Assembly: GCF_019218285.1 (NCBI RefSeq)
Contig: NZ_JAHUZG010000002.1
Span: 1,302,001-1,366,000, forward strand
Origin: Antarctobacter sediminis
GTDB taxonomy: Bacteria > Pseudomonadota > Alphaproteobacteria > Rhodobacterales > Rhodobacteraceae
DNA length: 64,000 nucleotides
Direction: 5' to 3'
A model generated the notes under the pieces. It searched no databases. It saw nothing but the letters and a program-made list of their open reading frames with translations, and had not been told where the DNA came from. Position 1 is the first letter of the stretch. The number at the start of each line of letters is the position of its first letter. The position numbers and the translations under genes were made by a program. Below, piece after piece: positions 1-64,000 of the stretch.

Positions 1-1077
1 CCGCAGGCCCAGCCGCAACCGGCGGCGCGTGGCCAGATTCCCGGTGCGCCGCTCGATTCGCGGTTTACTTTTGATACCTTTGTCGTGGGCAAGCCGAACG
101 AACTGGCCCATGCCGCGGCCAAACGCGTTGCCGAAGGCGGGCCAATCACCTTCAACCCGCTGTTCCTTTATGGTGGCGTCGGTCTGGGCAAGACGCACCT
201 CATGCACGCGATCGCCTGGGAGCTGACCCAGCGGAATCCGCATCTGGCGGTGCTCTATCTTTCGGCGGAACAGTTCATGTATCGCTTTGTGCAGGCCCTG
301 CGCGAACGCAAGATGATGGACTTCAAAGAGATGTTCCGCTCGGTCGACGTGTTGATGGTGGATGACGTTCAGTTCATCGCCGGCAAGGATTCGACGCAGG
401 AAGAATTCTTTCACACGTTCAACGCGCTTGTGGACCAGAACAAGCAGATCATCATTTCCGCCGACCGCGCCCCGGATGAGATCAAGGATCTGGAAAACCG
501 CATCCGCAGCCGCCTGCAATCGGGTCTTGTCGTCGATCTGCACCCCACGGATTACGAACTGCGCCTTGGTATCCTTCAGGCCAAGGTCGAAGGGTATCGC
601 GCCCAGCATCCCGATCTTGTGATCGACGATGGCGTGTTGGAATTCCTTGCCCACCGGATCAGCACGAACGTCCGTGTTCTGGAAGGGGCCCTGACCCGTC
701 TGTTCGCCTTTGCCTCGCTTGTGGGCAAGCCGATCAACATGGATCTGGTACAAGACAGCCTTGCCGATGTTCTGCGCGCGTCCGAACGCAAGATCTCGAT
801 CGACGAGATTCAGCGCAAGGTGGCTGAACACTACAACATTCGCCTCAGCGATATGATCGGGCCCAAGCGGGTGCGCAACTTTGCCCGTCCGCGTCAGGTG
901 GCCATGTATCTGTGCAAACAGTTGACCTCGCGGTCTTTGCCAGAGATCGGGCGCCGTTTTGGTGGCCGTGACCACACGACGGTCATGCACGGTGTGCGTC
1001 GTATCGAAGAGTTGCGTCAGCAGGACGGGCAAATCGACGAGGATGTCGAAATGCTGCGGCGGGCGCTCGAAGCCTGA
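1..1077 (+). CDS. dnaA: Chromosomal replication initiator DnaA (5' end outside window)
   Basis: The reading frame is open from base 1, so the N-terminal domain lies outside the window. DnaA is an AAA+ ATPase that binds DnaA boxes and opens the origin. Visible in order are the start of the AAA+ domain ([15 protein letters not shown]), Walker [10 protein letters not shown] at about 172-198, Walker B with VDDVQF at about 355-372, an arginine-rich segment (ENRIRSRL), and the C-terminal DNA-binding domain with the signature RDHTTVMHG near 970-995. dnaN follows in the same direction after about 150 bases that contain a strong hairpin. The call is secure; only the 5' end is missing. Confidence 0.97.
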
Positions 1078-1092
1078 GGCGTGTGGAAAAAA

Positions 1093-1120
1093 TGCGGCGC
1101 ACCCGAACTGGTGCGCCGCA
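1093..1120 (+). terminator. Perfect 11-bp hairpin between dnaA and dnaN
   Basis: TGCGGCGCACC (1093-1103) pairs perfectly with GGTGCGCCGCA (1110-1120) around a six-base loop. No T run follows on the plus strand, although an A run precedes it. It could be a weak terminator or attenuator that sets how much dnaA transcription reaches dnaN; this role is inferred. Confidence 0.45.
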
Positions 1121-1230
1121 ACGCCTTGACGCCTTGGCAAAAGCACAAGACAAATCGGTAAAAACCGGCTTGGAGTGTCAGCCAGCAGGCGCTAGGCTGC
1201 GCCTCCCGGCGTTGCGGAGAGGGTAGGTCG

Positions 1231-2349
1231 ATGAAATTCAGCATGGAACGGGCTGCGCTGTTGCGCGCGGTCGCGCAGGCGCAATCGGTGGTGGAGCGGC
1301 GCAATACCATCCCGATCCTCGCCAACGTGCTGATCGAGGCAGAGGGTGAGAATGTCACCTTCCGTGCCACCGATCTGGATATCGAGGTTCTGGACCGCGC
1401 CGTTGCGCAGGTCGAAAAGGCAGGTGGCACCACGGTGTCCGCCGTCACGCTGCATGAAATCGTCCGCAAGCTGCCCGATGGCGCTTTGGTGACGTTGACC
1501 GCTGATTCCGGCGCTGGGCGTCTTTCGGTTTCGGCGGGTCGGTCGCATTTCTCGCTGGCGACCCTGCCCAAGGAAGATTTCCCGGTCATGGCGACCTCGG
1601 AATATGAATGCAATTTCAGCGCCAAGGCCGAGGTTCTGCGCCGTCTCTTTGACAAGTCGAAATTCGCAATCTCGACCGAAGAAACGCGCTATTACCTGAA
1701 TGGCGTCTACATGCATGTGGCAGACGGCGAGGACGGCAAGGTGTTGCGCTGCGTGGCGACCGATGGCCACCGTCTGGCCCGCATCGACGCGGCTCTGCCC
1801 GAAGGTGCCAGCGATATGCCGGGCGTGATCGTGCCGCGCAAGACCGTGGGCGAACTGCGCAAGCTGCTGGATCAGGACGACATGGACATCGCGGTGTCCG
1901 TTTCGGAAACCAAGGTGCGCTTTGCGACGCCGGACATCACCCTGACATCAAAGGTGATCGACGGGACATTCCCGGATTACACGCGCGTCATTCCGCATGG
2001 AAACACCCGCCAGATGGAGGTGGACGCCTCGGAGTTCGCCAAGGCGGTGGACCGTGTGGCCACCGTATCCTCGGAACGTTCGCGCGCGGTCAAGATGCAG
2101 TTGGACGAGGATCGCCTTGTCCTGTCGGTCAACGCTCCCGACAGCGGAGCCGCCGAAGAAGAACTTGCCGTGGCCTATGGCGATGAGCGGCTGGAGATCG
2201 GTTTCAATGCGAAATACCTACTGGAAATCGCCAGCCAGGTGGATCGGGAAAATGCCGTCTTCCTGTTCAATTCGTCCGGGGATCCGACCCTGATGCGCGA
2301 AGGTGGCGATTCCAGCGCGGTCTACGTGGTCATGCCCATGCGGGTCTGA
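1231..2349 (+). CDS. dnaN: DNA polymerase III beta sliding clamp
   Basis: The product is 372 residues, the usual length of the beta clamp, which forms a ring dimer around DNA and tethers polymerase III. The N-terminus (MKFSMERAALLRAVAQAQSV) and the segments RNTIPILANVL, ATDGHRLAR and the C-terminal YVVMPMRV are typical of DnaN. A ribosome binding site (GGAGAGGG) sits just before the ATG. It lies between dnaA and recF, the ancestral order, and probably shares transcription with recF, which starts 32 bases downstream. Confidence 0.97.
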   Translation: MKFSMERAALLRAVAQAQSVVERRNTIPILANVLIEAEGENVTFRATDLDIEVLDRAVAQVEKAGGTTVSAVTLHEIVRKLPDGALVTLTADSGAGRLSVSAGRSHFSLATLPKEDFPVMATSEYECNFSAKAEVLRRLFDKSKFAISTEETRYYLNGVYMHVADGEDGKVLRCVATDGHRLARIDAALPEGASDMPGVIVPRKTVGELRKLLDQDDMDIAVSVSETKVRFATPDITLTSKVIDGTFPDYTRVIPHGNTRQMEVDASEFAKAVDRVATVSSERSRAVKMQLDEDRLVLSVNAPDSGAAEEELAVAYGDERLEIGFNAKYLLEIASQVDRENAVFLFNSSGDPTLMREGGDSSAVYVVMPMRV

Positions 2350-2381
2350 GGCGAGACGGTTTCGCCGAACTCTCCTGACGC

Positions 2382-3485
2382 ATGTCGCTTGCCCTTACCC
2401 AGCTGACCCTGTCGCATTTTCGTTCGCACCGGCGGGCATCGGTTCAGGTCGATGCCCGGCCCGTGGCGATTTTCGGGCCGAACGGCGCAGGGAAAACCAA
2501 CCTGATCGAAGCGGTTTCGCTGTTTTCTCCTGGGCGCGGCCTGCGCCGGGCCTCTGCCGCTGAGATGGCACGCCGACCCGAAAGCCTTGGCTGGAAGGTC
2601 ACCGGGCATCTAAGCGGCCCCGAGGGCGAAAACGAGATCGCCTTTACCTCGGAAGAGGGCAGCGCGCGCAGCGTCACCATCAATGATAAATCCGCCAGTC
2701 AGATCGCGCTTGGGCGCATTTCACGCTGTGTCTGGTTGATCCCGTCGATGGATCGCCTGTGGATCGAGGGCGCCGAGGGGCGGCGGCGGTTCCTTGACCG
2801 TTTGACCCTGTCTTTCTTTCCCGATCACGCGCAGGCGGCGCTGGACTACGAAAAGTCGATGCGGGAACGCAACCGCCTGTTGAAAGACGACGTGCGGGAT
2901 GCGCATTGGTATCTGGCGCTTGAGGTGCAGATGGCGCGCGCCGGCGCTGTTCTGACAGCGAACCGGCAAGAGGCGCTGGCACGGTTGCAGGCCGCACAGG
3001 ACGCCGCGGAAACCGCCTTTCCCGCCGCCGAACTAGAGTTGCAGCAATCCGAGGGCAGCCTGCCCGCCAGCGAGGCGGACCTGAAAGAGGCCTTTGCCGA
3101 AAGCCGGTTTCGCGACCGGGCAGCGGGCCGCACGTTGGTCGGACCGCATCGGACGGACCTATACGGGGTGTTCGCGGCCAAAGGGGTTCCGGCGGCTGAC
3201 TGTTCCACTGGCGAACAAAAGGCTCTGCTGATCTCGCTGATCCTGTCGAATGCGCGGGCCCTGGCGCAGGATTTCGGCGCGGCGCCGATCCTCTTGCTGG
3301 ATGAGGTCGCGGCCCATCTGGACGCAAACCGCCGCGCCGCGCTTTATGATGAAATCACGGCTCTGGGCGCGCAGGCCTGGATGACGGGCACGGGGCCTGA
3401 GTTGTTCTCTGAACTGGGCGACCGTGCGCAGTACCTCGAAGTCACCGATGATGCTGGCGAAAGCCGCGTTGACCGCCATGATTGA
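2382..3485 (+). CDS. recF: DNA replication and repair protein RecF
   Basis: The product is 367 residues, normal for RecF, an SMC-like ATPase that acts at gapped DNA with RecO and RecR. Walker A is GPNGAGKTN near residues 28-36, the ABC-type signature is STGEQKALLISLIL, and Walker B is PILLLDEVAAHLD near the C-terminus. It follows dnaN by 32 bases. Its stop codon lies inside the first codons of the next gene (overlap of 8 bases if that gene starts at 3478), which suggests translational coupling. Confidence 0.95.
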   Translation: MSLALTQLTLSHFRSHRRASVQVDARPVAIFGPNGAGKTNLIEAVSLFSPGRGLRRASAAEMARRPESLGWKVTGHLSGPEGENEIAFTSEEGSARSVTINDKSASQIALGRISRCVWLIPSMDRLWIEGAEGRRRFLDRLTLSFFPDHAQAALDYEKSMRERNRLLKDDVRDAHWYLALEVQMARAGAVLTANRQEALARLQAAQDAAETAFPAAELELQQSEGSLPASEADLKEAFAESRFRDRAAGRTLVGPHRTDLYGVFAAKGVPAADCSTGEQKALLISLILSNARALAQDFGAAPILLLDEVAAHLDANRRAALYDEITALGAQAWMTGTGPELFSELGDRAQYLEVTDDAGESRVDRHD

Positions 3486-3993
3486 CTGTATCGCGGAGCC
3501 GGATCTGTCCCTTTTGGATGAGGCACGGATTGCGGATCTGTTGCGCCGGTGTTTTCCAACGGATTTTGGGGGGCGCAGTTTCTATCAACAAAGGCCCCAC
3601 ATGCGGCTTGTCTGGCGCGACCGGCAGATCCTGTCGCATCTTTCGCTGTTCCTGCGGGCCATCCGCCTTGGCGATGAGTTGGTCGACGTGCTGGGGATCG
3701 GCGATGTGGCGACGGCGCCGGATGCGCGCGGCTGTGGGCATGCCACGGCGCTGCTGGATCACGCCGTGCACATGCCAGGCCGCGCGCGGTTTGCGATCCT
3801 GATCGGAGATCGGACCCTGTACGACAGGGCCGGGTTCGTGGCGCAAAGCAATCCGTTCCGTCACCTCCGGATCGAAGGCGCGCGAACCGTCGAAATCACC
3901 GACCAGACCAGCCCGTTCCTGCGCGTCCGTCCGCTTGCCGACGGTGCATGGCCCAAGGCCGAGAGGGTCGATTTTCTGGGTCCGCTTTTCTGA
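3478..3993 (+). CDS. GNAT-type acyltransferase, distantly NodA-like
   Basis: About 171 residues from the ATG at 3478; an ATG at 3451 in the same frame is an alternative that would overlap recF further. The protein has a GNAT-like acyl-CoA binding stretch, with GIGDVATAPDARGCGHATALLDHAV corresponding to the beta4-alpha3 region (residues about 75-99), and a preceding strand, HLSLFLRAIRLGDELVDVLG. The arrangement WRDRQILSHLSLFLR recalls the nodulation acyltransferase NodA family, but I cannot confirm that without alignment. The substrate is unknown. Its start overlaps recF, so it is probably expressed with the replication genes. Confidence 0.75.
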   Translation: MIDCIAEPDLSLLDEARIADLLRRCFPTDFGGRSFYQQRPHMRLVWRDRQILSHLSLFLRAIRLGDELVDVLGIGDVATAPDARGCGHATALLDHAVHMPGRARFAILIGDRTLYDRAGFVAQSNPFRHLRIEGARTVEITDQTSPFLRVRPLADGAWPKAERVDFLGPLF

Positions 3994-4048
3994 CACAAGA
4001 ACGGGCGGAATCGGCGGGCGTCAGCTTACCAAATATTGTGTCTGTCGC

Positions 4049-6523
<2,475 letters not shown>

Positions 6524-6569
6524 TCGTCTGGAAGATTGCGCATAATCCTGCGCGATCCCCAAGAGTTTG

Positions 6570-6599
6570 CGCGGCCGCGGTGATCCGCGGTCGCGTTTT
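6570..6599 (+). terminator. Intrinsic terminator after gyrB
   Basis: CGCGGCCGCGG (6570-6580) pairs with CCGCGGTCGCG (6585-6595) with one G-U pair and a TGAT loop, followed by TTTT. It lies between gyrB and a convergent LysR gene. Confidence 0.75.
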
Positions 6600-6664
6600 C
6601 GGTTCGGCCTTGTACTTGCGGGCAGAGGGCTGCTGTGACGCAGCCGTTCACTTGAAGCTAGGTG

Positions 6665-7573
6665 TCAGGCCTCACCGCTGGTCGCCCCGGTCCGTTGAGC
6701 CAGGAAGTTCCTGAGCCAGCGATGCCCGGGGTCTGGATCATGCGCGCCGCTCCAGACCATATACAGCGACAAATTCGGCAAGCCGAGCGGCGCGGGAACA
6801 TGCGCGAAATCTTGGAACAGGCCATTGGCAAAACGCTGGGGAAGCGTTGCAACAAGCGGCGTGCCACGCATCATCGTGGGCAGATGTTCGAAGCTCGAAA
6901 CAATGAGACCAATCCGACGGTTTACTCCTCGCGCTTCCAAAGCACGTTGAACATTGGTTCGGGTGTTCCCGTCCCGGGAAACCACCGCGTGTTGCGCGGT
7001 GGCGATGGCCTCGATGCTGTTTGGCGGTTCGATCTGCTCTGGGTCAAAAAAGATGGCGTAGGAATCTTCAAACAGCTTTCGTTGCTTCAGGCCCCCGGTC
7101 TCGGGCACATAGGGTGAAAACAGCATGTCCCACTGACCATGCAGTTTCTCGACGGCATTGGGATTGTCGATATCATCGACATGCAAAACGATGCGCGGGG
7201 CCTCTTGGCGAAGAGCTTGGTGTCGATCGGCCAACAGTCCGAAAATTTCGTAGGCTGTGGCCGCAATCCGAAAGGTTCGCGTGCTTGTTGCTGGATCAAA
7301 ACGCGCCGGGGTCGCCAAGGCTTCGAATCCGGGCAGCATGTCGGCGCAATAGGCGGCGGCCTCATCTCCGCGGGCCGTTGCCGCCATGCCAGCGCCTTGT
7401 CGCACGAAAAGCGGGTCTGAAAAGGCGCGCCGCAGTTTCTCTAACCCATAACTTGCCGAAGACTGGCTGATTTCCAACTGTTCGGCGGCGCGCGAGACCG
7501 TACCAAGATCTTTGAGTGCGAGGAGCAGGCGCATGTCCTGAACACTCAATGCCATGAAATCGGATTTTCCCAT
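6665..7573 (-). CDS. LysR-family transcriptional regulator
   Basis: 302 residues, or 296 if the internal Met at 7555 is the start. The N-terminal winged helix-turn-helix (LLLALKDLGTVSRAAEQLEISQSSASYGLEKLR) is followed by a substrate-binding domain ending in GHRWLRNFL, a tail common in the NodD/NahR/LeuO-like branch of LysR proteins. It is transcribed away from the NTF2-like gene at 7656, with an 82-base intergenic region containing ATAG-N-CTAT repeats that could be its operator. By the usual LysR logic it probably controls that divergent gene and itself; the inducer is unknown. Confidence 0.88.
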   Translation of the reverse strand: MGKSDFMALSVQDMRLLLALKDLGTVSRAAEQLEISQSSASYGLEKLRRAFSDPLFVRQGAGMAATARGDEAAAYCADMLPGFEALATPARFDPATSTRTFRIAATAYEIFGLLADRHQALRQEAPRIVLHVDDIDNPNAVEKLHGQWDMLFSPYVPETGGLKQRKLFEDSYAIFFDPEQIEPPNSIEAIATAQHAVVSRDGNTRTNVQRALEARGVNRRIGLIVSSFEHLPTMMRGTPLVATLPQRFANGLFQDFAHVPAPLGLPNLSLYMVWSGAHDPDPGHRWLRNFLAQRTGATSGEA

Positions 7574-7588
7574 ATAGTCTATCTATAG
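7574..7588. promoter_or_regulatory. Candidate LysR operator in divergent promoter
   Basis: ATAG-T-CTAT (7574-7582) is a perfect short inverted repeat, immediately followed by CTATAG (7583-7588). It lies next to the LysR start at 7573 and upstream of the divergent gene at 7656. Similar GATAG/CTATC half sites occur at the second divergent LysR promoter (10815-10829). Its role is inferred from position only. Confidence 0.35.
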
Positions 7589-7655
7589 TTTCAGATTTTT
7601 AGATGCAACGAGAGGTGCGATATCGGGTCCGTCCTTAACCCGATGGAGAAGACAC

Positions 7656-8486
7656 ATGTTGAAACAGCTGATTGCCGCGGCTTTCGCGACCATGATCGCG
7701 ATGCCGGCCTTTGCTGATACTGATCGCATTGCCCACAACAAACAGGCCGCAGTCGCACTGCTCAAAGGTTTCTACGGCGGCAAGCCGGAAGTCATAACCG
7801 ACCTTGTCGATGACGTTTATATTCAGCATTCCGCTGCCGAGGACGGCCGGGACGCGCTTGTCGCTGTCGTGACCAAAGGCCGTGACGAAGGTTGGTTGAA
7901 CGAAGAGGTCGCTGCGAAATTCAGCCCCAGCCGTGTCATTGCCAACGAAGAGTATGCCGCTGTTCACTATCTCGATGAGGGCGAAAATCGGGTCTACATC
8001 GACATTTTCCGCTTTAACGACAACGGAAAGATTGGCGAACACTGGGACCATTCCCAAGAAAACAGCGGACCGAACAAATCCGGGCGCGACATGGTCAGTG
8101 GCCCGTCTCCCAAACCCACATCGCCTGAGATCGAAGTGGCAAACATGGCCACAGTCAAGCGGGTCTATGACGACTATTTTGGTAAGGGCGACGTCTCGAT
8201 CCTGCCGGATATCATCAACGATCTATACATCCAGCACAGCAGCCCGAATGGCGAAGATGGGTTGGACTTCTTTGCCGGGCTGGTCGATCGTTTCGGCGGT
8301 CCGTTTGAAAACACCGTTCACAAGATCTTTGCCGAAGGCGACATGGTCGTCATCCAAGGCGAATACCCCGGTTTCAACCTGGCCTCGATGGACGTCTTTC
8401 GCCTCAAAGACGGAAAGATCGTGGAACATTGGGATGTTATCGGGCCACTCCCTGAAACGCTTCCGCATGACAACGGTCATTTTTGA
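7656..8486 (+). CDS. Exported protein with two NTF2/SnoaL-like domains
   Basis: 276 residues beginning with a clear signal peptide (about residues 1-21, ending MPAFADT). The mature part is an internal duplication: VDDVYIQHSAAEDG...GKIGEHWDH in the first half corresponds to INDLYIQHSSPNGEDG...GKIVEHWDV in the second. Both halves resemble the SnoaL/NTF2 fold, a cone-shaped pocket used by cyclases, isomerases and many proteins of unknown role. It is divergent from a LysR gene and 21 bases upstream of another exported protein (start at 8508). The function is unknown; an enzyme or binding role in the periplasm is possible. Confidence 0.8.
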   Translation: MLKQLIAAAFATMIAMPAFADTDRIAHNKQAAVALLKGFYGGKPEVITDLVDDVYIQHSAAEDGRDALVAVVTKGRDEGWLNEEVAAKFSPSRVIANEEYAAVHYLDEGENRVYIDIFRFNDNGKIGEHWDHSQENSGPNKSGRDMVSGPSPKPTSPEIEVANMATVKRVYDDYFGKGDVSILPDIINDLYIQHSSPNGEDGLDFFAGLVDRFGGPFENTVHKIFAEGDMVVIQGEYPGFNLASMDVFRLKDGKIVEHWDVIGPLPETLPHDNGHF

Positions 8487-8507
8487 TTGGCCGAGAGGTA
8501 GATGGAC

Positions 8508-9011
8508 ATGAAACTGTTTGCCCAGATCGCTGCCATCCTGACCTTCGTTTCCTCGCCATTGCTGGCGGAACGGACGGAAGGAGGCGCGATGCTTATCACC
8601 AACACATACGAAGACAGCAGCACAGGCGGCGAACTCTATTGGACGCACAGCACCTTCGCCAGACTGGCGGACGGCGTGGAATTGCCCGGCTACATCGCCC
8701 TGTACGACGTAGATGTTTCGCTAGAGCGAATCCGCTTCACATGGGTCGAGACGGATTTTTCCAAAGAAGTCGGGGGCGTGCTGCCAGAAGGGCAGTTTGA
8801 TCGGAATTACTTTACGATCGAATTGCCGGAGGGACAAAAGATCACCGCGGTCACTTTGGACCCCGGATCAGAACTTCCCGAAGGTTCCGCTTTGCCGACG
8901 GCACGGGTCATCTCGAACAACATCGTGTTGACCGAGTTCGGCCCGGGCGTGAACCGGATCGTCGGGTTCAATCCTGAATTCACCGTAACGCTCGGCCCGG
9001 TTACAGAGTGA
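8508..9011 (+). CDS. Small exported protein of unknown function
   Basis: 167 residues from the ATG at 8508. That start is preferred over 8502 because GAGAGG at 8493-8498 is then properly spaced. The N-terminus is a signal peptide ending near SSPLLAER, and the rest is rich in beta-forming residues without a motif I recognise. It probably forms an operon with the preceding double NTF2 protein, with only 21 bases between them. I cannot assign a function. Confidence 0.7.
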   Translation: MKLFAQIAAILTFVSSPLLAERTEGGAMLITNTYEDSSTGGELYWTHSTFARLADGVELPGYIALYDVDVSLERIRFTWVETDFSKEVGGVLPEGQFDRNYFTIELPEGQKITAVTLDPGSELPEGSALPTARVISNNIVLTEFGPGVNRIVGFNPEFTVTLGPVTE

Positions 9012-9119
9012 CTGTTGATCGCGCCTGCCCTGCCTGTGGGCGGCGCTAATCCCGCGGCCAGAAAGGGCATCGACCGCCCCCGGTTGATCGTCTGAGCGAT
9101 CTGCTGAGGGCATAGGGCT

Positions 9120-9146
9120 GGGGCGCCTTCGGAAACACGGCGCCCC
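9120..9146. terminator. Hairpin between convergent genes
   Basis: GGGGCGCC (9120-9127) and GGCGCCCC (9139-9146) form a perfect 8-bp inverted repeat in the gap between two convergent genes. There is no T run on either side, so termination activity is only plausible. Confidence 0.4.
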
Positions 9147-9152
9147 GACCTT

Positions 9153-9545
9153 TCACACGACGGGTCGTCCGCTTGCCGCAGCCGCGGGAACAGCTTCGCG
9201 GACATCCCAGTGTTCCGCGAGTTTGCCGTCCGCGATGCGGTAGATATCCACAACTGCGGTGCCGTTGTACTCTGCTGAAACTTTGAAAAGACAATGGGTT
9301 ACAACCATGTCGCCTTCGGCAATGATGCGGGCAATCGTAAACTGCCCGTCGGGCATGGTTTCGGCGTAAAAGCCGCGCAAGAACCCCTCTAGTGCGCTTC
9401 GGCCATCGGGCAGGTTCGGATTGTGCTGCTCGTATCCCTCATCGACAAATTCAGCCAGCCGGTCAAACGCTTTGCGGTTCCAGATCGTGTCCACGAAGGT
9501 TTCGACAAGGGCCTTGTTTCTGAGAGAGTTGTCGGGGTTGGTCAT
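9153..9545 (-). CDS. SnoaL/NTF2-like protein
   Basis: 130 residues starting at MTNPDN, where AAAGGA gives a well-placed ribosome binding site; a TTG at 9563 is a less likely start. The sequence shows the SnoaL-like pattern: VDEGYEQHNPNLPDGRSALEGFL, then IIAEGDMVVTH, then DIYRIADGKLAEHWDV at the C-terminal end. It resembles each half of the exported duplicated protein at 7656 but lacks a signal peptide, so it is cytoplasmic. It lies 21 bases downstream of the MFS transporter and is probably co-transcribed with it. Its substrate is unknown. Confidence 0.82.
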   Translation of the reverse strand: MTNPDNSLRNKALVETFVDTIWNRKAFDRLAEFVDEGYEQHNPNLPDGRSALEGFLRGFYAETMPDGQFTIARIIAEGDMVVTHCLFKVSAEYNGTAVVDIYRIADGKLAEHWDVREAVPAAAASGRPVV

Positions 9546-9566
9546 CTTTGAGTCCTTTGGCAAGTG

Positions 9567-10754
9567 TCAGGATTTGATGTCTGCGTCTGTCGCTGGAGCA
9601 AAGTCTGCTGCCCCACGGCCAGAGAAGAGGAAGCTCGCCAGCGCCGCCGCCGAGAGCAGAGCCGAGAAGACAGGCAGGCTTTGTGATGAGAAAAGCGTAA
9701 GGATGGTCCCGCCAAGGGCGGCACCCGCAGCCATCCCGAGGTAGAGGGCCGAGGCGTTCAGCGCGAGAATGGTGTTCGACGCCGCCGGTGCCAAAGAAAC
9801 AAGCCGCGCCTGTTGCGGCGCCATCATCAGCGTCCCGAAAGCGGCCCAGACACCCAGGATCGCAAGGGACAGCAAGCCACCGCCGGACAGCAGAAGGAAC
9901 GCACCGAAACTGCCGATCAAGCCGGCAAGACTGAGCAGGATCAGCTTGTCGTGGCCAAGAACCGAAATCAGCCGCGTGGCGAGCACATTCCCCAGAATAC
10001 CGCCGGCACCAAAGATCATGAGGGCAGCGGGCAAATATTGCGGCTGTATGTTCTGCGTATTGGTGAGATAGACGCCGATCACCGCGTAGGTCACGAATTG
10101 CGCGGCCATTTGCAGGAATGTAACCGCGATGGCCGGTCCTTTTGTCCGGTCAAGAACCAGGTTGGCCAGCGTGCGCATGTCCGGGCGGTTGCCGTATGAG
10201 CCTGCTGGCAGGGTTAGCCTCACGGCGACGGCCACAGATGCCGCCAGTGCGCCGATCACGATCAGAACCATGTTCCAACTCAGGAATGTGCCCAGCCATG
10301 TGGCCATGGGGACGCCAAGAACCGTGGCAATGGTCATTCCGCCAAAGACGATCCCAAGCGCCGTGCCACGCTGGCCATCTGTCACAAGGGCAGCCCCTGC
10401 GGCCGAAGCCATCGGTCCCACAAGCGCCCCGCCCAAGGCCATTGTGACGCGGGACACGGCGAGAACGGCGTAACTGGCCGTCAAGCCGCCGACGATTGAT
10501 CCAAAGGCTATCAAAGCAAGGCCAATGACCAGAAGGCTGCGACGGTCCCGGTCGCCGACCAGCATCTGCGAGACCGGCGCCGCCACGGCATAGGTCAGCG
10601 CGAAGAGAGTGACGAGCTGCGCAACGGCTGCAACCGGCACGTCCAGCGACGTGCTGATCGGCGCTGCCAGACCAACCACAGCCAATGACGACACGCCAAG
10701 GATGAAATAGGCGCTTGAGAGCGTGAGCAAGGCTGATCTTGGCAAACAGGTCAT
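9567..10754 (-). CDS. MFS transporter (DHA1 / AraJ-Cmr type exporter)
   Basis: 395 residues from the ATG at 10754, which is preceded by GGAGG; an upstream in-frame Met at 10856 would run into the divergent LysR gene and is rejected. The protein has about twelve hydrophobic segments and the motif GDRDRRSLLVIG between helices 2 and 3, typical of the major facilitator superfamily. It resembles drug/H+ antiporters with 12 helices. It is divergent from the LysR gene at 10839 and is followed by the SnoaL-like gene. Export of a small organic molecule under LysR control is a reasonable inference; the substrate is unknown. Confidence 0.85.
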   Translation of the reverse strand: MTCLPRSALLTLSSAYFILGVSSLAVVGLAAPISTSLDVPVAAVAQLVTLFALTYAVAAPVSQMLVGDRDRRSLLVIGLALIAFGSIVGGLTASYAVLAVSRVTMALGGALVGPMASAAGAALVTDGQRGTALGIVFGGMTIATVLGVPMATWLGTFLSWNMVLIVIGALAASVAVAVRLTLPAGSYGNRPDMRTLANLVLDRTKGPAIAVTFLQMAAQFVTYAVIGVYLTNTQNIQPQYLPAALMIFGAGGILGNVLATRLISVLGHDKLILLSLAGLIGSFGAFLLLSGGGLLSLAILGVWAAFGTLMMAPQQARLVSLAPAASNTILALNASALYLGMAAGAALGGTILTLFSSQSLPVFSALLSAAALASFLFSGRGAADFAPATDADIKS

Positions 10755-10814
10755 TGGGGGCCTCCGAAATCTGTCCCCAAAATACTGCTGCCAAGGCAAT
10801 CGTTCTAATCGATA

Positions 10815-10829
10815 GATAGTATTGCTATC
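10815..10829. promoter_or_regulatory. Candidate LysR operator (GATAG-N5-CTATC)
   Basis: GATAG (10815-10819) and CTATC (10825-10829) form a perfect inverted repeat in the 84-base divergent intergenic region between the MFS gene and a LysR gene. This fits the usual LysR autoregulatory arrangement. Confidence 0.45.
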
Positions 10830-10838
10830 ATCCAACAG

Positions 10839-11741
10839 ATGGATATTCGCCAACAAGACATCGGCCTTCTGATGGCGCTGGACGTGCTGTTCGCCGAACG
10901 GAATGTGACGCGCGCGGCCGCTCGCATGAATCTTAGCCAGCCTGCCATGTCCGCACAGCTCGCGCGGCTCCGGGACTTGTTCGGGGATCCGCTATTGATC
11001 CCATCCGGTCGAACGATGATCCTGACAAGCCGCGCCGAAGCCTTGAAGGCTCCGCTTTCGCAGGCGCTGGCGGATCTGTCCGCGGTCTTGCAAGAAGGGC
11101 AAGGGTTTTACCCGTTTACCTCGGCCCGCGTCTTTTGCATCGCCGCATCTGATTATGTCCATCGCACCGTGACGCTGCCCGCGCTCAGCTGGCTTGCGAA
11201 AACCGCGCCGAAAGTGCGGATCGCCCTTTTGCCCTTGGACACGGCAAGATCGTGGCACGCGCTGGAACAAGGGAAGGTCGACCTGCTGATCACATCGGAT
11301 CGGTTGACGCCTCAGGATGCCAAGGCGCGCAGGCTGTACACAGAGAGTTTTGTCTTTGCACAGCGCATGGCCCATCCACGCGGGACCTGCCTGCCGTCAC
11401 TGGATGAATTCTGTAGCCTTGACCACGTCCTTGTGTCCCCGGAGTCGGGTGGGTTCAAAGGAGCGACCGATGAACAGCTTGATGCGTTGGGGCGGTCGCG
11501 CAATGTCGCGGTTTCGGTCCCGTCCTTCCTGCTTGCCCTCCCGCTGTTGCAGACATCTGATCTTGTCGCTGTGCTGCCAAAGCGTCTGGCCCAATCGCCG
11601 GACGTAGAATTGGCCGCCTTTCCCTTGCCTTTCGAGGCGGTCAAATTCGACATCATGCTGTCGTGGCACCCCCGAAGCGACAAGGACAGCGGCCACAAAT
11701 GGTTGCGGGACAGCATCTTCGACAAGGATATGCGGGTGTAA
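10839..11741 (+). CDS. LysR-family transcriptional regulator
   Basis: 300 residues. The N-terminal helix-turn-helix is clear (LFAERNVTRAAARMNLSQPAMSAQLARLR), followed by an effector domain that ends in DSGHKWLRDSIF, as in the NodD/NahR-like branch. It belongs to the same broad subtype as the regulator at 6665 but is clearly divergent in sequence. It is transcribed away from the MFS exporter and most likely regulates it. The inducer is unknown. Confidence 0.9.
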   Translation: MDIRQQDIGLLMALDVLFAERNVTRAAARMNLSQPAMSAQLARLRDLFGDPLLIPSGRTMILTSRAEALKAPLSQALADLSAVLQEGQGFYPFTSARVFCIAASDYVHRTVTLPALSWLAKTAPKVRIALLPLDTARSWHALEQGKVDLLITSDRLTPQDAKARRLYTESFVFAQRMAHPRGTCLPSLDEFCSLDHVLVSPESGGFKGATDEQLDALGRSRNVAVSVPSFLLALPLLQTSDLVAVLPKRLAQSPDVELAAFPLPFEAVKFDIMLSWHPRSDKDSGHKWLRDSIFDKDMRV

Positions 11742-11819
11742 TTGCCCGGCGCGCAGGCGGCATGGCAATCCGAATACAGACCACCCCAATGCGGGCGCTA
11801 TGACAAGCAGTCCGCCCCC

Positions 11820-11836
11820 TGTGAATTTTTTTCACA
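11820..11836. promoter_or_regulatory. Inverted repeat TGTGAA-N5-TTCACA upstream of importer operon
   Basis: TGTGAA (11820-11825), TTTTT, TTCACA (11831-11836) is a perfect 6-bp inverted repeat. It contains the T-N11-A core expected of LysR operators and lies 121 bases before the substrate-binding protein gene. The identical half sites with the same 5-base spacer occur at 18036-18052, next to the LysR gene at 17084-17980. The shared operator is seen in sequence; the identity of the binding protein is inferred. Confidence 0.65.
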
Positions 11837-11957
11837 AATGACGCGAGAATTTGCTCCCTACTGAACAGGCGGGTTTCCAACGACCCTGACTCGCATCGCG
11901 GACATGACCGGCAGGAGGAGCCGGGCGCCGCAGATGATGTGGAAAGGGAGGAAATTC

Positions 11958-13067
11958 ATGACAACGCTTGGAACCCTGTTGAAACGGGCGGGCACTGCCG
12001 CACTTCTTGCCGGACTCAGCCTGACTTCTGTCAATGCCGAGACCTATTTGCCGAACTGTTATATCCCGGCCGAGGGCAACGAAAAGATCATCCAATACGA
12101 GGCCAAGGAAGGGCCCTATCGCATCGCGCTGGTCAACGGGCACACCGGTATTCCGTGGCGCGAACAGATGATCCAGAGCGTTCGGGCATGGGCCAACCGC
12201 GCAGAGAACAAGGAAACCATTGGCGAATTGCGCGTGGTATCGACCGGCCCGGATGTGGCCACGCAGATTGCCGCCGTCGATAACTTTATTCAGGCGGGCT
12301 ATGACGCCATCGTTTTCATCGCGGTGAACCCGACGGCCTTTGATGCGGTTGTGCGACGCGCAAATCGCGCCGGAACGGTTTTGGTTTCTTTCGATAACCC
12401 CGTCGACAATGACTCGATCCTGCGGATCACGCCGAACTGGGTCGACTTTGAAACCATCAAGGCCAAGTCGGTTCTGGCGCAGATGCCGGACAAGACGGGC
12501 CGCATCCTCGAAATTCGCGGCATTCAGGGCAATTCAACCGACCGCGATCGTCATGTCGGTGTCGAGCAGGTTCTGGCTGACTACCCGAATGTCGACGTGG
12601 TCGAAGTGGTCGGCAACTGGGACACTGGCACGGTGCAGCGCGTGACCGCCGATGCCTTTGCGGTTCATGGTCAGTTCGACGGTATCATCTGCCAGCACGG
12701 GTGCCGGGGCGTGACCAATGCCATGGCCGCGGCGGACCATCCGGCGGTGCCGGTCGGTGGAGATGCCGAGAATGGCTATGTCAAGGCGATGGCGGGCAAT
12801 GGCATCCCCGGCATTTCGGTTTCGGTGTCGCCGGGCATGGGGCCACTGGCGGTGCGCGCTGCGGTTGCGCTGTTGCAGGGCGAAGCCTTCCCCTCGATGG
12901 CGAACCTGCCGATCCCGAACGTGGAAACCGCCGACATGGTCGCGGGCGTCCACTATTACCCGGACGAGCCGGATACCTTCGAGACCGTCACCGGCTATGC
13001 CACCTGCGGCGCCGATATGGTCTTTACCCCGGACGAACTGCGAAAGCAGTCGTACGCCAACGACTGA
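11958..13067 (+). CDS. Sugar-type ABC transporter periplasmic binding protein
   Basis: 369 residues from the ATG at 11958, preceded by GGGAGG. A signal peptide covers about residues 1-27 (ending SVNAETY). The mature part has the type I periplasmic binding fold of the RbsB/TorT kind: YRIALVNGHTGIPWREQMIQ, then QIAAVDNFIQAGYDAIVFIAVNP, then GDAENGYVKAMA. It would deliver a ligand to the ATPase and two permeases encoded directly downstream. The family often takes up monosaccharides or polyols, but the residues that define the ligand cannot be read here. A hairpin after the stop may lower expression of the downstream genes relative to this one. Confidence 0.9.
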   Translation: MTTLGTLLKRAGTAALLAGLSLTSVNAETYLPNCYIPAEGNEKIIQYEAKEGPYRIALVNGHTGIPWREQMIQSVRAWANRAENKETIGELRVVSTGPDVATQIAAVDNFIQAGYDAIVFIAVNPTAFDAVVRRANRAGTVLVSFDNPVDNDSILRITPNWVDFETIKAKSVLAQMPDKTGRILEIRGIQGNSTDRDRHVGVEQVLADYPNVDVVEVVGNWDTGTVQRVTADAFAVHGQFDGIICQHGCRGVTNAMAAADHPAVPVGGDAENGYVKAMAGNGIPGISVSVSPGMGPLAVRAAVALLQGEAFPSMANLPIPNVETADMVAGVHYYPDEPDTFETVTGYATCGADMVFTPDELRKQSYAND

Positions 13068-13077
13068 TTGCCATCGC

Positions 13078-13105
13078 AAGGCTCCGGACCCTGTTTCGGG
13101 GCCTT
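13078..13105 (+). terminator. Intercistronic hairpin after binding-protein gene
   Basis: AAGGCTCCG (13078-13086) pairs with CGGGGCCTT (13097-13105), nine pairs with one G-U. It lies between the binding-protein and ATPase genes. Such structures commonly protect the upstream message or cause partial termination, so that binding protein exceeds transporter; that role is inferred. Confidence 0.5.
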
Positions 13106-13126
13106 TGCCATTGGGAGGACATAGCG

Positions 13127-14665
13127 ATGGCCAAGACATCCGCATTTCTGAAACTTGACGGAATTAGCAAACATTACGGTGGCGTCTTTGCGCTGGACAA
13201 CGTGCATTTCGAAGCCTCGAAAGGGTCGATCCATGCCATTCTCGGCGAGAACGGCGCGGGCAAATCAACCCTGATGAAATCGCTCGTCGGGGTGGTGCAT
13301 CCAGAAGAGGGTCGCATCCTGCTGGACGGGCAGGAATTGCACATGCAGGGCGCCAGCGACGCCGCCCGGCACGGGCTGGTGTGTATCTTTCAAGAGCTGT
13401 CAATCGTGCCGGATCTGAACGTGGCGGCCAATATCTGTTTGGCGGATCCACCGCGCACGCGGCTGGGTCTGATCGACCGACGTGAACAGGCACGGCTGGC
13501 CCGTGCAACCCTGAAAGAGATGGGCGTCGGACTGGACATCGACGTGCGCAGCAAGGTGGCGGACTTGCCGCTGTCCAAGCGTCAGATCGTCGAGATTGCC
13601 AAGGCTGTTATCCGCAAACCCAAGGTTCTGATCCTTGACGAAGCCACATCGGCCCTGACGGCGGCGGACGTGGAACCTGTTATGGCTCTGCTGCGCCGCC
13701 TTCGCGACGAAGGCACCCTGATCCTGTTCATCTCGCACCGTATGCACGAGGTCGAGGCGCTGGCTGACACCTGTTCTGTCTTTCGGAACGGTGCACATGT
13801 GGAAACCTTTGCCACCGGAAGCCGCAGCGATGACGAGATCGTCCAGATGATGATCGGCAAACCGCTGTCCCAGATCTTTCCCGCAAAGCCGGGCGGGGTG
13901 CCCGAGGCCGCCCCTTATCTCGAAACCCGGGGGCTTTGCTGGAATGACCGGCTCAAAGGGGTCGATCTGGCGGTGCGCCCGGGCGAGATCGTCGGCCTTG
14001 GCGGGCTGGACGGCCAAGGGCAACAAGAGGTGTTGCAGGCACTGGCCGGTATCCTGCGCGGCGTAACCGGCGAGATCCGCATTGGCGCGCGTCGCGAGGT
14101 TCCCGACGGACCGCGCGGTGGCCTGTCCAGCGATTATGGCGTTGCTTTGGTGCCCGAGGATCGCAAGACGGGCGGTCTGTTCCTTCCGCAATCCATTGCC
14201 AACAACCTGACGGCCCCGATCCTAGACCGGATCAGCCCGCGCGGCGTTGTCAGTGAGACCCGCGAACAAGCCCTGATCGACGAGATGATACGGACCCTGC
14301 GGATCAAGGTCAGCAGTGGCGATCTTGCCGTTTCGACCCTGTCCGGCGGCAACCAGCAAAAGGTGGTCATCGCGAAATGGCTGGCGACACGGCCCAGGCT
14401 GTTGCTGTTGATCGACCCGACACGCGGGATCGACGTCGGCACCAAGCAGGAAATCTATCGCCTGCTGCGCGATCTGGCCGAGGATGGCTTGGCGATCCTG
14501 CTCTACACCACGGATTATGACGAGCTGATCGGTCTCTGTGACCGTGCGCTTGTCATGTACGACGGCCGGATCAACGCAGAGCTTTCCGGCCACCAACTCA
14601 CCGAACAGAACATCCTGTCCAGCGCGCTCAACATGGGCGCCGGTGCAGAAGAAAGGGTGGCATGA
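13127..14665 (+). CDS. Sugar-type ABC transporter ATP-binding protein (two ABC domains)
   Basis: 512 residues from the ATG at 13127, preceded by GGGAGGA. This is the duplicated RbsA/MglA-type ATPase. The first domain has Walker A GENGAGKST, a degenerate signature LSKRQIVEIAKA and Walker B VLILDEATSAL. The second has a degenerate Walker A region (GLDGQGQQE) and an intact signature LSGGNQQKVVIAK, then LLLIDPTRGIDVGTK. This asymmetry is normal for CUT2-class importers. Its stop overlaps the next ATG (ATGA), so translation with the first permease is coupled. Confidence 0.93.
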   Translation: MAKTSAFLKLDGISKHYGGVFALDNVHFEASKGSIHAILGENGAGKSTLMKSLVGVVHPEEGRILLDGQELHMQGASDAARHGLVCIFQELSIVPDLNVAANICLADPPRTRLGLIDRREQARLARATLKEMGVGLDIDVRSKVADLPLSKRQIVEIAKAVIRKPKVLILDEATSALTAADVEPVMALLRRLRDEGTLILFISHRMHEVEALADTCSVFRNGAHVETFATGSRSDDEIVQMMIGKPLSQIFPAKPGGVPEAAPYLETRGLCWNDRLKGVDLAVRPGEIVGLGGLDGQGQQEVLQALAGILRGVTGEIRIGARREVPDGPRGGLSSDYGVALVPEDRKTGGLFLPQSIANNLTAPILDRISPRGVVSETREQALIDEMIRTLRIKVSSGDLAVSTLSGGNQQKVVIAKWLATRPRLLLLIDPTRGIDVGTKQEIYRLLRDLAEDGLAILLYTTDYDELIGLCDRALVMYDGRINAELSGHQLTEQNILSSALNMGAGAEERVA

Positions 14666-15630
14666 TGGCTCAGGGCTTTTTCAAAACACATGGGCGCGTG
14701 CTGTTCGCATGGGGAATCTTTGCGATCCTGATGGGGATTTTCCTGTCGGTTCATCCCCGCGGCGCGACGCTGGGCGTGTTCACCACCTGGTCGAACCAAT
14801 GCGCGGCGCTGGCTTTGCTGGCCGTGGGTCAGACGATTGTCGTGCTGTCCAAGGGCATCGACCTGTCCATCGGTCCCATCATGGCGCTGACGAATTGCAT
14901 CGCCTCGCACCTTGTCAACGGCAGCCCCTACGAAGTCGCCTTGGGCGTTCTGGCGGTTGTCGCGGTGGGTGCGCTCTGCGGGCTGGTGAACGGGTTGGTT
15001 GTCGTGGTTGGCAAACTGCAAGCCATCATCGCCACGTTGGCGACCGGCGCGATCTTTACCGGGCTGGCGCTCTTGGTGCGCCCGATTCCCGGCGGAGAGG
15101 TTTCCATCGCGTTGAGTGATGCCATGACGATGGACGTGTTCGGAATGGTGCCCTCGGCCATCCTTGTGATGCTGGGCGCGGTGGCCTTGTGGTATCCGAT
15201 CCGACGCCACCCGATTGGCAGGTCCATCATCGCGGTCGGATCGTCCGAGGCCGCCGCCGAAGCCTCGGGGCTGAACGTCGCGCGGGCCAAGATAGCGGCC
15301 TATACGCTGGGCGGTGTCTTTGCGGCCTTTGGCGGATTGTTCATCGGGTTCCAAACCCTTTCCGGGGATCCGTCGATCGGCCTGACCTATACGCTGAACT
15401 CGATTGCTGCGGTGGTGATCGGCGGCACCATGCTGACCGGAGGCGCGGGCAGCGTCATTGGCTCTATCGCCGGGGCGCTGGTCCTGCGCACCATCGGCAG
15501 CCTGATCTTCTTCATCGGGCTGCAACCGCTGGCGCAACCGCTGTTCGAAGGCACCGTTTTGCTGATCGCGGTGGCCTTTGGCGCAACCCGTCTTTTGAAA
15601 ATCAAGAACCGCATGGAGGTGTTCCAATGA
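14662..15630 (+). CDS. Sugar-type ABC transporter permease 1
   Basis: 322 residues, RbsC-like, with about eight to ten hydrophobic segments. The family motif GIDLSIGPIMALTN is near residues 70-85 and GGTMLTGGAGSVIGSIAGAL is near 260-280. It pairs with the second permease to form the membrane channel of the importer. It overlaps both neighbours by four bases (ATGA), so the three genes are translationally coupled. Confidence 0.92.
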   Translation: MMAQGFFKTHGRVLFAWGIFAILMGIFLSVHPRGATLGVFTTWSNQCAALALLAVGQTIVVLSKGIDLSIGPIMALTNCIASHLVNGSPYEVALGVLAVVAVGALCGLVNGLVVVVGKLQAIIATLATGAIFTGLALLVRPIPGGEVSIALSDAMTMDVFGMVPSAILVMLGAVALWYPIRRHPIGRSIIAVGSSEAAAEASGLNVARAKIAAYTLGGVFAAFGGLFIGFQTLSGDPSIGLTYTLNSIAAVVIGGTMLTGGAGSVIGSIAGALVLRTIGSLIFFIGLQPLAQPLFEGTVLLIAVAFGATRLLKIKNRMEVFQ

Positions 15631-16610
15631 GCAGCGCAGTCAACGACAAGCCGGCGGTCACATGGTCGCTGCCTTTCGACGGGCCGACGCGGTCCGTGTT
15701 CATTGCCATCATCGCTCTGATCCTTGTGGGCGGCGCCTTTTTCCCGCAGTTCTTCTCGCCCTACTATCTTGCGCAGCAAATGCAGAACGGGGCCTTTCTG
15801 GGCATCGTCGCGGCGGGTGCCATGGTGGTTATCCTGCTGGGGCAGATCGACCTTTCCGTCCCATGGACAATGACGGCGGCGGCAACGATTTCAACGGCAG
15901 TGGTCGGAGCAAATCCGCAGGCGGGCATCAGCGAACTGGGCCTGTTGGCGGGTCTGGGCGTCGGGGCACTGGTTGGTTTCGTCAACGGGTTCGGCGTTGC
16001 ATTCCTTCGGATCCCGTCGATGATCTGGACGCTTGCCACCAACAATATCCTTTTGGGCTTGCTGGTCTATTTCAGCGGCTTCTACGCGCTGGCAAGCCAG
16101 CCCTCACCGGTGATGAGCGCGCTTGGCCAAGGAAAGGTATTGGGCTTGCCCGCCGTTGTATTGGTCTGGATCGCGGTTTCCGTGCTGACGATCTTTTTGC
16201 TCAAACGCACCGTCTTTGGCCGAAACGTCTATCTGGTGGGCACGTCGGAACCGGCGGCGTATCTCTCGGCGATCAATACGCGGCGCGTGACCATTCTGGC
16301 CTTTGTTTTTGCCGGGGTGATGAGCGCGCTGGGCGGCATGATGTTGGCCGGATACGCCGGCCAATCCTATCAGCGTATGGGCGATCCCTATTTGTTGCCC
16401 GGCATCGCGGCGGTTGTTCTGGGCGGCACCAGCCTGTTCGGCGGCACCGGCCGATATGCAGGAACCGTGGCCGGTGTGCTGCTGATCACGCTGATGTCCT
16501 CGATGCTGTCGATCATGCAGGCACCAGAGGCCGCCAAGCAGATCGCCTATGGTCTGGTCATCATCGTCATGGTTGGCCTGTACAGCCGCCGCGCAGCGAA
16601 AACGGGGTAA
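15627..16610 (+). CDS. Sugar-type ABC transporter permease 2
   Basis: 327 residues from the ATG at 15627, which overlaps the stop of the first permease. It has the RbsC-like motif GQIDLSVPWTMTAAATIS and, near the C-terminus, GGTSLFGGTGRYAGTVAGVLLI. Two different permease genes in one CUT2 operon imply a heterodimeric channel, which is common in alphaproteobacterial systems. It is followed after six bases by a small cupin-like gene that likely belongs to the same transcript. Confidence 0.92.
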   Translation: MSSAVNDKPAVTWSLPFDGPTRSVFIAIIALILVGGAFFPQFFSPYYLAQQMQNGAFLGIVAAGAMVVILLGQIDLSVPWTMTAAATISTAVVGANPQAGISELGLLAGLGVGALVGFVNGFGVAFLRIPSMIWTLATNNILLGLLVYFSGFYALASQPSPVMSALGQGKVLGLPAVVLVWIAVSVLTIFLLKRTVFGRNVYLVGTSEPAAYLSAINTRRVTILAFVFAGVMSALGGMMLAGYAGQSYQRMGDPYLLPGIAAVVLGGTSLFGGTGRYAGTVAGVLLITLMSSMLSIMQAPEAAKQIAYGLVIIVMVGLYSRRAAKTG

Positions 16611-16616
16611 CGGGTC

Positions 16617-17105
16617 ATGCAAGTCAGAGTCACAAATGCCCCGAACGTCACACCTCCGGCCAACTGGCCGGAGGAACTGCAACAAGAGATATTGCGCAAT
16701 GTCCGGAACGGTTGTGTCGGGCGCTACGTCCTGTCTGAAAACGCGCGCGTGCGGGTTTGGCGGCTGGACCTGGATCCCGGCGAGCGGCTGGGGTTTCATT
16801 GTCATGTGCTGGATTATTTCCATGTTGCCCTGACCGCCGGGACGGCACGGTCGCTGGATCATCACGGCAACGAAGACCGGTACAGCTTTGATCCCGGGCA
16901 GGTGAAACACGTCCAGTTTCAGGAAAAGGAGTTCCTGCTGCACGACCTGGAGAACGTTGGATCAGATCCGTTTTCCGTGCTGATCTGCGAACATCTGCGC
17001 AGCGCGAATGCGCCGCTGCCGATCCCCGATCATGTGCGGGTGAAACCGCGTCACATCGAAGAGGTTCATTGGGCTGCGGCGCTTCACAGCGCGTCGACCA
17101 CGTAG
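16617..17105 (+). CDS. Cupin-like protein, copy 1
   Basis: 162 residues. The central part has a cupin-like pattern, with PGERLGFHCHVLDYFHVAL (first histidine pair) and GQVKHVQFQEKEFLLHDLENVG (later motif), suggesting a small beta-barrel that may bind a metal. It is a clear paralogue of the protein at 20075: both share NG.VG, VRVWRL.L.PGER.GFH.HVL.YF, EF.LHDL.N.G and a closing SANAPLP. It follows the second permease by six bases, so it is part of the importer operon. Its 3' end overlaps the convergent LysR gene by 22 bases. The substrate is unknown; a role in handling the imported compound is inferred from context. Confidence 0.8.
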   Translation: MQVRVTNAPNVTPPANWPEELQQEILRNVRNGCVGRYVLSENARVRVWRLDLDPGERLGFHCHVLDYFHVALTAGTARSLDHHGNEDRYSFDPGQVKHVQFQEKEFLLHDLENVGSDPFSVLICEHLRSANAPLPIPDHVRVKPRHIEEVHWAAALHSASTT

Positions 17106-17980
17106 TCGATAAAGACCCGGATCCGGTTGGCAAGATGCGCATGGTCGACGAACAGCGCCTGCACCGGCTCCGTATCGCCGGGGTTGAACGACTCCAGCAG
17201 GGGGATCAGCCGGCCCTGGGCCACGTCCGGTCCGATGTGGAAATCCGATAGCCGCGCAATGCCCACCCCGGCCAGTGCCATCTGGCGCATGGTTTCACCA
17301 TCGCTGACGCGCAGATTGCCTTTCACCGCCTGATCCAGCCTTTCGGGTTCGCCGTGTTTGCGGCCATCGAAGGGCCAGATGTCGAGGCTGCGCTTGATGT
17401 TGAAGTTGAGGCAATTGTGCCGCTCAAGGTCGGTCGGGTGCTTCGGCGTGCCGAAACGGTCAAGATAGCTTTGCGAGGCCACCACCCGGCGTGGCGTTTC
17501 CAACAGCTTGCGGGCGCGCAGCGAACTGTCTGACAGATGTCCGGTGCGGATCGCGACGTCGGCACGTTCATAGATCAGATCGACCGGCATGTCGGTCTGG
17601 ACAAGGTCCAGCGTGATGCCCGGATAGGCTTCGAGAAAGCCGGGAATGATCGGCATCAGGTAATGCTGGGCGAATGGGATGTTGGAATTGACGCGCAGGG
17701 TGCCACGCGCTTCTTCCGAGGCAGAGGACACCGCGCGTTCCGACTGTTCGATCTCGCTGACAATCATCTGGGCGCGGTCGAAAAAGATCTCGCCTTCGGG
17801 CGTCAGTTGCAGGCCACGGGTCGACCGCACGATCAGCGAGACACCAAGCCGTTCTTCCAACCGGGAGATCAGCTTGGACACGGCCGACGGTGTCAGCCGC
17901 AGCGCCCGCGCCGTGGCCGAAAAGCTGCCATGTTCGACCACGCGCACAAAGATTTCCATTTCTCCGCCGCGATTTATCAT
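17084..17980 (-). CDS. LysR-family regulator of the catabolic module
   Basis: 298 residues, with the N-terminal helix-turn-helix VEHGSFSATARALRLTPSAVSKLISRLEERLG and a C-terminal effector domain typical of the CrgA-like subgroup (GTLRVNSNIPFAQHYLMPIIPGFLEAYP). It sits between the importer operon and the dehydrogenase operon, convergent with the first and divergent from the second. A perfect TGTGAA-N5-TTCACA repeat lies 56 bases upstream of its start, and the same site is found in front of the importer. I infer that it senses a pathway compound and controls both operons. Confidence 0.9.
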   Translation of the reverse strand: MINRGGEMEIFVRVVEHGSFSATARALRLTPSAVSKLISRLEERLGVSLIVRSTRGLQLTPEGEIFFDRAQMIVSEIEQSERAVSSASEEARGTLRVNSNIPFAQHYLMPIIPGFLEAYPGITLDLVQTDMPVDLIYERADVAIRTGHLSDSSLRARKLLETPRRVVASQSYLDRFGTPKHPTDLERHNCLNFNIKRSLDIWPFDGRKHGEPERLDQAVKGNLRVSDGETMRQMALAGVGIARLSDFHIGPDVAQGRLIPLLESFNPGDTEPVQALFVDHAHLANRIRVFIDYVVDAL

Positions 17981-18035
17981 CCCGGTGCCTCCCCCTGACC
18001 ACCATGTCCCACGCGCGGATCATACCCCATCCGGC

Positions 18036-18052
18036 TGTGAAAATAATTCACA
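18036..18052. promoter_or_regulatory. Inverted repeat TGTGAA-N5-TTCACA in LysR / reductase divergent region
   Basis: TGTGAA (18036-18041), AATAA, TTCACA (18047-18052), with a T-N11-A core. It lies between the LysR start (17980) and the PRISE-like gene (18147) and matches the site at 11820-11836 at every repeat position. This is the basis for proposing a single regulon. Confidence 0.7.
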
Positions 18053-18146
18053 TTACGTTTGCCGCATCGCTTCTGTGAAGGGGTAATCTTCCGTGACACC
18101 TTCGCTGCAAGCCGCAACCCGCGGTTTCGAAAACGGAGGAGATCAC

Positions 18147-19214
18147 ATGTACGCCAAGCGCGCGCTAATCGTCGGGGCGACCGGCATTGTCGGCCTGAAT
18201 GTCGCCGAACATCTTCATGCTCTGGGCGGATGGGAAATCCACGGCGTGTCCCGCAGGGCACCGCAGGGCGCATCCTATATCCACAGCCATCAGGTTGATC
18301 TGATGGATCACGACAAGGCGGTTGCGGCGCTGTCGCATCTGTCACCGACCCACATCTATTATTGCTCGTGGACGCTTGGCCAAGACGAGGACGACAACAT
18401 TCGCCTGAACGGCAACATGCTGCGGACCGTTCTGGATGCTTTCAAGGACAAAGGCTGTGTCGAACATGTCGCGGTTGTGACCGGGACCAAACATTACCTC
18501 GGCCCGTTCGAGGATTACGGCAAGGTCACGCCCGTCACGCCGTTCCGCGAAACTGCGCCGCGTTTGGAAAAGAAGAACTTTTACTACGAGCTTGAAGACG
18601 TGGTGATGGAATACAGCGACAAGCACGGCTTTGGCTGGTCGGTGCATCGTTCGCATACCATCATTGGCTACGCGGTTGGCAACCTGATGAACATCGGGGC
18701 GACACTGGCAACCCATGCGTCGATCTGCAAGGCCACCGGCCAACCCTTCCGGTTTCCGGGATCGCCCACCGCCTATCGTGGTCTGAACGACATCACCGAC
18801 GCACGTATCCTTGCCAAGCAGATCGTCTGGGCCTCGACCGAGCCGAACGCCCGGAACGAGGCGTTCAACGCGGTCAACGGGGATGTCTTTCGCTGGGAAC
18901 AGCTGTGGCAGACCATCGCCGAATACTTTGACGTCGAAGTGGCGGAATATCCCGGCGAATACAACTCTCTCGAAGAGCAGATGAAGGACAGCGGCCCGGC
19001 CTGGGACAAGCTGGTCGAAGAGCACAATCTTCAGCGCAACCCGCTGAGCAAGCTGGCCTCTGCATGGCACAGCGATCTGGATCTCGGCCGTCCGATGGAA
19101 TGCGTGCATTCGATGGCCAAATGCCGAGCGCTGGGCTTCGACGCATTTCAGGACACCGCGCAAAGCTTCATCGATGTGTTCGACCGTCTGCGGGCCGAGC
19201 GGATCATCCCCTGA
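18147..19214 (+). CDS. PRISE-like SDR reductase (progesterone 5-beta-reductase / iridoid synthase type)
   Basis: 355 residues from the ATG at 18147, preceded by GGAGGA. The N-terminal Rossmann motif is GATGIVGLNVAEHL. The segment NFYYELEDVVMEY resembles the conserved NFYY..ED motif of PRISE enzymes, which holds their catalytic tyrosine, and WSVHRSHTIIGYA resembles the following family motif. Known PRISE proteins reduce activated C=C bonds of enones with NADPH, but bacterial members are mostly uncharacterised. It is first in an operon with an SDR and the second cupin-like protein. The substrate cannot be read from sequence. Confidence 0.8.
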   Translation: MYAKRALIVGATGIVGLNVAEHLHALGGWEIHGVSRRAPQGASYIHSHQVDLMDHDKAVAALSHLSPTHIYYCSWTLGQDEDDNIRLNGNMLRTVLDAFKDKGCVEHVAVVTGTKHYLGPFEDYGKVTPVTPFRETAPRLEKKNFYYELEDVVMEYSDKHGFGWSVHRSHTIIGYAVGNLMNIGATLATHASICKATGQPFRFPGSPTAYRGLNDITDARILAKQIVWASTEPNARNEAFNAVNGDVFRWEQLWQTIAEYFDVEVAEYPGEYNSLEEQMKDSGPAWDKLVEEHNLQRNPLSKLASAWHSDLDLGRPMECVHSMAKCRALGFDAFQDTAQSFIDVFDRLRAERIIP

Positions 19215-19258
19215 ACACGACCTGACACCGACAGACACATAGGGAGGAGGCTGTCACC

Positions 19259-20062
19259 ATGACACAGGACCTGAAAGGCAAGGTCGCAATCGTGACCGGG
19301 GCCAGTTCCGGCATCGGGCTGGAAACGACAAGACAATACCTCGCGGCGGGCACCAAGGTGGTCGGCGCGGCACGCAATACCGCGCATCTGAATGACCTCG
19401 CCGGGCCGGACATGATCCGCGCCGTGGACGCGGACCTGACCCAGCCCGACGCCGCCGGGAAGGTGGTGCAGGCTGCGCTGGACAGTTTCGGGCAGGTCGA
19501 CATCCTGTTCAACAATGCCGGCGCCGCACCGGGGCGCGACGGCTTTCTGTCCGTGACCGACGAGATGTGGCAGCGGACCTTTGATCTGAACGTCATGGGG
19601 TATATCCGCATGGCGCGCGCCGTGATCCCGGTGATGGAACGGCAGGGCAAGGGCGTGCTGGTGCATTGCGGATCAGAGGCGGGGATCAAACCGCATCCGT
19701 TGTTGCCGGATTACTCCGTGTCCAAATCCGCGATCAACATGATCTCCAAGATCCTGTCGCGGGATTTCACCCGGCGCGGCATCCGGTCGAATGTCGTGGC
19801 TCCGGCCCATATCCGAACCGAACTTTGGGACGAACCCGGCGGCTTTCTCGATTCACTGGCCGATCACTACGGTGTCCCGCGTGAGGATCGCGACGGTGCG
19901 GTTGCGGCCTTTCTTGAGGACAGCCAGCTTCCGGCGGGGCGGTTGGGCACGCCCGAGGACGTGGCCAAGGCCGTTCTCTACCTGTCTTCGGACATTTCCG
20001 ATTTTGTCAGCGGCATTGTCCTTGGCGTCGATGGCGGCGTCGTGCCGTCACTGCAAACCTGA
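19259..20062 (+). CDS. Short-chain dehydrogenase/reductase
   Basis: 267 residues of the classical SDR type. The cofactor motif is TGASSGIG near residues 14-21, NNAG is near 83-86, and the active-site pattern is YSVSKSA near 157-163. The C-terminal portion (DISDFVSGIVLGVDGGV) is typical of dehydrogenases acting on sugars, polyols or acyl substrates. GGAGGAGG precedes the ATG. It is in an operon with the PRISE-like reductase (44 bases upstream) and the second cupin-like gene (12 bases downstream). An oxidation step in the catabolic module is inferred. Confidence 0.9.
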   Translation: MTQDLKGKVAIVTGASSGIGLETTRQYLAAGTKVVGAARNTAHLNDLAGPDMIRAVDADLTQPDAAGKVVQAALDSFGQVDILFNNAGAAPGRDGFLSVTDEMWQRTFDLNVMGYIRMARAVIPVMERQGKGVLVHCGSEAGIKPHPLLPDYSVSKSAINMISKILSRDFTRRGIRSNVVAPAHIRTELWDEPGGFLDSLADHYGVPREDRDGAVAAFLEDSQLPAGRLGTPEDVAKAVLYLSSDISDFVSGIVLGVDGGVVPSLQT

Positions 20063-20074
20063 AAGGGGCGAGAC

Positions 20075-20482
20075 ATGAGCAAATTGACCAGCAATGACCA
20101 GATCGCCCCGGGTGCCGATTGGGATGACACCCGCAAGGCCGAACTGGAAACCAACCGGATGAACGGCCGCGTCGGTCAGGATCTGATTTCCGAAACCGAG
20201 GATGTGCGCGTATGGCGTCTGGCCCTGCAACCCGGCGAACGGGCGGGATTTCACCGCCATGTGCTGAACTACTTCTGGGTCGCTATCAACCCGGGCAAAT
20301 CCCGGTCCCACTATGCAACCGGAGAGGTCCGGGACGCCGATTACAAGGCGGGGGACGTCATGCACTTCGAATTCGGTGAGGGCGAATTCATGCTGCACGA
20401 TCTGGCCAATATCGGAGACACTGAACTGATCTTCACCACGGTGGAGTTCAAGAATTCCGCGAACGCGCCGCTGCCTGTCTGA
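20075..20482 (+). CDS. Cupin-like protein, copy 2
   Basis: 135 residues. The cupin-like features are PGERAGFHRHVLNYFWVAI and GDVMHFEFGEGEFMLHDLANIGD. It is a paralogue of the protein at 16617, with conserved VRVWRL, PGER.GFH.HVL.YF, EF.LHDL.N.G and terminal SANAPLP. Here it is the last gene of the dehydrogenase operon, whereas its partner closes the importer operon. A terminator-like hairpin follows. The function is unknown; a pocket for the shared pathway compound or an isomerase role is possible. Confidence 0.8.
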   Translation: MSKLTSNDQIAPGADWDDTRKAELETNRMNGRVGQDLISETEDVRVWRLALQPGERAGFHRHVLNYFWVAINPGKSRSHYATGEVRDADYKAGDVMHFEFGEGEFMLHDLANIGDTELIFTTVEFKNSANAPLPV

Positions 20483-20506
20483 GCGCCGTCAAAACTCTCC
20501 CCCTGC

Positions 20507-20538
20507 GCCCGGAGGCACCCCGCCGTCCGGGCCTTTTT
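20507..20538 (+). terminator. Intrinsic terminator after cupin-like copy 2
   Basis: GCCCGGA (20507-20513) pairs with TCCGGGC (20526-20532), followed by CTTTTTC. It separates the operon from the alcohol dehydrogenase gene, which begins 14 bases later. Confidence 0.65.
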
Positions 20539-20551
20539 CTGAAAGAAACCA

Positions 20552-21691
20552 ATGCTGCGCACCCGTGCCGCCGTCGCCCTTGAGCCCGGCAAACCGCTAG
20601 AAATCATGGACGTCAACCTCGAAGGGCCGAAGGCTGGTGAGGTCCTTGTCGAAATCAAGGCCACAGGCCTTTGTCATACGGATGAATTTACCCGCTCAGG
20701 CGCGGATCCCGAAGGGCTGTTCCCGTCGATCCTTGGCCATGAGGGCGCGGGCGTTGTGGTCGAGGTGGGCGAGGGCGTCACCACCCTGAAACCCGGCGAC
20801 CACGTGATCCCGCTTTACACGCCCGAATGCCGTGAATGCCACGCCTGCCTGTCGGGCAAGACCAACCTCTGCACGGCCATTCGCGGCACACAGGGACAAG
20901 GCCTGATGCCGGATGGCACTACCCGCTTTTCCATGCTCGATGGCACGCCGATCTATCACTACATGGGCTGTTCGACCTTCGCGAACCATACCGTGATGCC
21001 CGAGATCGCGCTGGCCAAGGTGCGCGACGACGCGCCTTTCGACAAGATCTGTTATATCGGCTGTGGCGTGACGACGGGCATTGGCGCGGTCATCAACACG
21101 GCCGGAGTCGAAATCGGCGCGACTGCGGCGGTATTCGGTCTTGGGGGGATTGGGCTCAACGTGATCCAGGGGTTGCGCATGGCCGGGGCGGACAGGATCA
21201 TCGGTGTCGATCTCAATGACGACAAGGCCGGAATGGCCCGCAAGTTCGGCATGACGGATTTTGTGAACCCTTCGAAGTTGCCCGGCGGCCAGTCCGTCAC
21301 CCAGACCATCATCGACATGACCAAGACGGAAAAAGATCCGTTTGGCGGTGTGGATTATTCGTTCGATGCCACCGGGAATGTGCAGGTGATGCGCGACGCA
21401 CTGGAATGTTCGCACCGGGGCTGGGGTGTGTCCGTTGTCATCGGCGTTGCGCCTTCGGGGGCTGAAATCTCGACGCGACCGTTTCAACTTGTGACCGGAC
21501 GGGTCTGGAAAGGGACCGCCTTTGGTGGCGCCAAGGGGCGCACCGACGTGCCGAAACTTGTCGATTGGTACATGGACGGCAAGATCGAGATCGACTCGAT
21601 GATCACGCACAAGCTGACCCTTGACCAGATCAACGAAGGGTTTGACCTGATGCATCAGGGCAAATCCATCCGCGCCGTGGTCGAGTTCTGA
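20552..21691 (+). CDS. frmA: Class III alcohol dehydrogenase (S-(hydroxymethyl)glutathione dehydrogenase type)
   Basis: 379 residues. It is a zinc medium-chain dehydrogenase: GLCHTDEF (catalytic zinc Cys), GHEGAGVV, the structural zinc loop [15 protein letters not shown], and the NAD-binding motif [12 protein letters not shown]. The segment [25 protein letters not shown] is characteristic of class III enzymes, which oxidise S-hydroxymethylglutathione formed from formaldehyde. It follows the SDR/cupin operon after a terminator, so it may have its own promoter. In this setting it could remove formaldehyde or oxidise a pathway alcohol; the general reaction is fairly sure, the link to the locus is not. 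Confidence 0.88.
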
Positions 21692-21700
21692 GCGCGGGCG

Positions 21701-22225
21701 TCAGGATTCGTCGAAAAAGGCGGCAGGCAGGCGATCCCTGATCCCGTGAAAGAAGATGTCGATCTCTAACGCCAGTTCGACCTCAAAATCATTCAGCTCG
21801 GTGCCGCTCCACCGGTGCTGTTCAAGACGCGCCAGAAATCCTTGGCGCGTCTGCTCATCCCGTGGGTCCAGCGATACGGTTCCGGCGGCGCGCAGCATGT
21901 CGATCCGCTTGTGAACCTCGCGCATGGCGGAAAATGCCTCCATCATCACACGCATCAGGCGGGGTTCCGTGCGCCATGTCTGCCCGGCAAAGACCTCTTG
22001 CACGACGCGGTTTCCCGCGCCCAGACAATCATAGGCCACACAGCCCGCCAGCCCCTCTTGTGTCAGCCGGTCATGGATCGCGCAATCGTGGCCGGACAGG
22101 TTCCGGCAGGGTTCGCCCGGGTTCTTGTCGAACGCAAAATCCTTGCCCTTGTCAAAGGCCAGAGCCACACAGCACAGCGCGGCGCATTTCGAGCAATCGG
22201 TTTTCAGCAGGTCAGTCTGGGGCAT
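21701..22225 (-). CDS. Cysteine-rich protein with YkgJ-like metal or Fe-S binding N-terminus
   Basis: 174 residues from the ATG at 22225. The first 65 residues hold eight cysteines in the pattern DCSKCAALCC...EPCRNL..HDCAIHDRL...GCVAYDCLG, similar to the YkgJ/CxxCxxCC zinc- or iron-chelating family. The remainder is helical, without recognisable motifs. It converges on the alcohol dehydrogenase and sits downstream of the rhodanese gene on the same strand, 111 bases away. The function is unknown. Confidence 0.7.
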   Translation of the reverse strand: MPQTDLLKTDCSKCAALCCVALAFDKGKDFAFDKNPGEPCRNLSGHDCAIHDRLTQEGLAGCVAYDCLGAGNRVVQEVFAGQTWRTEPRLMRVMMEAFSAMREVHKRIDMLRAAGTVSLDPRDEQTRQGFLARLEQHRWSGTELNDFEVELALEIDIFFHGIRDRLPAAFFDES

Positions 22226-22336
22226 TGTGGCTATCGGCTTTCGACGGCCCGCGCTGGGCGGGGCTTTGGGCCGCCGTATCCCGCGGATTGCCCGTGGAAT
22301 GCAAGATCCGGTGCCGGGCAACGGACCTGTCTGGGC

Positions 22337-22780
22337 TCAACAGACGGTACAGCCCATGGCCTTGGTCGGTGCAACTACTTGGGCTTTGCCTTCGTGAGCC
22401 AGGCGGATCATACCGCCGGCCACGTCGATGATCTCACGGTTCAAATGGTCGGCCAGGGACCGTGCGGCGCTGCTGGACCGATTGCCAGAGCGGCACAACA
22501 GCAGGATCTCGTCGGCTCTAGCGATTTCATCGGCCAGAGCGGCAACGAAGTTCTCCGCCGACCGCCAGCTATGCAGGCGCGCGCCGATCAGAACGCCGGT
22601 TTGCTGCCATTCCAGCGGTTCGCGGATATCGACCAGCAAGCGGCCCGTGCGCGGTTTCAGATCGTCGGCAAAACGGTCTTGCGACACGGCTTTGGTCGGG
22701 GTGGCGCGTCCGAACAGGGCATAGGCGGACGTGGCGGTGGCGGCGGCAACGGTGCCAAACAGGACGCGGCGGCTCATCAT
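22337..22780 (-). CDS. Exported single-domain rhodanese
   Basis: 147 residues from the first Met of a MM pair at 22780. The N-terminus, MSRRVLFGTVAAATATSAYALF, looks like a Tat signal or anchor (S-R-R-x-L-F). The rhodanese domain follows with VDIREPLEWQQTG, the active-site loop LLCRSGNRSSSAA holding the catalytic cysteine, and a terminal GCTVC. Such enzymes move sulfane sulfur as persulfide. An ATTC-N8-GAAT palindrome 34 bases upstream matches the operator described for the persulfide sensor SqrR/BigR, which supports a role in sulfide or persulfide handling in the periplasm. Confidence 0.87.
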   Translation of the reverse strand: MMSRRVLFGTVAAATATSAYALFGRATPTKAVSQDRFADDLKPRTGRLLVDIREPLEWQQTGVLIGARLHSWRSAENFVAALADEIARADEILLLCRSGNRSSSAARSLADHLNREIIDVAGGMIRLAHEGKAQVVAPTKAMGCTVC

Positions 22781-22813
22781 GGGGTCCTCGAAGGGGCTTT
22801 CATTGGAAAATAC

Positions 22814-22829
22814 ATTCCCAATATGGAAT
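22814..22829. promoter_or_regulatory. SqrR/BigR-like operator (ATTC-N8-GAAT) before rhodanese gene
   Basis: ATTC (22814-22817), CCAATATG, GAAT (22826-22829). The repeat extends by one pair on each side of the spacer and one outward (CATTCC-N6-GGAATG). The sulfide-responsive repressor SqrR of Rhodobacter is described as binding ATTC-N8-GAAT. The site lies 34-49 bases upstream of the rhodanese start, where it would overlap the promoter. No sqrR-like gene is in the window. Confidence 0.55.
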
Positions 22830-22946
22830 GCGATGTGAGAAATGCCAAGGCCCGCGCATCGAAATAGGACCGGGCCAGAAAACCGACCCCGGGATCTCCT
22901 GAAATGCACCAACCCTTGCAGCCCTGAGAAAATCCGCCAATGCGAC

Positions 22947-22968
22947 ACTGTATACATCGGCATACAGT
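22947..22968. promoter_or_regulatory. Inverted repeat upstream of icd
   Basis: ACTGTATAC (22947-22955) and GCATACAGT (22960-22968) form an 8-of-9 inverted repeat with a 4-base spacer. TGTATACA at 22949-22956 is itself a perfect palindrome. Such TGTATAC-type sites are often used by GntR-family regulators. It lies 68-89 bases before the icd start. Confidence 0.4.
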
Positions 22969-23035
22969 AGACGCGCGCGCCGCCTTGCCCTATGCAGGGG
23001 CCAAATCGCCACGCGTTTTCAGAAAGGCCGGACAC

Positions 23036-25237
23036 ATGTCTGATTCCAATCCCGACATCATCTATACCAAGGTCGACGAAGCCCCCGAGCTGGCCTCGGC
23101 CTCGCTCTTGCCGATCATCCAGAAATTTGCTGCCGCTGCCGGTGTCACCGTTGGCACCAAGGACATCAGCCTTGCAGGCCGTATCATCGCCACCTTCCCC
23201 GAGGCGCTGACCGAAGAACAGCGCCAGTCAGACGATCTTGCCGCGCTTGGCGAGCTGGTCAAGACGCCCGAAGCCAATGTCATCAAGCTGCCGAACATCT
23301 CGGCTTCGGTGCCGCAGCTGGTTGCGGCAGTGAAGGAACTGCAATCGCAGGGTTACGCGCTGCCGGATTATCCCGAAGAGCCGAAGACCGATGAGGAAAA
23401 GGCCGTCCGCGCCAAGTATGACACCATCAAGGGTTCGGCCGTGAACCCGGTGCTGCGCGAAGGCAACTCGGACCGCCGCGCCGCCGCCGCCGTCAAGAAA
23501 TTCGCTCAGAACAACCCGCACCGCATGGGTGAGTGGACCGCCGACAGCAAAACGCGCGTCGCCTCGATGCCGGGGAATGACTTCTTTGCCAACGAGGTTT
23601 CGGCCACGCTGGACAAGGCGGCCACCGCCAAGATCGTGCTGGAAACCGCCAACGGCGAAACCGTCCTGAAAGAGGGCGTTTCCTACCCGGCGGGCACTGT
23701 CGTGGACGCCACCTTTATGTCGGCCAAGGTGCTGGACCAGTTCCTTGCCGAGGAAATCGAGAAGGTGAAGGCCGACGGCACGCTGTTCTCGCTGCACATG
23801 AAGGCCACCATGATGAAGGTGTCCGATCCGATCATCTTTGGCCACGCGGTCAAGGCATGGCTGGCCCCGGTCTTCGAACAGTTCGGTGACAAGCTGGCCG
23901 CGCTGGGCGTTTCGGGCAACGCCGGTCTTGGCACCCTGCTGGACAAGGTCAAGGACGAGCCGGAAATCATGGCTGCCATCGACGCGGTCACTGCCGAGCG
24001 TCCCCCGATGTACATGGTCGACAGCGACCGAGGCATCACCAACCTGCACGTGCCGTCGGATGTCATCATCGACGCATCCATGCCCGCGCTGATCCGTGCC
24101 GGTGGCAAGGGTTGGGGCCCGGATGGCAAAGAGCATGACACCACCTGTGTCATCCCCGACAACTGCTATGCGCCCGTTTATGACGAGACCATCAAGTTCT
24201 TCAAAGCGAACGGCAAGCTGAACCCGGCCACCGCCGGAACCGTTCAAAACCTTGGCCTGATGGCGCAAAAAGCCGAGGAATACGGCAGCCACCCGACCAC
24301 CTTCGAGATCCCCGAGGACGGCACCGTCAAGATGATCCTCGACGATGGCACGGTCTTGCATTCGCATGCTGTCGAAGCCGGTGACATCTGGCGTTCGGCC
24401 TCGGCCCGCAAGGCGCCGATCGAGGACTGGGTGAACCTTGCCATCGACCGTCAAAAGGCCACCGGCTATCGCGCGATCTTCTGGCTGGACGAAACCCGCG
24501 CGCACGACGCGCAGCTGATCGCAATGGTCAAGCCGATCCTGGAAGCAAAGGGCGTGGCCGACAAGTTCGAGATCATGGCCCCGCGCGAAGCGACCCGCGC
24601 GTCGCTGGAAACCATCACCAAGGGTGAGAACACCATTGCCATCACCGGCAACGTGCTGCGCGACTACCTGACCGACCTCTTCCCGATCCTGGAACTGGCG
24701 ACCTCGGCCAAGATGCTGTCTATCGTCAAACTGATGAACGGTGGCGGGTTGTTCGAGACCGGCGCAGGCGGTTCCGCACCCAAGCACGTGCAGCAGTTGC
24801 AATCGGAAAACCACCTGCGGTGGGACAGCCTGGGCGAGTTCTGTGCGTTGGGTGAATCGTTCAAGTTCCTGGGTGACGCCAAAGGCAACGCCAAGGCCAA
24901 GGTTCTGGGAGACGCGGTGGAAACCGCCACTCAGGGCATTCTGGACAACGACCGCAGCCCCAGCCGCAAAGTGGGTGAGCCGGATAACCGCGACAGCCAC
25001 TACTGGTTTGCACGTTACTGGGCCGAAGCGCTGGCCGCTCAGTCCGAGGATGCAGAGCTGGCCGCGCATTTCGCCCCGATCGCCAAGGCGCTGGCCGAAG
25101 GTGAATCTGCGATTGTCTCCGAACTGGCGGCGGCTCAGGGTTCCGCCGCGGACCTTGGTGGCTACTACCACGGTGACCCGGCCAAGACCGCAGCCGTGAT
25201 GCGCCCCTCGGCCACGCTGAACGCGATCATCGGCTAA
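23036..25237 (+). CDS. icd: Monomeric NADP-dependent isocitrate dehydrogenase
   Basis: 733 residues from the ATG at 23036, matching the roughly 740-residue monomeric class (IDH-II), which is unrelated in length to the usual dimeric enzyme. It converts isocitrate to 2-oxoglutarate in the citric acid cycle. Typical segments are [13 protein letters not shown] near residue 80, EGNSDRRAA near 140, MPGNDFF and the C-terminal [11 protein letters not shown] strong bidirectional terminator follows. An imperfect palindrome lies in the promoter region. An in-frame Met at 22940 is rejected because it lies in the palindrome and promoter region. Confidence 0.96.
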
Positions 25238-25256
25238 GGCCGGAACCAAGCAAAGG

Positions 25257-25291
25257 AAAACGCCCGCCGGAGCGATCCGGCGGGCGTTTTT
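25257..25291. terminator. Bidirectional intrinsic terminator between icd and mrpG
   Basis: CGCCCGCCGG (25261-25270) pairs with CCGGCGGGCG (25277-25286), flanked by AAAA and TTTTT, so it works in both directions. It serves icd on the plus strand and the Mrp operon on the minus strand. Confidence 0.9.
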
Positions 25292-25295
25292 CGTT

Positions 25296-25673
25296 TCAGG
25301 CGTCGGTTTTGACGGCTTCCTGTTCGGGCGGATCGTCATAGATCGACCAGTCGTGCGGTGCGCCGCTGGGCGGAAGGTCGCTGCGGCGCATCTGCATCAG
25401 GATATGCGTCTGCGCGATGAACAAGGTCGCAATAGGCGCTGTCAGGAACAGGAACAGGGTGATCATCAACTCGTGGAACGAGAGATGTTCTTTGACCAGC
25501 AACATGTACAGCATCGAGGCGATCAGCACGCCGCCAACACCCAGCGTCGTCGCCTTGGTCGGCGCGTGCAGCCGCTGCATCGTGTCGCCCAGTTTCAACA
25601 ATCCAAGCGATCCGATCAGGCCAAAGATACCGCCGATCACAAGGAAGCCCGAGACGAGAATTTCAACAAACAT
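25296..25673 (-). CDS. mrpG: Mrp-type Na+/H+ antiporter subunit G
   Basis: 125 residues with three hydrophobic segments and the family pattern GSLGLLKLGDTMQRLHAPTKATTLG. It is the last gene of the Mrp (Pha/Mnh) operon, whose products together form one multi-subunit cation/proton antiporter in the inner membrane. The C-terminal tail (DWSIYDDPPEQEAVKTDA) is charged and cytoplasmic by inference. The terminator lies just past its stop. Confidence 0.92.
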   Translation of the reverse strand: MFVEILVSGFLVIGGIFGLIGSLGLLKLGDTMQRLHAPTKATTLGVGGVLIASMLYMLLVKEHLSFHELMITLFLFLTAPIATLFIAQTHILMQMRRSDLPPSGAPHDWSIYDDPPEQEAVKTDA

Positions 25674-25684
25674 CCGAACCTCCG

Positions 25685-25954
25685 TTATTCGATGATGTCG
25701 CCGCGCAGCAGGAAGCGGCAGTAAGCGACGGTGGAAACGAAACCGACCATGGCGACCAGCATCGAAGCTTCGAAATAGACGGCGGTGCCTTGCAGGATCC
25801 CATAGGTCACAAGCAGCGCGATGACGTTGATGACCATCGTGTCCAGCGCAAGCACACGGTCGGCATGGCCCGGGCCGCGAATGACTCGCCAGAGGTTGAA
25901 CAAGAGCGCAAGGCCAAAGCAGCTCATGGTGAAATACAGCGCGTAGGTGATCAT
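25685..25954 (-). CDS. mrpF: Mrp-type Na+/H+ antiporter subunit F
   Basis: 89 residues, three hydrophobic segments, with RGPGHADRVLALDTMVIN, the MrpF hallmark. It overlaps mrpE by four bases (ATGA) and is 11 bases from mrpG. It is a small membrane subunit needed for assembly of the complex. Confidence 0.93.
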   Translation of the reverse strand: MITYALYFTMSCFGLALLFNLWRVIRGPGHADRVLALDTMVINVIALLVTYGILQGTAVYFEASMLVAMVGFVSTVAYCRFLLRGDIIE

Positions 25955-26442
25955 CCGAAAATCTCCTTCAGCCGGGCTTCGTAGCGTGTCTTGATCTCGT
26001 TGCGGATGCTGTCGGGATCATCCGTGTGCAGGCAGTGGACCAAAAGCGCCGTCCCGTCCGAGGACACCAGCGCCGAAACCGTGCCGGGCGTCATGGTGAT
26101 CGTCCCGGCCAGAACGGTGATCGCCTCGGGCGAGGTCAGGTCCAGCGGCACGACCACCCATTGCGAATGGATCTGCGACCGGGGTTTGAACAGCACGATC
26201 TGAGCCACCTGAATCGAGGCGACGATGATGTCCCAAAAGACGATCAAGACATAAGGCACCGACATGAAGGGGCGTTTCAACGCCGGTCGGCCGGGCCAGT
26301 AGGGGGAGGTCAGGATAGGCACGACAATGCCAAGGAACCCGCCCAGCAGGACGTTTCCCGGGGTGACCTTGTTGACCAGCATCAGCCAGACAGCGAGCAG
26401 CGTCAGGCTGAGCAGGGGATGGGGAAAGAGGCGCTTGAGCAT
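25951..26442 (-). CDS. mrpE: Mrp-type Na+/H+ antiporter subunit E
   Basis: 163 residues, with two N-terminal hydrophobic segments and a soluble C-terminal domain typical of MrpE (PGTVSALVSSDGTALLVHCLH). It follows mrpD by three bases and overlaps mrpF by four, so translation is coupled. Confidence 0.92.
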   Translation of the reverse strand: MLKRLFPHPLLSLTLLAVWLMLVNKVTPGNVLLGGFLGIVVPILTSPYWPGRPALKRPFMSVPYVLIVFWDIIVASIQVAQIVLFKPRSQIHSQWVVVPLDLTSPEAITVLAGTITMTPGTVSALVSSDGTALLVHCLHTDDPDSIRNEIKTRYEARLKEIFG

Positions 26443-26445
26443 GGC

Positions 26446-28050
26446 TTAATGTCCCTTTTCCGCGTGCGGATCGGCATCGGCGTGCGGAGCCGCCTCCGCC
26501 TTTGCCTTGTCCTCGGGCTTTTCGACCGGGGCCAGCACGGTCTCGATGTAACCCTGAGGTTCGAACAACTGCTTGGCCGCCTCGCGCATGTAGGTCGTGG
26601 TCGGGCCGGCAAAGGCCGCAAGCGCCACCAGAAGGCCCAGCAAAACCATGGTCGGGGCGACTTCGTTGAAACGGGCCGGTTCCGGATGCGGTTCGGCCTC
26701 GACCGGGCCCATGCCCTCGGGCACCGAAACAGAGGTCGATTTCCAGAAGATCATGCTGCCTGCCCGGGCAAAGCCGACGATGGTGATCAGCGAGCCGACA
26801 AGGATCCCGCTCCATGCCCAGCCCATCTGGCCGGGTTCGCGCAGCGCGTCGAGGATCAGCAATTTGCCAAGGAACCCGGACAGCGGGGGCATACCCGCCA
26901 TGGCAATCGCCCCGGCAAAGAAGAGGGCCGCGAACAGGCCGTTCTGCAAGACCGGGGGCCGCACATCCAATGCATCCGATCCACGCCGCGTCACAACCAG
27001 ATCGGCAAGCAGGAACAGGGCCGCCGCCGAGAAGGTGGAATGCACAAGATAGTACAGCGCGGTTTCAGTGGCATAGGCATCCACCGGCGCCACGGCCAGC
27101 ATCAGCGTGCCCATGGACCCGATGACCGAAAAGGACAGCAGCGGCATCAGCTTGCGCGCCGCCAGAACCCCGACCGCCCCCAGCGCCAAGGTCACGAATG
27201 CAGCCGGGAACAGCCACGTCGTTACCACGTCGCGGGTGGAATCCGCCTCGGGGTGAAAGGCCAGCGTGTGCAGGCGAATGATCGCATAAGCGCCGACCTT
27301 GGTCATGATCGCGAACAACGCGGCAACCGGCGCCGGGGCGTTGGAATAGGTGCCAGGCAGCCAGAACTGCACCGGGAACAGCGCCGCCTTGATCATGAAC
27401 ACGATCAGCAAAAGTACCGCCGCGACCCGCACCATGGCCGCATCTTCGGCCGCGATCTGTGGAACTTTCACCGCCAGATCCGCCATGTTGAGCGTGCCCG
27501 TCGTGGCGTACATCGTGCCAAGGGCAAACAGGAACAGGGTCGACCCGGCGAGGTTCATGACCACGTATTGAAGCCCCGCTTGCAGGCGAACCTTGCCCCC
27601 GGAATGCACCATCAGCCCGTAGGACGCGATCAGCAGCACTTCGAAGAAAACAAAGAGGTTGAAGGCGTCGCCGGTCAGGAAGGCGCCACAGATGCCCATC
27701 AACTGGAACTGGAACAGCGCGTGGAAGTGTCTCCCCTTGGCGTCCCAGCCCGTGGCGATGGCGTGCCATAGCACGATCAGCGCAAGCGAGGCGGTCAGCA
27801 GAACCATCATCGCTGACAGGCGATCCAGCACCAGCACGATGCCAAAAGGCGCGGGCCAGTCGCCCAAGCGATAGACGTGAGTGCCGCCTTCGGCCGCCCA
27901 GAAGGCCAGCCCAAGCGCAATGGCAAAGAGCGAAACAGTGCCCGCAACCGAGGCGGTCCGCGCCAGCACGATGTCGTGCCGCATGACATAGCCAATCAGC
28001 GGCGCCAGCATGGCGGGCAAAACGACAGGGGCGATGATCCAGTGACTCAT
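26446..28050 (-). CDS. mrpD: Mrp-type Na+/H+ antiporter subunit D
   Basis: 534 residues with about fourteen membrane segments. It belongs to the family of proton-translocating subunits related to NuoM/NuoN of complex I, with SLALIVLWHAIATGWD early on and HTLAFHPEAD in the central loop. In Mrp complexes subunits A and D carry the proton and cation paths. A His/Asp/Glu-rich tail (HADADPHAEKGH) closes the protein. It overlaps mrpC by four bases. Confidence 0.93.
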   Translation of the reverse strand: MSHWIIAPVVLPAMLAPLIGYVMRHDIVLARTASVAGTVSLFAIALGLAFWAAEGGTHVYRLGDWPAPFGIVLVLDRLSAMMVLLTASLALIVLWHAIATGWDAKGRHFHALFQFQLMGICGAFLTGDAFNLFVFFEVLLIASYGLMVHSGGKVRLQAGLQYVVMNLAGSTLFLFALGTMYATTGTLNMADLAVKVPQIAAEDAAMVRVAAVLLLIVFMIKAALFPVQFWLPGTYSNAPAPVAALFAIMTKVGAYAIIRLHTLAFHPEADSTRDVVTTWLFPAAFVTLALGAVGVLAARKLMPLLSFSVIGSMGTLMLAVAPVDAYATETALYYLVHSTFSAAALFLLADLVVTRRGSDALDVRPPVLQNGLFAALFFAGAIAMAGMPPLSGFLGKLLILDALREPGQMGWAWSGILVGSLITIVGFARAGSMIFWKSTSVSVPEGMGPVEAEPHPEPARFNEVAPTMVLLGLLVALAAFAGPTTTYMREAAKQLFEPQGYIETVLAPVEKPEDKAKAEAAPHADADPHAEKGH

Positions 28051-28397
28051 GCCGCATCGTCCTCTTTGTTGGCGTCTTTCATGTCGATCTTGTCATCCCC
28101 GGCCTCGAGGTAAGCCCCCAAAGCGAACATCACCAGAACCGCCGTCATCCCGAAGGAAATCACGATGGCGGTCAGGACCAGCGCCTGTGGCAAAGGATCG
28201 GTATAGGGCACATCAGCGTATTTGTTCAGGATCGGCGGCGCGTTGATCGCCAGCCGCCCCGTCGAAAACAGGAAGACGTTGACCGCGTATGACAGCAGCG
28301 AAAGCCCCAGCACGACCGGGAAGGCCCGCAGGCGCAGGATCAGGTAGACCCCGCCCGCCGTCAGTGTGCCGATGGCACTTGCGACGAGAAGTTCCAT
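28047..28397 (-). CDS. mrpC: Mrp-type Na+/H+ antiporter subunit C
   Basis: 116 residues with three hydrophobic segments, homologous in layout to NuoK (LLVASAIGTLTAGGVYLILR and PLPQALVLTAIVISFGMTAVLVM). It starts one base downstream of mrpA's stop and overlaps mrpD by four bases. Confidence 0.93.
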   Translation of the reverse strand: MELLVASAIGTLTAGGVYLILRLRAFPVVLGLSLLSYAVNVFLFSTGRLAINAPPILNKYADVPYTDPLPQALVLTAIVISFGMTAVLVMFALGAYLEAGDDKIDMKDANKEDDAA

Positions 28398-28398
28398 G

Positions 28399-31263
28399 TC
28401 ACTCCTCTCCTTTCTTGACCGCCATGCGTGGGCGCGAGGGGTCGTAATCCATCGGTTCGGGGTTCACGGTTTCACCCGCGTGGCGTGCCATCCGGCTGAG
28501 GCTGTAGAGCATCAGCATCACCGCACCCAAGACACAGAGGAACACGCCAAGGTCGAACAGGGCCGCAGTGGCCAGTTCGAACTCTTCGATCGGCGGAATG
28601 TGGACATAGCCAAAGGCCGAAGTCAGGAACGGCGTGCCCGACAGCCATGCGCCCGCGCCGGTCAGGCCGGCGATCACCACGCCCCAGCCGATCATCGCGT
28701 GATACTCAAGCTGTTGGCGCCGCATGGTCCACGCAAACCCCGAGGCCATGTACTGCATCAACAGCGCGATCGAGAACACAAGACCGGCGACGAAACCGCC
28801 CCCCGGTTGATTGTGGCCGCGCAGGAAGATGTAGACACCGACCATCAGCGCCATGGGCATCATCACCCGGGTCGAAATGACCATCATCAGCGGATGGCGG
28901 TCATGCGACCGGTCGTAATTATAGCCCGAGTTGCGCAGACGGGCCCCGGCGGGACCGCTCAGCAGCGCTTCCATCAGGGCAAAGATCACAAGACCCGCGA
29001 TGCCCAGAACGATGATTTCGCCGTAGGTGTCATACCCCCGGAAATCCACGAGGATCACGTTCACGACGTTTGTGCCGCCGCCGCCCTTGTAGGAATTGGC
29101 GAGGTGATATTCGGAGATGGTCGAGAAGTCGCGTGTCATGAAGGTATAGGCCAGCGCGGCAACCCCCAGACCGGCGGCGATTGCCACGGTGCCGTCCATC
29201 ATCCGCCGCCCGGTCGAGCTTTCGGCCGGGGTGGTCTTGGGCAGGAAGTGGAGCGCCAGCAACAGCAGCATGATGGTCACGGTCTCTACCGAGATCTGCG
29301 TCAGCGCGAGGTCAGGCGCCGAAAGATAGACAAACCCGGCCGAGATCATCAGGCCGATGACCCCGATCACCACCAGCGCGCGGTAGCGCATGTGATGCTG
29401 CGTGACCACGACCAGCGTGGCACAGATCAGCAGCACCCAACCCACGGCAAAGACGGGTGAGATCGGCAGCAATTCGCGGGTCGCCGGGGCGATTTCCCCA
29501 CGCAGGAAAGCGGTATAGGCCGCGGCCACCGTGGCGGCGGTGAAAATCGCAAGGTAACGGCTGATCGAACCGTCATGCAGGGTTTCGCTGATGCCGCGCG
29601 ACAGGCGCACGCAGCCGTTCATGACGGCGTCAAAGGCTGCCTTGGCATAGAAAGGCCCGGCCTTGATCCAGGCCGCATCCAGCGGGCGGTGCAGCGCCAG
29701 CAGCACCGCGCCCCCGGCGATTGCCGCCATGGACATGAACAGGGCCGGGGTCACGCCGTGCCAGATCTTGAGATGTGCGTGGGTGGTGTGCCCGGTCACC
29801 GCGGTTGCGGCCATGTTGACGACCGGTTCGGCAAGGAAGGGAGCCACGCCGATCAGCACCACGAAAATGCACAGGAAAGCGGGCGACAACCACATGCCCG
29901 CAGGCGGATCATGAGGTTTGTGCGGATAGTCGTCGCGCACCGGACCGCCGAACACGTGAAAGATGAAGCGCAGCGAATAGGCCACCGAGAACAGCGCCCC
30001 GACCGTTGCCAGCGCGGGCACGATCCACGGGTTTTGCCACCAATAGGTGTGGCTTGCTTCTTCCAGCATCATTTCCTTGGACAGGAAGCCGTTGAACAGT
30101 GGAATCCCCGCCATCGACAGCGCCGCCACCGTGCCGATGACGGCTGTGATCGGCATCAGCTTGGCCAGTCCGCCCAACCGCTTGATGTCGCGGGTGTGTG
30201 CCTCATGGTCGATGATGCCGGCGGTCATAAAGAGCGCGGCCTTGAAGGTCAGGTGGTTGAGAATGTGAAAGACGGCGGCGATGGCGGCGGCTTCGGTTCC
30301 GAAACCCAGCAGCATGGTCAAAAGGCCAAGGTGCGACACCGTGGAGAAAGCCAGCAGCCCTTTCAGGTCATCCTTGAACAGCGCGATAACGGCGGCAATG
30401 ACCATGGTCACCAGCCCGGTGGTGGCCACGAGATAGAACCAGAGTTCCGTGCCCGACAGCGCCGGCCACATCCGGGCCATCAGGAAGACGCCCGCCTTCA
30501 CCATCGTGGCCGAGTGCAGGTAGGCCGACACCGGTGTCGGCGCGGCCATGGCGTGCGGCAACCAGAAATGGAAAGGGAACTGTGCCGACTTGGTGAAAGC
30601 GCCCAGCAGGATCAGGATCACGGCGGGCGTATACCAGTCGGATGCCTTGATCGCCTCGCCCGCGGCGAGGATGTCGGTCAGGTTGTAGCTGCCCGCGATA
30701 TTGCCAAGGATCAACATGCCGCCGATCATGGCAAGCCCCCCGGCGCCGGTCACGGTCAGCGCCATGCGCGCGCCCTGACGGCCTTCGGGCAGGTGCTTCC
30801 AATATCCGATCAGCAGAAAGGACGAGAGCGAGGTCAGCTCCCAGAAAATCAGCAAAAGCAGGATGTTGTCAGAAATGACGATGCCCAGCATCGCGCCCTG
30901 GAACAACAGCAGATAGGTATAGAACTGGCCCACCGGATCCTCGCCCGACAGGTAGTAGCGCGCATAAAGCGTGATCAGCAGGCCGACGCCAAGGATCATG
31001 CAGGCAAACATCAACCCCAGCCCATCGAGGAAAAAGGCGGCCTCCAGCCCCAGCTGCGGCAGCCAGGGAATGGACATGGTGTAGACCGTGCCGTTCATCA
31101 CGCCGGGGGCCAGTGTGCCCAGCATGACAAGCGCAAGGATTGTCGGAACGGCGGTAAAGGTTGCTGTGGCGGTGCGTCCGGCACGGATCATGATGCCCGG
31201 CACCAGAGCGCCCAGGAAGGGCAGCAGAGCGATGATGGGCAGAAGACTGCTCTGTGTGGTCAT
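28399..31263 (-). CDS. mrpA: Mrp-type Na+/H+ antiporter fused subunits A and B
   Basis: 954 residues. The first two thirds are the MrpA antiporter domain, related to NuoL, with LLIFWELTSLSSFLLIGYW, ALTVTGAGGLAMIGGM and SAYLHSATMVKAGVFLMARM. The last part carries the MrpB region (LGIAGLVIFALMEALLSGPAG, then GGGFVAGLVF) fused to it. This fusion is usual in the PhaAB-type operons of alphaproteobacteria. It is the first gene of the operon. A promoter and a structured RNA element lie in its leader (31390-31569). The operon likely serves Na+ and pH tolerance, expected of a marine organism. Confidence 0.94.
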   Translation of the reverse strand: MTTQSSLLPIIALLPFLGALVPGIMIRAGRTATATFTAVPTILALVMLGTLAPGVMNGTVYTMSIPWLPQLGLEAAFFLDGLGLMFACMILGVGLLITLYARYYLSGEDPVGQFYTYLLLFQGAMLGIVISDNILLLLIFWELTSLSSFLLIGYWKHLPEGRQGARMALTVTGAGGLAMIGGMLILGNIAGSYNLTDILAAGEAIKASDWYTPAVILILLGAFTKSAQFPFHFWLPHAMAAPTPVSAYLHSATMVKAGVFLMARMWPALSGTELWFYLVATTGLVTMVIAAVIALFKDDLKGLLAFSTVSHLGLLTMLLGFGTEAAAIAAVFHILNHLTFKAALFMTAGIIDHEAHTRDIKRLGGLAKLMPITAVIGTVAALSMAGIPLFNGFLSKEMMLEEASHTYWWQNPWIVPALATVGALFSVAYSLRFIFHVFGGPVRDDYPHKPHDPPAGMWLSPAFLCIFVVLIGVAPFLAEPVVNMAATAVTGHTTHAHLKIWHGVTPALFMSMAAIAGGAVLLALHRPLDAAWIKAGPFYAKAAFDAVMNGCVRLSRGISETLHDGSISRYLAIFTAATVAAAYTAFLRGEIAPATRELLPISPVFAVGWVLLICATLVVVTQHHMRYRALVVIGVIGLMISAGFVYLSAPDLALTQISVETVTIMLLLLALHFLPKTTPAESSTGRRMMDGTVAIAAGLGVAALAYTFMTRDFSTISEYHLANSYKGGGGTNVVNVILVDFRGYDTYGEIIVLGIAGLVIFALMEALLSGPAGARLRNSGYNYDRSHDRHPLMMVISTRVMMPMALMVGVYIFLRGHNQPGGGFVAGLVFSIALLMQYMASGFAWTMRRQQLEYHAMIGWGVVIAGLTGAGAWLSGTPFLTSAFGYVHIPPIEEFELATAALFDLGVFLCVLGAVMLMLYSLSRMARHAGETVNPEPMDYDPSRPRMAVKKGEE

Positions 31264-31389
31264 TCACGTCTCCGCAGGGTCAGAAAATTAACGGTTTTTT
31301 CCGAAAAGACCGCGTGGATTGCAATGATCTTTCCGCAAAGGGCGGGTCATTGCCGCAGGTGCATAACGGGATCGGCGCGGCCTATTGGC

Positions 31390-31534
31390 CGGTGGCAGCG
31401 TACCACGGGTCGCGGAGACCGCAGGGGCAGAAACGAAAGAGCCGAGCGACTCCCCAGGACAAGCCCTGGTGTGAAGTGATCTCGTGCTCGGCCACGTTCT
31501 GATAGGTCCCCCGTCGCGCGGAATTCTTTGCCGC
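31390..31534 (-). ncRNA. ssrS: Candidate 6S RNA (rod-shaped RNA upstream of mrpA)
   Basis: Read on the minus strand, about 145 bases fold into one rod. Bases 31534-31529 can pair near 31397-31392, GGGGACC (31511-31505) pairs with GGTCTCC (31420-31414), and then comes an open bubble of 12 and 20 bases. GCCGAGC (31492-31486) pairs with GCTCGGC (31447-31441), and CCAGG/CCTGG (31469-31454) forms the tip. A closing stem, open central bubble and apical stem at this length match the 6S RNA design, which mimics an open promoter to bind RNA polymerase. A promoter lies at the right distance upstream. Alternatives are a cis-acting leader of the Mrp operon or an unnamed RNA. I could not check it against a covariance model. 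Confidence 0.45.
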
Positions 31535-31540
31535 TCCCTT

Positions 31541-31569
31541 TATTGTGGGGCGTGCCGCGCCCTGCGCAA
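31541..31569 (-). promoter_or_regulatory. Promoter for the structured RNA / Mrp leader
   Basis: On the minus strand TTGCGC (31569-31564) and ACAATA (31546-31541) are separated by exactly 17 bases, giving a start near 31534, where the RNA fold begins. The rest of the 422-base gap between mrpA and the epimerase gene holds the RNA element (31390-31534), a GGTC/AACC-type hairpin near 31294-31316 and a palindromic repeat at 31602-31662; I see no protein gene in it. Confidence 0.55.
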
Positions 31570-31601
31570 GGCCAAAGATGATGTTTCGGGTCATTAATCG
31601 G

Positions 31602-31662
31602 GCCGGGGGTGACGCTTGTCCCGGCCTTTGGCCGGAACGTCGCCCCACCCGCCGTCCCTTTG
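31602..31662. repeat. Palindromic intergenic repeat, copy A
   Basis: On the minus strand it begins GGGACGGCGGG and contains the hairpin GTTCCGGCC-AAA-GGCCGGGAC. It resembles the element at 45204-45266 in order and in sequence (GGGACGGCGGG, then GTTCCG, a hairpin, then GCGTC/GACGC), which suggests a REP-like family. It lies downstream of the epimerase gene and could act in its termination. Confidence 0.4.
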
Positions 31663-31685
31663 GGCGGCGCCCGGTGTTTTCAGTG

Positions 31686-32714
31686 TCAGGACGGATCGGT
31701 ATCGTTGCGAAGGTAGTAGTCGCGGTACCATGCCACGAATTGCGCAACCCCGTCGCGCACCGAGGTCCGGGGCTGGTAGCCTGTCAGCCTATGCAACAGG
31801 GCCGCATCCGCCCACGTGGCCGGCACGTCGCCCGGCTGCATCGGCATCAGGTTGCGCGTCGCGGGAAGGCCTGTGGCCTCTTCGATGGCCTCGATGAAGT
31901 CGGTCAGTTGCACCGGTTCGGAATTGCCGATGTTCACCACGCGGAAAGGCGCCACCGGCGAAAGGCTGTCGCCCTCGGGGACAATGCCCTCGGCCGGGCG
32001 TTCCGGCACCGCGTCGATCAGCAGCCGGATGCCTTCGACGAGGTCATCGACATAGGTGAAGTCGCGCTTCATGTCGCCGAAGTTGTAGACGTCGATCGGT
32101 TTGCCCTGAAGGATCGCCTTGGTGAATTTGAACAGAGCCATGTCCGGCCGGCCCCAAGGGCCGTAGACCGTGAAGAAACGGAACATCGTGGTCGGCAGGT
32201 TGAACAGATGGGCATAGCTGTGGGCCATTGCCTCGGTCGACTTCTTGGTCGCCGCGTAGAAAGACATCTGATAGTCGGCCCGGTCGGTTTCCCGGTAGGG
32301 CATTTCCGTATTGGCGCCATAGGCCGACGAGGTCGAAGCCAGCAACAGGTGGCGCGGCGGGTGCGCGCGTGCCGCTTCGAGGATCTCAAAGGTGCCAACG
32401 ATGTTGGATTCAAGGTAAGAGCGCGGATTCTCGATCGAATAGCGGACCCCGGCCTGAGCCGCGAGATGGATGACCACATCGGGCATTTCCCGTTCGAACA
32501 GCGCCGCCATGCGGCCGGGATCCTCGACCCGGCCGATTTCCGGGACGAAATCGCCCAGCGGAGCAAGTCGGGCGTGGCGGCTTTGTTTCAGGGATACTTC
32601 GTAATAGTCGGTCAGCGCGTCCAGCCCGATCACGCGCCAGCCTTCGCCCAACAGGCGCGCACAGCAATGGTAGCCGATAAATCCGGCCGATCCGGTAACA
32701 ATGGCAGTGGGCAT
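31686..32714 (-). CDS. NAD-dependent nucleotide-sugar epimerase (UDP-glucuronate 4-epimerase type)
   Basis: 342 residues from the ATG at 32714, which follows AAAGGAGGG. It is an extended SDR: the Rossmann motif is GSAGFIGYH, the active site has ASTSSAYG and SFYAATKKSTE (Y-x3-K), and sugar-nucleotide binding residues lie near RFFTVYGPWGRPDMA. That last segment, with the pattern GKPIDVYNFGDMKRDFTYVDD, is typical of UDP-glucuronate 4-epimerases, which make UDP-galacturonate for surface polysaccharide. UDP-glucose 4-epimerase is less likely. No other polysaccharide gene is adjacent. Confidence 0.85.
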   Translation of the reverse strand: MPTAIVTGSAGFIGYHCCARLLGEGWRVIGLDALTDYYEVSLKQSRHARLAPLGDFVPEIGRVEDPGRMAALFEREMPDVVIHLAAQAGVRYSIENPRSYLESNIVGTFEILEAARAHPPRHLLLASTSSAYGANTEMPYRETDRADYQMSFYAATKKSTEAMAHSYAHLFNLPTTMFRFFTVYGPWGRPDMALFKFTKAILQGKPIDVYNFGDMKRDFTYVDDLVEGIRLLIDAVPERPAEGIVPEGDSLSPVAPFRVVNIGNSEPVQLTDFIEAIEEATGLPATRNLMPMQPGDVPATWADAALLHRLTGYQPRTSVRDGVAQFVAWYRDYYLRNDTDPS

Positions 32715-32809
32715 GATTTGCCCTCCTTTGCGATCCAATACTTGCCTTGCCGTTTGCCTGATCGCTGCACATGCGTCTAGGGTCTGCGCATAGGCAGAGA
32801 GGGAAGTGG

Positions 32810-33556
32810 ATGGAACTGAAGAAGAACGGCTTCAAAGCCGGGATCCTGTCGGGCAAACTGCAACGCGGGATCTGGTGCAGCATGACCGACCCGATGGCGG
32901 CCGAGATGATGGCCACCTGCGGCTATGACTGGATGCTGTTCGACTGCGAACATTCTCCGATGGACCCGATCCGGGTCCTGCCGATGTTGCAGGCGGTGGC
33001 ACCGCATCCTGTCTCGGCGCTTGCGCGGCCGTCCTGCCTGAACGCGGCCGAGATGAAACGCCTGCTGGACATCGGTGCGCAAACGCTTGTGGTGCCCTAT
33101 GTGCAGAACGCCGAAGAGGCGGCCGAGGCGGCAGCGGCCATGGACTATCCGCCCAGAGGCATCCGCGGCGTGGCCGGCATGACCCGGGCCAGCGGTTTCG
33201 GCAAGGTGGCGGGCTATCACGCCAAGGCACGCGACGAATTGTGCCTGATCGTGCAGGTTGAAACCGTCGCCGCCATGGCGGAGATCGAGGCCATTGCCGC
33301 TGTGCCGGGGGTGGACGGGATCTTTATCGGGCCGGCGGATCTGGCCGCGTCGATGGGCTTGCCCGGGCAGCCGTCGCATCCCGAGGTCCAGCAGGCGGTG
33401 ATCGACGGGATCGGACGAATCTCGGCGGCCGGAAAACCTGCGGGCCTGCTGACCATGGATGCGGCGTTTGGTCAGAAGGCCATCGAGGCAGGTGTTGCCT
33501 TTCTTGCGCAGGATCTGGACCTGATCGCGCTGCGAAAGGGGTTGACGCTGACGTGA
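32810..33556 (+). CDS. HpcH/HpaI-family aldolase
   Basis: 248 residues from the ATG at 32810. It shows the class II pyruvate aldolase pattern of the HpcH/HpaI family: DWMLFDCEHSP near residue 45, PYVQNAEEAAEA, RGVAGMTRASGFG, the metal-ligand glutamate in IVQVETVAAM and the Asp in GIFIGPADLAASMG. Family members cleave 4-hydroxy-2-oxo acids to pyruvate plus an aldehyde. The exact substrate cannot be told. It is divergent from the epimerase gene and followed by a repeat element. Confidence 0.9.
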   Translation: MELKKNGFKAGILSGKLQRGIWCSMTDPMAAEMMATCGYDWMLFDCEHSPMDPIRVLPMLQAVAPHPVSALARPSCLNAAEMKRLLDIGAQTLVVPYVQNAEEAAEAAAAMDYPPRGIRGVAGMTRASGFGKVAGYHAKARDELCLIVQVETVAAMAEIEAIAAVPGVDGIFIGPADLAASMGLPGQPSHPEVQQAVIDGIGRISAAGKPAGLLTMDAAFGQKAIEAGVAFLAQDLDLIALRKGLTLT

Positions 33557-33570
33557 GCGGATCTTGGGGG

Positions 33571-33625
33571 CTCTGCCCCCTTGGCCTGCGGCCAATTCCC
33601 CCGGAGTATTTCCGCCAAGAAGAAG
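33571..33625. repeat. Intergenic repeat ending GGAGTATTT-N3-CCAAGAAGAAG, copy 1
   Basis: The stretch holds two short palindromes (GGGGGCTCTGCCCCC and TTGGCCTGCGGCCAA) followed by GGAGTATTT (33603-33611) and CCAAGAAGAAG (33615-33625). The last part recurs at 53654-53676 before gcvP with the same 3-base spacing. I recall near-identical elements in many Rhodobacteraceae genomes. It lies between the aldolase gene and modA. Confidence 0.6.
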
Positions 33626-33690
33626 CCCGGAGGTGGTTTTTGCTCTGTGGTGTGGTGACAGGGGGCGCGGCGCGTGCCAGAACCTCGGCG

Positions 33691-34434
33691 ATGAAACGGA
33701 TATTTGCATATCTCTGCCTTGTTTTTGCGCTGGTCCGTCCGGTTCTTGCCGAGGAACCGGTTACGGTATTTGCTGCCGCGAGTCTGAAGACGGCGCTTGA
33801 CGAGGTGGCACAGGTTTATGACGAGCCACTGGTGATTTCCTATGCCGGTTCTTCGGCATTGGCGCGGCAGGTGCAGCTGGGCGCGCCGGCGGATGTTGTC
33901 TTTCTGGCCAATACGGAGTGGATGGATGTGCTTGATCGCGAGGGGTTGATCGCGGCGGGCACGCGGATCGACCTGTTGGGCAACCGTCTGGTTCTGGCCG
34001 GTCCTGCCGGGGCGGACCCGGTGGAGATCACGCCCGCGCTGGACCTGACGGGGATGTTGGGTGAGGGGCGGCTGGCGATGGCGCTGGTACAGGCGGTGCC
34101 CGCGGGGATCTATGGCAAGGCGGCATTGGAGTCGCTGGGGCTGTGGGAGAGTGTTTCCATGCGGGTGGCGCAGGCGGACAATGTGCGGGCTGCGCTGGCG
34201 CTGGTTTCTTTGGGGCAGGTGCCTCTGGGCGTGGTTTATGCGACGGATGCGCAGGCCGACCCGGCGGTGGACGCGCTGGGTGTTTTTCCCGAGAACAGTC
34301 ATCCGCCGATCCGTTACCCGGTGGCCGCGGTGGCCGGGCGCGGCGCGCGGGCTGCGGCCTTTCTGGATTTCCTGCAATCGCCCGAGGCGGCGGCGATCTT
34401 TGCCGCGCAGGGCTTTGCCGTTCTGAGCGAGTGA
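33691..34434 (+). CDS. modA: Molybdate ABC transporter periplasmic binding protein
   Basis: 247 residues from the ATG at 33691, with a signal peptide ending near residue 20 (RPVLAEE). Upstream in-frame codons lie in the repeat element and are not used. The mature part shows ModA features: VTVFAAASLKTALDEVA at the start, SYAGSSALARQVQLGAPADVVFLAN, and GRLAMALVQAVPAGIYGKAALESLG. It binds molybdate or tungstate for the permease ModB and ATPase ModC encoded just downstream. Confidence 0.93.
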   Translation: MKRIFAYLCLVFALVRPVLAEEPVTVFAAASLKTALDEVAQVYDEPLVISYAGSSALARQVQLGAPADVVFLANTEWMDVLDREGLIAAGTRIDLLGNRLVLAGPAGADPVEITPALDLTGMLGEGRLAMALVQAVPAGIYGKAALESLGLWESVSMRVAQADNVRAALALVSLGQVPLGVVYATDAQADPAVDALGVFPENSHPPIRYPVAAVAGRGARAAAFLDFLQSPEAAAIFAAQGFAVLSE

Positions 34435-34438
34435 CGGC

Positions 34439-35131
34439 ATGGACTGGCTGAGCCCTGCGGAATGGGACGCCGTACGCCTGTCGTTGCGGGTGTCCTTTTG
34501 GGCGACGCTGGTGTCCTTGCCCTTCGGGGTGCTGGTGGCCTATGCACTGGCGCGCTGGCGGTTCCCGGGCAAGCAACTGGTCAACGGGTTGGTGCATTTG
34601 CCCCTGATCCTGCCGCCGGTTGTCACGGGTTATCTGTTGTTGGTGACTTTGAGTCCGAGAGCGCCTGTCGGAGCGGCGCTGGATGCGCTGGGCATCCGTT
34701 TTGCCTTTGACTGGACGGGGGCGGCCTTGGCGGCGGGGATCATGGGCTTTCCTTTGATGGTGCGGGCGATGCGCCTGTCGATCGAGGCGGTCGATCCCAA
34801 GCTGGAGCAGGCCGCCGCCACGCTGGGTGCCTCACGCTTGTGGGTGTTTGTTACCGTGACCTTGCCCATGGTTTTGCCCGGTGTGCTGGCCGGGGCGATT
34901 CTGGCCTTTGCCAAGGCGATGGGAGAGTTCGGGGCCACGATCACCTTTGTGTCCAATATCCCTGGCCAGACACAGACCCTGCCTTCGGCGATTTATGCGT
35001 TCTTGCAGGTGCCGGGCGGCGAAGGCTCGGCCTTGCGGCTGGTGGCGGTGGCCGTGGCGGTGGCGATGCTGGCGCTGCTTTTGTCCGAATGGGTGTCGCG
35101 TCGGGTGGCCGCCCGGGTCGGGGGCGCGTGA
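34439..35131 (+). CDS. modB: Molybdate ABC transporter permease
   Basis: 230 residues with about five membrane helices. The cytoplasmic loop motif that docks the ATPase is visible as EAVDPKLEQAAATLGASRLWVF, and EFGATITFVSNIPGQTQTLP is the ModB-specific segment. It starts four bases after modA, and its stop overlaps the modC start (TGATG). Confidence 0.95.
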   Translation: MDWLSPAEWDAVRLSLRVSFWATLVSLPFGVLVAYALARWRFPGKQLVNGLVHLPLILPPVVTGYLLLVTLSPRAPVGAALDALGIRFAFDWTGAALAAGIMGFPLMVRAMRLSIEAVDPKLEQAAATLGASRLWVFVTVTLPMVLPGVLAGAILAFAKAMGEFGATITFVSNIPGQTQTLPSAIYAFLQVPGGEGSALRLVAVAVAVAMLALLLSEWVSRRVAARVGGA

Positions 35132-36204
35132 TGCTGGAGGTTTCGGTTCGCCACCAACTGGGTGGTTTCACACTGGACGCGGCCTTTGAGGCGCCGCCGG
35201 GGTTGTGCGTGTTGTTCGGGCGGTCCGGGTCAGGCAAGACCAGCGTCATCAACGCGGTGGCGGGATTGATGCGCCCGGAGCGTGGGCGGGTGAAGGTCGG
35301 CGATCACCTGTTGGGAGACACCACTCAAGGTATTTGGTTGCCGCCGCACAAACGCCGGCTTGGCTATATATTCCAGGAAGGCCGGCTGTTCCCGCACCTC
35401 TCGGTACGCCAGAATCTGAGGTATGGGCGTTGGTTCGCCGGGTCGTCCCTGCCGGTGGAACCGGTTGTGGATATGCTGGGCCTTGGCCCGTTGCTGGACC
35501 GCCGGCCCGGCGCGCTTTCGGGTGGGGAAAAGCAGCGTGTCGCCATTGGGCGGGCCTTGTTGGCCGATCCGGGGCTGATCTTGGCCGATGAACCGCTGGC
35601 CGCGCTGGACGAGTCGCGCAAACGCGAGATCCTGCCCTATTTCGAACGGCTGCGGGACGAGGCGCGCTGTCCGATCCTGTATGTCACCCATAGCGCCGCC
35701 GAGGTCGCTCGACTGGCGACCACGGTGGTTGTCTTGCAGGACGGGCGGGTGATGCGGCAGGGCACGGCTTCGGATGTGCTGAGTGATCCGGATGTGACGC
35801 CTGCGGGGATCCGGGCCGTTGGCGCTGTGCTGGAGGCGCGGGTGGCGGTACATCATGACGACGGGCTGACCGAAGTCACGGCGGGCGGTTTGCCTTTGTT
35901 CCTGCCGCGTGTCCCGCAACCGGTGGGTGCGCCCTTGCGGGTGCGGATCGCGGCGCAGGAGGTGATCCTTGCGCGCCACCGGCCCGAGGGTCTGTCGGCG
36001 TTGAATATCCTTCCGGGTCGGGTGGACAGCATTCGCGAAGGTGATGGGCCGGGTGCGCTTGTTTCGCTGGATACGGATGCGGGCCGGGTGCTGGCGCGGG
36101 TCACGCGCCGGTCGGCCGAGGCGCTTGACCTAACGCCGGGCGCCAGCTGTTTTGCCGTGGTCAAGACCGTGGCTATCGCACGTGAGGACGTGGGCAGCGC
36201 TTGA
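35131..36204 (+). CDS. modC: Molybdate ABC transporter ATP-binding protein
   Basis: 357 residues from the ATG at 35131 (a GTG one codon earlier is possible). Walker A is GRSGSGKTS near residue 30, the signature is LSGGEKQRVAIGRALL, and Walker B is LILADEPLAALD. The C-terminal portion (LNILPGRVDSI) is a TOBE/Mop domain that binds oxyanion. Together with ModA and ModB it imports molybdate for molybdoenzymes. Confidence 0.95.
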   Translation: MLEVSVRHQLGGFTLDAAFEAPPGLCVLFGRSGSGKTSVINAVAGLMRPERGRVKVGDHLLGDTTQGIWLPPHKRRLGYIFQEGRLFPHLSVRQNLRYGRWFAGSSLPVEPVVDMLGLGPLLDRRPGALSGGEKQRVAIGRALLADPGLILADEPLAALDESRKREILPYFERLRDEARCPILYVTHSAAEVARLATTVVVLQDGRVMRQGTASDVLSDPDVTPAGIRAVGAVLEARVAVHHDDGLTEVTAGGLPLFLPRVPQPVGAPLRVRIAAQEVILARHRPEGLSALNILPGRVDSIREGDGPGALVSLDTDAGRVLARVTRRSAEALDLTPGASCFAVVKTVAIAREDVGSA

Positions 36205-36235
36205 TCCCGGGGTGGGCACCGCTAACTGCCCGGGC

Positions 36236-36901
36236 ATGGAAAACGCACTGATTATCGGGGACAGCGGCGGGATCGGCGGGGCCGTTGCGGCGCATTTGCG
36301 CGCCGAAGGCGTGGCCGTCACCGGGCTGTCCCGGTCGCGTGACGGGCTGGACGTGACCGACGAAACCGCGGTTGCCCGGATCATGAACCGGCTGAACGGG
36401 CCATTCGATCTGGTTTTCGTGGCGACGGGGGCCTTGGAAATCGACCGAGCCGCGCCTGAAAAGACGCTGAAATCGCTGACCGTCAAGGCGCTGGAAGACC
36501 AATATCGCCTGAACGCTATCGGTCCGATGATGGTGTTGAAACAGGCGGTGCGCCTTTTGCCGCGTGACCGGCCCGCGGTTTTTGCGGTGTTGTCGGCGCG
36601 GGTCGGCTCGATCGGGGATAACCGGTTGGGTGGCTGGTATAGTTACCGTGCTGCCAAGGCGGGCGTGAACCAGTTGATACACGGTGCGGCGATCGAGCTG
36701 GCCCGGACCCACCGCCAGCTTGCCTGCGTCAGTTTGCACCCCGGTACGGTCGAAACCGCATTTACCGCGAAATACGCCGACCGTCATCCGACGGTTTCGC
36801 CGCAACAGGCGGCGGCGCGTCTGGTGCGGGTCATGCACGGTCTTGGGGCAGGGGACACGGGCAAATTTCTGGACTATGACGGGCAGGAGATCCCCTGGTG
36901 A
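36236..36901 (+). CDS. CsgA-like short-chain dehydrogenase
   Basis: 221 residues from the ATG at 36236. The cofactor motif is shortened to IIGDSGGIGGAVA, and the active site has YSYRAAKAGVNQL (Y-x3-K). The C-terminus (DTGKFLDYDGQEIPW) matches the C-factor/CsgA-like subgroup of SDR proteins, whose substrates are mostly unknown. It follows modC by 31 bases and shares the GTGA overlap with the photolyase gene, so the two are co-translated. Confidence 0.87.
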   Translation: MENALIIGDSGGIGGAVAAHLRAEGVAVTGLSRSRDGLDVTDETAVARIMNRLNGPFDLVFVATGALEIDRAAPEKTLKSLTVKALEDQYRLNAIGPMMVLKQAVRLLPRDRPAVFAVLSARVGSIGDNRLGGWYSYRAAKAGVNQLIHGAAIELARTHRQLACVSLHPGTVETAFTAKYADRHPTVSPQQAAARLVRVMHGLGAGDTGKFLDYDGQEIPW

Positions 36902-38421
36902 CGCGGCTGATCCTTGTTCTGGGCGACCAGTTGACCGAAAGCGTTGCCGCGTTGAAGGCTGCGGACAAGGACCGCGACGTGATCGTCATGGCCGAGGTCG
37001 CGGATGAAACCCGCTATGTCCCCCACCATCCCAAAAAGATCGCTCTGGTGCTGGCGGCGATGCGCAAATTCGCCGTCGCCCTGCGCGAAGATGGTTGGGA
37101 CGTCCGCTATACCGAACTGGACGATACCGGGAACGCCGGATCCATTTGTGGCGAATTGCTGCGGCGCGCGGAAGAAACCGGTGCGCAAGAGGTCATTGCC
37201 ACCGAACCGGGCGAATGGCGGCTGATCAACGCCCTGCGCCATTGTCCCTTGAAGGTGCGGTTTTTGGAAGACGACCGGTTTATCGCCAGCCATGCCGATT
37301 TCGATGGTTGGGCCGAGGGGCGCAAGGCGCTGCGGATGGAATATTTCTACCGCGAGATGCGCCGCAAAACCGGGCTGCTGATGACTGATGATGGTCCGGA
37401 GGGCGGCCAGTGGAACTATGATGCAGACAACCGAAAACCCGCTCAGGGCGAGGTCACGCACGAGCCGCTGTGGTTCGAACCGGACAGGACCACGGCCGAG
37501 GTTCTGGATCTGGTCGAAGCCGCCTTTCCCGACAATTTCGGCCGTTTGCGCCCCTTTGGCTTTGCCACCGACCGGGCGCAGGCGCTGAAGGCGCTGAGCC
37601 ATTTCGTCGACAAGGCGCTGCCACGGTTCGGTGACTATCAGGACGCGATGCTGGATCAGGACCGGTTCCTGTATCACTCTTTGCTGTCGGCCTATATCAA
37701 CATCGGCCTTCTTGATCCGCTGGAGGTTTGCACATCCGTTGCAATGGCCTATGCGGACGGATCTGTGCCAATCAACGCCGCCGAGGGGTTTATCCGGCAG
37801 ATTATCGGCTGGCGGGAATACGTGCGGGGCATCTATTTCCGCGAAGGCCCGGATTATCCCGACCGCAACGCCTTGGGACATGACCGTGCCTTGCCATGGT
37901 TCTACTGGGACGCCGGGACAGAGATGCGCTGTGTCGCGAAGTCCGTGGAACAGACCCGGGACGAGGCCTACGCCCACCATATCCAGCGGTTGATGGTGAC
38001 GGGGAATTTCGGCCTGCTTGCAGGGATCAACCCCGCGGCGCTGCATGAATGGTATCTTAGCGTTTATATCGACGCATTCGAGTGGGTCGAGGCCCCCAAC
38101 ACCGTGGGCATGAGCCAGTTTGCCGACGGCGGGATCATCGCGTCGAAACCCTATGTGTCCTCGGGAAACTACATCAACAAGATGTCGGACTACTGCAAGT
38201 CATGCAGCTATTCCGTGACCAAAAAGACGGGCGAAGGCGCCTGTCCGTTCAACTTGTTGTACTGGCATTTCATGGATCGCCACAGGGACCGTTTCGAAGG
38301 CAACCCCCGGATGGCCAACATGTACCGGACCTTTGACCGGATGGATGCCGATCGTCGCGAAACGGTGCTGAAAGAGGCGCAGCGCTTTCTGGACCGGATG
38401 GAGGCCGGAGAGCGGGTCTGA
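36898..38421 (+). CDS. FeS-type photolyase/cryptochrome (PhrB/CryB class)
   Basis: 507 residues with a GTG start that overlaps the previous stop (GTGA). The N-terminal domain (LILVLGDQLTESVAALK) is that of the FeS-BCP group of bacterial photolyases and cryptochromes. Four cysteines in the C-terminal half, one in MRCVAKS, two in CKSC and one in ACPFN, are spaced as expected for the 4Fe-4S cluster. Enzymes of this group repair (6-4) photoproducts using FAD and a lumazine antenna, or act as photoreceptors. Coupling to an SDR gene is a recurring arrangement to check. Confidence 0.92.
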   Translation: MTRLILVLGDQLTESVAALKAADKDRDVIVMAEVADETRYVPHHPKKIALVLAAMRKFAVALREDGWDVRYTELDDTGNAGSICGELLRRAEETGAQEVIATEPGEWRLINALRHCPLKVRFLEDDRFIASHADFDGWAEGRKALRMEYFYREMRRKTGLLMTDDGPEGGQWNYDADNRKPAQGEVTHEPLWFEPDRTTAEVLDLVEAAFPDNFGRLRPFGFATDRAQALKALSHFVDKALPRFGDYQDAMLDQDRFLYHSLLSAYINIGLLDPLEVCTSVAMAYADGSVPINAAEGFIRQIIGWREYVRGIYFREGPDYPDRNALGHDRALPWFYWDAGTEMRCVAKSVEQTRDEAYAHHIQRLMVTGNFGLLAGINPAALHEWYLSVYIDAFEWVEAPNTVGMSQFADGGIIASKPYVSSGNYINKMSDYCKSCSYSVTKKTGEGACPFNLLYWHFMDRHRDRFEGNPRMANMYRTFDRMDADRRETVLKEAQRFLDRMEAGERV

Positions 38422-38445
38422 CACCCGCTGTCCGGCAGGACAGTT

Positions 38446-38904
38446 TCACGGCTTGATGTAGGTAAAGCCCATCTGCTGAAGCTTGGACAGTTCCGCCACG
38501 CCGGAGGGCACGATGTCATCTTCCCAGACATCGTAAAGGTCTTCCGAATAGTCGATCTTGCGTCCGACAAGCGTGTTGTTGCAGACGTGGAATGCCACGT
38601 TCTGACCTTTGAGGCTGGACACGGTTGTCTGCATGGTCGGGTCGCCTTTGGCGGCGGACAGCAAGCCCAGACCGTTGCCATGCATCACCACCTTGATTTC
38701 CATGTTTTCGGCGCCGACGGCGTTGATGTGGTTCTGGATGTTGCGCATCGCGCCCTTGTAGGCCTTGTTGCCTTCTCCGCCATTGTAATTGATGTGATAC
38801 ACGACCTTCTGCTTGCCATAGCCTTCGGCCATGGCGGTGCCGGTTGTCGCGAACAGCGCCAGGGCAAGGCTCAGCGCGGTCAGCAGTCTGACGATATGGG
38901 TCAT
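38446..38904 (-). CDS. Exported DsrE-family protein
   Basis: 152 residues from the ATG at 38904. A signal peptide covers about residues 1-26 (TGTAMAEG). The mature part has the DsrE/DsrF-like fold pattern: VVYHINYNGGEGNKAYKGAMRNIQNHINAVG and a single conserved cysteine in VAFHVCNNTL. DsrE-type proteins bind and pass sulfur, but periplasmic single-cysteine members are poorly studied. It lies just downstream of the PhnD-LuxR regulator on the same strand. Confidence 0.82.
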   Translation of the reverse strand: MTHIVRLLTALSLALALFATTGTAMAEGYGKQKVVYHINYNGGEGNKAYKGAMRNIQNHINAVGAENMEIKVVMHGNGLGLLSAAKGDPTMQTTVSSLKGQNVAFHVCNNTLVGRKIDYSEDLYDVWEDDIVPSGVAELSKLQQMGFTYIKP

Positions 38905-39029
38905 AGTGGTTCCTCCCTTATCAGCGGGGCGGTGAACCCCGTTGTGCAAGACAGGATGACGCAGACAGGACGTGGACGGATACCCGGCAATTCCCTTTGA
39001 TTCCTGCCGGTTTCGAACCCGGGAAAACC

Positions 39030-40292
39030 CTAGGTTTCGGATTCTTGGGGGGAAAGCTGGCGTTGGGCCAGCGCAATCAGCTGGGCCGAGCTGCGGGCAT
39101 CGTATTTGCGAAGAAGGTTGGCGCGGTGGAACTCGACTGTCTTGGGGCTGATGCCCAGCGCCGCAGCGATTTCCTTGGTTGAATGGCCGGCGCCGATGTG
39201 GCCAAGGACCTGACTTTCGCGGCGTGTCAGCGGCACCTCGGAGTCCGCTTGTTCAGTCAAAGGGGGTGCGGCATCGGCGGGGCTTTGGGATCTGCGAAAC
39301 AGCCAGCCCAGCAGCGCGGCAAGGGCCAGAATGGCTGCGATCATAGCGCCGCCCCAAGCGATCCACGCCGGGCCGCCGCCGGGCGGGGAGGTCGCAGCGC
39401 CCTGACGGTTGGCAAAGGCTGCGGCCAGCGCGCGGGCGTCGTGATAGCTGACCGGCGCACCCCAGGTATCGACCAGATCGCTGGACCCGCTTTGCAGCAG
39501 GGCCAGCGCCACGGTGTCGCGCAACTCGGCAGAGGTGCCGGCTAGCGCCACAAAGGGCCATTCCGGGTAAAGCCGCGTGCTGACGGCTTCGGGGTAGGTG
39601 TAGGTGACATTGGCGTTGAGCACGCTCAGCGCATCCGGGGGCACCACGCCTTCGGCTTGCAACCGTTCCAACAGGCCGCTGCGCACGATGCCGGCCTGAA
39701 GGTCGCCGTCCAGAACGGCCCGTGCGATGGCGTCTTGCGGAAATCCAAGAAAGACCATCTGGGTGCTGTCTTCCAACAGGTCAACGCCCTGCGCCTGAGC
39801 TTCGAACCATGCCATCTGAAAGCCGCCAAAGGCCTGCGGCGCAACCGCGCCGATGCGTTGATCCCGCAGGTCCGCCAGGGTGGTCAATCCGCTGTCGGCC
39901 CGTACCAGAACGGCCGAACCGAACTGCGTGGCATGTGACCCGTCCGACAGGCGTCGTTTGCGGGTGGCAAGAACGCTCATCGGAAAGGTTTCGGCAAGCT
40001 GGATGTAATGACCCGGGTTGGTCACGAGGAAATCCAGCCCGCCCGCGTTCACCAGCGGCCCGGCAGAGGTCAGCGTCACAGGAACCAGCCGGGCGACACG
40101 GTTGCCAAGATGAGGTTGCAGGTATTCCGCCAGAGGCGTCCAGACGGTCTGTTGGTCGGCCCAGCCGCGATGCGCCAGCACGCCGATGCGGACGACCTCG
40201 GGTTCTTGTGCTCGAACCAGACCGGGCAGGAGGCCGCCAAACAGGATGAGCGCGCAAAGAAACCACGCCGGAAACCGGTGTGCCATGGGCAT
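39030..40292 (-). CDS. One-component regulator: periplasmic PhnD-like sensor, one TM helix, LuxR HTH
   Basis: About 420 residues; Met codons at 40292 and 40286 are both possible starts, while one at 40406 would overlap the MORN gene. An N-terminal signal or anchor (AWFLCALILFGGLLPGLVRA) leads to a phosphonate-binding-protein-like sensor domain (VVRIGVLAHRGWADQQ, LVTNPGHYIQL, LRDQRIGAVAPQAFGGF). A membrane helix follows (GGAMIAAILALAALLGWLF). The cytoplasmic end is a LuxR/GerE helix-turn-helix (LTRRESQVLGHIGAGHSTKEIAAALGIS). No kinase or receiver domain is present, so a signal sensed outside would act directly on DNA binding. The sensor resembles that of TtrS-like kinases. Ligand and targets are unknown. 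Confidence 0.85.
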   Translation of the reverse strand: MPMAHRFPAWFLCALILFGGLLPGLVRAQEPEVVRIGVLAHRGWADQQTVWTPLAEYLQPHLGNRVARLVPVTLTSAGPLVNAGGLDFLVTNPGHYIQLAETFPMSVLATRKRRLSDGSHATQFGSAVLVRADSGLTTLADLRDQRIGAVAPQAFGGFQMAWFEAQAQGVDLLEDSTQMVFLGFPQDAIARAVLDGDLQAGIVRSGLLERLQAEGVVPPDALSVLNANVTYTYPEAVSTRLYPEWPFVALAGTSAELRDTVALALLQSGSSDLVDTWGAPVSYHDARALAAAFANRQGAATSPPGGGPAWIAWGGAMIAAILALAALLGWLFRRSQSPADAAPPLTEQADSEVPLTRRESQVLGHIGAGHSTKEIAAALGISPKTVEFHRANLLRKYDARSSAQLIALAQRQLSPQESET

Positions 40293-40342
40293 ACAGAAGG
40301 GACGGCGGGAAATGGGGCGGTCGTTCCAGACTGCCCGCGCGA

Positions 40343-41767
40343 TCAATTGTCCGCCGTATCCGGGGCCGCCGGGGCAGGGGTCGAGCGCAGGGCGCCGCCG
40401 ATCCATTCGCCCGACGCCTCTTCGCCGCTGGCGTATTTCATCGTGCCCTGACCCTGACGTTTGCCATCCTTGAAGGCGCCTTCGTAGACATCACCATTGG
40501 CATAGACTGCGATCCCCTGACCATTGATCTCGCCGCGAAGCCAGTCGCCATCGTAGGAAAAGCCCGAGGCCATGACGATCTTGCCCTTGCCGTGGCGCTG
40601 ACCTTCGCGGAACTGGCCCTGATACACCGTGCCGTCTGGGTAGGTGGCTTTGCCTTCGCCATGGCGCTGACCGTCTTTCCACTGACCCTCATAGCGGTAA
40701 CCGTCGGGGTAGGTCATGATGCCAAAGCCATCGTTGCGCGCGTTTTCAAAGCTGCCTTCGTACACCAACCCGTTGGGATAGGCCGCACGGCCCTTGCCCT
40801 GAATCACGCCGTCAACCCAGTCGCCGTCATAGGTCGCGCCATCGGGGTAGGTGATCTTGCCCTTGCCATTGGCGAGGTCGCCCTTGAACTGGCCTTCATA
40901 GACCGAGCCGTCGGGATAGGTGACCTTGCCCTTGCCTTCGATCTGGCCGGTGACCCAGTTGCCTTCGTAGCGATAGCCGTCCTTGCCGACAAAGGTGCCG
41001 ATGCCGTGACGCTGGTCGTTGTTGAACTGGCCTTCGTAGATGTCGCCGTTTTCGTAGATGACCTTGCCCTTGCCTTCGCGGCGGCCATCCACAAGCTGGC
41101 CCTGATAAACGTCGCCGTTGGGCTGGATCAGCTTGCCCTCTCCGTCGATCTGGCCTTCGCGCCACGTGCCTTCGTAAATCAGCCCGTCGGGCATCGTCAG
41201 CTTGCCAAACCCGTCACGTTCGCCGTCGGCGACGCGGCCTTCGTAGATGGATTTGTCGGGATAGGTGATCTTGGCCGTGCCTTCCTTGACGCCGTTCACC
41301 CACTGGCCGTCATAGACATACCCGTTGGGTGCGGTCATCACGCCCTTGCCGTGGTGCAAGGCGTTGCGGAAGGACCCTTCGTAACGGACGCCATTGGCAT
41401 AGATCGCCACGCCGCTGCCGGTGATCTTGCCGTCCAGCCACTGGCCTTCATAGGTGCCACCGTCGGCAAAGACGATCTTGCCCTTGCCTTCGGGCTTGCC
41501 CTTGGCGAACTGGCCTTCGTAGACAGACCCGTTTGGAAAGCGTGCGACGCCCTTGCCCTTGATCTCGCCCTCGACCCATTCGCCAGAGTATTCGTAACCG
41601 TTGGGCAGACGGTACGTGCCGGTGCCGTGCTGCAACCCGTTCAGGAAGGTGCCTTCGTAGACGCCACCGTCGTCGTATTGCTTGGTGACGGTCTGATCAT
41701 CCTGGGCCAGCGCCGTGCCGGCGATAGCTACGAAGGCGCCAAGAAGGATGCTGCCTGCGGTTTTCAT
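40343..41767 (-). CDS. Secreted MORN-repeat protein, copy 1 (18 repeats)
   Basis: 474 residues with a signal peptide (about 1-21, ending GTALAQ). From residue 37 there are 18 consecutive 23-residue MORN repeats of the form YEGxFxxGxxxGxGxxxxxxGxx, ending near residue 450. Repeats 10-18 match repeats 1-9 in order, so the array is a duplicated block of nine. Bacterial MORN proteins are thought to form extended beta-ribbons; the role here is unknown. It is followed by the LuxR-type regulator 50 bases downstream, and its paralogue lies just upstream on the same strand. Confidence 0.93.
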   Translation of the reverse strand: MKTAGSILLGAFVAIAGTALAQDDQTVTKQYDDGGVYEGTFLNGLQHGTGTYRLPNGYEYSGEWVEGEIKGKGVARFPNGSVYEGQFAKGKPEGKGKIVFADGGTYEGQWLDGKITGSGVAIYANGVRYEGSFRNALHHGKGVMTAPNGYVYDGQWVNGVKEGTAKITYPDKSIYEGRVADGERDGFGKLTMPDGLIYEGTWREGQIDGEGKLIQPNGDVYQGQLVDGRREGKGKVIYENGDIYEGQFNNDQRHGIGTFVGKDGYRYEGNWVTGQIEGKGKVTYPDGSVYEGQFKGDLANGKGKITYPDGATYDGDWVDGVIQGKGRAAYPNGLVYEGSFENARNDGFGIMTYPDGYRYEGQWKDGQRHGEGKATYPDGTVYQGQFREGQRHGKGKIVMASGFSYDGDWLRGEINGQGIAVYANGDVYEGAFKDGKRQGQGTMKYASGEEASGEWIGGALRSTPAPAAPDTADN

Positions 41768-41876
41768 GCGCGTGCCCGTTTTCGTCTGTCTCTATCCTGT
41801 CTTAGCGGAAACTAAAGGAGGCCGGGGCGGACGGCAACGTCTTTCCATGTTGCTGGGCAATGGCCCGCGCCGGGCG

Positions 41877-43400
41877 TCAGGGGCGATCCCCCAGCGAACC
41901 GCCCCCGCTTTCGTCCGGTGCGATGACCCGGACGGGCAAGGCACCGGCCACACCGCCGCGCGAATGACTGCGTTCTTCGGGCAGCACAGGTTCTGGCGGC
42001 AGGCCGCTGGGATTGCCATCCAACTGCCCGTTGCGCCAGACACCTTCGGCCACCGTTCCGTCCTTGTACACCAAGCGCCCCTGACCCTCGCGCTTGCCGT
42101 TGACGAAATGGCCCGAGTAGACATCGCCATTGGTGTAGGTCGCGATGCCGCGCCCGTTGATCTCGCCATTGAGCCAGGCACCATTGTACTGAAACCCGTC
42201 CGCCATCGTGATCCGTCCGTGGCCGTGGCGTTTCCCGGCATGGAAAGAGCCGTCATAGACCGTGCCATCGGGATAGACTGCCTTGCCACGACCCTGTCGC
42301 TGACCCTCGGCGAACTGGCCTTCATAGCGGTAACCGTCGGTGTAGGTCATGACGCCGTAGCCGTGATTGCGGGTGTTGACGAAATCGCCCTCGTAGATCA
42401 GCCCGCCCGCGTATTCGGCGCGGCCCTTGCCCTGAATCACGCCTTTGACCCAACCGCCGACATAGATGCTGCCATCGGGGTAGGTGATCTTGCCTTCGCC
42501 GTGGGGCTGATCGTTTGCAAAGCTGCCGGCATATATCGATCCGTCCGGATAGGTGACCTGCCCGCTGCCGTCGATCTTACCGACCGTCCAGTTGCCCGTG
42601 TAGATAAAACCGTCTTTCCCGACGAAGGTGCCCTGTCCGTGGCGTTGATCCTTGTGAAAGGCCCCTTTGTAGCTGTCACCATTGGCATAGCGCACGGTCC
42701 CGCGCCCTTCGCGTTTGCCGTTGACCAGCTGGCCTTCGTAGATGTCTCCGTTGGCGTGGACCAGTTTGCCTTCGCCATTGATCTGGCCCGCCGCCCATGC
42801 GCCTTCATAGATCAGTCCGTCCGCCATGGTGATCTTGCCAAAACCATGCCGCTGACCGGCCTTGACCAATCCTTCGTAGACGGACCCGTCAGCATAGGTG
42901 ATGCGCGCCCGGCCTTCCTTGGTGCCGTTGATCCATTGGCCGTCATAAACATAGCCCTCGGGCGAGGTCATGACCCCGCGACCATGGTGCCTGGCTTCGC
43001 GGAACTGGCCCTCGTAGAGCACGCCATTGGCATAGCGGGCCTTGCCTTGACCCGAAATCTTGCCGTGTTGCCAGGCCCCTTCGTAATGGCCGCCGTCCGC
43101 GAACACGATCCGCCCGGTGCCATGGGGTTTGCCCGAAACAAAATCACCGGTGTAGACCGAGCCGTTGGGGAAACGTGCCTTACCCTTGCCAAGGATCTGT
43201 CCGCGTACCCAGTCTCCGCTGTATTCATAGCCATTGGGCAGCCGGTAAGTGCCGGTCCCATGCTGAATGCCGTCGACCATCTGGCCGGTATAGACGCCGC
43301 CGTCGCTATAGGTTCGTGTCTGCACCCCCTGCGCCAGAAGTGACGGCGCGGATGCCAGAAAGAGTGCAGCGGAGACAATAGAAAGGCGAGATAAAAACAT
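41877..43400 (-). CDS. Secreted MORN-repeat protein, copy 2 (18 repeats)
   Basis: 507 residues from the ATG at 43400, with a signal peptide (about 1-23, ending SLLAQ). It has 18 MORN repeats starting at the same residue (37) as its neighbour, and each repeat is most like the repeat with the same number in the other protein, so the genes arose by whole-gene duplication. A tail of about 55 residues, rich in Pro, Glu and Gly, extends past the last repeat. It lies 109 bases upstream of copy 1. The function is unknown; a cell-surface or periplasmic scaffold is possible. Confidence 0.92.
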   Translation of the reverse strand: MFLSRLSIVSAALFLASAPSLLAQGVQTRTYSDGGVYTGQMVDGIQHGTGTYRLPNGYEYSGDWVRGQILGKGKARFPNGSVYTGDFVSGKPHGTGRIVFADGGHYEGAWQHGKISGQGKARYANGVLYEGQFREARHHGRGVMTSPEGYVYDGQWINGTKEGRARITYADGSVYEGLVKAGQRHGFGKITMADGLIYEGAWAAGQINGEGKLVHANGDIYEGQLVNGKREGRGTVRYANGDSYKGAFHKDQRHGQGTFVGKDGFIYTGNWTVGKIDGSGQVTYPDGSIYAGSFANDQPHGEGKITYPDGSIYVGGWVKGVIQGKGRAEYAGGLIYEGDFVNTRNHGYGVMTYTDGYRYEGQFAEGQRQGRGKAVYPDGTVYDGSFHAGKRHGHGRITMADGFQYNGAWLNGEINGRGIATYTNGDVYSGHFVNGKREGQGRLVYKDGTVAEGVWRNGQLDGNPSGLPPEPVLPEERSHSRGGVAGALPVRVIAPDESGGGSLGDRP

Positions 43401-43543
43401 GCGGCGGACGGCCTCTGGAAATGCAAGACGGATGGGCAAAGCCTATGTGACGCGCCTTGGCGGGGCAACGCCCGCGGTCGAGGCGGCTTTCCCTCAGGCG
43501 TGGGTCTGATATGGGTGCGTCAAGATCAGGAAAGGGCGGCGCG

Positions 43544-45202
43544 ATGAGCGATCGGTTTCGCATCACAATGGCACAGCTGAACCCCGTTGTGGGCGATCTT
43601 GAGGGTAACGCGGCCAAGGCCCGCGCGGCCTGGGAGGAAGGGCGCGCCCATGGCGCCGATCTTGTGGCGCTGCCCGAGATGTTCATCGCCGGGTACAACG
43701 CGCAGGACCTGGTAATGAAACAGGCCTTTCACATCGCTGCGATGCAGGCGGTGGACAAGTTGGCCGCCGATTGCGCGGACGGCCCGGCGCTGGCCATCGG
43801 CGGCCCCTACGTCGAGGGCACAGAGCTATTCAACGCCTATTTCATCTGCAACGGCGGCCGTGTCGTGACGCGGGTGCTGAAGCATGAACTGCCAAACGAA
43901 ACCGTCTTTGACGAGGTGCGGATCTTTGACAGCGGCCCCATCGGCGGACCCTATGCCGTGGGCAACACGCGCATCGGGTCGCCCATCTGCGAGGATGCAT
44001 GGCACCCGGATGTGGCCGAAACCTTGGCTGAAACCGGGGCCGAGTTCCTGTTGGTGCCGAATGGATCGCCCTATTACCGCGGCAAATACGAGACCCGGCT
44101 GAACCACATGGTCGCCCGCGTGGTCGAGACCGGTTTGCCGCTGATCTATCTCAACATGGTCGGCGGACAGGACGATCAGGTTTTTGACGGCGGGTCTTTC
44201 GTGCTGAACCCCGGCGGGCAGATCGCCGTGCAACTGCCGGTGTTCGACGAATGCATCGTTCCGGTTGACATGGTGCGCGGGCCCGAGGGGTGGCGCTGTG
44301 AGGAAGGGACGTTCCAGAAACACCCCGACGACTGGGAACAGGACTATCGCGTCATGGTCGAAAGCCTGCGCGACTACCTGCGCAAGACCGGGTTTTCCAA
44401 AGTTCTTCTGGGTATGTCCGGCGGTGTGGATTCGGCCTTGGTGGCGACGATTGCCACGGATGCGCTGGGCCCGGAGAACGTGCGCTGCGTGATGCTGCCG
44501 TCGGAATACACCTCGTCGCATTCTCTGGAAGACGCAGAGGCCTGCGCCAAGGCGCTGGGCTGCCGCTATGACTATGTGCCGATTTCCGGGCCGCGCGCGG
44601 CGGTGACAGAGGCGCTGGCACCGTTGTTTGAGGGCACGCAACCCGACATCACCGAGGAAAACATCCAGTCGCGCTTGCGCGGGCTGTTGTTGATGGCGCT
44701 GTCGAACAAGTTTGGCGAGATGCTGCTGACCACCGGCAACAAGTCCGAGGTCGCGGTGGGCTATGCCACGATCTACGGCGATATGGCGGGCGGCTATAAC
44801 CCGATCAAGGATCTGTACAAGACGCGCGTATTCGAGACCTGCCGCTGGCGGAATGCCAACCACCGTGCATGGATGAATGGCCCCGAAGGTGAAGTCATCC
44901 CCGACCGGATCATCACCAAGCCGCCGTCGGCGGAACTGCGCGAGGATCAGAAGGACAGCGATTCCCTGCCCGATTACCCGGTGCTGGACGCAATTCTGGA
45001 AATCCTCGTGGACCGGGACGGGTCCATCGCGGATTGCGTCGCGGCGGGGTATGACCGGGCCGATGCCAAAAAGGTGGAACACCTGCTCTACATCAGCGAA
45101 TACAAGCGGTTCCAGTCGGCACCGGGGGCGCGTCTGACCAAAAGCGCATTTTGGCTGGACCGGCGCTATCCGATCGTCAACCGCTGGCGCGATCCCAGCT
45201 GA
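43544..45202 (+). CDS. nadE: Glutamine-dependent NAD+ synthetase
   Basis: 552 residues from the ATG at 43544. The N-terminal nitrilase-type glutaminase domain has the Glu-Lys-Cys triad (ALPEMFIAGY, KHELPNETVFDE, GSPICEDAWHPD). The C-terminal synthetase domain has the ATP loop LGMSGGVDSALVATI near residue 289 and LTTGNKSEVAVGYATIYGDMAGG. It amidates nicotinic acid adenine dinucleotide to NAD+ using glutamine, the last step of NAD synthesis. An upstream in-frame Met at 43457 is rejected because it overlaps the promoter region of the divergent MORN gene. Confidence 0.96.
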   Translation: MSDRFRITMAQLNPVVGDLEGNAAKARAAWEEGRAHGADLVALPEMFIAGYNAQDLVMKQAFHIAAMQAVDKLAADCADGPALAIGGPYVEGTELFNAYFICNGGRVVTRVLKHELPNETVFDEVRIFDSGPIGGPYAVGNTRIGSPICEDAWHPDVAETLAETGAEFLLVPNGSPYYRGKYETRLNHMVARVVETGLPLIYLNMVGGQDDQVFDGGSFVLNPGGQIAVQLPVFDECIVPVDMVRGPEGWRCEEGTFQKHPDDWEQDYRVMVESLRDYLRKTGFSKVLLGMSGGVDSALVATIATDALGPENVRCVMLPSEYTSSHSLEDAEACAKALGCRYDYVPISGPRAAVTEALAPLFEGTQPDITEENIQSRLRGLLLMALSNKFGEMLLTTGNKSEVAVGYATIYGDMAGGYNPIKDLYKTRVFETCRWRNANHRAWMNGPEGEVIPDRIITKPPSAELREDQKDSDSLPDYPVLDAILEILVDRDGSIADCVAAGYDRADAKKVEHLLYISEYKRFQSAPGARLTKSAFWLDRRYPIVNRWRDPS

Positions 45203-45203
45203 G

Positions 45204-45266
45204 GGGACGGCGGGACGGACGCTGTTCCGCGCCTTGCGGCGCGAAAGACGCCCCGCCCGCCGTCCC
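45204..45266. repeat. Palindromic intergenic repeat, copy B (likely terminator)
   Basis: GGGACGGCGGG (45204-45214) pairs perfectly with CCCGCCGTCCC (45256-45266), and an inner hairpin CGCGCC/GGCGCG sits inside. It lies between convergent nadE and a CBS gene and probably terminates both. The outer arm and the GTTCCG segment recur in the element at 31602-31662. Confidence 0.55.
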
Positions 45267-45281
45267 TTGGCCGTCGCGCCC

Positions 45282-45716
45282 CTAGCCGGCCTGATCGGCG
45301 CGGGCGCCCGTCATTTCGACAAAGCGTTCGTAGAGCATGACATATTCCGCAGGCACATCGCGGTAAGACAGGAGACCCACGGGTTTGCCATTGTCCACCA
45401 CCGGCATGTGGCGGAAGGCCGTGCCCAGATGGGATTTGAGTGTCTGGGCAAGATCCGCGTCAATGTCGACGGTCACCGGGTCGGGGGTCATGACGGTTTG
45501 GGCCGGCGTGTCATCCAGTGACAGACCCTTGGCCACCGCGCGAAACACGATGTCGCGCTCCGAGAGCACACCCGCCAAAGCGCCGTCATGCAAGACGACA
45601 ACCGCACCGACCCCCGCATCGGCCATCCGTTGCGCCACTTCGCGCAGCGGCATGTCGGGGGCAACGGCGTGCAGGGCGCGATTTCCGAGGATCTTGCGAA
45701 TGGTGGTCGTGGGCAT
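45282..45716 (-). CDS. CBS-domain pair protein
   Basis: 144 residues from the ATG at 45716. Two CBS motifs are seen: MPLREVAQRMADAGVGAVVVLHDGALAGVLSERDI and, later, TLKSHLGTAFRHMPVVDNGKPVGLLSYRDV. Stand-alone CBS pairs bind adenine nucleotides and often regulate other proteins; the partner is not evident here. It converges on nadE and has a repeat or terminator between. Confidence 0.9.
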   Translation of the reverse strand: MPTTTIRKILGNRALHAVAPDMPLREVAQRMADAGVGAVVVLHDGALAGVLSERDIVFRAVAKGLSLDDTPAQTVMTPDPVTVDIDADLAQTLKSHLGTAFRHMPVVDNGKPVGLLSYRDVPAEYVMLYERFVEMTGARADQAG

Positions 45717-45806
45717 TGGAAATCCTGTCAATGAACGTTTGAAACGAAGATTAGGCAGCGCGTATTGCCGCCGCAAGGGCGACGGCAAGGGCTGGTGTGC
45801 GGCGGA

Positions 45807-46190
45807 TCACTCCCACCAGCGGTCGATGGTTGCGATATCCTCATCCGACCAGCCAAAGTGGTGGGCGAATTCATGCACCGTCACATGTGCGATCAGATCA
45901 TCTAGCTCGATGTCGCCCCGCGCGCGCCATTCGTCGAGGATCGGTTCCCGAAACAGCCAGACCGTGTCAGGAAAGGGTGCCGGGTCGGCGAGGCTTTTCT
46001 GGGTCATCGGAACGCCGTCGTATAGTCCGGTCAGGTCGCGTGGGTCATCGATGCTCATCTCGTCCAGAATATCCTCTGGCGGCCAATCGACCACTTGCAG
46101 GATCACCTGCGCGGCAGCACGCCGGAACGGGGTCGGAAAACCTTGGATGGTGCGCTGGGCAATTTCGTAGAAACGGGCAATGTCGGTCAT
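45807..46190 (-). CDS. Zincin-like metallopeptidase (small HExxH family)
   Basis: 127 residues. The C-terminal zinc motif is VHEFAHHFGWSDEDI (HExxH with a following acidic ligand), typical of the short metallopeptidase-like family found widely in bacteria, whose substrates are unknown. It overlaps the upstream thpR gene by four bases (ATGA) and is the last gene of a three-gene operon. Confidence 0.85.
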   Translation of the reverse strand: MTDIARFYEIAQRTIQGFPTPFRRAAAQVILQVVDWPPEDILDEMSIDDPRDLTGLYDGVPMTQKSLADPAPFPDTVWLFREPILDEWRARGDIELDDLIAHVTVHEFAHHFGWSDEDIATIDRWWE

Positions 46191-46720
46191 TGGGTGGGGG
46201 CCAGAGGATAGCGGGCCAGCTCTTCGTGTATGGCGCCGTCCGGGTGTAAATGAGACGCAAAAAGGCTGAAGGCGGCGCAGTCGAAAGGGCCGACCATGGC
46301 CGAAGCCAGAACCGCCAGAACCGGACCGGCGTCGGCGTGCCCCCTGAGCCGGGACAAGGTAACATGCGGACGAAACCGCCTGCGTTCGACTGAAATGCCA
46401 CCGCCGCGCAGGCGGGTCATCACCCGGGCGTGCAGGTCGGTCAGGGCCGCGCCGCCGTCGGCCTCCAGCCCCACGGCTTGCCCGTGCCGTCCGCCAAAAA
46501 CCGCCGCTCCGGCCAGCGTCAGCAAAGGTGCGGGCGCGCGCAGGCCCAGCAGGCTGTCGTGGATAAGCTCTGTCGAATCCTCGCTTTGGTCGCCAAGAAA
46601 GGCCAGCGTCAGGTGAAGGTTCTCATAGGGGACCGGGCGACCGACCGGAAACCGTGCCTGAAGCGCCTCCAGCGAAGCGCAGGCATGATCCGGCAGGGGC
46701 AGGGCAACGAACAGCCGCAT
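46187..46720 (-). CDS. thpR: RNA 2',3'-cyclic phosphodiesterase
   Basis: 177 residues from the ATG at 46720. Two HxTx motifs, HLTLAFLG near residue 39 and HVTLSRLR near residue 122, define the 2H phosphoesterase fold and both active-site histidines. ThpR/LigT enzymes open 2',3'-cyclic RNA ends and can join tRNA halves in vitro. The start overlaps the stop of the upstream PfkB-family gene by one base (TGATG), and the stop overlaps the downstream peptidase gene. Confidence 0.92.
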   Translation of the reverse strand: MRLFVALPLPDHACASLEALQARFPVGRPVPYENLHLTLAFLGDQSEDSTELIHDSLLGLRAPAPLLTLAGAAVFGGRHGQAVGLEADGGAALTDLHARVMTRLRGGGISVERRRFRPHVTLSRLRGHADAGPVLAVLASAMVGPFDCAAFSLFASHLHPDGAIHEELARYPLAPTQ

Positions 46721-47661
46721 CAGAGCGCCGTCAGCTCTGTCCTGGGCAGGATGGCGGCGAAATCCTCGGCGCGGCACAGTTGCGTGCCCGGGCTCAGGAC
46801 CGCGGCGGCGGCGGCCGCTGCTCCTTGGCGCAATGCCTCGGGTGTTTTTAGTCCTTCGGCCAGCGCCTTGACGAAACCGCCGACGAAACTGTCGCCCGCG
46901 CCGATGGCGCTGACCACGGTCTGATTTGCGGCGGTGACATGCCAGCGCCCCTCCGCCGTGGCCATGACCGAGCCATCCTTGCCGCGTGCGATGATCACGA
47001 TCTCTGCGGCACCGCGCGCCCGCAGGGTTTCAGCGAAATCGGCGCTTTCGGTTCGTGCCGTCAGATCCCGGCCCGCCAGGTCGCGCGCCTCGGCGCTATC
47101 CATGCGCAGGACATGTGGCGCAGGGGCAGGGGCCGTGGCTTGATGATGCAGATGCGAGCCAGAGGTATCCACCACGACGCGCCGACCGGACAGCCGCGCG
47201 CAGGCGCGCGGAATCCAGCCCGGCACGCATCCCGGCGGCATACTGCCCGACAGCACGATATAGGCCCCCTCTTCGGCCTCTTGCGCAAGATGATCCAGAA
47301 CGGCGTCCAGCTGGGCCTCGTTCCATTCCGGACCGGAGAGGACAAAGCGATACTGTTCGCCGGTCCCTTCATCGGTCACGGAAAAACTGTGCCGCGTGTC
47401 GCCGGGGGCCTGATGGCGGATGATGTCCAGCCCGCGCTCTTGCAGCAGGCGGGCCAGCGCCTCGCCGTTTGGGCCGCCCAGCGCCACCATTGCGCGGGCC
47501 TGCCCGCCCAGTTGCACGATGGCCCGGGCGACGTTGACCCCGCCCCCGCCGGGCTCTGCCGTTTCCGGCCCGCAACGCAGCTTGGGCCCCGGTGTGACGC
47601 CCGCGCAGGCGGTGGCAAGGTCAAGAGCCGGGTTCAGGGTGACGGTGAGGATCTGGGTCAT
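46720..47661 (-). CDS. PfkB-family sugar kinase (1-phosphofructokinase-like)
   Basis: 313 residues of the ribokinase/PfkB family. The N-terminal TLNPALDLATA and the substrate segment EPGGGGVNVARAIVQLGG match the 1-phosphofructokinase/6-phosphofructokinase II and tagatose kinase branch. The ATP-binding anion hole is SAIGAGDSFVGGFVKAL near the C-terminus, with the catalytic Asp. It phosphorylates a phosphosugar, most likely fructose 6-phosphate (PfkB) or fructose 1-phosphate; the choice is not clear. It begins the operon pfkB-like, thpR, metallopeptidase. Confidence 0.88.
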   Translation of the reverse strand: MTQILTVTLNPALDLATACAGVTPGPKLRCGPETAEPGGGGVNVARAIVQLGGQARAMVALGGPNGEALARLLQERGLDIIRHQAPGDTRHSFSVTDEGTGEQYRFVLSGPEWNEAQLDAVLDHLAQEAEEGAYIVLSGSMPPGCVPGWIPRACARLSGRRVVVDTSGSHLHHQATAPAPAPHVLRMDSAEARDLAGRDLTARTESADFAETLRARGAAEIVIIARGKDGSVMATAEGRWHVTAANQTVVSAIGAGDSFVGGFVKALAEGLKTPEALRQGAAAAAAAVLSPGTQLCRAEDFAAILPRTELTAL

Positions 47662-47825
47662 GGCGCGTTTCCTTGGCGGCGGTCCGGCACCGCCTTTCCA
47701 GAATGCCTAGCATCGGCCTGCCAGCCGGACCAGAGCCGCGCGCCCGCAGCGGCCGCTGACCTCGCTGGAACTGGACAAATCGTGCGCCTTGTGAAAACAC
47801 CCCGCCCTGACAGGAGGCCCGACCC

Positions 47826-49154
47826 ATGACCGTCACCCGCTTTGCGCCCTCGCCCACCGGCTATATCCACGTGGGCAACCTGCGCACCGCTTTGTTCAAC
47901 TACCTGATCGCCCGCAAGACCGGCGGCCAGTTCGTGCTGCGTATCGACGACACCGACCCTGAGCGGTCGAAAGAGGAATATGTCGACGCGATCAAGCAGG
48001 ACCTGGAATGGCTTGGCCTGACCTGGGACCGGATCGAACGACAGTCCGCGCGGCTGGACCGCTACGAGGCCGCAGCCGACAAACTGCGAGAGATGGGACG
48101 GTTCTACGAAGCATGGGAAACGCCCACGGAACTGGACCTCAAGCGCAAAAAGCTGCTGAACATGGGCAAACCGCCGGTCTATGACCGTGCGGCGCTGGCC
48201 CTGTCGGACGAGGACAAGGCCAAGATGCGCGCCGAACGAGGCGATGGCGTCTGGCGCTTCAAGCTGGACCACGAGCGCATCGCCTGGGAGGATGGTATCC
48301 TTGGTGAGGTGTCGATCGACGCGGCCAGCGTCTCTGACCCGGTGCTGATCCGGGCCGACGGACAGTTCCTGTATACTCTGGCCTCGGTCGTCGATGACAT
48401 GGAAATGGGCATCACCCACGTGGTGCGCGGCAATGACCACGTCACCAATACCGCGACGCAGATCCAGATGATCCGCGCACTGGGGGGCGAACCGCCGGCT
48501 TTTGCGCACCATTCGCTGCTGACCGGCCCGCAAGGGGAATCGCTGTCCAAACGTTTGGGTACGCTGGCCCTGCGCGACCTGCGCGAGGCAGGCGTGGAAC
48601 CCGAGGCATTGCTGTCCCTGATGGCACGTCTGGGATCAAGCCAGCCGGTCGAACTGCGCCTTTCGCTGGAAGAGATCGCTGACGGGTTCGAGCTGTCGCA
48701 GTTCGGCTCTGCGCCGACCAAGTTCGATGTGCAGGACCTGTACCCGCTGACCGCGAAAAAACTGCATGGGCTGGATCTGGACGCGGTTGCGGACGAAATC
48801 GCCGCGCTGGGCGTGCCGGGTGAACTGGCTCCGGCATTCTGGAATGTCGTTCGCGAGAACATCACCACCCGCAAGGACATGGCGGATTGGTGGGCGCTGT
48901 TCCGTGACGGCGCTGCGCCGCTGGTGGACGACGAAGATCAAGAGTTCGTCGCGCAGGCTTTCGATCTGCTGAGCGAGCCGCCCTACACCGGCGAGACCTG
49001 GGGTAACTGGACCTCGGCGGTAAAAGAGGCCACGGGTCGCAAGGGCAAAAAGCTGTTCATGCCGCTGCGCAAAGCTGTCACCGGGCGCGAACGTGGCCCC
49101 GAGATGGCCGACGTCATGCCGCTTTTGCAAAAGAAACCGGGTGGCGCGGGCTGA
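47826..49154 (+). CDS. gltX: Glutamyl-tRNA synthetase
   Basis: 442 residues, class I aminoacyl-tRNA synthetase. The HIGH-type motif is APSPTGYIHVGNLRTALFN and the KMSKS-type motif is GESLSKRLGTLALRDL. The length is at the short end of bacterial GluRS. Alphaproteobacteria often have two copies, one of which may mischarge tRNA-Gln for later amidation; I cannot tell which copy this is. AGGAGG precedes the start, and a strong terminator follows the gene. Confidence 0.95.
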   Translation: MTVTRFAPSPTGYIHVGNLRTALFNYLIARKTGGQFVLRIDDTDPERSKEEYVDAIKQDLEWLGLTWDRIERQSARLDRYEAAADKLREMGRFYEAWETPTELDLKRKKLLNMGKPPVYDRAALALSDEDKAKMRAERGDGVWRFKLDHERIAWEDGILGEVSIDAASVSDPVLIRADGQFLYTLASVVDDMEMGITHVVRGNDHVTNTATQIQMIRALGGEPPAFAHHSLLTGPQGESLSKRLGTLALRDLREAGVEPEALLSLMARLGSSQPVELRLSLEEIADGFELSQFGSAPTKFDVQDLYPLTAKKLHGLDLDAVADEIAALGVPGELAPAFWNVVRENITTRKDMADWWALFRDGAAPLVDDEDQEFVAQAFDLLSEPPYTGETWGNWTSAVKEATGRKGKKLFMPLRKAVTGRERGPEMADVMPLLQKKPGGAG

Positions 49155-49192
49155 CGTCCGGGTCAGGCGGGCGGATCGCCGGATCACACATC

Positions 49193-49228
49193 AGGGCGCG
49201 ACACCAAAGTCGGTGGCGCGCCCTTTTT
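49193..49228 (+). terminator. Intrinsic terminator after gltX
   Basis: AGGGCGCG (49193-49200) pairs with CGCGCCCT (49217-49224), with an inner CACC/GGTG stem, followed by a run of five Ts. Confidence 0.85.
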
Positions 49229-49308
49229 CATGGGCGATCCGGTTTTTGGGCTGGGCAAGCCGGTGACGGTGCGGCATCCAAGATGACAAGACAGCGTGGA
49301 GATGCAGC

Positions 49309-50694
49309 ATGGCGGACAAGGCCGTATTCCTCGAAGGCAGCCTGTTCCGGCATGTGACCGTCATGTCGCTGACCGCCTCTCTGGGGCTGATGGCGGTCTT
49401 TGCAGTCGATTTCATCGACATGATCTTTATCGCCATGCTGGGCAAATCCGAATTGGCTGCGGCAATCGGCTATGCCGGGGCGATCCTGTTCTTCACCACC
49501 TCTTTCAGCATCGGCATGGCCATCGCGGCCGGGGCCCTGGTGGCGCGTGCGCTGGGAGGGGGCGAGGCGCATATGGCCTCGCGCCGGGCCACAACCGCGC
49601 TGGTTTATGGGATGGGATTCGGTGCGATCTTTGCGGCGGCGGTCTGGATCTGGACACCGGCGTTTGTGGCGCTTCTGGGCGCGGCAGGACAGACGGCAGA
49701 CCTTGCAACGGGATACCTGCGCATCATCCTGCCGTCGTTGCCGGTTCTTGTGGCGGGGATGATCGGCGGGGCTATCCTGCGGGCGCATGGCGACGCGCGC
49801 CGGTCGATGATGGCAACCATCGCGGGCGGGGTTGTGAACGCGGCACTGGACCCGATCCTGATCTTTGGTCTGGATCTCGAACTGACCGGGGCGGCGCTTG
49901 CCAGCGTGGCGGCGCGGTTGACGATCGCATGGTATTCGCTGGCCCCGGTCGTGCGCCTTTACGGCGGGTTCGACCGTCCGACACGGGCCGAAATGAAGGT
50001 GGATTTCCCGCCGATCCTTGCCATTGCGCTTCCGGCGATCCTGACGCAACTGGCAACGCCCGTGGGGCAGGCCTTTGTCACCCGGTCAATGGCGCAATTC
50101 GGCGAAGAGGCGGTGGCAGGCATGGCGATTGTCGGACGCCTGACGCCGTTGGCTTTCGCTGTGATATTCGCGTTGTCGGGGGCTGTGGGGCCAATTATCG
50201 GGCAGAATTTCGGCGCTGGACTGAACGACCGGGTGCGCGGTGCTTTTCAGGCCGGACTGATCTTTGTGGCAATGTATGTGGTGGCCGCCGCTGCGGCGCT
50301 GTTTGTGCTGCGCGGCCCGATTGCAGGGCTGTTCGATGCCGACGGGCTGGCGCGGGACCTCGTGTTCCTGTTCTGCGGGCCTCTCGCGCTGGCATGGGCT
50401 TTCAACGGGGTGATCTTTGTCTGCAACGCAGCCTTCAACAACCTTGGTCACCCGTTCTATTCGACATGGGTGAACTGGGGCCGTCACACTTTGGGGACGA
50501 TCCCCTTTGTCATTGCGGGGGCGGCGGTACTGGGGGCGCCCGGTGTGCTGATCGGTCAGGCGGCCGGTGGCGTGTTGTTCGGCGTGATCGCGTGGGCGCT
50601 GGCCGAACGGGTCATCCGCAAACCGGAACGGGCCGAACGCGACCCCTTTGGCCGTCAGGGCCGCCAGCACGCGCTGTTCAATCTGCGGCGGTGA
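49309..50694 (+). CDS. MATE-family efflux transporter
   Basis: 461 residues with about twelve membrane helices in two halves. Typical features are SLFRHVTVMSLTASLGLMAVFAVDFIDMIFIAMLG at the start and ALPAILTQLATPVGQAFVTRSMAQFGEEAVAGMAIVGRL at the start of the second half. These proteins export organic cations or drugs using Na+ or H+; the substrate cannot be predicted. Its last 17 bases overlap a convergent gene. Confidence 0.92.
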   Translation: MADKAVFLEGSLFRHVTVMSLTASLGLMAVFAVDFIDMIFIAMLGKSELAAAIGYAGAILFFTTSFSIGMAIAAGALVARALGGGEAHMASRRATTALVYGMGFGAIFAAAVWIWTPAFVALLGAAGQTADLATGYLRIILPSLPVLVAGMIGGAILRAHGDARRSMMATIAGGVVNAALDPILIFGLDLELTGAALASVAARLTIAWYSLAPVVRLYGGFDRPTRAEMKVDFPPILAIALPAILTQLATPVGQAFVTRSMAQFGEEAVAGMAIVGRLTPLAFAVIFALSGAVGPIIGQNFGAGLNDRVRGAFQAGLIFVAMYVVAAAAALFVLRGPIAGLFDADGLARDLVFLFCGPLALAWAFNGVIFVCNAAFNNLGHPFYSTWVNWGRHTLGTIPFVIAGAAVLGAPGVLIGQAAGGVLFGVIAWALAERVIRKPERAERDPFGRQGRQHALFNLRR

Positions 50695-51247
50695 TGACGC
50701 GGCTGCCCACGGCGGCAAGCCCGGCGTCGGTGAGTGTCCGGATCTCATCGGTCAAAGGCCGCGCACGGGCATATCTTGGGGCTGCGCGATCATCGAGGAT
50801 CGGCGCCTCCCACCCCAGTGTGGTTTCAAAGAACTGCGCCGGACCTCCGGGCCCATATTCCGCAAGATAGCCTGACACCACAACGTCCAGATAGCTGAGC
50901 AGGATGGGGTTTCGCGGGCCGGGTGCGCTGTGCCGCGCCGGATCAATGGCATAGACCACCACGGCCCGGGCATCGCTGTCATGGGTCAGGCTTTGTGTCG
51001 CATCATGGCGTTCGTAAGCGGCTTCGCGGCGGTCCAGTTCGGCCCAGCTATCGCCCGGAACCGGTGCGATCAGTCCATCGATATGGCTATCGGGATCCCG
51101 AACGGCGGTCAGATAACACAGTGACCGTTCCGGGACGGACCGCCAGGCGCGCCGCCATCCGTGCAGCCGGGCGCGATAAGCGGGGTCGTGATCATGGGTG
51201 CTGCGATTGACCAGCGACCCGTAGCCGAAAAAATATACATGCTCCAT
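50678..51247 (-). CDS. Gamma-glutamylcyclotransferase-like protein
   Basis: 189 residues. The N-terminal YFFGYGSLVNRSTH matches the cyclotransferase (BtrG/ChaC-like) phosphate-like loop YGSL, and a later acidic residue in ELDRREAAYERHD fits the catalytic Glu position. Members cleave gamma-glutamyl bonds with release of 5-oxoproline, for example from glutathione, but many are uncharacterised. It is divergent from the Rrf2-type regulator by 93 bases. Confidence 0.83.
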   Translation of the reverse strand: MEHVYFFGYGSLVNRSTHDHDPAYRARLHGWRRAWRSVPERSLCYLTAVRDPDSHIDGLIAPVPGDSWAELDRREAAYERHDATQSLTHDSDARAVVVYAIDPARHSAPGPRNPILLSYLDVVVSGYLAEYGPGGPAQFFETTLGWEAPILDDRAAPRYARARPLTDEIRTLTDAGLAAVGSRVITAAD

Positions 51248-51340
51248 GAAAGAAATATTTGCCCGTATTGACGCATGTCAAACCCCGCATTTGTCTGCCG
51301 TGTCAAAAAGAAGCGGACGAACTGCCATGGGGAGAGCGGC

Positions 51341-51817
51341 ATGCGCGTGACAAAGAGAACCAACATCGCGATGCGAGTGCTGATGTATTGCGCCGCGAAT
51401 CCGGGACGGCTTGTGACCAAGCACGAGATTGCCGAGCGGTGCAACGCGTCGGAAAACCATCTTGCTCAGGTCATCAACCAACTGGCGCAGATGGGTTTTC
51501 TGCATACGCAAAGGGGCCGCAACGGCGGGCTGGAGCTGGGCCGCCCCGCTGCCGACATCGTGATCGGCGACATTTTTCGCGCCCTCGAACAGCCGGTCCC
51601 GTTGGCTGAATGCTTTGCCGATGTGGACAATACCTGCCCCCTGACCGAGGCCTGCCGCCTGCGCAGCGCCCTGACAGAGGCCGCAAACGCCTTTTACGCC
51701 ACGCTTGATCCGATCACTCTGGATTCGCTGGTTTGCAACAATGCGGCGCTGATCAATATCATCTCGGCCGAAGGATGCAGCGCAGGGCGGCGCGACGCAT
51801 CGCTTGCCAACGCCTGA
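51341..51817 (+). CDS. nsrR: Rrf2-family regulator, NsrR-like
   Basis: 158 residues from the ATG at 51341, preceded by GGGGAGAG. The N-terminal winged helix (RVTKRTNIAMRVLMYCA, NHLAQVINQLAQMGFL, RGRNGGLEL) is of the Rrf2 family. Cysteines at 91, 99 and 105 fit the Fe-S cluster arrangement of NsrR, the nitric oxide sensor, better than that of IscR or RirA. No NO-detoxification gene is adjacent; genes it controls are probably elsewhere. Confidence 0.8.
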   Translation: MRVTKRTNIAMRVLMYCAANPGRLVTKHEIAERCNASENHLAQVINQLAQMGFLHTQRGRNGGLELGRPAADIVIGDIFRALEQPVPLAECFADVDNTCPLTEACRLRSALTEAANAFYATLDPITLDSLVCNNAALINIISAEGCSAGRRDASLANA

Positions 51818-51843
51818 ACAATCGACTAGCGTCCGCGCATCTT

Positions 51844-52010
51844 CGACGGGAGAACCGGTGAGGCCTTGGCCAAACCCGGTGCCGAAGGCGCAACCGCCCC
51901 GGAAACGCTCAGGCCCAACGGACCGTGAAGAGGCTAGACTCTGGAGAGAGGCGCCAAGCGCGTCCGCCGAAGGGATAACGATCTCAGGCCAAAGGACAGA
52001 GGGGGCAGTA
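51844..52010 (+). promoter_or_regulatory. Tandem glycine riboswitch (two aptamers)
   Basis: Two aptamers of the gcvT type follow each other. In the first, GCCGAAGGCGCAA (about 51890) and GCTCAGGCCCAACGGACCGTG (to about 51927) are seen; in the second, GACTCTGGAGAGAGGC, GCCGAAGGGATAACG and CTCAGGCCAAAGGACAGAG (to 52001). The order and spacing match the cooperative glycine riboswitch. It lies in the leader of gcvT, so it very likely activates the glycine cleavage operon when glycine is high. Confidence 0.96.
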
Positions 52011-52078
52011 GAGTCGCGGAATTGGTCCGCGGCGTAGCTGCCCGAACGTGTTTTTGCGTCATGGGCAAAGGGGTGCGC

Positions 52079-53209
52079 ATGACGGACGAGCCGACAGAGC
52101 TTGCAACAACCGTCCTGAACGAACTGCATCACGCGCTGGGCGCGAAGATGGTCGGGTTCGCAGGATACGAAATGCCCGTTCAGTACAAGCTGGGTGTTCT
52201 CAAGGAACATCTGCACTGCCGGGCGCAGGCCGGGCTGTTCGATGTCAGCCACATGGGGCAGGTCATCCTGCGGGGCCCAAACGTGGCCGAGGCGCTGGAA
52301 CGGCTGGTTCCGGTGGACGTGGCCGGGCTGGCGGAGGGACGGCAGCGCTATGCGTTCTTTACCAATGACACGGGCGGCATCGAGGATGACCTGATGATCG
52401 CCAACCGGGGCGATCACCTGTTCCTTGTCGTCAATGCGGCCTGCAAACATGCAGATGTCGACCGCATGCGGACTGCGCTGGAACCCGACGGCATCACCGT
52501 CAAGCTGCTGGAAAACCGCGCGCTGGTGGCCCTGCAAGGGCCGGCGTCTGAGGATGTTCTGGCCGAACACTGCCCGGATATCCGCGAGATGAAGTTCATG
52601 GACGTGGCCACCCTGCCCATCGCCGGCGCGGAATGCTGGGTGTCGCGGTCAGGCTATACCGGCGAAGACGGGTTCGAAATTTCCGTGCCCAATGCGGCGG
52701 CGCTGGATCTTGCGAAATCGCTGCTGGCGGATGAGCGGGTCGAGGCTATCGGTCTTGGCGCGCGTGACAGCCTGCGTCTGGAAGGAGGCCTGTGCCTCTA
52801 CGGTCAGGACCTCGACAGCGATACCTCTCCGGTGGAGGCTGGGCTGACCTGGGCCATCCAGAAAGTCCGGCGCAAGGATGGAGCACGGGCCGGCGGGTTC
52901 CCGGGGGATGCGCGCATCCTGTCGGAGCTTGCCGAAGGACCGTCGCGCCGCCGCGTGGGTCTGCGCCCCGACGGACGCGCGCCATTGCGGGCCGGTGTGA
53001 CGCTGTTCGATGCCGAGGACGGGGGGGCCGAGATCGGCATCGTGACCTCGGGCGGTTTCGGACCCACGGTCGAGGGACCGGTGTCCATGGGATATGTTGC
53101 GTCGGCGCAGGCGGCAGAGGGCACGACCCTCTGGGGCGAATTGCGCGGCAAACGGGTTCCGGTGCGAGTGGCGTCTTTGCCCTTCGTTCCGGCTGGATTC
53201 AAACGGTGA
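52079..53209 (+). CDS. gcvT: Glycine cleavage system T protein (aminomethyltransferase)
   Basis: 376 residues from the ATG at 52079, which has AAGGGG at a good distance; an ATG at 52061 lacks a ribosome binding site. Typical segments are KMVGFAGYEMPVQY, AGLFDVSHMGQ, ALVALQGPASE, GYTGEDGFEI and LGARDSLRLEGGLCLYGQD. It releases ammonia from the aminomethyl group carried by GcvH and passes the one-carbon unit to tetrahydrofolate. It is the first gene behind the glycine riboswitch, with gcvH 15 bases downstream. Confidence 0.96.
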   Translation: MTDEPTELATTVLNELHHALGAKMVGFAGYEMPVQYKLGVLKEHLHCRAQAGLFDVSHMGQVILRGPNVAEALERLVPVDVAGLAEGRQRYAFFTNDTGGIEDDLMIANRGDHLFLVVNAACKHADVDRMRTALEPDGITVKLLENRALVALQGPASEDVLAEHCPDIREMKFMDVATLPIAGAECWVSRSGYTGEDGFEISVPNAAALDLAKSLLADERVEAIGLGARDSLRLEGGLCLYGQDLDSDTSPVEAGLTWAIQKVRRKDGARAGGFPGDARILSELAEGPSRRRVGLRPDGRAPLRAGVTLFDAEDGGAEIGIVTSGGFGPTVEGPVSMGYVASAQAAEGTTLWGELRGKRVPVRVASLPFVPAGFKR

Positions 53210-53224
53210 GACAGGGAGACTGAC

Positions 53225-53584
53225 ATGAAATTCACCGAGGAACACGAATGGCTGATGGTCGAGGGTGATCTGGTGGTTGTGGGCATTACCGCCCACGCTG
53301 CCGAACAACTGGGCGACATCGTTTTTGTCGAACTGCCGGACGAAGGCCGCGAAGTCACCAAGGACGAAGAAGTCGTGGTGATCGAATCGGTCAAGGCAGC
53401 CTCTGACATCCTTGCCCCGCTGGATGGCGAGATCGTCGAAGTGAACGGCCCGATCGTGGAAGAGCCGGGCAAGGTCAACGAGGATCCCGAGGGCGAGGCC
53501 TGGTTCTTCAAGATGAAGATCGAGGATCTTTCGGCGCTGGACGACCTGATGGACGAGAAGGCCTACAAGGACTTCATTTCCTGA
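53225..53584 (+). CDS. gcvH: Glycine cleavage system H protein
   Basis: 119 residues, usual for GcvH. The lipoyl-lysine motif is [13 protein letters not shown], with Lys near residue 59. It shuttles the methylamine group between GcvP and GcvT. It lies 15 bases after gcvT with a clear ribosome binding site. The C-terminal part is acidic and complete. Confidence 0.96.
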
Positions 53585-53653
53585 TCCGGGACGGGCGGGG
53601 CGCGGCCCTGCCCAACCCTGTTTTCCGGTCGGCTCGCAAGTGGCGATGCCGCT

Positions 53654-53676
53654 GGAGTATTTTCACCAAGAAGAAA
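53654..53676. repeat. Intergenic repeat GGAGTATTT-N3-CCAAGAAGAA, copy 2
   Basis: GGAGTATTT, then TCA, then CCAAGAAGAA, matching copy 1 (33603-33625) except in the 3-base spacer and the last base. It sits between gcvH and gcvP and ends 14 bases before the gcvP start, next to its ribosome binding site. It creates a false in-frame extension of gcvP to 53640. Confidence 0.65.
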
Positions 53677-53690
53677 CTCAGGAGCGGCGC

Positions 53691-56537
53691 ATGACCTACG
53701 AGCCGATTGACTACCTGCCCTATGATTTTGCCAACCGGCGGCACATCGGCCCGTCGCCCGAGGAAATGGCGGCGATGTTCCGTACCCTTGGCGTATCCGG
53801 GTTGGATCAACTGGTGGATGAAACCGTCCCGAAGGCAATCCGCCAGGAAGCGGCGCTGGATTTCGGCAAGCCGCTGTCCGAGCGCGAACTGACCTACCGG
53901 ATGCGCGAGGTGGCGTCGAAGAACAAGGTGCTGACCTCGTTGATCGGGCAGGGGTATCACGGCACCGTCACGCCCCCCGCGATCCAGCGCAACATTCTTG
54001 AGAACCCGGCGTGGTACACGGCCTACACGCCTTACCAGCCCGAGATTTCGCAGGGACGGCTTGAGGCGCTGCTGAACTTCCAGACCATGGTCTGTGACCT
54101 GACGGGGCTGGAAATCGCCAATGCTTCGCTTCTGGACGAGGCGACCGCCTGCGCTGAGGCGATGACGATGGCGCAGCGTGTGGCTAAGACAAAGGCCAAG
54201 GCGTTTTTCGTCGACGAAAACTGTCACCCGCAGAATATCGCGGTGATGAAAACCCGGGCCGAGCCGCTGGGCATCGAGGTTATCGTTGGCGCGCCGGACG
54301 ATCTGGACCCCGAACAGGTCTTTGGCGCGATCTTCCAGTATCCGGGCACGCACGGGCATCTGCGCGATTTCACCGCCGAGATGGAGGCTCTGCATGCGGC
54401 CAATGCGATTGGCATCGTCAGTGCCGATCCGATGGCGTTGTGCCTGCTGAAGGAACCGGGGGCCATGGGGGCCGATATCGCCGTGGGATCGACCCAACGG
54501 TTCGGCGTGCCTGTCGGCTATGGCGGTCCGCATGCTGCCTACATGGCCTGCAAGGATTCGATGAAGCGTTCGATGCCCGGGCGGATCGTCGGCGTGTCAG
54601 TCGACAGCCACGGCAACCGCGCCTATCGCCTGTCGCTGCAAACGCGTGAACAGCATATCCGGCGCGAAAAGGCCACGTCGAACGTTTGCACCGCGCAGGC
54701 CTTGCTGGCGGTCATGGCGGGTTTCTATGCCGTTTTCCACGGCCCCAAGGGGTTGCGCGCCATTGCACAGCGGATTCACCGCAAGACCGTGCGCCTTGCC
54801 AAGGGGTTGGAAGCCGCGGGTTTCAAGGTAGAACCGGACAGCTACTTCGACACGATCACCGTGGACGTGGGACTGTTGCAGCGGGGCGTCTTGCAGGCCG
54901 CCGTGCGCGAGGGCCTGAATCTGCGCCGCGTGGGCAAGACGCGCGTGGGCATCACGCTGGACGAACGCACGCGCCCGGCGACGATCGAGGCCGTCTGGCG
55001 CGCCTTTGGCCTTGTGAAAAAGGACGATGTTGCGGAGTCCGAGTACCGCCTGCCTGAGCCCTTGGTCCGGACTTCGGAGTATCTTCAGCACGACGTGTTC
55101 CACATGAACCGGGCCGAGACCGAGATGATGCGTTATATGCGTCGTCTAGCCGACCGTGATCTTGCGCTGGACAGGGCCATGATCCCGCTGGGCTCCTGCA
55201 CGATGAAGCTGAACTCGGCCGCCGAGATGATGCCGGTCAGCTGGCGCGAATTTTCGATGATCCATCCCTATGTGCCCAAGGATCAGGCCAAGGGGTACGC
55301 GACGATGATCGAGGATCTGAATGCAAAGCTGTGCCAGATCACCGGCTATGACGCCATTTCCATGCAGCCTAATTCGGGCGCGCAGGGGGAATATGCCGGG
55401 CTCTTGACGATCCGCCGTTGGCAGATCGACCGTGGGCAGGGGCAGCGGAACGTTTGCCTGATCCCGGTCAACGCACATGGCACCAACCCGGCCTCGGCGC
55501 AGATGGTTGGCTGGAAGGTCGTGCCGGTGAAATGCGACGAGCTGGGTTCGATCGACGTGGCGGACTTCCGCGCCAAGGCGGAAAAGCATTCGGATGCGCT
55601 GGCGGCCTGCATGATCACCTATCCGTCCACGCATGGTGTCTTTGAAGAGACCGTCAAGGAGGTCTGCCAGATCACCCATGAGCACGGCGGGCAGGTTTAC
55701 ATCGACGGTGCCAACATGAACGCCATGGTGGGACTGTCGCGGCCCGGCGATCTTGGCGGGGATGTGAGTCACCTGAACCTGCACAAGACCTTTTGCATTC
55801 CGCATGGCGGCGGCGGCCCCGGCATGGGACCGATCGGCGTCAAGGAACATCTTGTGCCGCATCTTCCGGGAAACCCGTTGGAGAATGACGGCGGCGCGGT
55901 CAGCGCGGCCAGCTTCGGGTCACCGTCCTTGCTGCCGATCAGCTGGGCCTATTGCCTGATGATGGGCGGCGGCGGTCTGACTCAGGCGACCCGTGTGGCG
56001 ATCCTGAACGCCAACTATATCGCCAAGCGGCTGGAGGGTGCTTATGACGTGCTCTATCGCGGCAGCAATGGCTGGGTGGCCCATGAATGTATCCTTGACA
56101 CACGCCCGTTCGAGAAATCGGCCGGTGTGACCGTCGAGGACATTGCCAAGCGGTTGATGGATGCCGGGTTCCACGCGCCGACCATGAGCTGGCCGGTGGC
56201 GGGCACCTTGATGGTCGAGCCGACCGAAAGCGAAACCAAGGCCGAGCTGGACCGTTTCTGCGATGCGATGCTGGCGATCCGCGAGGAAATCCGCGCCATC
56301 GAAGAGGGCGAGATGGATCGCGAGGTAAACCCGCTCAAGATGGCCCCGCACACGATGGAGGACCTCGTGCGTGAATGGGACCGGCCCTACAGCCGTGAGC
56401 AGGGTTGTTTCCCGCCGGGCGCTTTCCGCGTGGACAAATACTGGCCGCCGGTCAACCGGGTCGACAACGTCTATGGCGACCGGCACCTGATCTGCACCTG
56501 CCCGCCGATGAGCGACTACGCTGAGGCCGCCGAGTAG
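53691..56537 (+). CDS. gcvP: Glycine dehydrogenase (decarboxylating), P protein
   Basis: 948 residues from the ATG at 53691, preceded by AGGAG. It is a single-chain P protein (N- and C-halves fused). The pyridoxal phosphate lysine is in [24 protein letters not shown] near residue 700. It decarboxylates glycine and loads aminomethyl onto GcvH. The longer frame starting at 53640 runs through a repeat element and is not used. A strong hairpin follows the gene. Confidence 0.96.
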
Positions 56538-56552
56538 GGTTGCGTCAATATC

Positions 56553-56578
56553 GGTCCGGGGGCGGGTGCCCCCGGACC
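56553..56578. terminator. Hairpin between gcvP and convergent gene
   Basis: GGTCCGGGGGC (56553-56563) and GCCCCCGGACC (56568-56578) form a perfect 11-bp stem with loop GGGT between convergent genes. No T run follows. Confidence 0.55.
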
Positions 56579-56585
56579 AAGCTGA

Positions 56586-57530
56586 TCAGGCGTCGCTGTC
56601 GACGGCCATTTCCCCGGGAAAGGCATTCTTTTCCGGGGCCGGGGTCGGTTCCGGCGCGGGATTGTCGACGAGGAAGTCAAAAGCCTCGGCAACAATGTCC
56701 CATGTGTGCTTGTCGCTGGCGGCCAGCAGAAAGCCCGTGTTTGTATCGCCGCGATAGTCCGAGCCGTCCATCATTGCGACGTGACCGCCCGCCTGTTGGG
56801 TGACGATGACACCGGCGGGCTGATCCCAGGCTGTCAGTTTCGCGAAAAGCACGAAATCGACCTCACCCTGCGCGAGGGTGCGGAATTCATGGCAGGCACA
56901 ACGCAGCGACCAGACACGCCCGAACCGGGGCAGGGCCGCGGCCGCTTGGTCGCGTTTGTCTTCGGGGATCAGGTAAAGCGGCACAAACCCGTTGAGCTGA
57001 TCCAGCGTCTTGTTCTGATCGTGGTCGGTGGTGACGAACCGGCGGTCACGCATCGGAAGTTGCAACTGCGCGGAATTTTCGCTGTCGGCCCAGACGATGT
57101 CGTTCAGGACCGGGTCATACAACAGGCCAAAAACCGGGATGCCAAAGCGCAGAACCGAGACCATGACCCCGAACAGCGGCAGGCCCTTGGCAAAGTTCCA
57201 GGTGCCATCCACCGGGTCGATGGTAAAACACAGTTCGGCCTCGGCGATTTTCTCCAACAGCTTCGGATTTGCCGATGCGGCCTCTTCGCCGATGATCACG
57301 GCGGAAGGGAAAAACCGTTGCAGGCCGCGGGTGATCATGGCCTCTGCCGAGGTGTCCGCCTCTGTCACAAGGTCCTGCGGACCGGTCTTTTCGCCGATCT
57401 GATAGGTGCCCAGCTTGCGGAACCGCGGCATGATCTCGGCCTTGGCGGCGCGACGAACAAGGTTGAAAAGCTGGGTGCGCTGGGCCGAGGTCAGGGGCGC
57501 CGTGACCGGCATTGGCAGGGAATCACTCAT
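56586..57530 (-). CDS. Inositol monophosphatase-family phosphatase
   Basis: 314 residues. The metal-binding motifs are DLVTEAD, GEEAA and IDPVDGTWNFAKG near residue 105, and WDQPAGVIVTQQAGG near residue 236. This places it among Mg2+-dependent phosphatases (inositol monophosphatase, histidinol phosphatase, CysQ). The substrate is not clear. The tail is rich in Pro, Ala and Glu, and unconserved by appearance. It converges on gcvP. Confidence 0.9.
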   Translation of the reverse strand: MSDSLPMPVTAPLTSAQRTQLFNLVRRAAKAEIMPRFRKLGTYQIGEKTGPQDLVTEADTSAEAMITRGLQRFFPSAVIIGEEAASANPKLLEKIAEAELCFTIDPVDGTWNFAKGLPLFGVMVSVLRFGIPVFGLLYDPVLNDIVWADSENSAQLQLPMRDRRFVTTDHDQNKTLDQLNGFVPLYLIPEDKRDQAAAALPRFGRVWSLRCACHEFRTLAQGEVDFVLFAKLTAWDQPAGVIVTQQAGGHVAMMDGSDYRGDTNTGFLLAASDKHTWDIVAEAFDFLVDNPAPEPTPAPEKNAFPGEMAVDSDA

Positions 57531-57617
57531 GGGTCAAACATCCGGCGATCATTGTCGATGCCCATGGTGGTGCCAGCCCGCGCCGGTCAGTTCAAGGTGA
57601 CAGCCTGTCCGGGTTGG

Positions 57618-60134
57618 TCACTCTCTCGCGCGCAGCACGCCTGCCGGGCGCGCAGACAGGGGCCGCCAGGCAAAGCCCAGACCGGCCAGCAGCGTGGCAA
57701 GGATACCGCCACCGACGATCCCGATGGCCGAGGGCCAGATCACGTCGAACCGTGTTTCCATCACAAAGGTCATGACCGCCCATGCCCCGGTGATGCCCGC
57801 CGCCAAGGCCACCGCCCCGGCTGCCGCGCCCAGAAGCCCGGACCGCAGGGCAAAGCTTTGCAGGATGCGGGCGCGTGTTGCGCCAAGCGTCTTGAGCACC
57901 GCCGCTTCGTAGGTGCGTGCGCCTTCCCCGGCGGCGGCCGCCCCGATCAGCACGAGAAAGCCGGTCAGCAAGGTTGCCGCAGCGCCCCATCGGATGGCCG
58001 TGCCGATTCCCGCCAGCAGTCCGCTGATCCGGTCGATTGCGTCGCGCACCCGGATGGCCGTGATATTCGGGTACTGCCCGGCCAGATCGCGCAGGATTTG
58101 CGCCTCGGCGGTTTCTTCGGCGTAGACGGTGGAAATGAAGGTATGCGGCGCGCCCTGCAGCGCCGCAGGGTTCATCGTCATCACAAAGCCGATCCCGGCG
58201 GTCGAAAAATCGACCTCGCGGAACGAGGTGATCGTCGCCGTGATGTCGCGGCCCAGGATATTGACGGTGATTGTATCGCCCAGTTGCAGCCCCATCTCGG
58301 CGGCTTCTTCGGCGGCAAAACTGACCTGCGGCGGGCCGCTGTAGCCTTCGGGCCACCATTCGCCCGCTGTCACCGTGGTGCGTGCGCCGGGCGTTTCGGA
58401 ATAAGTCACACCCCGGTCGCCCCGCAGGACCCAGTGTTCGCCCACAGCCTCGACGGCGGGTTGCCCGTTGATGCGGGTGATGATCCCGCGCAGCATCGGG
58501 GCGCTGTCGATGCGGCTGACGGCGGGGTCGTTCTCCAGCCGCTCAAGATAACTGGGCATCTGGTCCTTCTGGATGTCGACAAAGAAATACGACGGCGCAA
58601 CTTCGGGCAGGTCGCGCTTGATTGCGCTTTGCAGGTTGCCGTCGATTTGGCCGATGGCGGCGAGCACGGTCAGCCCCAGCCCCAGTGACAACACGACCGA
58701 ACCCGCGTTTTCGCGCGGTCCGCCGATTGCACCCAGGGCCCAGCGCCAAACCGGTAGCCCCCGCGTGGCAGGGGTGGCCAGCCGTGCCAGCCAGCGGATC
58801 GTCCATGCCGCCCCCAGCAGAAGGATCAACGCCCCCGCGATGCCCGCCGCAATCCAAAGCGTCAGTTCGGGCCGACCGGCGAACATCACCGCGCTGCCCA
58901 CCAGAAGGGCGACCAGCACCAATGTGGCCAGCACGTAACGCCCGGCCGGCATCAGCCGCGCACTGTCCAGCGCGTCCCGGAACAGGGTAGCGGCGCGCAC
59001 CTCTTCGGCGCGCGCCAGCGGCCAGAGCGTGAACAAAAGCGCGGTCAGAACGCCATAAAGCGCGGCCTCGCCGAGCGCTCGGGGATAGAGGGTAAAGACC
59101 GCCGGAACCGGCAAGGCACCGGAAATGAGCGGGGCAAAGAGGATTGGTACGCCGGCCCCAAGGATCAGCCCCAGCGCAATTCCCACAAGGCTAAGCGCAC
59201 CGATCTGAAGGAAATAGGTCTGAAAGATCACGTTGCGCGTGGCCCCCAGCGTTCGCAACGTGGCGATCACACTGGTCTTGCGCGCAAGATAGGCCCGCAC
59301 GGCGGCGGACACGCCGATCCCGCCAACAGCGAGCCCGGACAGGCCCACCAGAACAAGGAAGCTGCCCAAGCGGTCGACAAATTGCGATATGCCGGGGGCA
59401 CCGTTGCGCGCGTCCCGCCAGCTAAGCCCCTTTTGCTCGAAAAGGCGGATGGCCTCGTCCCTGACTTCGTCCAGATCGCGCCCTTGGGGCAGCAGCATCC
59501 GGTATTCGGTTTCAAACAGCGAGCCTTGGGTCAACAGGCCGGATTGCGCCAGATCCGCGGTTCTGACGATGGTGCGCGGGCCAAGCCCAAACCCATCGCC
59601 CGCGTCATCCGGTTCGGTGGTGATGGTGGCGCGCAGGGTGAATTCTTGTGTGCCAAGACGAAAGCTGTCCCCGGGGGAGAGGGCCAGACGGTCGGCCAGC
59701 AGGGGGGCCATGACCGCACCGTTGTTGTCCAGCGCCTGCGCCAGCGGGATCGGCGGGTCGAGAACGATCTCTCCCAAAAGCGGATAGGCGGCATCCACGG
59801 ATTTCACCTGTGTCAGGCCACGTTCGGTTGCGCCATCCCGCGTCACGGTCGCCATCGACCGGAAATCGGTGACTTCCGAAACGGCCGTCGCCGTGTTGTC
59901 CATCCATGCGCGCTCATCCTCGGAGGCAAAGCGGTAGGTGAACTCGGCCATGGCGTCGCCACCCAGCAGGATCGCGCCCTGATCCTCCAATCCCGATTGG
60001 ATGGCCGAGCGGACAGAGCCGACACCGGCAATCGCGGCGACCCCAAGGGCAAGGCAGGCCAGAAAAATGCGAAACCCCCGCAGGCCGCCCCGCAATTCGC
60101 GGCGGGCAAAGCGGGCCGAGGTGGCAAGGCTCAT
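57618..60134 (-). CDS. ybbP: ABC transporter permease, YbbP type (FtsX domains)
   Basis: 838 residues from the ATG at 60134. The N-terminal RRELRGGLRGFRIFLACLALG begins the first helix, followed by a large periplasmic domain and two FtsX-type permease units (about residues 250-400 and 710-830). The LolCE/MacB-like permease with an ATPase and a TesA-type esterase next door matches the E. coli tesA-ybbA-ybbP cluster. The substrate is not established; a role with lipids or envelope molecules is suspected. It overlaps the ATPase gene by four bases (ATGA). Confidence 0.88.
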   Translation of the reverse strand: MSLATSARFARRELRGGLRGFRIFLACLALGVAAIAGVGSVRSAIQSGLEDQGAILLGGDAMAEFTYRFASEDERAWMDNTATAVSEVTDFRSMATVTRDGATERGLTQVKSVDAAYPLLGEIVLDPPIPLAQALDNNGAVMAPLLADRLALSPGDSFRLGTQEFTLRATITTEPDDAGDGFGLGPRTIVRTADLAQSGLLTQGSLFETEYRMLLPQGRDLDEVRDEAIRLFEQKGLSWRDARNGAPGISQFVDRLGSFLVLVGLSGLAVGGIGVSAAVRAYLARKTSVIATLRTLGATRNVIFQTYFLQIGALSLVGIALGLILGAGVPILFAPLISGALPVPAVFTLYPRALGEAALYGVLTALLFTLWPLARAEEVRAATLFRDALDSARLMPAGRYVLATLVLVALLVGSAVMFAGRPELTLWIAAGIAGALILLLGAAWTIRWLARLATPATRGLPVWRWALGAIGGPRENAGSVVLSLGLGLTVLAAIGQIDGNLQSAIKRDLPEVAPSYFFVDIQKDQMPSYLERLENDPAVSRIDSAPMLRGIITRINGQPAVEAVGEHWVLRGDRGVTYSETPGARTTVTAGEWWPEGYSGPPQVSFAAEEAAEMGLQLGDTITVNILGRDITATITSFREVDFSTAGIGFVMTMNPAALQGAPHTFISTVYAEETAEAQILRDLAGQYPNITAIRVRDAIDRISGLLAGIGTAIRWGAAATLLTGFLVLIGAAAAGEGARTYEAAVLKTLGATRARILQSFALRSGLLGAAAGAVALAAGITGAWAVMTFVMETRFDVIWPSAIGIVGGGILATLLAGLGFAWRPLSARPAGVLRARE

Positions 60135-60823
60135 TCTGCGGCTCTCAATTCCGTTGCGTCCACACGACCATCGCGCAGATGGACCACGCGGTTGCACCGC
60201 GCGGCAAGGTCCGGCGCGTGGGTGACCAGAACCAGTGTTGCGCCATGTTCCCGCGACAAACCGAACAACAGGTCGACGATGGCGGCCCCGTTGGCACCAT
60301 CGAGGTTCCCGGTGGGTTCGTCCGCCAGAAGGATGTCAGGTTCTGGGGCCAAGGCGCGGGCAAGGGCCACGCGTTGTTGTTCGCCGCCCGACATCTGCGC
60401 CGGATAGTGGTCGGCGCGGTGGGACAGACCGACCCTGTCCAGCATCGACCGCGCGCGGTCGAAGGCCTTGCGGTCACCGGCCAGTTCCAACGGGGTCGCA
60501 ACGTTTTCCAATGCCGTCATGGTGGGGATCAGGTGAAACGATTGAAAGACGACGCCCATGTGATCACGCCGAAATCGGGCCAGCGCGTCCTCGCTCATCG
60601 CGGTCAGATCATGGCCCAGCGCCTGCATCTTTCCGGTGCTGGCACGTTCAAGGCCCCCCATGACCATCAACAGCGAAGATTTGCCCGACCCGGACGGCCC
60701 GACAAGGCCCAGCGTTTCACCGCGCGTCACGTCCAGAGAGATGCCGTGCAGAATTTCCACCATTCCGGCATTGCCCCTGAGGCTGAGGGTGACATCTTGG
60801 AGGGACAGAACGGCATCGGACAC
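60131..60823 (-). CDS. ybbA: ABC transporter ATP-binding protein, YbbA/LolD type
   Basis: 230 residues with a GTG start at 60823 behind a weak GAGG; longer frames run into the divergent tesA gene. Walker A is GPSGSGKSS, the signature is MSGGEQQRVALARAL and Walker B is ILLADEPTGNLD, typical of the LolD/MacB/YbbA group. It partners with the permease gene it overlaps and is divergent from tesA (15 bases apart). Confidence 0.92.
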   Translation of the reverse strand: MSDAVLSLQDVTLSLRGNAGMVEILHGISLDVTRGETLGLVGPSGSGKSSLLMVMGGLERASTGKMQALGHDLTAMSEDALARFRRDHMGVVFQSFHLIPTMTALENVATPLELAGDRKAFDRARSMLDRVGLSHRADHYPAQMSGGEQQRVALARALAPEPDILLADEPTGNLDGANGAAIVDLLFGLSREHGATLVLVTHAPDLAARCNRVVHLRDGRVDATELRAAE

Positions 60824-60838
60824 GGGGAGCCTCGGAAC

Positions 60839-61510
60839 ATGTTGCAATGGGTCACATATGGGCTGCGGAGCCTGCGCAACAAGGCGCTGGCCCCCCTGTT
60901 CTTGCTGGCGGCGACCGCCGCGGCGGCGGATCGGGTGCATATCCTCGCGTTGGGGGACAGCCTGACGCAGGGCTATGGGTTGATCGAACAAGAGGGATTC
61001 GTGCCGCAACTGCGGGATTGGCTGGCCGAGCGGGGGCATGATGTGCGGATCGTCAATGCGGGTGTGTCCGGGGACACCACGGCAGGCGGTCTGGCGCGGG
61101 TGGACTGGTCGCTGACGCCCGAGATCCAGGCGATGATCGTGGCTCTGGGCGGCAACGACCTGCTGCGCGGGATCGATCCGGCGGTGGCCCGCGCCAATAT
61201 CGAGGGCATTCTGAAGGTGGCAGAGGCGCGCGAACTGGAGGTCTTGCTGATCGGGATGAGCGCGCCCGGAAACTATGGCCCCGATTACAAGGCTGCCTTT
61301 GACGCGCTTTATCCTGAACTTGCCGAGGTTTATGGCACGCTATACCTCGACAGTTTCTTTGCCGGTCTGATGCAGGACGGAGAGATGCCAGACGACCCGG
61401 GCCAGTTCATGCAGGCGGATGGTATCCACCCGAATGCCAAAGGCGTCGCAAGGATTGTCGAGGTGGTCGGGCCCAAGGTCGAGGCGTTGATCGAACGGGT
61501 CGACCCGTAA
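60839..61510 (+). CDS. tesA: TesA-type arylesterase / acyl-CoA thioesterase
   Basis: 223 residues from the ATG at 60839, with an N-terminal export signal (ALAPLFLLAATAAAADR). The SGNH hydrolase blocks are ILALGDSLTQGYG (Ser), NAGVSGDTTAGG (Gly), ALGGNDLLRG (Asn) and DGIHPNAKG (Asp/His). It hydrolyses acyl esters or thioesters in the periplasm. The divergent ybbA-ybbP pair matches the conserved neighbourhood. Confidence 0.93.
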   Translation: MLQWVTYGLRSLRNKALAPLFLLAATAAAADRVHILALGDSLTQGYGLIEQEGFVPQLRDWLAERGHDVRIVNAGVSGDTTAGGLARVDWSLTPEIQAMIVALGGNDLLRGIDPAVARANIEGILKVAEARELEVLLIGMSAPGNYGPDYKAAFDALYPELAEVYGTLYLDSFFAGLMQDGEMPDDPGQFMQADGIHPNAKGVARIVEVVGPKVEALIERVDP

Positions 61511-61513
61511 CCG

Positions 61514-61705
61514 TCAGGCGCCGACCTCGCCAATGTCGAGGGGATTGCCGTGGATCGAAGTCACGATCAGGGCCATTCCGACCAGCAGGCTGACGCTAAG
61601 ATACAGGCCAAAGGCGGCCAGTAGGGACATACCGAAACCAAGCCATCCGACAAGGGCGCAGGCAAACCCGATCATACAACCCAGGATAAAAGAAAAAATC
61701 GCCAT
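61514..61705 (-). CDS. Small two-helix membrane protein of unknown function
   Basis: 63 residues from the ATG at 61705, where GGAGG sits five bases upstream. The sequence is two hydrophobic helices (SFILGCMIGFACALVGWLGF and LLAAFGLYLSVSLLVGMALIV) with a short tail. An ATG at 61717 is possible but has a poorer ribosome binding site. The ribosome binding site is locked in a perfect hairpin (61709-61730). It converges on tesA. I recognise no family. Confidence 0.65.
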   Translation of the reverse strand: MAIFSFILGCMIGFACALVGWLGFGMSLLAAFGLYLSVSLLVGMALIVTSIHGNPLDIGEVGA

Positions 61706-61708
61706 TGC

Positions 61709-61730
61709 ACCCTCCATATGTGTGGAGGGT
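61709..61730 (-). promoter_or_regulatory. Hairpin covering the ribosome binding site of the small membrane protein
   Basis: ACCCTCCA (61709-61716) and TGGAGGGT (61723-61730) form a perfect 8-bp inverted repeat with a 6-base loop. On the minus-strand message the 3' arm is the GGAGG that precedes the ATG at 61705, so folding would block translation. Confidence 0.5.
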
Positions 61731-61797
61731 ACGTGCCGAGACCCTAACAAAGCCTTAAGACCGTGCCGCGTGGAGGGAGGTATATCGTTAGGATTGT

Positions 61798-62964
61798 TCA
61801 TGTTCCGCTGACCGCCCGCCATGCAAAACCGGGTAGACGGGCGGCCATCTGTTGCATCAGGGGGCCATATTCCGTTTCACCGGCCATCAGGCGTAAATAC
61901 TCGCTGCGCAGGGTCCGGGAACTGCGGAAACTGCGGATGAACGCGGGGCGCAACGCTTCGCGGAACATCAGGTTGCGGAGCAGGCCCGCATGCCGAATCC
62001 CCCGATGGATCGGCCGCAAGGACCGGGTGTATGCGGCCAAAGCCGTGTCCGGTGTATTCGATACCAGTGCGTCGCGCGCGGCCTCGGCCGCCAGAGCTCC
62101 GCTGTCCAGCGCATGTGCAATGCCTTCGCCGGTAATCGGATCGACAAGCCCGGCGGCATCCCCGGCCAGAAGGATACGCCCCCGCCCCGGCGTCGCGCGG
62201 AAATCGCCGAAAGGCAGAAACTGCCCTTTGACGGGCAGCTCTTCGGGGACTTCAAGCTCGGTTAGATAGCGGCGCATGGCAGCTTTCATGTCGGAGTTGC
62301 GCGACAGGACGCCGCCGACGCCGATTGTCGTACCGGTCGGCTTGGGAAACTGCCAGCCATAGCCCCAGTCCGCAGCGCCGAAATCGATGCGCAGCGGGCG
62401 ATCAGGTTCGGCCCCCGGACGCTCGACCTCGAGCGCGAAACCGATCCGCCGTTTGTCAAAAGCATCGCCGAACAAGACCTTGGCCGTAGGGCTGTTCACA
62501 CCATCGGCAGCGATCAGGATCGGTGCTTCCAGCCGGTGATCGGGCAGGTCGACCGCTGGCGCGTCGGTCTCCAGATTTCCACTTTGACCAGTGAAATCCA
62601 TGGCGCCGGCGTCCAGCGCCTGTTGCACAAGGGCGGCGTCAAACTGAAAGCGCATGATCAGGTGCAGGGGCGGCGCATCGCGGCTGTCGCCCAGCGATTG
62701 ACCAAAGGCGTGAAAGGCGAAACTGTCGCGCCGTTCAAACGGGACGGGTGGCAGGGTGCCGCCGAATATCCTGCGGTAGTGCGCGACGGCGCGACCGGTC
62801 AGGCCACCGCCGCAAAGTTTATTCCGGGGAAACCGGACCTTATCCACCAGCGCAACACGCAAGCCGTTGCGCGCGGCGGTCATGGCCGCCGCGGCACCGG
62901 CAGGTCCGGCACCAAGAACAATAAGGTCGAAACGCAGCGTCTTGCGCGCGGTCTGCCCGGTCAC
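61798..62964 (-). CDS. Geranylgeranyl-reductase-type FAD oxidoreductase
   Basis: 388 residues. The FAD-binding motif is LGAGPAGAAAAMTAAR near residue 17, followed by KLCGGGLTGRAV. The second FAD motif is LLAGDAAGLVDPITGEGIAHAL near residue 270. This is the geranylgeranyl reductase branch of the PHBH-like flavoproteins, whose members saturate isoprenoid double bonds, although many stand-alone bacterial ones have unknown substrates. No photosynthesis gene is nearby. Its start overlaps the stop of the L,D-transpeptidase gene (ATGA). Confidence 0.87.
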   Translation of the reverse strand: MTGQTARKTLRFDLIVLGAGPAGAAAAMTAARNGLRVALVDKVRFPRNKLCGGGLTGRAVAHYRRIFGGTLPPVPFERRDSFAFHAFGQSLGDSRDAPPLHLIMRFQFDAALVQQALDAGAMDFTGQSGNLETDAPAVDLPDHRLEAPILIAADGVNSPTAKVLFGDAFDKRRIGFALEVERPGAEPDRPLRIDFGAADWGYGWQFPKPTGTTIGVGGVLSRNSDMKAAMRRYLTELEVPEELPVKGQFLPFGDFRATPGRGRILLAGDAAGLVDPITGEGIAHALDSGALAAEAARDALVSNTPDTALAAYTRSLRPIHRGIRHAGLLRNLMFREALRPAFIRSFRSSRTLRSEYLRLMAGETEYGPLMQQMAARLPGFAWRAVSGT

Positions 62965-63515
62965 AGAACCGTGACTTTGGCGCCGGATTGCACGCGTTCG
63001 TACAAGTCGATCACGTGGTCGTTGATCATGCGCACACAGCCGTTCGACACCGAACGCCCAATCGACCGCGGCGCCGTGGTGCCGTGGATCGCGTTAAACG
63101 TATAGCGGCCGTTCCGGTAGAGATAGAGCGCACGAGCCCCCAGCGGATTGCCCGGCCCGCCCGGCTGGACATAGTCGTTGTCGATGAACTTTTCATAGGC
63201 GGAGGGGTTCCGCTTGATCATTGCATCCGTCGGACGCCAGGTCGGCCATTTCTTCTTGCCGCCCACGTCATAGGTGCCCGAGATCGCCTGACCGGCAGTG
63301 CCAAGGCCGACGCCATAGCGGCGCGCCTGTCCCGGCGCTTCGACCAGATAAAGAAAATGCGCCTTGGACAGGATCAGGATCTGGCCCGGGCTCAGGTCCG
63401 GCTTGATCGAAACAGTCTGCGGTTTGAATTTCGGGTCCACCGAAAAGGCGAGCGCGGGCATGGGCAGCGTCGCGGCGGCGGCCGAAGCGGCAAGAAAGGT
63501 ACGGCGGTTCAACAT
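62961..63515 (-). CDS. Exported L,D-transpeptidase (YkuD domain)
   Basis: 184 residues with a twin-arginine-like signal (NRRTFLAASAAAATLPMPALA). The YkuD active site is HGTTAPRSIGRSVSNGCVRM, with catalytic His and Cys, near residues 144-163. Such enzymes make 3-3 crosslinks in peptidoglycan or attach outer-membrane proteins to it. It is translationally coupled with the flavoprotein gene downstream. Confidence 0.92.
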   Translation of the reverse strand: MLNRRTFLAASAAAATLPMPALAFSVDPKFKPQTVSIKPDLSPGQILILSKAHFLYLVEAPGQARRYGVGLGTAGQAISGTYDVGGKKKWPTWRPTDAMIKRNPSAYEKFIDNDYVQPGGPGNPLGARALYLYRNGRYTFNAIHGTTAPRSIGRSVSNGCVRMINDHVIDLYERVQSGAKVTVL

Positions 63516-63652
63516 GACGGCCCCTGCGAAAAATCAGAAGTGCAGCGTGATATGTGACCCAACATGCCTCGAAAAGCAATCCCGAGTCCGGTCGGATTGG
63601 AGTCACGTTGCCGTGCGGACGCCAAAAGGCAAACGCCGCGGGCGTCCGGGTC

Positions 63653-64000
63653 TCAATCCTTGGGAACGTCGGCGTTGCGCCCGGCGAGGATCACACTGAC
63701 AAGATAGGCGGATTGCGGGCTCATCCCGGCCATGATCGCGGCGGCGGCATCCGGGCGCATGCGGGCAAGGAAGCCTGCCGCGAATTCCGGATCCATTTCC
63801 TGAAACAGGGCGGCGGCCTGCTTGGGTTTCATATTGGCGTAGACGGTGGTCAGCTTTTCGATGTCATCCGCCGCGGCGGTCCGGGCAAGGGCCAATGTCT
63901 CCTTCAGGCTGGCCTCGGCGACGGCCAGAGCCTGCATCTTGCGTTCGATCTCTTCCTCGGCGACGGCCAGCGCCTGCATCCGTACATCAATGGCCGATTC
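63653..64000 (-). CDS. Coiled-coil protein with MgtE_N-like domain, 5' end outside window
   Basis: The frame is open to the window edge, so the start is missing. The visible part has a coiled coil with a repeated segment (QALAVAEEEIERK then QALAVAEASLKET) followed by an MgtE N-domain-like or FliG-like stretch, YANMKPKQAAALFQEMDPEFAAGFLARMRPDAAAAIMAGM. This resembles the periplasmic motility protein MotE and related FlbB/FliG-type flagellar chaperones of alphaproteobacteria. A flagellar role is likely but not proven by the sequence shown. Confidence 0.72.
   Translation of the reverse strand, partial: ESAIDVRMQALAVAEEEIERKMQALAVAEASLKETLALARTAAADDIEKLTTVYANMKPKQAAALFQEMDPEFAAGFLARMRPDAAAAIMAGMSPQSAYLVSVILAGRNADVPKD

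Follow-up and report, generated by a model that had tools for sequence, protein, structure and literature searches.

How the uptake of a compound may be coordinated with its first enzymatic conversion is a question raised by a 64-kb stretch of the Antarctobacter sediminis genome (the window), in which an ABC importer operon and a reductase operon are separated by a single LysR-type gene. A preliminary description had proposed that one operator word, TGTGAA-N5-TTCACA, marks both operons as parts of one catabolic regulon. The present analysis considers whether the two copies are more than coincidental, whether they are kept in relatives, and which regulator may bind them.

Two operons and two copies of one palindrome

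The importer operon, encoded on the plus strand, begins with a periplasmic sugar-type binding protein (CUT2, Peripla_BP_4; 11958..13067), whose start was set at 11958, where GGGAGG precedes it and the starts of the homologues agree. It continues with a double-domain ABC ATPase (13127..14665) and two BPD_transp_2 permeases (14662..15630 and 15627..16610). The first three genes were assigned by domain match; permease 2 was located by tblastn with a Shimia permease as query (95% identity) and scores 109 bits (cutoff 26.8), the listed 358-residue open reading frame at 15662 lying in a different frame. A binding protein, a double ATPase and two BPD_transp_2 permeases are also the composition of the CUT2 sugar importers of the ribose, xylose and arabinose type, and the operon thus qualifies as a CUT2 ABC importer, yet for the binding protein, the ATPase and permease 1 none of the equivalogs among the models listed scored above its cutoff (for the ATPase, the best 25 of 188 models). 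Small protein 1 (16617..17105, plus), 75% identical to a Shimia protein, follows the permeases and resembles small protein 2 of the reductase operon (20075..20482, plus). The label “cupin-like” for both derives from a weak, sub-cutoff bicupin match (19 bits against 254 for small protein 2), and neither was assigned to a Pfam family, such that Pfam lends the label no confirmation.

The LysR gene (17084-17980, minus) runs back toward the importer operon, and the reductase operon is divergent from it. Both of its domains score above the gathering cutoffs (HTH_1, 81.1 bits against 26.6; LysR_substrate, 127.3 against 28). Its best NCBIfam model is YafC (NF040888, 302.4 bits), below the curated cutoff of 470, so that it falls short of a YafC equivalog, and its best solved structure is 3hhg, which we take to be CrgA of Neisseria meningitidis.

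On the other side of the intergenic region, the gene at 18147..19214 (plus) encodes a true member of the PRISE enone reductase family. It scores 75.8 bits to PF22917 (cutoff 27) and matches the progesterone 5-beta-reductase 2v6f, presumably the foxglove enzyme, with an E value of 3e-80; the TGxKHY and NFYY motifs, which we assume to hold the catalytic Lys and Tyr, are aligned between the two. The gene thus resembles the PRISE/VEP1 enone reductases in domain and motifs and differs from them in being bacterial and in lying in an operon beside an importer. Literature searches on bacterial PRISE yielded chiefly work on plants, together with one evolutionary study that describes a patchy occurrence in bacteria with lateral transfer (PMC3144213). 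A short-chain dehydrogenase (SDR; 19259..20062, plus, by domain match) and small protein 2 complete the operon. The next gene (20552-21691) exceeds the NCBIfam cutoff for class III alcohol dehydrogenase and follows in Shimia as well; the loci of the other four syntenic relatives gave no homologue, and the gene was therefore left out of the operon.

Both operators match TGTGAANNNNNTTCACA exactly, TGTGAATTTTTTTCACA at 11820-11836 and TGTGAAAATAATTCACA at 18036-18052, and each scores 12/12, as the preliminary description had placed them. Its gene context is also borne out: operator 1 precedes the importer operon, 121 bp before the start of the binding protein, and operator 2 lies between LysR and PRISE, 94 bp before the PRISE start. 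From the gene positions, a T-N11-A palindrome is thus present in the LysR gene's own divergent promoter region. The word “identical” holds for the half sites, the N5 length and the T-N11-A core, but not for the spacer bases, which are TTTTT in operator 1 and AATAA in operator 2. When either upstream region was dinucleotide-shuffled 1000 times, 12/12 was never reached. Five places in the 64 kb have at most two mismatches to the word where 1.2 would be expected, a count that none of 100 shuffles attained. The two copies are therefore non-random, yet they are not unique in the genome. A promoter scan gave a single weak sigma-70-like match, on the LysR side; the importer region gave none. Two familiar operators were rejected on spacing. 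The CRP-type operator is TGTGA-N6-TCACA, and the gap between TGTGA and TCACA is 7 in both sites; the PpsR/CrtJ operator is TGT-N12-ACA, and the gap between TGT and ACA is 11 bases in both. Literature searches for the motif together with LysR listed no paper that, by its listing, points to this site.

Conservation of the operator pair and its association with a LysR subfamily

The LysR protein was scanned against 84,980 species by a method that picks up close relatives only, and seven loci were obtained, five of which keep the same arrangement. The LysR identities in these five are 95% (Shimia, L050), 94% and 77% (two Rhodobacteraceae MAGs, L051 and L052) and 67% (both Mesorhizobium, L053 and L054); together with the window, the six syntenic genomes amount to approximately three independent lineages. 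Absence of the site pair in relatives with the same gene order would speak against a shared regulon, and the opposite was observed: both sites score at least 10/12 in all five. A site of this quality thus precedes the importer in 6/6 genomes and LysR/PRISE in 6/6, the window counted in. The scores at the importer and on the LysR side are, respectively, 12 and 12 in the window, 11 and 12 in L050, 12 and 12 in L051, 11 and 10 in L052, and 11 and 12 in each of L053 and L054. With 1000 shuffles per region, no more than two attained the observed score in 11 of the 12 regions; on the LysR side of L052, 32 did. The position of the LysR-side site is also kept, the distance to the divergent start being 94, 94, 94, 96 and 95 bp in five of the six genomes and 264 bp to PRISE in L052. 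In Mesorhizobium the divergent neighbour of LysR is a second LysR gene, and by eye the flanks cannot be aligned with those of the window outside the palindrome, whereas the palindrome itself aligns.

L052 contains a third operator (11/12), which lies near PRISE where transketolase and amidohydrolase genes diverge. It is absent from the five other loci with those genes (L053, L054 and L153-L155), and the window genome has only distant matches to the L052 transketolase half, the best at 30% identity.

The association extends to more distant LysR proteins. From a search of 385 class-level genomes, 29 homologues with 44-55% identity were fetched, the window excluded, and the 120 bp upstream of each were scored. 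A site of at least 10/12 occurs in 12 of the 29 (0.11 in shuffles) and one of at least 9/12 in 18 (1.17 in shuffles), leaving 11 with no 9/12 site within the 120 bp; among 21 more distant homologues the counts are 1 and 1 (0.07 and 0.77 in shuffles). With spacers of 0-11 other than 5, the counts at 10/12 are 0-3 in the 29 closer homologues and 0-1 in the 21 distant ones. Location is constrained as well, since 11 of the 12 sites scoring at least 10/12 lie at -26 to -30 relative to the LysR start, and 15 of the 18 scoring at least 9/12 lie 26-32 bp upstream of it. When the site label was mapped on a quick tree of 71 LysR proteins, 12 changes were required, compared to 21.9 for shuffled labels (0 of 500 as low); the label is thus clustered without being confined to one clade. 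The link between the palindrome and this LysR subfamily is strong.

Members of the subfamily also occur as paralogues within one genome. Both Mesorhizobium genomes have a 55% LysR paralogue with an 11/12 site at -30, and the window genome has a 45% paralogue (C1:715992-716864) preceded by an exact copy at -29, the end of which lies 12 bp from the start of the paralogue. A weaker copy with two mismatches, TGTGAATTCAGTTCCAA, precedes [2Fe-2S] and molybdopterin-binding genes that adjoin the paralogue. This raises the prospect of cross-talk, whereby the paralogue would also bind the window sites and two regulators would share the regulon. Its own operator has the same half sites, and the segments that we take to be the recognition helices are similar (TPSAVSKL in LysR 17084, TPSTVSKL in the paralogue). 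However, the spacer of the paralogue's operator is TTCAC, compared to TTTTT and AATAA in the window, and in relatives the importer/PRISE pair is accompanied by a close LysR orthologue, such that sharing by the paralogue seems unlikely.

Beyond the syntenic genomes, the cluster dissolves into partial versions. PRISE orthologues occur in plasmid records of Ensifer and Pararhizobium (83%) and Shinella (75%), and three of the five 83% records were fetched, plus that of Shinella. Their LysR neighbours are only 48-52% identical; the LysR/PRISE gap has a 10/12 site in all three fetched Ensifer/Pararhizobium loci (reached in 3 to 7 of 1000 shuffles), and the corresponding Shinella region has no site (best 7/12). 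In Paraburkholderia terrae, orthologues of the importer (56-63%, its permease 2 having been compared with that of Mesorhizobium), PRISE and SDR form a single same-strand gene run, which supports a common pathway. No site was found upstream of this importer (8/12), and the P. terrae LysR (48%) does have a 10/12 site, which faces an alkene reductase gene. Within the order, PRISE (E up to 1e-30) was found in 15 of 390 genomes, the other 14 all outside the window's genus, and in five genomes of the same genus no LysR match has an E value below 7.6e-52, whereas the gene itself gives 1.5e-197. The distribution of the cluster, sporadic and in part on plasmids, is as would be expected of an accessory catabolic module. 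Its relatives also carry transketolase halves, an amidohydrolase, a NifU-like protein and an aldehyde dehydrogenase.

The same word elsewhere in the genome and the family

Many unrelated copies in the genome would have weakened the proposal. The whole genome (5.12 Mb in 21 contigs, neighbouring genes called by a simple script) has four exact copies and eight places with at most one mismatch, where the reversed control pattern has one; the word is not private to the regulon. The eight include the window pair, C1:716877 at the LysR paralogue, and C1:660337 and C1:660396, which are spaced 59 bp apart and precede a DUF2852 gene. Of the remaining three, C1:1364755 falls within a gene for a thiamine-pyrophosphate enzyme and C2:1006005 within a glycosyltransferase gene, and C2:1482565 occupies the gap that separates a TetR-type gene from its neighbour. 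The exact copies outside the window are one at the 45% paralogue and one in the DUF2852 double-operator promoter.

The DUF2852 promoter proved to be a family-wide feature. The exact word occurs in 92 of 149 family genomes, against 3 for the control, a frequency that at first sight suggests the many unrelated copies that would weaken the proposal. Of the fetched exact-word loci of the family, 27 of 29 lie before a homologue of the DUF2852 protein (PF11014, 154.6 bits). A second palindrome is found 58-60 bp away in 24 of these 27, as well as in the window genome and two relatives; the paired palindromes flank a promoter-like CTTG...CGATCT stretch, and the element has an extended ATGTRAA core. 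The paired pattern is present in 103 of the 149 family genomes (149 genera), at most once per genome, and the reversed control in none; the 103 were counted by the paired pattern, the DUF2852 position being known from the fetched loci. Among 289 class-level genomes it appears in four, all of the window's own family.

A family-wide regulator that acts at the DUF2852 promoter may thus be imagined to bind both window sites as well, since the word is kept at that promoter across the family, the window genome included. The element differs, however, from the sites considered here: it comprises two palindromes spaced by 58-60 bp and has an ATGTRAA core, and its spacers have 51% A+T (28 spacers), compared to 78% at the LysR sites (25 spacers). 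In the class sample it is confined to the window's family, whereas the LysR-type site occurs beside LysR genes in Mesorhizobium, Ensifer and Paraburkholderia. Three loci with the DUF2852 promoter (L039, L079 and L087) were searched for a neighbouring LysR of this subfamily, and none was found. Control of the window sites by such a regulator is thus improbable, and the DUF2852 double operator is most likely a separate system using the same word. Because of this second use, word matches must be read with their context; the operator word alone does not define the regulon.

A second LysR gene (10839-11741, plus) ends 78 bp before operator 1, and control of the importer by this neighbour would leave only the PRISE operon under LysR 17084. 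Its own promoter is expected at the far end of the gene, and the palindrome associates with homologues of LysR 17084. A search of the loci fetched from the five relatives, which keep both operons and their sites, gave no homologue of LysR 10839 at E 1e-8, and for this reason its control of the importer was rejected as very unlikely. Mere coincidence of the two palindromes, in favour of which stands nothing but the small number of sites, has a negligible probability in view of the shuffle statistics, the genome counts and the conservation in five of five relatives.

A proposed regulon and its relation to known systems

The reading favoured here, to which we assign a probability of roughly 0.83, is that a self-regulating LysR protein of the YafC/CrgA-like type would control the CUT2 importer operon and the PRISE-SDR operon through both palindromes. 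The earlier suggestion of a single regulon is supported by two computed observations, namely the presence of both sites in 5/5 relatives and the LysR-palindrome association. The LysR protein (17084-17980, minus) would bind the T-N11-A palindrome of the divergent promoter region that its gene shares with PRISE, and also the other copy, which lies 121 bp upstream of the importer. LysR regulators in general combine activation in the presence of an inducer with self-repression, and we infer the same signs here: the inducer-bound protein would switch on the importer operon with small protein 1 and the PRISE-SDR operon with small protein 2, while the site by the lysR gene would limit the regulator's own synthesis. 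The inducer would be the imported compound or a product made from it. Because the key enzyme belongs to the enone reductase family, a sugar-like compound is probable, or else an alpha,beta-unsaturated carbonyl that derives from one; the enzyme set fits the breakdown of a sugar-like compound via an unsaturated carbonyl.

The regulatory mechanism is ordinary for LysR regulators, and the kind of control is already known. The protein shares HTH_1 and LysR_substrate domains with the YafC/CrgA group, for which YafC is its best model and 3hhg its best structure, yet its score is under the YafC cutoff, and E. coli yafC has at best a degenerate 9/12 site upstream, at -48. The sites published for Pseudomonas CrgA are of another type, imperfect mirror repeats unlike TGTGAA-N5-TTCACA (PMC6422896, the one useful paper from literature searches on YafC, CrgA and LysR regulons). 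PtrR (YneJ) of E. coli likewise belongs to the LysR regulators and has a short palindrome at the divergent promoter of its own gene (PMC9068703), although its motif, TTCTCGATTCGTGAA, has the half sites in reverse order and its targets are others.

A broader proposition, possible but not one on which we would rely, is that one LysR subfamily across the alpha- and betaproteobacteria uses a near-fixed TGTGAA-N5-TTCACA word, that A/T-rich 5-base spacers or accessory contacts separate the regulons of paralogues, and that an enone or a sugar-derived precursor induces both import and enone reduction in an undescribed bacterial PRISE pathway. The findings raise the question of how cross-talk is avoided between paralogues whose half sites are alike. 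They also provide a candidate operator for the LysR subfamily, by which the regulons of uncharacterised homologues may be predicted. By tying the importer and a bacterial PRISE reductase together as one inducible unit, the proposed regulon would offer a direct route to the substrate, which could be sought by screening for induction of either promoter.

A double palindrome upstream of a DUF2852 gene

The genome of Antarctobacter sediminis carries a double-palindrome, promoter-like element at positions 660336-660413 of C1 (7337-7414 of the fetched locus L039), in which two palindromes of the form ATGTRAA-N5-TTNACAT, 58-60 bp apart, flank a promoter-like stretch, CTTG...CGATCT. Downstream of the pair lie genes for a DUF2852 protein (PF11014) and an RDD-family protein, with glnE close by. 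The pattern search recovered the pair in 103 of the 149 genera of the window's family, at most once per genome, and in a class-level sample in only four genomes out of 289, all from this same family.

Relatives of the LysR and PRISE genes

Elsewhere in this genome (C1, about 713-717 kb; L040 4982-8894), a LysR paralogue (45%) bears an exact copy of the operator TGTGAA-N5-TTCACA at its own start, and a copy with two mismatches precedes the adjoining [2Fe-2S]/molybdopterin-binding gene pair. The paralogue and this pair are likely to form a paralogous LysR regulon.

An amidohydrolase, NifU-like genes and split transketolase halves recur beside the PRISE (enone-reductase-family) gene in a Rhodobacteraceae MAG (L052 1390-3472), in Mesorhizobium (L053 3118-6532) and in L153 (12229-15593), and together with PRISE this set constitutes a putative pathway. 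Some of these loci also contain an aldehyde dehydrogenase, and in the MAG a further operator copy lies between transketolase and amidohydrolase. On the Paraburkholderia terrae plasmid pPT365, a single gene run (L157 1-17065) joins orthologues of the importer, PRISE and the short-chain dehydrogenase. The run also carries another importer of the sugar type, along with an alkene reductase gene and glutathione-dependent formaldehyde genes.

The importer operon and its upstream neighbour

A second LysR gene (window 10839-11741) lies directly upstream of the importer and is probably a recent neighbour, since no homologue of it was found in the loci of the five syntenic relatives. Within the operon, a long ORF of 358 aa (15662-16735), in a different frame, overlaps the true permease 2 gene, and an overlong ORF of 654 aa (12701-14665), its GTG start placed too early, overlaps the true ATPase gene. 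Annotation by ORF length could thus go astray at both genes.
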